Positions 1-19,471 of a DNA stretch of 19,471 bases are shown here, piece by piece (within the stretch, counting starts at the first letter, position 1; each line of letters begins with the position of its first letter). Source of the stretch: Pirellulaceae bacterium (GTDB lineage Bacteria > Planctomycetota > Planctomycetia > Pirellulales > Pirellulaceae); the NCBI GenBank assembly GCA_020846515.1, contig JADLDX010000466.1, positions 1 through 19,471 on the forward strand. The letters are read 5' to 3'. The notes beneath the pieces are model-generated. The model saw only the letters and a program-made list of their open reading frames with translations, searched no databases and had not been told where the DNA came from. The position numbers and the translations under genes are program-made.

Positions 1-2160
1 ACGATGAGCAGCTTTGTTAGCTTGACGGTCAACTGCGCTCGCTGTCATGCGCACAAGTTTGATCCTATTTCGCAAGAGGATTACTTTGCATTGCAAGCGG
101 TGTTTGCCGGAGTTGTCAAAGGCGATGTGGCATATGACATCCAACCAGCAGTGGCTCGTCAGCGCAAGCAGTGGCAACGCTTGTTGGCAGCCGCTCGGGC
201 GCGCGACTCGCAAATTGTGTTAGCGGATACCTGGCGGCCGACGGTCGATCAATGGGAGTCCTCGGCAGCCGCCGACGCGTTGCTGTGGAGTGTTGCCCAG
301 CCCGTAGAGTACTCAGCCACCGACCACTCAGCCACCGACCACTCAGCCACCAACAATGGCCAACTCAAGCGGCTGGATGATGGATCATTGCTCTTGTTGC
401 CACCCTATCCAGAGCAGACGGTCACTCGTATCAGGCTGAAAAAACCAGAGTCGCTGCGCGGGCCCATTACCGCCTTGCGTATTGATGTACTGCGGGACGA
501 TTCCCTGCCTAAGCAAGGACCAGGGGCGGCCGTGAACGGTAATCTGCATCTCTCGGAAGTCGATGTGCAGTGGATCGCTCGCTCGCCAACGGCGACCCGT
601 CCGATTGCAACCTTCAAGCCGGTGAGGGCCACGGCGGACTTCGAGCAAGAGGGTTGGTTAGCGCAGCACGCAATCGATGGCAACATGAAGACGGCTTGGG
701 GTATTCATCCCCAAGAGTCGCGAGACCACACGCTGGTTGTTCATTTTGCCATACCTCCCAGTTCACTCCCCCAACCAGGCGGCGATTCAGTTGCCAATAC
801 AGTTGCAGATTCAGTTGCAGATGCAGTTGATAGCGACCTCCAAGTTACTTTGCATCAGTCTCATGGCCGCCAGCATGTCATAGGTCGCTTACGTCTATCG
901 CTGACCGATCAAGCTGATCCTCGAATTGTGCCCCTTGCCGAAGAAGTAGCGGCGGCCTTGCGCGTGCCCAAGTCTGAACGTGATCAAAGCCAGCGGGTCT
1001 TGATTGCGGCCGAAGCTCTGCGCTCGCATGCTTCGGCTCAACTAGATCAACTGCCGGCTCACATGCATGTTTACGCCGCAGCCAGGCAAGTGCCTGCGGG
1101 GAACGGCGCGGGCGCTCTGGCGCGTGAACAGCCGCATCTCATTCACTTGCTCAAGCGCGGTAACATCGATCAACCCGAGCGCATCATATCGCCGGCCGCC
1201 TTAGCGGCTGTGCCAAACTTGCCCTCAGCGTTTGATATGCCCGAAGACGCACCCGAATCAGCTCGGCGCGCAGCGCTGGCCGATTGGTTGGCCGACGCTC
1301 GCAACGGACTGACCTGGCGCAGCCAGGCAAATCGCCTGTGGCATTACCATTTTGGTCGCGGGCTGTGCGATACACCCAGCGATTTTGGACGCATGGGTGG
1401 ACAAGTCACTCATCTCGCTTTGCTAGATTGGTTGGCCAGCCAGCTACGCGACGACGACGATCATTCGCTCAAGCGGCTGCATCGATTGATTGTCAGCAGT
1501 GCGACTTATCAACAAAGCAGTACCCAAACCGAAAGCGATCGCCCTGAGGTTTATCTCAAAAATGCTTCGCTCGATCGCGATAACGTTTGGTTATGGCGTC
1601 AGCATCGACGGCGACTGGACGCTGACGCGTATCGCGATGCGGTCCTGAGTGCTTCCGGGACGCTGGACCATCAAATGGGTGGACCGAGTATCCAGCAGTT
1701 CACCACTAGTCCTGGTCAACAATTGACGCCGGCCCTGGACTATACCAAGTTCGATTGGGAGTCGCCGCCGGCTGCGCGACGCAGCATCTATCGTTTTGTA
1801 TGGCGTGGAATTGCCGATCCATTTATGGAATCGCTAGACTTTCCAGACCTGGGACTGCTGTCTCCCACACGTTCGCAATCCGTCTCGGCTCTGCAAGCCT
1901 TGACGTTGTATAATAATGACTTCGTGCTGGTGCATGCGCGTCGCCTGGCCGATCGAGCCCAACGCGAGGCCGGACCGGCTGGGACGGCTGGGACTCCTTC
2001 GAATATCGGACGCTGTATTAGCATTTTGTGCGAACACGCCTGGCAACGAGCGCCAACCGGCGAGGATCTGGTGATTTTAGAACCGTTAGCTCGCGAACAT
2101 GGCCTGGAAGTGGTCGGTCGCGTGGTCCTGAACTCGAATGAATTTATGTTTGTGGATTGA
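1..2160 (+). CDS. PSD1 (DUF1549/DUF1553) family protein, 5'-truncated
   Basis: The reading frame is open from the first base, and the first visible residues ([19 protein letters not shown]) are the conserved end of a DUF1549 domain. The true start and any signal peptide or cytochrome-like N-terminal domain therefore lie outside the window; the ATG at base 4 is internal. CARCH (bases 34-48) is a CXXCH-type motif seen in this family, but haem binding is not shown. A middle region near residues 205-300 ([14 protein letters not shown]...AWGIHP...LHQSHG) resembles the discoidin-like insert of these proteins. DUF1553 follows from about residue 430 to the end ([45 protein letters not shown]). Two low-complexity repeat tracts lie in the linkers. 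The family is common and expanded in planctomycetes and presumed exported; no reaction is assigned. It heads a cluster with a second PSD1 gene and a DUF1501 gene. Confidence 0.9.
313..357 (+). repeat. Three in-frame 15-bp tandem units (SATDH)
   Basis: Three consecutive 15-bp units encode [10 protein letters not shown] and SATNN within the linker of the first PSD1 protein. The first two are identical at the DNA level and the third differs only in its last two codons. The unit is five codons, so gain or loss keeps the frame. Confidence 0.85.
784..831 (+). repeat. Four in-frame 12-bp tandem units (D/N-S/T/A-V-A/D)
   Basis: Four 12-bp units encode [12 protein letters not shown] and DAVD in the middle, discoidin-like region of the same PSD1 protein. 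The units are diverged but clearly related, and the length is a multiple of three. Confidence 0.75.
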
Positions 2161-2172
2161 TCGCATTATGTA

Positions 2173-2195
2173 GCCCCGGCACTCCGTGACGGGGC
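2173..2195. other. GC-rich stem-loop after the first PSD1 gene
   Basis: GCCCCG and CGGGGC form a perfect six-pair all-GC stem around an 11-nt loop, 13 bases past the stop codon at 2160. No T-run follows, so it is either a weak or factor-assisted terminator or a dispersed palindromic repeat. I cannot decide between these from one copy. Confidence 0.4.
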
Positions 2196-2250
2196 ATGAC
2201 CCACCTCAGAGTAACAGTTCAAGGCATCGATCTTTATGTGGTCCGAAAAC

Positions 2251-2414
2251 CTGATCAGCCTCAAGCGCGCTAGCGTTCGGTTTAGCCGAAAACCGTGGGC
2301 TAGCGCCCAACGGCTGATAAGCCGCAAGCGCGCTAGCGTCCGGTTTACTGGTCAGAAAACCGTGGGCTAGCGCCCGGCGGCTGATCAGCCGCAAGCGCGC
2401 TAGCGTCCGGTTTA
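2251..2414. repeat. Tandem palindromic repeat, ~65-bp unit, about 2.5 copies
   Basis: A 34-bp module begins at 2251, 2314 and 2381. Each copy has the form CTGATCAGCC/CTGATAAGCC, then CAAGCGCGCTAGCG, then a CGGTTTA end. Between them are two 29-33-bp modules containing AAAACCGTGGGCTAGCGCCC (near 2288-2309 and 2356-2375). Both modules are self-complementary: GGGC-tagc-GCCC forms a hairpin, and CGGCTGATCAGCCG (2378-2391) is a perfect 14-bp palindrome. Spacing between modules is 63 and 67 bp. The array occupies the gap between the two PSD1 genes and contains no convincing gene. It is unrelated in sequence to the repeats around the transposase at 16.6 kb. Confidence 0.85.
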
Positions 2415-2578
2415 GCCCGACTAAAGACCGACGCCCAGTTTAAGTTTGAGTTTGACAGATTGAGATTTGACAAATTGACAGTAACAGCCCATTTGGCTGG
2501 GCCCCCTATGGGGCCAACGCCGTAACGACCGTGGGCACACAAATAGTATCGAAAACGCACTTTACGAATGATGGAACT

Positions 2579-5500
2579 ATGGTTGACAACTCACAATCCA
2601 AACGCACTTGGCTGGTTTTGATCGGCATGGTGGCCAGTGTCACCGGCTCCGCCGCGACTCTCCAGGCTGTCGTTCCAGAGAAAATCAGTTTCAATGCGCA
2701 TGTGCGCCCGATTCTTTCGGACAAATGCTTTGCCTGTCACGGTTTTGATGCCAAGCAGCGGCAAGCCGACTTGCGATTGGACATAGCCGAAGGTGCGCAA
2801 GCCGAACGCGATGGAAAGTTTCCAGTCGTGGCGGGTGATCTAAGCAAGAGTCAGGTCTGGCAGCGGATCATCGCTACCAAGCCCGATGAAATCATGCCGC
2901 CAGCCGATAGTCATAAATCGCTCAACGACGAAGAGAAACAAGTCATTCGCCGCTGGATTGAACAAGGAGCGCCCTATCAGAAGCACTGGGCGTTCGAAGC
3001 GGTCACGGAAGTAACGCCGCCCACACTGGGGCCATCAGCATCGGACGCTGAAGCCCTGTCGAATCCCATCGATGCCTTTATCCAAGCTCGATTGGTCAGC
3101 CAAGGACTTGGTTTGGCTCCGGAAGCGAGCCAGGAGATCCTGATTCGTCGCGCGGCTTTTGCACTGACCGGATTGCCACCTACCATTGCGCAGGTCGATG
3201 CCTACCTGGCAGACAAATCCGACGATGCTTATGAACGCATGGTCGAGCGTTTCATGGACAGTCAGCATTATGGCGAAGAAATGGCCAGGCACTGGCTGGA
3301 TGTCGCGCGTTATGCAGATACGCACGGCATGCATTTGGATAACGAGCGTCAGACGTGGGCTTATCGAGATTGGGTGATCGAGGCCTTCAATCGCAATCTG
3401 TCCTTTGACCAATTCACCATCGAACAGTTGGCCGGAGACTTGTTGCCCGAGCCGACGCTAGCGCAATTGACGGCCACTGGATTCAATCGTTGTAACGTGA
3501 CGACCAGTGAAGGCGGCTCGATTGGCGAGGAGTTGCTCTATCGTTACGCGGTGGATCGCGCCAGTACGACCATGCAGACCTGGTTGGGACTGACCGGTGG
3601 TTGCGCCGTGTGCCACGACCATAAGTTTGATCCGATCACGCAGAAAGAGTTTTACTCGTTTTACGCGTTCTTCAATTCTGCCGCCGACCCTGCGATGGAT
3701 GGCAATGCACTGCTCACACAGCCGGTGATGAAATTGACCAAGCCGGATGCACAACAGCAGATGGCCGAATTGGATAAGCAGATCAGTGCCAGGCAGCAAG
3801 AGATCGACGCGGAGGCAGCCAAGGTGGCTTACGTGGATCCCGCCGACAAGCCTGAGTCCGAGCAAGTGATGACCGTCACCGAACACGTCTGGATGGAGGA
3901 CGATTTTCCCGCAGGTGGCAAACTGCACGCTGCACCCGGCGCACCGCCCCAGTTCGTCAAAGCGGACGAAGGTAATCCTGTTTACAGCGGCGAGCGATCG
4001 CTTAAGAGGACTGATGCTGGATTGGCACAAGACGTTTGGGAGCAAGCCAAGACGCCGCTGGTGATACCTGCCGCAGGTAAAGTGTTCGCGTTTGTGTGGC
4101 TGGATCCAGCCAATAGTCCTCGGTCGATCATGATTCAATTCTTCAAATCGGGCTGGGATCATCGGGCGGTGTGGGGCGACTATAAGGCGATCGACTGGGG
4201 TGCGGCCGGTACAACGGAGCGTGTTGATATGGGGCCGCTCCCTGAGGCTGGTAAATGGGTCCGTTTAGAAGTGCCGGTCGAGAAAGTGGGCCTGGCCGCC
4301 GGCGACGAACTAAAGGGATTCGCGCTGACGCAATTTGGTGGCACTGTCTGGTGGGACCACGTTGGTGTCAGTGGCAGCAGCAATCCGGCGATCGACCCCA
4401 AAGAGTCATTCTTGGCTTGGTGGAAGAGTGTCGCAGGCAAAGACACGCCCAGCTTGCCCGCGGACCTCAAGTCAGTGGCCAAAGATGGACCGGCAAAAAA
4501 AGCTGATGATAAACAGGCTGATGACAAAAAAGCTGATGATAAGAAGCCGGATGAAAAGCTCGTCAAGCGACTGCGGGAGTACTATCTCCAAGAGATTTGC
4601 AACTCCACGAAAGCTCAATTTGCTGGATTGATCAAGGATCGTAATGCGCTCAGTGAGCAACGCAAGGCGATCGACGACGCCATACCCAGTACGTTCATCT
4701 TCAAGGATCTGCCGAAACCGCGTGACAGCTTTGTGATGATGCGCGGGGCGTATGACAAACCGGGCGATGCGGTCCAACCAGATGTTCTGTCGGTGTTGCC
4801 ACCGCTAGAGAAGAGCGACCCGATGGCTAGAGCTTCGCGATTGGATCTGGCCCGTTGGCTGGTCTCTGACAAGAACCCGCTCACGGCACGCGTGACGGTC
4901 AATCGGTTCTGGCAACAGTTCTACGGGACAGGCCTGGTTAAGACCAGTTATGACTTTGGTTCGCAAGGCGATATGCCCAGCCATCCCGAGTTACTGGATT
5001 GGTTGGCGCGGGACTTTCAGCAATCAGGCTGGAATGTCAAACGGTTGGTGCGATTGCTGGTCAGTTCGCGAACCTTCAAGCAGCGGTCACAGATTACGCC
5101 CGAGCTCTATCAACTGGATCCTGAGAATCGTCTGTACGCGCGGGGTCCTCGCTTCCGCTTGGATGCCGAGCAGATACGGGACAATGCGTTATATGTCAGT
5201 GGTTTGATCAATCTTGAAATGGGTGGTAAGGGCGTCAAGCCCTATCAACCTGACAACATCTGGGAACCGGTTGGCTTTGGCGGTTCCAATACGCGCAATT
5301 ACAAACGCGACTCTGGCCCTGCGTTGTATCGCCGGAGCATCTACAACTTCTTCAAGCGTACCGCGCCGCCGCCGTTCATGGTCAATTTCGATGCTCCGAA
5401 CCGCGAGCAGTTTTGTACGAAGCGCGAGAAGAGCAATACGCCGCTGCAGGCGTTGCAACTGATGAACGATGTGCAGCATGTGGAAGCGGCGCGGGCCTTG

Positions 5501-5785
5501 GCTCAATTGATGCTTGAGCATGGTGGCGATGCAGCCGCTGAGCGACTGACCTTTGCTTATCGAACAATTCTCTCTCGCTCGCCGATGGATGCCGAGTTAG
5601 CCGTGCTACAGACACAATTGGACAAGAACTTGGCGCATTACGGCAGCGATGTTGAGCTGGCCAAGAAATTGATCGCTCAAGGGGAAAGCAAGCCGAAAGC
5701 TGAGTTGGATGCTAGTGAACTGGCAGCCTATACGCTGATTGCCAATACCATTTTGAACTTAGATGAAACAGTCACCAGAAACTAA
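2579..5785 (+). CDS. PSD1 and planctomycete cytochrome C domain-containing protein
   Basis: The start chosen is ATG 2579, because a signal peptide follows directly (SKRTW, then a hydrophobic run LVLIGMVASVTGSAA). A GTG at 2531 would put 16 polar residues ahead of it. No good Shine-Dalgarno site is visible. The product is 1068 residues. Domains in order: cytochrome-like PSCyt1 at about residues 38-100 with CFACH (first Cys is residue 50); DUF1549 at about 160-370 ending in CAVCHDHKFDPIT (first Cys residue 342); a middle beta-rich, lectin-like region at about 420-620; a charged repeat linker at 640-659; and DUF1553 at about 765-1040 (NRFWQQFYGTGLVKTSYDFG, LVSSRTFKQRS, FRLDAEQIRDNAL). Full-length members of this family are usually around 1000 residues, so the gene looks intact. 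It is presumably exported; haem attachment is inferred only from CXXCH. The DUF1501 gene follows after 107 bp on the same strand, so co-transcription is likely. Confidence 0.93.
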   Translation: MVDNSQSKRTWLVLIGMVASVTGSAATLQAVVPEKISFNAHVRPILSDKCFACHGFDAKQRQADLRLDIAEGAQAERDGKFPVVAGDLSKSQVWQRIIATKPDEIMPPADSHKSLNDEEKQVIRRWIEQGAPYQKHWAFEAVTEVTPPTLGPSASDAEALSNPIDAFIQARLVSQGLGLAPEASQEILIRRAAFALTGLPPTIAQVDAYLADKSDDAYERMVERFMDSQHYGEEMARHWLDVARYADTHGMHLDNERQTWAYRDWVIEAFNRNLSFDQFTIEQLAGDLLPEPTLAQLTATGFNRCNVTTSEGGSIGEELLYRYAVDRASTTMQTWLGLTGGCAVCHDHKFDPITQKEFYSFYAFFNSAADPAMDGNALLTQPVMKLTKPDAQQQMAELDKQISARQQEIDAEAAKVAYVDPADKPESEQVMTVTEHVWMEDDFPAGGKLHAAPGAPPQFVKADEGNPVYSGERSLKRTDAGLAQDVWEQAKTPLVIPAAGKVFAFVWLDPANSPRSIMIQFFKSGWDHRAVWGDYKAIDWGAAGTTERVDMGPLPEAGKWVRLEVPVEKVGLAAGDELKGFALTQFGGTVWWDHVGVSGSSNPAIDPKESFLAWWKSVAGKDTPSLPADLKSVAKDGPAKKADDKQADDKKADDKKPDEKLVKRLREYYLQEICNSTKAQFAGLIKDRNALSEQRKAIDDAIPSTFIFKDLPKPRDSFVMMRGAYDKPGDAVQPDVLSVLPPLEKSDPMARASRLDLARWLVSDKNPLTARVTVNRFWQQFYGTGLVKTSYDFGSQGDMPSHPELLDWLARDFQQSGWNVKRLVRLLVSSRTFKQRSQITPELYQLDPENRLYARGPRFRLDAEQIRDNALYVSGLINLEMGGKGVKPYQPDNIWEPVGFGGSNTRNYKRDSGPALYRRSIYNFFKRTAPPPFMVNFDAPNREQFCTKREKSNTPLQALQLMNDVQHVEAARALAQLMLEHGGDAAAERLTFAYRTILSRSPMDAELAVLQTQLDKNLAHYGSDVELAKKLIAQGESKPKAELDASELAAYTLIANTILNLDETVTRN
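4496..4555 (+). repeat. Four in-frame 15-bp tandem units (K-K-A-D-D)
   Basis: Four 15-bp units encode KKADD, KQADD, KKADD and KKPDE in the linker between the middle domain and DUF1553 of the second PSD1 protein (residues 640-659). The tract is highly charged and likely disordered or coiled. Confidence 0.85.
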
Positions 5786-5892
5786 GCCGAACGACGCGTT
5801 CGCATGAAGATCTGATGCTTCTTGCGACGCCGACGCTTATCTGAAACACAGACAACCATACACATGTCAACCAGATCGAGGCCAAGCAGCCC

Positions 5893-7446
5893 ATGAACCA
5901 TTTTCAAGCTTCACTTCAGCATCTTCAAAGCCGCCGTCAATTCTTTGGACAGCAAGGTTTGCGACTGGGCAGTATGGCACTGGCCGCCTTGGCCGGCAGT
6001 GTCAGCCAGCGCGGCTCTGCGCTGGCCGACAGTCGCGGCCACGTCGCCGCACCCGTGCATCCGCCGCTACCAGGCCTGCCGCACTTTGCCCCCAAAGCCA
6101 AGTCCATTATTTACGTGCATTACAACGGTGGTCCTCCGCAGCACGACACTTGGGATTACAAGCCTCAGCTTGAGGCCTACTTCGATAAGGATTTGCCCGA
6201 CTCGGTGCGGGGCGGCCAGCGACTGTCGACGATGACCAGCGGCCAAAAGACTTTTCCCGTAGCGCCCTCAAAGTTCAAGTTTGAACGCGTTGGCCAGGCA
6301 GGCGTGTGGGCGAACACCGAACTGATGCCTTATACATCCAAGCTAGTGGATGACTTCACTTTGGTGCGCAGCGTACACACCAATGCGATCAATCACGATC
6401 CGGCCTGCACGTTTGTGATGACAGGTTCAGAAGTGCCAGGCAAGGCGAGCATTGGTTCGTGGCTGGCCTATGGACTGGGCAGTGAGAACAACGACTTACC
6501 AGCCTTCATGGTGTTTACGCCGCGCTTTCCCGCCGACAGCAATGCGCAAGCGCTCTACAATCGCATGTGGGGTAGTGGGTTTTTGCCAACGCGATTCAAC
6601 GGCGTTGCCTTGCGTGGGAGTGGCGATCCGGTTTTGTATCTTCCCAATCCTGAAGGTGTGCTGCGAGAAGATCGTCGCGCTATGCTCGATGCGCTCAACG
6701 CGCTGAATCTTCAGGGCCTGGAACGCTTTGGTGATCCGGAGACGGAAACACGTATCTCGCAATATGAAATGGCATTTCGCATGCAGAGCAGCGTGCCAGA
6801 ATTAACGGATATCAGTCAAGAGAGTAGCGGTACGTTGGCCATGTATGGACCGGATGCGACTGTCCCCGGAACGTTTACGCACAGCGCTTTGTTGGCGCGG
6901 CGTTTGGTAGAGCGCGGAGTGCGGATGGTTCAGATACTGCATCGCGGTTGGGATACTCACGGCAATTTACCGCGGCAGTTGGCCAATCAATGTCGAGATA
7001 CCGATCAGGGCACCGCAGCCCTGGTCAGGGATCTCAAGCAGCGTGGCATGTTGGACGACACGTTAGTGGTGTGTGGCGGTGAGTTTGGTCGCACAGTTTA
7101 TTCGCAGGGCAAGCTGACGCGTGATAACTATGGCCGCGATCATCACCCGAGGAACTTTTGCGTTTGGCTGGCCGGTGGTGGCGTCAAACGCGGCTATGTG
7201 CATGGTGAGACGGACGACTTCAGTTACAACGTGGTGCGTGACCCGGTGAATGTAAACGATCTGAACGCCACCATCCTGCACTGCATGGGCATCGATCACA
7301 CGCGATTGTCGTTCAAGTTCCAGGGACTCGATCAACGCTTGACGGGAGTCGAACAACCGCGCGTGATCCCTGAGGTGGTGGCCGGCTTGGGTCGGAGCGC
7401 TGGCGAAGCAGTTTGGGTGGTGCTTGGGGGATTGAGTTTCCCTTAG
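5893..7446 (+). CDS. DUF1501 domain-containing protein, Tat-exported
   Basis: The product has 517 residues. The N-terminus carries a twin-arginine signal (SRRQFF at about residues 17-22) followed by a hydrophobic segment ([10 protein letters not shown]) and ALA before a likely cleavage site, so export of a folded protein by Tat is expected. DUF1501 belongs to the alkaline phosphatase/sulfatase-like fold. Typical family segments are present: [67 protein letters not shown] and [14 protein letters not shown]. Enzymatic activity of the family is not established. DUF1501 genes are usually encoded just downstream of PSD1 genes, as here. The last ~20 residues after RVIPEVVA look unlike the usual family end and may be a small 3' extension. 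A weak GAGG lies about 12 bases before the ATG. Confidence 0.93.
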
Positions 7447-7478
7447 TTCGGATATCAATGGATCCCTGTGAGCCACTG

Positions 7479-7514
7479 GCAGGGACGTGGTGTTGCCGCA
7501 AAGCCGCGTCCTGC
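7479..7514 (+). terminator. Possible terminator after the DUF1501 gene
   Basis: GCAGG(g)ACGTGG pairs with CCGCGTCCTGC, giving 11 pairs with one bulged G and one G-T wobble. It starts 33 bp past the DUF1501 stop codon. The six-T run comes only about 15 bases after the stem, so it is not a textbook intrinsic terminator. The 5' arm also pairs with TCCCTG at 7463-7468, which would compete with this fold. Confidence 0.4.
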
Positions 7515-7548
7515 TGATCGAATGGCAGATTTTTTCCCTTTGGGGAAC

Positions 7549-7577
7549 TTGAAGAATCTGTGAAATCGTGCTAGCTT
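7549..7577 (+). promoter_or_regulatory. Weak candidate sigma-70 promoter for glutamine synthetase
   Basis: TTGAAG (7549-7554) and TAGCTT (7572-7577) are separated by exactly 17 bases, matching four of six and three of six consensus positions. It would give a leader of roughly 240 nt containing the 7709-7731 hairpin. This is suggestive only. Confidence 0.2.
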
Positions 7578-7825
7578 TAAGACCGACTTCGCTGGGAATG
7601 AGGATCTCTTTTGAAATGGAAGAGGTCACGGCAGGCGGAAGCTGGTGGCGGCAGGGCAGGGTAGGTTTTTGCCGAAATCAGCCAACTTGGTTCGAACTCG
7701 TTCTCAGTTTGTCGCTGTGTTGATGCGACAAGTCTCAACGTGTGGGCCTTTGATGCAGTGAGGCATACGCGGGTGGAGATGAGTGTTTCGATCGTGTGGC
7801 ACTCCAATCGAGAAGAACCCGTTTT

Positions 7826-8842
7826 ATGTCGTCAGACAAGAATTACAAGCTGGAGTATGTGTGGCTCGACGGTTATCTACCTGAGCCCAACCTGCGTAGC
7901 AAAACCAAGATCGTCAATAAGGCACCCGAGAGCGTAGAAGATTGTGCGCTGTGGGGATTTGACGGTAGCAGCACGCAACAAGCTGAAGGCAAGAGCAGCG
8001 ACTGCGTTCTGAAGCCAGTGGCGCTGTATCCAGACAGCACTCGCAAAAATGGCTTTTTGGTCATGTGCGAAGTTATGATGCCTGACCTGACACCACACCC
8101 ATCCAACTTCCGCGCCACCGTGGAAGATTCGGCTGACCTGTGGATTGGTTTCGAGCAAGAGTATTTCTTCTATGAAAATGGCCGCCCACTCGGCTTCCCA
8201 GCCGAAGGTGTTCCGCTACCGCAGGGTCCTTACTACACCGGTATCGGTTACAAGAACGTAGGCGATGTGGCTCGTCAAATTGTCGAAGAGCACATTGACA
8301 TTACGCTGGATGCCGGAATCAACATCGAAGGTATCAATGCTGAAGTGGCCAAGGGTCAGTGGGAATGGCAGATCTTCGGTAAGGGATCTAAGAAGGTCTG
8401 TGACGACCTATGGATGTCCCGTTACCTGATGATTCGCTTGTGCGAAAAGTACGGCATCGATATTGAACTGTATTGCAAGCCGGTCAAGGGTGACTGGAAC
8501 GGTTCTGGTATGCACACCAACTTTTCGACCGACAAGCTGCGTAACGAAGGTGGCAAAGAGTACTTCGAGAAGCTCATGGGAGCTTTCGAGAAGTATCGCG
8601 ACGAGCATATTGCTGCCTACGGTCCAGACAACCATCTGCGTCTGACCGGTCTGCACGAAACGCAGTCGATTGACAAGTTCAACTACGGTGTTGCCAATCG
8701 CGGTGCGTCGATCCGCATCCCGCACAGCTTTGTGGCCAATAACGCCTACAAGGGATACTTGGAAGATCGTCGTCCGAACTCGCAAGCCGACCCATACAAG
8801 ATCGTGTCTCGCATTCTCAAGACGATCAAGAGCGTCAGCTAA
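7826..8842 (+). CDS. Type II glutamine synthetase (eukaryote-like)
   Basis: The product, 338 residues, makes glutamine from glutamate, ammonia and ATP in the cytoplasm. Its length and sequence are those of the GSII class (eukaryotic and rhizobial GlnII type), not the ~470-residue GSI. Motifs from MSSDKNYKLEYVWLDG: FDGSS at 45-49; GFEQEY at 108-113, whose glutamates match the metal site; GINAEVAKGQWEWQI at 169-183; NGSGMHTN at 225-232 in the ATP/glutamate site; NRGASIRIP at 291-299. No adenylylation tyrosine loop of the GSI kind is expected in this class. ATG 7826 was chosen because it begins the conserved N-terminus; the upstream ATG at 7796 only adds ten unconserved residues. GAGAAG lies about 10 bases upstream as a weak ribosome site. 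The gene ends at its own terminator, so it is probably monocistronic. I do not assign glnA or glnII. Confidence 0.95.
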   Translation: MSSDKNYKLEYVWLDGYLPEPNLRSKTKIVNKAPESVEDCALWGFDGSSTQQAEGKSSDCVLKPVALYPDSTRKNGFLVMCEVMMPDLTPHPSNFRATVEDSADLWIGFEQEYFFYENGRPLGFPAEGVPLPQGPYYTGIGYKNVGDVARQIVEEHIDITLDAGINIEGINAEVAKGQWEWQIFGKGSKKVCDDLWMSRYLMIRLCEKYGIDIELYCKPVKGDWNGSGMHTNFSTDKLRNEGGKEYFEKLMGAFEKYRDEHIAAYGPDNHLRLTGLHETQSIDKFNYGVANRGASIRIPHSFVANNAYKGYLEDRRPNSQADPYKIVSRILKTIKSVS

Positions 8843-8876
8843 TTTGCTACGCTGGTTGTGAGATTAACCAACATCA

Positions 8877-8913
8877 AACGTCGTTGTGGGCTTCTCCTCA
8901 GCGACGTTTTTTT
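8877..8913 (+). terminator. Intrinsic terminator of glutamine synthetase
   Basis: AACGTCG and CGACGTT form a perfect 7-bp stem with an 18-nt loop, and the 3' arm runs directly into seven consecutive Ts (8907-8913). It starts 35 bases past the stop codon. This is the clearest terminator in the window and also rules out the upstream GTG (8886) as the start of the next gene. Confidence 0.85.
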
Positions 8914-8948
8914 GTGAACACATCCCATTCGGCTTTAGGTGGGCACGC

Positions 8949-11663
8949 ATGACCGAGTACGCAGCACGTCAGACATCAGAGCGCGAGCGGCTGGCGGCCT
9001 CCAAGGCGCGTACGGCCAATTGGCAACGCTGGGGTAGTTATCTATCAGAACGACAGTGGGGCACGGTCCGCGAAGACTATTCGCCCAGCCAAGAGGCCTG
9101 GGGATACTTGCCGCACGATCACGCCCGCAGTCGCGCCTACCGGTGGGGGGAAGATGGTCTGCTTGGGATTTGCGATCGTGAGTGCCGACTCTGCTTCTCG
9201 CTGGCGCTCTGGAATGGTCGCGATCCGATTCTAAAGGAACGATTGTTTGGACTGGCCGGCCCAGAAGGTAATCACGGCGAAGACGTCAAGGAATGTTACT
9301 ACTACCTGGATGCTGTACCATCGCACGCTTACATGCGAGCGCTCTACAAGTACCCGCAAGCCGAGTACCCGTACCAGCATTTGGTAGCCGAATCGGGGCG
9401 ACGAAATCGAGTCGAGCCAGAGTTTGAGCTGTTCGATACGGGCATATTCAAAGACGAACGCTACTTCGATTGCTTCATCGAATATGCCAAAGACTCGCCC
9501 GATGATTTGCTCATTAAGATCACGATTTGCAATCGAAGCGATCAACCCGCCCCTGTGCATCTGTTGCCTCAGTGGTGGTTTCGAAATACCTGGACCTGGG
9601 ATTGCACGCACGAAGGCTGTACACCAAAGCCGACCATTCGGTTCAAAGACAATGCTCTGAACTGCCATCACCAAACGCTGGGTGATTGGCGAATTGAGTG
9701 CGACATACCCAGCGACTCGGCACCAGTCACCTATCTGGTCACTGACAATGAGACCAACCCCAAGCGACATCCAGATTCACCGTCGCTGGGCGAGTACTTT
9801 AAAGATGCGTTTCATGAGTATGTGATCGCAGGTAACAAGCAAGCCGTTGATCCGCGGCGCATTGGTACCAAGGTAGCGGCCTACTCGACCCACACAATTC
9901 CCGCTGGCGGACAGGTTATCCTGCGCGCCCGGATGGCCAGTGAAGCTCAGACGCCTGGTGTTTGGTTTGGGGCTGATTTTGAAGGAGTCTTCACGCAGCG
10001 ACGCGCAGAAGCCGACGAGTTCTACCAGGAGAATATTCCGAAAGAACTCAACGATGACGAGCGCATGATTGCTCGGCAGGCCTACGCGGGATTGTTGTGG
10101 ACCAAACAGTTCTATCACTACGTTGTGCAAGCTTGGATCGATGGCGATCCTTCGAAGCCTCCGTTGCCGGAGTATCGCAAACATGGACGCAACAGCGATT
10201 GGCGTCACTTGTTCAATCGCGATGTGATTAGCATGCCTGACAAATGGGAATACCCTTGGTATGCCGCGTGGGATCTGGCGTTCCATATGTTGCCCATGGC
10301 CCGCATTGATCAGCATTTCGCCGAAGAACAGTTGATCCTGTTTTTGCGCGAATGGTACATGCATCCCAATGGTGAGTTGCCGGCCTACGAATGGGCGCTG
10401 GATGATGTTAACCCGCCGGTACATGCTTGGGCTTGCTGGAACACTTATCTGAACAGTGGCCCTAAGGGGCAACGCAACGTCGAGTTTCTGTCGCGCACCT
10501 TCCAGAAGCTATTGCTTAACTTTACCTGGTGGGTTAACCGCAAGGACTTGCATGGGAACCACATTTTCAGCGGCGGCTTTTTGGGGTTGGATAACATCGG
10601 CGTGTTCGATCGCAACAAGCCACTGCCTAACGGCGCCTGGTTGAATCAGGCCGATGCCACCGCTTGGATGGCCTTCTATTGTGGTCACATGCTGCGCATG
10701 GCTTTGGAACTGGCTGTGGATCAACCGGCATATTGCGATATGGCCAGCAAGTTCTTTGAGCACTATTTGGCCATCGTGGATGCCACCAACACGTTACATG
10801 GTACGGGACTGTGGGATGAGGAAGACGGCTTCTACTACGATCACATGCTCACGGGCAGCGAATCGATTCCTTTGAGAGTCCGTTCGCTGGTCGGCCTGAT
10901 TCCACTCTGCACACCAGTCGTATTGGAGGAAGCTCACCTCCAGGTACTAGAAGGATTCCGCAAACGCATGCTCTGGTTCTTGGAGAACCGGCAAGGCATG
11001 GCACGCTACATGACGTATCTGACTCGCGACTGCGCAGACCGCGGTAAAGTTGGCTTGCGTCTACTAGCCTTGCCTAGTGCCGATCGCCTCCGGCGACTGT
11101 TGAACACCATGCTGGATGAACGAGAATTTTTATCGCCGCATGGTATTCGCTCGATGTCGGCTGTGTATGGCAAGAAGCCCTACGTTTTTGAGTGTGCCGG
11201 TGCCGGACACATCGTCCGCTATGTGCCCGGTGAAAGCGACACGGGGATGTTCGGAGGCAATAGCAACTGGCGCGGTCCCGTGTGGTTCCCCATCAATTAC
11301 TTGATATGTGAATCATTGCGCACCTACGATTCGTTCTATGGTGAATCGTTTCAAGTAGAGTGTCCCACGGGCAGTGGGAAATACTGCACTTTAGGGCAGG
11401 TGGCCGACGAGATCGAAAGACGGCTGATCAGTTTGTTCACTGTCGATAAACAAGGCCAGCGCGCATGTTTTGGGGAAGAATCGCAGTACGCTTCGCACCC
11501 GAACTGGCAGAACCTGCTGTTGTTTCATGAGTATTTTCACGGTGACAACGGCCAAGGTTTGGGGGCAAGTCACCAAACCGGCTGGACCAGTCTCGTGGTC
11601 AGCCTGCTGGAGAATCGAGCCGCCAAGATGCGAGGCGTAGCCCCGCATAACCTGGTGGAATAG
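8949..11663 (+). CDS. MGH1-like/GH63-type glycoside hydrolase (putative glucosidase)
   Basis: ATG 8949 is chosen because AGGTGG (8937-8942) sits six bases ahead of it and an earlier GTG lies inside the preceding terminator. The product is 904 residues. An N-terminal mostly beta region (about 1-370) is followed by a six-hairpin (alpha/alpha)6 barrel (about 380-890). Recognisable segments are NSDWRHLFNRDVISMPDKWEYPW, YAAWDLAFHMLPMA, NGELPAYEWALDDVNPPVHAW, GGFLGLDNIGVFDR, GMFGGNSNWRGPVWFP and HQTGWTSLV. D442 in AAWDLAF is in the place expected for the GH63 general acid; this is by family analogy. No signal peptide is visible, so it should act in the cytoplasm on an alpha-glucoside or related sugar. 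The substrate is unknown: alpha-glucosidase, or mannosyl/glucosylglycerate-type solute hydrolysis, are possible. It runs toward the polyphosphate kinase gene. Confidence 0.85.
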   Translation: MTEYAARQTSERERLAASKARTANWQRWGSYLSERQWGTVREDYSPSQEAWGYLPHDHARSRAYRWGEDGLLGICDRECRLCFSLALWNGRDPILKERLFGLAGPEGNHGEDVKECYYYLDAVPSHAYMRALYKYPQAEYPYQHLVAESGRRNRVEPEFELFDTGIFKDERYFDCFIEYAKDSPDDLLIKITICNRSDQPAPVHLLPQWWFRNTWTWDCTHEGCTPKPTIRFKDNALNCHHQTLGDWRIECDIPSDSAPVTYLVTDNETNPKRHPDSPSLGEYFKDAFHEYVIAGNKQAVDPRRIGTKVAAYSTHTIPAGGQVILRARMASEAQTPGVWFGADFEGVFTQRRAEADEFYQENIPKELNDDERMIARQAYAGLLWTKQFYHYVVQAWIDGDPSKPPLPEYRKHGRNSDWRHLFNRDVISMPDKWEYPWYAAWDLAFHMLPMARIDQHFAEEQLILFLREWYMHPNGELPAYEWALDDVNPPVHAWACWNTYLNSGPKGQRNVEFLSRTFQKLLLNFTWWVNRKDLHGNHIFSGGFLGLDNIGVFDRNKPLPNGAWLNQADATAWMAFYCGHMLRMALELAVDQPAYCDMASKFFEHYLAIVDATNTLHGTGLWDEEDGFYYDHMLTGSESIPLRVRSLVGLIPLCTPVVLEEAHLQVLEGFRKRMLWFLENRQGMARYMTYLTRDCADRGKVGLRLLALPSADRLRRLLNTMLDEREFLSPHGIRSMSAVYGKKPYVFECAGAGHIVRYVPGESDTGMFGGNSNWRGPVWFPINYLICESLRTYDSFYGESFQVECPTGSGKYCTLGQVADEIERRLISLFTVDKQGQRACFGEESQYASHPNWQNLLLFHEYFHGDNGQGLGASHQTGWTSLVVSLLENRAAKMRGVAPHNLVE

Positions 11664-11691
11664 ACGCGCGTCGACCTACAACTTAGCCCTT

Positions 11692-11721
11692 GGCCAAACA
11701 TGTGTCGTAGATGTGTTGGCC
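11692..11721. terminator. Possible bidirectional terminator between convergent genes
   Basis: GGCCAAACAT pairs with ATGTGTTGGCC with one bulged G, a 10-bp stem around a 9-nt loop. It lies in the 88-bp gap between the converging glycoside hydrolase and polyphosphate kinase genes. There is no T-run on either strand, so the call rests on position and stem strength. Confidence 0.35.
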
Positions 11722-11751
11722 CTGGGGCGGATACCTGAACGAAGTACCGCG

Positions 11752-13074
11752 TTACAAATCGTGACGTTCACCACGTTCATAGACCACATTGGCGCGGCCG
11801 ACGATCAGTGGGTCTAGTGGTCCGATGCGGTCGGGGTCTTTGCCTTCGTAATGGAGCTTGTGCAAGATGTAACGCATGGCGTTTAGTCGTGCGCGTTTCT
11901 TGCAATCGGACTTGATGACCGTCCAGGGCGAATCGGTGGTATCGGTGTGGAAGAACATGGCTTCTTTAGCCTTGGTGTATTCGTCCCACTTGTCCAGCGA
12001 GGCCAGGTCGATGGGTGATAGTTTCCATTGCTTGAGAGGATGCGTCTCGCGTTCTTTAAATCGTCGACGCTGCTCTTCACGACTGACCGAGAACCAGAAT
12101 TTAATCAGGTGCGTACCGCTACGAACCAGGTTGCGTTCGAACTCAGGTGCTTGGCGCATGAATTCGGAGTATTGATCGTTATCGCAGAATCCCATGACGC
12201 GCTCAACGCCCGCGCGGTTGTACCAGGATCGATCAAACATCACAATTTCACCGGCCGTAGGCAGGTGTTCGACATAACGTTGGAAATACCATTGGCCGCG
12301 TTCAACGTCACTGGGTTTCTCGAGGGCTACCACGCGTGCACCGCGTGGATTGAGATGCTCCATGAAGCGTTTGATCGTACCTCCCTTGCCAGCTGCGTCT
12401 CGGCCTTCAAACAGAATGACCAGTTTCTGACCGGTCAGTTTGACCCACGATTGCAGTTTTAGCAGCTCTACTTGAAGGCGATACTTTTGCTTCTCGTAGT
12501 TCTTGCGCGTCATCAAGCTCTTGTAGGGATAGCCACCGGTTCGCCAACCCGGCGCCAATTCATCGTCGGGCTGCAACTGCAACGGCACATGCGGATCATG
12601 CTTGCTTAACAAAGCATCGCGCAGTACGGCCGCGTCATCTGCAGAAGCCCCTGATATGATGTCTTCCAGCACTTTCTTCAACGTGCCGATATCGTACGGC
12701 GGCACCGAACTAACGAGATCCTGGATCGCCGAGATTTTGGCTTGTTGCGCCGCAGCAATCGCTTCATCGACCACATACTGTTCAATGCCCTTTGCGGTCA
12801 ACATCGGCGCTATGTCACCCTCGGAAACCGAACGCTGCTTGGCGATAGAGCCATTGGATTGGCCGTTGGATGGCTCATCGGACTGCCCCTGTTTGCGTTT
12901 GCGACTGGGCTGGGTGTGACTGTTTTTCTTATCACGTGTTTGGGATTCAGCCGCTTGGGAAGCGGTATCCTTGGCGCGAGTGTTTTTCCCGTCGCTGGAT
13001 TTGGCTTTAGTGGCTTTCGAGGTCTTGGATGAAGTGGATTCAGTCGAATCCGCTGCCTGAGGCAAATGGCCCAT
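11752..13074 (-). CDS. Polyphosphate kinase 2 family protein
   Basis: The product has 440 residues. PPK2 enzymes move phosphate between polyphosphate and nucleotides (ADP/GDP or AMP) in the cytoplasm. Visible motifs: Walker A GRDAAGKGG at 224-232; the family segment from GARVVALEKPSDVERGQWYF (245-264) to QRYVEHLP; Walker B FDRSWYNRAGVERVMGF at 280-296; and the lid-region segment RRRFKERETHPLKQWKLSP at 337-354. The single catalytic domain (about 185-420) suggests a class I or III enzyme. Residues 1-85 are an unusual Ser/Lys/Thr/Gln-rich, probably disordered tail, followed by a small helical segment (about 86-160). ATG 13074 is preceded by AAAGGCG and a good -10 element, which supports this start. 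It lies downstream of the ABC exporter genes on the same strand but seems to have its own promoter. Confidence 0.93.
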   Translation of the reverse strand: MGHLPQAADSTESTSSKTSKATKAKSSDGKNTRAKDTASQAAESQTRDKKNSHTQPSRKRKQGQSDEPSNGQSNGSIAKQRSVSEGDIAPMLTAKGIEQYVVDEAIAAAQQAKISAIQDLVSSVPPYDIGTLKKVLEDIISGASADDAAVLRDALLSKHDPHVPLQLQPDDELAPGWRTGGYPYKSLMTRKNYEKQKYRLQVELLKLQSWVKLTGQKLVILFEGRDAAGKGGTIKRFMEHLNPRGARVVALEKPSDVERGQWYFQRYVEHLPTAGEIVMFDRSWYNRAGVERVMGFCDNDQYSEFMRQAPEFERNLVRSGTHLIKFWFSVSREEQRRRFKERETHPLKQWKLSPIDLASLDKWDEYTKAKEAMFFHTDTTDSPWTVIKSDCKKRARLNAMRYILHKLHYEGKDPDRIGPLDPLIVGRANVVYERGERHDL

Positions 13075-13118
13075 CGCTTTCGCCTTTAAACGACAGAAGT
13101 GAACTGGTGAATCCTGTA

Positions 13119-13124
13119 ATTATA
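13119..13124 (-). promoter_or_regulatory. Candidate -10 element for polyphosphate kinase
   Basis: On the minus strand this reads TATAAT, preceded directly by TG, about 45 bases upstream of the ATG at 13074. No convincing -35 hexamer is seen at 16-18 bases upstream, so an extended -10-like promoter is the best guess. Confidence 0.4.
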
Positions 13125-13187
13125 CATTGGCGTTGGGTGAAAACGTGCGTGCCAACAGCGGATTGAATGCGGCCGAGCGATAAGACG

Positions 13188-13222
13188 CACCGCGGTGCTT
13201 CACGAGTCGCGGAGCGATTCGT
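13188..13222 (-). terminator. Two adjacent palindromes downstream of the ABC permease
   Basis: GCACCGCGGTGC (13188-13199) is a perfect 12-bp palindrome. Beside it ACGAGTCGC and GCGATTCGT (13202-13222) form a 9-bp stem with one G-T pair and a 3-nt loop. Together they begin 16 bp past the permease stop codon and precede the polyphosphate kinase promoter. No T-run follows, so termination is plausible but not proven; a dispersed palindromic repeat is the alternative. Confidence 0.4.
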
Positions 13223-13237
13223 CCACAGGGTGAACTA

Positions 13238-15535
13238 CTAAACCAGTTCCGCTTCAGCGAGGCGTTCGGCCGCAGGGGTACGTCGCCACAGAATCGCCAG
13301 CATGGCCAGCGACAGCACGACGCTGAAGGTGATCCAGGCCGGCTGGTAATGCCATTGACCCTGGTCGATCGAAATGAACCATTCCGCCGCTTCGGGTAGA
13401 GCCACCTGGCGATCCGATATCCAACCCAAGCTAACCGACAACGAGTTGTTTATGACATGGATCAGCATCGTGCAGACGACGGAGCCTGTGCGCCAGGCGA
13501 TCACGCCCAACAGTACACCCATAAGCGTCGCGGCAATCGATTGCTGCAAAAAGCTATGCGCTAATCCAAAGAACAAGCTGGACATCAATACGGCGCGCAA
13601 GACTCCGTTGTTGCGCAGCAAGCCACCGAAGATAAAGCCACGATAAGTTAACTCTTCGCAAACGGCTGGCAGTACGGCTAACACCAGCAGTACAGCCCAC
13701 AACGGCTGTGCATTTATCAATCGCGCAACGGTCTCGAGCACGCGCTGGGTTTCTGTGCCGATCTGTATCGTACCGGCAATAGCCTGTCCCAATAAGACAT
13801 AACTCGGGTGCAGAGCCAGGGCCAGCACAATTGCCGCGGCGATCTGGTCGATAGGTACTGGATGAATCCTCAGTGCCTGCCGCATGGATCGCGTCAAGAA
13901 AATGGCCATCAACAAACAGGGCGTTAATATCAATCCAATTTGAGTGACCACGGCGCGCTGCGCCAGCGTCTCCCAAGCCAGTGTGGACGGACCCGCAATG
14001 AACTGGGAAAAGAACATAGCTACGAGAATAATCAAACCGCACAAAGTGGCTTCGCTCGGCGATGCCACTGCACCGCGATCACGCCATACTTGTCGAATCC
14101 AACTTTGCAGGTTCCAGCGTTCGCTTTCGCTGAACATCACCGATTCGCTTTCGAACTGGCGGACTGCCCAGCGAATGGCCAGTAGGCAACAAATTGCTGT
14201 CACGCCGAAGACGACTGGCAAATGAATGCAGGCTTCGGTTATTCGCCCTTCTATCAAGGCGCGCACCAGGAAGATGGCGCCTGAAACCGGTACCATGCTG
14301 GTGGCCAGTGTCAGATCGAGACTGGGGATCATCGGCATGGTGACTAAGGGGAGTGTGAACAGCAGCAAAGGCATCAAGTAGTATTGGCCTTCTTTGGTGC
14401 TGCGGGCCAGTGCGGCGACGGCCAGTGCCAAAGCACTAAAGAAGGCTGACATAGGCACTAACAATAGTACCAGCCAACCAAAGGCATGAATGGGCAAGCG
14501 TCCAAAGGCTTCGGCTAGTTGAGGCGTGCCTTGCGAGGCCAGTTGTTCAACAATAAAACCTGCCGTCATATGCATACTCAGCAGATTCAGCAGGGCACTG
14601 AGCATGCTAAACGTAGCCACTGTGAAAAGCTTGCCCCAGACTATCTCGCGTCGTCGCGCAGGGCTGCTGAGCAGTGTCTCTAGGGTGCCGCGTTCTTTTT
14701 CGCCGGCACACAAATCGATGGCGGGATAAAAGGCTCCAGTCAACGCCCAAACCAACATGATAAAGGGCAGGATCTTGGCCCACAGCATCGCGCGGCGCAT
14801 CGATGTTTCCGATGTGTCGTTTTGTTTGACCGCGAGTGGTTCGACCAGTACGGGATTGATACCCGCGGCCGACAACTCCTGACTCACCCAGCGTTGTTGC
14901 CACACACGCAAGACGTTCTGCAGTCGACGAACAGCCAATTGGGAACGATCGCGCGCCATATTGGCGACCACTTGTAGTCCCGGTGAATCAGTCTCGACAC
15001 CCGACGACAGGACATCTTCACTCGTCGCAGTGGAGGAAGTAGTGGAGGAATTCGAGGACTCGGGCGGATCCGACGATGGCTGCGGTGGCAAGTCCTTTAC
15101 CTTGGCTCGTCGATCGGCCAGCAGTTTTTCAAATTCGGGTTCGACGATCAGAATGGCATCGAAGTCGCTGGTGGTTAGCGATTGCCTGGCTAACGTAACC
15201 ACATGATCAACGCTACCATCGACCGGCCAGGCGTCGGGGTGGATCTCCACCGATTCACTGCCGATTTCCCTCTCCAGTTCGGCGGTCAGTCGGGCAAAGC
15301 CATCCAGCGATTGCGTGGTTTCAACCAGCCCGGCATCTTTCGGCCAGTGTTCAATACCGACGACGCGAACACGTACGCTTTGATCGCGTTTGAACTGTGC
15401 GACCTGCATCATCAACATGCCCAGCAACGGATACAGCAGCAGGGGCAAGACGGTGATCGTAAAGAGCGTACGTCGATCGCGCAGCTGATCGCGCATCTCA
15501 CGCAGGTATATCAGGTGAACGTGCCGCCAATTCAT
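13238..15535 (-). CDS. NatB-type ABC permease fused to CPBP intramembrane protease
   Basis: The product has 765 residues. The N-terminal half is an ABC-2/NatB-like permease: a first membrane segment at about 24-46, a long extracytoplasmic region (about 50-245) with a Ser/Thr/Pro-rich stretch at 150-175, then [29 protein letters not shown] (274-302), the conserved cytoplasmic turn of these permeases, and about five more membrane segments to 455. The C-terminal half (about 495-750) is another membrane domain with the three CPBP (CAAX protease/Abi) motifs: EELTYR with E627, E628 and R632; FGLAH with F656 and H660; HVINN with H693 and N697. The predicted glutamyl/histidine site is therefore complete. 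Its ATG overlaps the stop of the ATPase gene by four bases (ATGA), so the two are translationally coupled. It probably exports an ion, peptide or lipid; the substrate is unknown. Confidence 0.9.
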
Positions 15536-16332
15536 GAGCCGGCTCCGTTGGTTGACAGGCTCTTCAGAGCTTCAGCTACGGCGGCCTTGCGGTCGCGATC
15601 CGAGTCGTTCAGCAAACTGAAGAACAGTTCTTCAAAGTCATGCTGTTGATATTGTTCGGCCAGTTCGGCGAGTGTGCCGGATGCCAAGATCCGGCCGCGA
15701 TACAGGATCGCGACTCGATCGCACAAACGTTCGACTTCCCGCATGACGTGCGTCGAAAAAATAATGCATTTGCCCTGCTCTCGCAGTTGATCGATGATAC
15801 CCAGCAGCGCTCGGGCAACCAGCACATCCAATCCCAGCGATGCCTCATCAAAAATCAGCACGGGCGGATCGTGCACGATCGCTCGTGCAATGGAAACCTT
15901 TTGACGCATGCCCGTCGACATGCGACCGCCCGCAATGTCGCGGTAGTCCATCATCGACAAGTCTTCGAACACACGATGCATGCGCTCGCTCAAGCGATCC
16001 TTGGGGATGCCGTACAGACGACCGAAATATTCAACCATCTCCCAGGCCGTCATACGATCGTAGATGGCCGTGTTGCAAGAGACAAAGCCGATGCAGTGTC
16101 GGACTTCATCCGGATGGGTTGTAACGTCAAAGCCGTTGATGCGAGCTATGCCGCTGGTCGGACGTAGTACTGTGCTGAGAATGCGTAGAGCCGTTGTTTT
16201 GCCGGCACCATTGGGGCCAAGCAGTCCAAAAATCTCGCCGGGCTTGGCTTGGAAGCTGACGCAATCAAGGGCTTTGAACGTACCGGAGATGGAGTCCGGA
16301 TACGCTTTCGTTAGTTCAACCACTTCGATCAT
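15532..16332 (-). CDS. NatA-type ABC transporter ATP-binding protein
   Basis: The product has 266 residues and is the cytoplasmic ATPase partner of the adjoining NatB-like permease. Walker A is GPNGAGKT at 39-46. The signature is the NatA-like STGMRQKV (139-146) in place of LSGGQ. Walker B is VLIFDE (158-163), followed by ASLGLD where PTxGLD is more usual. The switch histidine is H195 in STHVM. All core ATPase residues are present, so it should be active. The last 30-40 residues are a charged tail typical of this group. It is first in a two-gene operon. Its own promoter should lie in the 16333-16502 gap, but I could not place it. Confidence 0.93.
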
Positions 16333-16476
16333 GCGACGCTCGCGTCCCTGGGGGCAGAGGCGGACAACTGTTGCCCGACAAGCATAGCCAGCGATTCGTG
16401 CGCACAGGGCGACTGGGAACTAAAACCAACCTCGAAGCCCAGCGTTTGACCTGGCGTCGTTCAGCATAGCTAGAGC

Positions 16477-16493
16477 AACCGTCATAAACGGTT
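16477..16493. repeat. Perfect 6-bp inverted repeat near the left edge of the REP region
   Basis: AACCGT and ACGGTT flank a 5-nt loop. It lies in the divergent gap between the ABC operon and the transposase, ten bases before the first 24-bp repeat. It could be an operator or an outer piece of the mobile region; no further evidence is visible. Confidence 0.35.
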
Positions 16494-16502
16494 CCACGTG
16501 TA

Positions 16503-16526
16503 GCGGCACGGCGCAAGCCGTCCGGT
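16503..16526 (+). repeat. REP-like hairpin, variant B, forward
   Basis: A 24-bp unit opening GCGGCACGGC and closing GCCGTCCGGT around a GCAA loop. It is copy 1 of 11. It is directly preceded by GT of a GTAG tetranucleotide (16500-16503), the kind of 5' mark found at the foot of REP elements handled by RAYT transposases. Confidence 0.85.
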
Positions 16527-16535
16527 AAAATGGTA

Positions 16536-16602
16536 GCGGAAGGGCGCCAGCCCTCCGGTATGTCGCGCTGGTTGAGACACCGGACGGCTTGCGCCGTACC
16601 GC
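16536..16602. repeat. 67-bp composite REP pair (A forward, B reverse)
   Basis: Variant A forward (16536-16559) and variant B reverse (16579-16602) are separated by a 19-nt spacer, ATGTCGCGCTGGTTGAGAC. The arrangement equals a bacterial interspersed mosaic element (BIME). Two more copies of the same 67-bp length with near-identical spacers lie downstream of the transposase. GTAG (16533-16536) marks its left foot. Confidence 0.85.
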
Positions 16603-16627
16603 TTACAACGCAACCCAACAAACCAAC

Positions 16628-17221
16628 ATGTACTCAGACCCGCTCGCCTATTTTATTACCTGGACGTGTTACGGCACCTGGCTACCGGGTGACGATCGTA
16701 GCTGGACCAAATGGCAGAAGGGCCAGAAGATTCCTCAGCCTTTGCTTGCCGATTGGTGCAAAGAGCAAATGACTGAGGAGCCGATTGTGTTAACCGTACA
16801 ACAAAGGACGATTGTTGAAGAGACGATTGCCAAACACTGTGAAATTCGTGGTTGGCACGCGGTGAATTGTCGATCGAACCATTGCCATGTTGTTGTTACA
16901 GCCAGCAGCCACAATGGCGAGCAGGTTCGCGACCAGTTGAAAGCATGGTGCACGCGAAAGTTAAAGAAAGCGGAAGATTCCATGAAAGCGGAAGGGCGCA
17001 AGCCCTCCGGTGGCACCGTGCCCGATACAACACCGGAGGGCTCGCGCCCTGCCGCTAAAATTGAAGCGGAAGGGCGCCAGCCCTCCGGTGCCACGGCACG
17101 CGAGAATTGGTGGACTCGAAAAGGCAGTGTTAGATACCTATTTGATAATGAATCATTAGAAGCCGCGATTCAATACACCTTGGAGGCCCAGGATGTTGGA
17201 GGTTCGAAGTTTGTTGGTTGA
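16628..17221 (+). CDS. REP-associated (IS200-like, HUH) transposase with in-frame repeat insertion
   Basis: The product is 197 residues from ATG 16628, chosen because MYSDPLAYFITWTCYGTWLPGD is the conserved family N-terminus; longer frames run back into the upstream repeats. The HUH metal-binding motif is H85-C86-H87 in SNHCHVVVTA. The putative nucleophile is Y183 in LEAAIQYTLEAQ, giving a single-tyrosine (Y1) enzyme that would cut and join single-stranded DNA. The cluster LKAWCTRKLKK (about 104-114) and WWTRKGSVRYLFDNESLEAAI (161-181) are typical neighbours of that site. Residues 121-154 are encoded wholly by three copies of the 24-bp repeat plus linkers (16988-17089, 102 bp), inserted between the HUH motif and the tyrosine without loss of frame. 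The gene is otherwise intact. It is flanked on both sides by the same repeat family, as expected for a RAYT and its REP/BIME substrates. Whether it is still active is unknown. Confidence 0.85.
   Translation: MYSDPLAYFITWTCYGTWLPGDDRSWTKWQKGQKIPQPLLADWCKEQMTEEPIVLTVQQRTIVEETIAKHCEIRGWHAVNCRSNHCHVVVTASSHNGEQVRDQLKAWCTRKLKKAEDSMKAEGRKPSGGTVPDTTPEGSRPAAKIEAEGRQPSGATARENWWTRKGSVRYLFDNESLEAAIQYTLEAQDVGGSKFVG
16988..17089. repeat. Three REP units inserted in frame inside the transposase gene
   Basis: Variant A forward (16988-17011), A reverse (17032-17055) and A forward (17066-17089) together span exactly 102 bp, or 34 codons. They encode AEGRKPSG, TPEGSRPAA and AEGRQPSG. The linker between the second and third, TAAAATTGAA, matches linkers in the intergenic array and is read as part of GCT-AAA-ATT-GAA, which avoids its TAA. 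Confidence 0.9.
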
Positions 17222-17228
17222 ATCGTAA

Positions 17229-17252
17229 GCGGAAGGGCGCCAGCCCTCCGGT
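17229..17252 (+). repeat. REP-like hairpin, variant A, forward
   Basis: A lone A unit (copy 7) beginning seven bases after the transposase stop codon, followed by the linker ATAAAATTGTAA. Its stem GGGC/GCCC with a GCCA loop could also serve as the 3' hairpin of the transposase transcript. Confidence 0.85.
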
Positions 17253-17264
17253 ATAAAATTGTAA

Positions 17265-17331
17265 GCGGAAGGGCGCCAGCCCTCCGGTATGTCGCGCTGA
17301 TTAAGGCACCGGACGGCTTGCGCCGTACCGC
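17265..17331. repeat. 67-bp composite REP pair (A forward, B reverse)
   Basis: A forward (17265-17288) and B reverse (17308-17331) with spacer ATGTCGCGCTGATTAAGGC. It differs from the upstream composite by a few spacer bases and has the same total length. Confidence 0.88.
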
Positions 17332-17342
17332 TAAAATTGAAA

Positions 17343-17409
17343 GCGGAAGGGCGCCAGCCCTCCGGTATGCCGCGCTGATTAAGACACCGGACGGCTTGCG
17401 CCGTGCCGC
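17343..17409. repeat. 67-bp composite REP pair (A forward, B reverse)
   Basis: A forward (17343-17366) and B reverse (17386-17409) with spacer ATGCCGCGCTGATTAAGAC. It is joined to the previous composite by TAAAATTGAAA, and its right end lies 23 bp from the apt stop codon, so it may affect the 3' end of the apt transcript. Confidence 0.88.
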
Positions 17410-17432
17410 TAAAATTAAAACGGGTTATCCAA

Positions 17433-17951
17433 TTAGTACTCGAGCAAACTAAACAGCGGGGCCTTCAAACGCGAGGCGCCGTTTAGTCCCGTCAGATGGA
17501 TGCAGAATGCACAGCCCACGATGTCGACGGAAAAGTGCTCGAGCAACTTGCAACAGGCTTCCACAGTGCCGCCGGTGGCCAGCAAATCATCCATGACCAA
17601 CACGCGCTGGCCACTGCTGAGCGCATCGGTATGCATCTCGAGAGTATCGCTGCCATACTCCAAGTCATAGGAATAACTGTGCTTAGAGTAAGGCAGCTTG
17701 CCAGGCTTGCGGATCGGGACGAAGGCAGCCTTTAGCGCCAAGGCCAACGGGGCGGCAAAGATGAAGCCACGCGATTCGGCCGCCACGATGCTATCGATCT
17801 TGGCGTCACGATAATGATCGGCGAACAGATCAATGGCATATTGAAAGGCGATTGGGGCCGCCAGCAATGGCGTGATATCGCGGATCAGGATACCTGGCTT
17901 CGGGAAGTCGGGAATCTCGCGGATGTAATCTCGAAGGTCAAGCTGCGGCAT
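17433..17951 (-). CDS. apt: Adenine phosphoribosyltransferase
   Basis: The product has 172 residues, the usual length for this enzyme. It salvages adenine with PRPP to give AMP and pyrophosphate in the cytoplasm. Motifs: IPDFPKPGILIRDITPLL at 13-30, the conserved N-terminal segment; AAESRGFIFAAPLA at 57-70; RKPGKLPY at 81-88; and the PRPP-binding loop VLVMDDLLATGGT at 117-129. The C-terminus (LFSLLEY) matches the family end. The gene lies 106 bp downstream of carB on the same strand and may be cotranscribed. TTGAC-like hexamers occur in the gap, but no matching -10 was found. Confidence 0.95.
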   Translation of the reverse strand: MPQLDLRDYIREIPDFPKPGILIRDITPLLAAPIAFQYAIDLFADHYRDAKIDSIVAAESRGFIFAAPLALALKAAFVPIRKPGKLPYSKHSYSYDLEYGSDTLEMHTDALSSGQRVLVMDDLLATGGTVEACCKLLEHFSVDIVGCAFCIHLTGLNGASRLKAPLFSLLEY

Positions 17952-18057
17952 AATGTTCGTCTAGTTTCTTACAAGTAGTGTTTAGGCGTCCGTCCGGTGC
18001 AGACTGGTCAACCTTTCGCGTCAACAAAATACTACCCAACGGCTCAAACATAGGCTC

Positions 18058-19471
18058 TTAGGCGAAGCGTTCTTGAAGTGATTCTACGGTCAGCTCTTCT
18101 TCGGTTAACGCTTCCATGGCTTTGATAGCAGCCACCGCAGCGGCCATGGTGGTGATGCAGGGCACGCCATGTTGGACAGCCGAAGCTCGAATGCGACCTT
18201 CGTCGGTGCGAGCGCCTTTGCCGCTAGGTGTGTTGAGTATCAAGGAGACTTCGCCGTTCTTGAGGTAGTCGATCAAGTTGGGATTACCTTCGGCGATCTT
18301 TTTGACGCGGGTCACAGGAATCGACGCGGCCTCAATGGAATCGGCCGTACCGGAGGTGGCCAGAAGTTTAAAGCCAAGTCCATGTAAGCGCGTTGCCAAT
18401 TCGGCCACACCATCCCGTTGACGGGCATTGATGCTCAGGAAGACGTTACCCGATTTGGGCAAGACAACGCCCGCCGCCAATTGGCTTTTGGCGAAAGCGA
18501 TCGAGAACCGTTCGCTGATGCCCATAACTTCGCCTGTACTGCGCATTTCAGGGCCCAGCACGATGTCCACGCCAGCGAATTTGCGGAACGGGAAGACACT
18601 TTCTTTAATCGATACATGACGCGGGATGGGTTCGCTGGTAATGCCCAACTCAGCCAGCTTACATCCAGCCATAACTTTGGCGGCCAGATTGGCCACTGCC
18701 ACACCTGTGGCTTTGGCCACGAACGGTACTGTGCGGCTGGCTCGAGGATTTACCTCCAACACATAAACGTTGTCGCGTCCATCTTCATGCTTGATCGCGT
18801 ACTGGACGTTCATCAGGCCGATGACGCGCAGTCGTTTGGCCATAGCCCAAGTGGCTTCGCGAATTTCCTGAATGATGTGCGTGGGCAAGCTGTAAGGTGG
18901 AATCACGCAAGCGGAATCGCCAGAATGCACACCGGCCTCTTCAATATGCTCCATGATGCACATGACAACGACATCTTCGCCATCGCAAATGGCATCGACA
19001 TCGACTTCGATAGCATCTTCCAGAAAGCGATCGATCAGCACCGGTTGTCCTTGGGCCACCACGAAGGCTTCTGCCACATATCGCTCAAACTGGCTGTTGT
19101 CGTAGCAAATCTCCATGGCTCGACCACCCAATACGAAGCTGGGGCGTACCAAGGCCGGGAAGCCGACCTTTTGAGCTTCAATGCGCGCCTGGGCCATCGT
19201 GCGCGCAATCGCATTGTTCGGTTGTTTCAGTCCCAGCTCATGCAATAGCTTCTGGAATTTCTCGCGATCCTCGGCCGACTCAATCGTATCGACGATGGTA
19301 CCGATAATCGGCACGCCAGCTGAACTGAGCGCTCGCGACAAGTTCAATGGCGTTTGACCACCGAACTGAACGATCACTCCATCAGGTTGGATCCGATCGC
19401 AAATGTTCAGCACATCTTCGGTAGTCAGCGGTTCGAAGAACAGCAAGTCGCTGGTGTCATAGTCCGTGCTA
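18058..19471 (-). CDS. carB: Carbamoyl-phosphate synthase large subunit, C-terminal part
   Basis: The frame is open to the window edge: STDYDTSDLLFFEPLTTEDV is read before the first in-window start-like codon, so this is the 3' portion (about 471 codons) of a gene of roughly 1080 codons. It covers the second half of CarB, the carbamoyl-phosphate-forming ATP-grasp domain: VQFGGQTPLNLS, RPSFVLGGRAMEI, EHIEEAGVHSGDS, YVLEVNPRASRTVPF. The MGS-like regulatory domain follows (from about GNVFLSINARQRDG through LLATSGTADS and LNTPSGKGARTDEGRIRA to the end). The enzyme makes carbamoyl phosphate from bicarbonate, ATP and glutamine-derived ammonia for pyrimidine and arginine synthesis. No frameshift or missing conserved block is seen in the visible part. 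Confidence 0.96.
   Translation of the reverse strand, partial: STDYDTSDLLFFEPLTTEDVLNICDRIQPDGVIVQFGGQTPLNLSRALSSAGVPIIGTIVDTIESAEDREKFQKLLHELGLKQPNNAIARTMAQARIEAQKVGFPALVRPSFVLGGRAMEICYDNSQFERYVAEAFVVAQGQPVLIDRFLEDAIEVDVDAICDGEDVVVMCIMEHIEEAGVHSGDSACVIPPYSLPTHIIQEIREATWAMAKRLRVIGLMNVQYAIKHEDGRDNVYVLEVNPRASRTVPFVAKATGVAVANLAAKVMAGCKLAELGITSEPIPRHVSIKESVFPFRKFAGVDIVLGPEMRSTGEVMGISERFSIAFAKSQLAAGVVLPKSGNVFLSINARQRDGVAELATRLHGLGFKLLATSGTADSIEAASIPVTRVKKIAEGNPNLIDYLKNGEVSLILNTPSGKGARTDEGRIRASAVQHGVPCITTMAAAVAAIKAMEALTEEELTVESLQERFA

Follow-up and report, generated by a model that had tools for sequence, protein, structure and literature searches.

In 2018 Quentin et al. (PMC6006769) described that in tnpA-REP genes of subclass 2.4 (RAYT group 4) REPs lie in frame within the gene of the REP transposase, and that some members of subclass 2.8 also carry a REP insertion. 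Class 3 of the same scheme, with hosts among the Planctomycetes, Acidobacteria and Proteobacteria, is characterized by a distance between HuH and Y that is "more disperse". In 2013 Di Nocera et al. (PMC3733652) had reported REPs that add in-frame segments to proteins, as single units or dimers and often of 20-30 aa; the same paper refers to the Rickettsia palindromic elements, palindromes that lie in frame in proteins. How REPs spread has been called poorly understood (PMC8266576).

Here we describe a RAYT gene from a window of 19,471 nucleotides (contig JADLDX010000466.1 of a Pirellulaceae bacterium) in which three copies of its flanking repeat lie in frame between the HUH motif and the catalytic Tyr. 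The first-pass annotation of this DNA held that a RAYT with its own substrate inserted had not been described, which the in-frame REPs in subclass 2.4 genes contradict (PMC6006769). The phenomenon is already in print, and what can be added is a further class, another site in the protein and a wider recurrence.

The RAYT Gene of the Window

The gene (16628..17221, + strand) encodes a RAYT (tnpA-REP, IS200-like, HUH-Y1) of 197 aa plus stop codon, as judged from the open reading frame, the starts of the homologues and the fold of the model; the start Met at 16628 is the same as that of the homologues. The HUH motif is formed by H85-C86-H87 (16880..16888, +), and the catalytic Tyr is Y183 (17174..17176, +) of a Y-x4-Q motif. 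In an alignment of 91 sequences (A2) H85, H87, Y183 and Q188 are invariant and C86 is nearly so. The window reads NHCH, with C for the V of NHVH, has YTLEAQ as Y motif (Y-x4-Q is found in 195 of 197 homologues with DNA) and shows the W[TA] feature as WWT. The AlphaFold2 model of the protein has the predicted fold of an IS200/IS605-REP transposase (HUH-Y1); a search of solved structures by sequence returned no REP transposase, and the fold assignment rests on the model. In the scheme of PMC6006769 the sequence, with Y-x4-Q, W-T and a CnGA foot in its repeat, fits a class 3-like RAYT. The own genome, 81% complete, yielded no further RAYT of this type.

Two features of the protein could point to a copy that no longer works. 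The residues LH just before HUH are absent from it and present in 110/110 other parsed homologues (119 compared, 9 not parsed), and the Pfam profile Y1_Tnp (PF01797), which recognises 50 of the 91 sequences in A2, does not match it. A copy without LH may function poorly and drift without constraint, and the insert would then mark a decaying RAYT that had inactivated itself, a reading that we consider unlikely. The frame is open, however, with HUH, W-T, Y and Q all in place, and the homologues that carry REPs in the same loop (see below) keep open frames without deletion of LH; because those in A2 retain their frames, the HUH histidines and the Tyr, self-inactivation is not required. In 12 RAYT loci with matches in more than one frame, a flank repeat is present inside the gene only in L218, in a duplicated N-terminal piece. 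Broken RAYTs as out-of-frame counterparts of the insertion were rejected on the same count. L140 is intact, and in L141, L051 and L056, which do carry deletions or frameshifts, no flank repeats are present in the gene.

Repeat Units Inside and Beside the Gene

The three units inside the gene, which had been annotated as 24 bp long, number three indeed and measure 25 bp each; they are joined by linkers of 20 and 8 nt and span 103 bp in total. Unit 1 (16987..17011, +; AGCGGAAGGGCGCAAGCCCTCCGGT) encodes AEGRKPSG, and the nearest relatives have the same peptide here; unit 2 (17032..17056, −) is an inverted relative; unit 3 (17065..17089, +; AGCGGAAGGGCGCCAGCCCTCCGGT) encodes AEGRQPSG. The in-frame stretch 16988-17089 amounts to 102 bp, residues 121-154 counted from the ATG at 16628, and lies between HUH and Y183, just as had been annotated.

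Eight further members of the family lie beside the gene, three upstream (16502..16603, with 16502-16526 and 16535-16559 on the + and 16579-16603 on the − strand) and five downstream (17228..17410, beginning at 17228, 17264 and 17342 on the + and at 17308 and 17386 on the − strand), the latter as a +/− array with a 78-nt period (17264 to 17342). That the internal and the flanking units are of one type, as first proposed, is borne out by the match of the intragenic stretch to the flanks (E = 4e-16, over 60 nt) and by 177 matches to the unit at no more than 2 mismatches in the own genome, where the reversed control gave 0. Outside the window, the exact form of the window repeat occurs at a single place (C26), and variants with 1-2 mismatches make up the rest of the places listed; "own repeat" is used here for the locally flanking form. 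By eye the foot, CGGA, adjoins the GGGC..GCCC stem, and the window repeat is a multicopy hairpin with a CnGA foot. Nine of 257 REP copies (duplicate loci counted twice) contain a stop codon, in one of the six frames; the whole 103-bp insert including linkers is open in four of six frames only.

To see whether other genes of the own genome contain REPs, 40 stretches (L256-L295) were picked by hand down the 100 places listed of the 177, window excluded; they hold 41 clusters with 102 copies, and some end at contig ends. Five of the 41 clusters lie in an open frame of at least 100 aa that leaves 40 aa to either side of the cluster, the other 36 lie in none, and Pfam at E 0.1 gave no match for those five frames. 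In the sampled clusters we found no clear case of an in-frame REP in another gene. Most of the sampled copies are +/− pairs, often of 70 nt, in sub-variants other than the window form.

Within the gene an inverted pair (17031..17090) with 26-nt arms, 92% complementary and 8 nt apart, makes a long hairpin possible in DNA or mRNA, and positions 16960-17110 fold at −79.7 kcal/mol (z = −5.9, 0/200 shuffles as low). Such a hairpin might turn the transcript into a substrate or decoy of the transposase, or slow translation, and the gene would regulate itself through its mRNA. We think this very unlikely, since inverted REP pairs fold in this way outside genes too and the hairpin is not specific evidence; moreover, relatives with a single REP in the loop have no long inverted pair, and the substrate on which RAYTs act is single-stranded DNA.

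The Insert in the Predicted Structure

In the AlphaFold2 model helix alphaC (residues 97-121; 16916..16990, +; pLDDT block means 92-94 for residues 91-120) is followed by an unstructured low-confidence segment up to residue 161, by a strand (162-171) and by the helix with the Tyr (174-187). Most of the core is modelled with confidence, and for loop residues 121-160 the pLDDT block means are 45-69. The insert is located in the alphaC-beta4 surface loop (16967..17101, +) and is predicted to be disordered. The loop is 45 aa long here and commonly 13-14 aa in close homologues.

Recurrence Among RAYTs With Known DNA

The DNA-level set was made up of 239 RAYT hits among the matches listed, minus 26 near-duplicates (>97%) and 16 that did not span the loop, which leaves 197; part of the RAYT searches was run at a strict E of 1e-70, by which weaker RAYTs were left out. 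In 192 of these 197 distinct RAYTs the loop has 4-21 aa, in the remaining five 26, 32, 33, 38 and 45 aa, and all five loops of at least 26 aa contain a repeat that also flanks the same gene (loop against flank, the window as given above, L025 with E = 5e-12, L105 with 2e-11, L075 with 2e-5 and L110 with 4e-5). L025/L101 is from an uncultured Schlesneria. Among the other 192 RAYTs no loop match at E ≤ 1e-3 was found except in L163, where a second, partial RAYT adjoins, and the reversed-sequence control gave 0/197. The uniqueness implied at first pass does not hold: the own flanking repeat recurs at the alphaC-beta4 loop in 5/197 RAYTs at the DNA level, and at the protein level 19/118 loops match REP-encoded peptides (see below).

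Repeat hits no more than 25 bp from the ends of the gene core (L012, L127, L128, L218, L180 and others) were not counted as internal, and beyond the five loops the internal matches at E < 1e-3 were L163 and L170. L170 (locus 758-1207, −) has an 18-bp exact match between its conserved N-terminal core and a flank, by eye not an insertion. The 13-bp loop matches of L225 and L198 (E 0.02) are weak and were taken as chance. L180, L218 and L163 are RAYT genes with partial duplicates of themselves nearby. In viral contigs a pattern hit 55 stretches, none of which encodes a relative.

These data bear on the reading that the segment is an ancestral protein loop merely resembling a REP. Over the 60 nt mentioned, loop and flanking array agree in their DNA, including a linker of the intergenic type, and nearly all RAYTs with DNA have the short loops just described. 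Homologues that lack REPs and share the segment were not found among the 197 RAYTs with DNA and the 118 protein loops, the latter compared at the peptide level. No support for an ancestral loop was found, and we rejected it as having practically no chance of being right. The segment is, as the first-pass annotation had it, an in-frame insertion of the flanking repeat, a segment that most of the homologues examined do not have.

The repeat of the window (AGCGG..GGGCGC..GCCC..CCGGT) does not resemble those of L025, L075, L105 and L110, all four of the latter being locus-specific variants of a single broad CCnGA-GCG-AGCGA type. A degenerate pattern of this type finds 589 copies in the genome of L110, 129 in that of L101, 61 in that of L075 and 7 in that of L105 (control 0-1). 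The separateness of the four cases rests on the tree, in which each of them is placed among negatives. A sixth case, L248 (locus 1528-2076), came from 17 further loci; two of the repeats that flank it also form an in-frame pair in its beta3-alphaC loop, the site published for subclass 2.4. Its genome holds 3 copies by the CCnGA-GCG-AGCGA pattern, which fits the unit of L248 poorly.

If insertion were even along the core, five of six cases (L248 being the sixth) would fall into a loop that makes up 5.5% of the core with a probability of 3e-6. This concentration counts survivors only and shows tolerance or targeting, not which of the two, and the "hotspot" may be purely one of survivorship. It could also be proposed that in class 3 RAYTs the alphaC-beta4 loop, adjacent to the predicted strand of REP recognition, is a landing site at which the own REPs repeatedly write part of the protein that reads them. 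We hold this to be decidedly improbable; if it were true, gain and loss of the loop could retune specificity as REP families diverge.

Recurrence Among Proteins and in the Tree

From 1453 protein matches 120 homologues were listed, the window's entry included. Of these 118 had loops that could be parsed (2 could not), and 19 of the 118, the window among them, match six-frame peptides of REPs, in different frames and both orientations (score ≥ 29, no more than 1/200 shuffles as good, the best 40 of the 118 loops being listed, and the cut extending too far in P0005, P0008 and P0105 at least). With 107 of the 120 proteins parsed by length, 14 of the 15 loops of at least 18 aa are among these 19 positives. 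An AEGRKPSG-like peptide is found in the loops of P0002-P0010 and P0031/P0033, a PDGLRRAA-like one in P0004, P0012, P0014 and P0052, a RKGASPP-like one in P0012 and P0017, RTACAVPL or RTARAVPL in P0060 and P0078, and RRGRALPL in P0117. In P0052 the loop consists of 77 aa of tandem PDGLRDAG/PDGLRRSASG units and could have arisen from a REP that became a tandem repeat within coding sequence. For the homologues known as protein only (P0002 and others) the REP origin of the loop is suggested by peptide matches. P0005, P0008, P0009 and P0010 have a REP-like peptide in a loop of ordinary length (13 aa); the REP therefore appears to have replaced the loop there and not to have lengthened it.

REP-like peptides also occur in the C-terminal tails of P0012, P0039 and P0097, which looks as though the reading frame had extended into a REP of the flank, and in N-terminal extensions of P0020, P0038, P0044 and P0046, perhaps by miscalled starts through upstream REPs.

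In a FastTree tree of 314 sequences, from which the loop had been cut out, the 23 positives require at least 12 changes (gains and losses not told apart). The differences in reading frame argue for separate gains. The deeper nodes of the close clade of the window have weak support (23, 0, 64).

The own genome is an assembly in 1089 contigs, 81% complete, and repeats are classic points of misassembly, from which it might be suspected that the insert is an artefact of a repeat-rich assembly. This is extremely unlikely: at this position one or two REP peptides are also seen in close homologues from other datasets, the frame is kept, and the cases found at the DNA level come from other genomes.

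The insert might also have acquired a function. P0002-P0010 have retained a GRxPSG-like peptide (eroded in P0009), and other loops vary freely; the loop directly precedes the W-W-T strand, and in subclasses 2.2 and 2.6 alphaC-beta4 insertions are near the region of REP recognition (PMC6006769). Residues encoded by the REP might touch the REP and tune its recognition, in which case the element would code for part of its own reader. To us this exaptation is improbable, for the loop is predicted to be disordered, most homologues have no REP-encoded loop, and the different frames yield unrelated peptides across lineages, which is against one needed peptide.

Probable History of the Window Copy

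The explanation that we favour, and consider likely, is a rare in-frame capture of a REP at a tolerant alphaC-beta4 loop, followed by expansion of the array type, with the same happening in other lineages. P0002 and P0003 have 21-aa loops with one REP peptide each (SMKAEGRKPSSGTAR, SMKAEGRKPSGDSAR). The window loop reads SMKAEGRKPSG, then 26 extra codons, then ATAR, its lead-in being two residues shorter than in P0002/P0003. All 34 codons of the stretch had been taken as added; that codons were added stands, and their number depends on the comparison, about 31 of the 45 residues being extra against the common loop of 13-14 aa and 26 against P0002/P0003. These 26 codons form a 78-nt block (17012..17089, +), present in the window and not in P0002/P0003, the length of which equals one period of the downstream array. 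The linker AAAATTGA(A) between units is common to block and array, and the spacer of 19-20 nt inside the pair differs. This suggests that the window loop expanded by what would have been one array unit at an existing REP.

Accepting in-frame capture followed by expansion, an ancestor of the close clade would have taken one REP into its loop in frame, as the peptides of P0002-P0010 indicate, and the window copy would have gained one 78-nt REP-pair unit of the downstream-array type, be it by recombination, template switching or RAYT-mediated copying. Out-of-frame events would be removed by selection. The insertions could persist because the loop is disordered, according to the model, and tolerant in length, because almost every frame of the REP unit is free of stops and because a period of 78 nt, divisible by three, leaves the frame intact. 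In other lineages the same capture would have occurred at the alphaC-beta4 loop with other repeat variants. The repeats, their frame, their recurrence and, within a predicted model, the loop that holds them are shown by the data; neutral tolerance of the insert, like the mechanism of its entry, is what we infer.

Comparison With Known Systems

The host genes of in-frame REPs given by Di Nocera et al. (PMC3733652) have other functions, many of them in DNA synthesis and repair, and are not transposase genes, whereas in the window the host is the transposase itself. The RAYT loop insertions offer a natural experiment in which one protein exists both with its own substrate inside its coding sequence and without it. 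The Rickettsia palindromic elements are not known to lie inside the gene of a transposase of their own. RAYT loop insertions also mark local REP insertion events and give a handle on the spread of REPs.

Closest to the window are the genes of subclass 2.4 (PMC6006769). In both, REPs lie in frame in the tnpA-REP gene between HUH and Tyr, generally so in subclass 2.4, and in both the insertion region is thought to be peripheral. The two differ in the insertion domain (beta3-alphaC in subclass 2.4, alphaC-beta4 in the predicted model of the window protein), in the foot (GT[AG]G against CGGA) and in the Y motif (YIxNNP against Y-x4-Q, here YTLEAQ). With TnpA-Y1 class 3 of the same paper the window shares Y-x4-Q, W-T and hairpins with a CnGA foot that can be multicopy. 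For class 3 genes no REP insertions were found in the literature searched, PMC6006769 being taken without its supplement (Figures S6 and S10). By this comparison, a feature reported for one RAYT subclass is extended to another class, to another loop of the protein and to several lineages.
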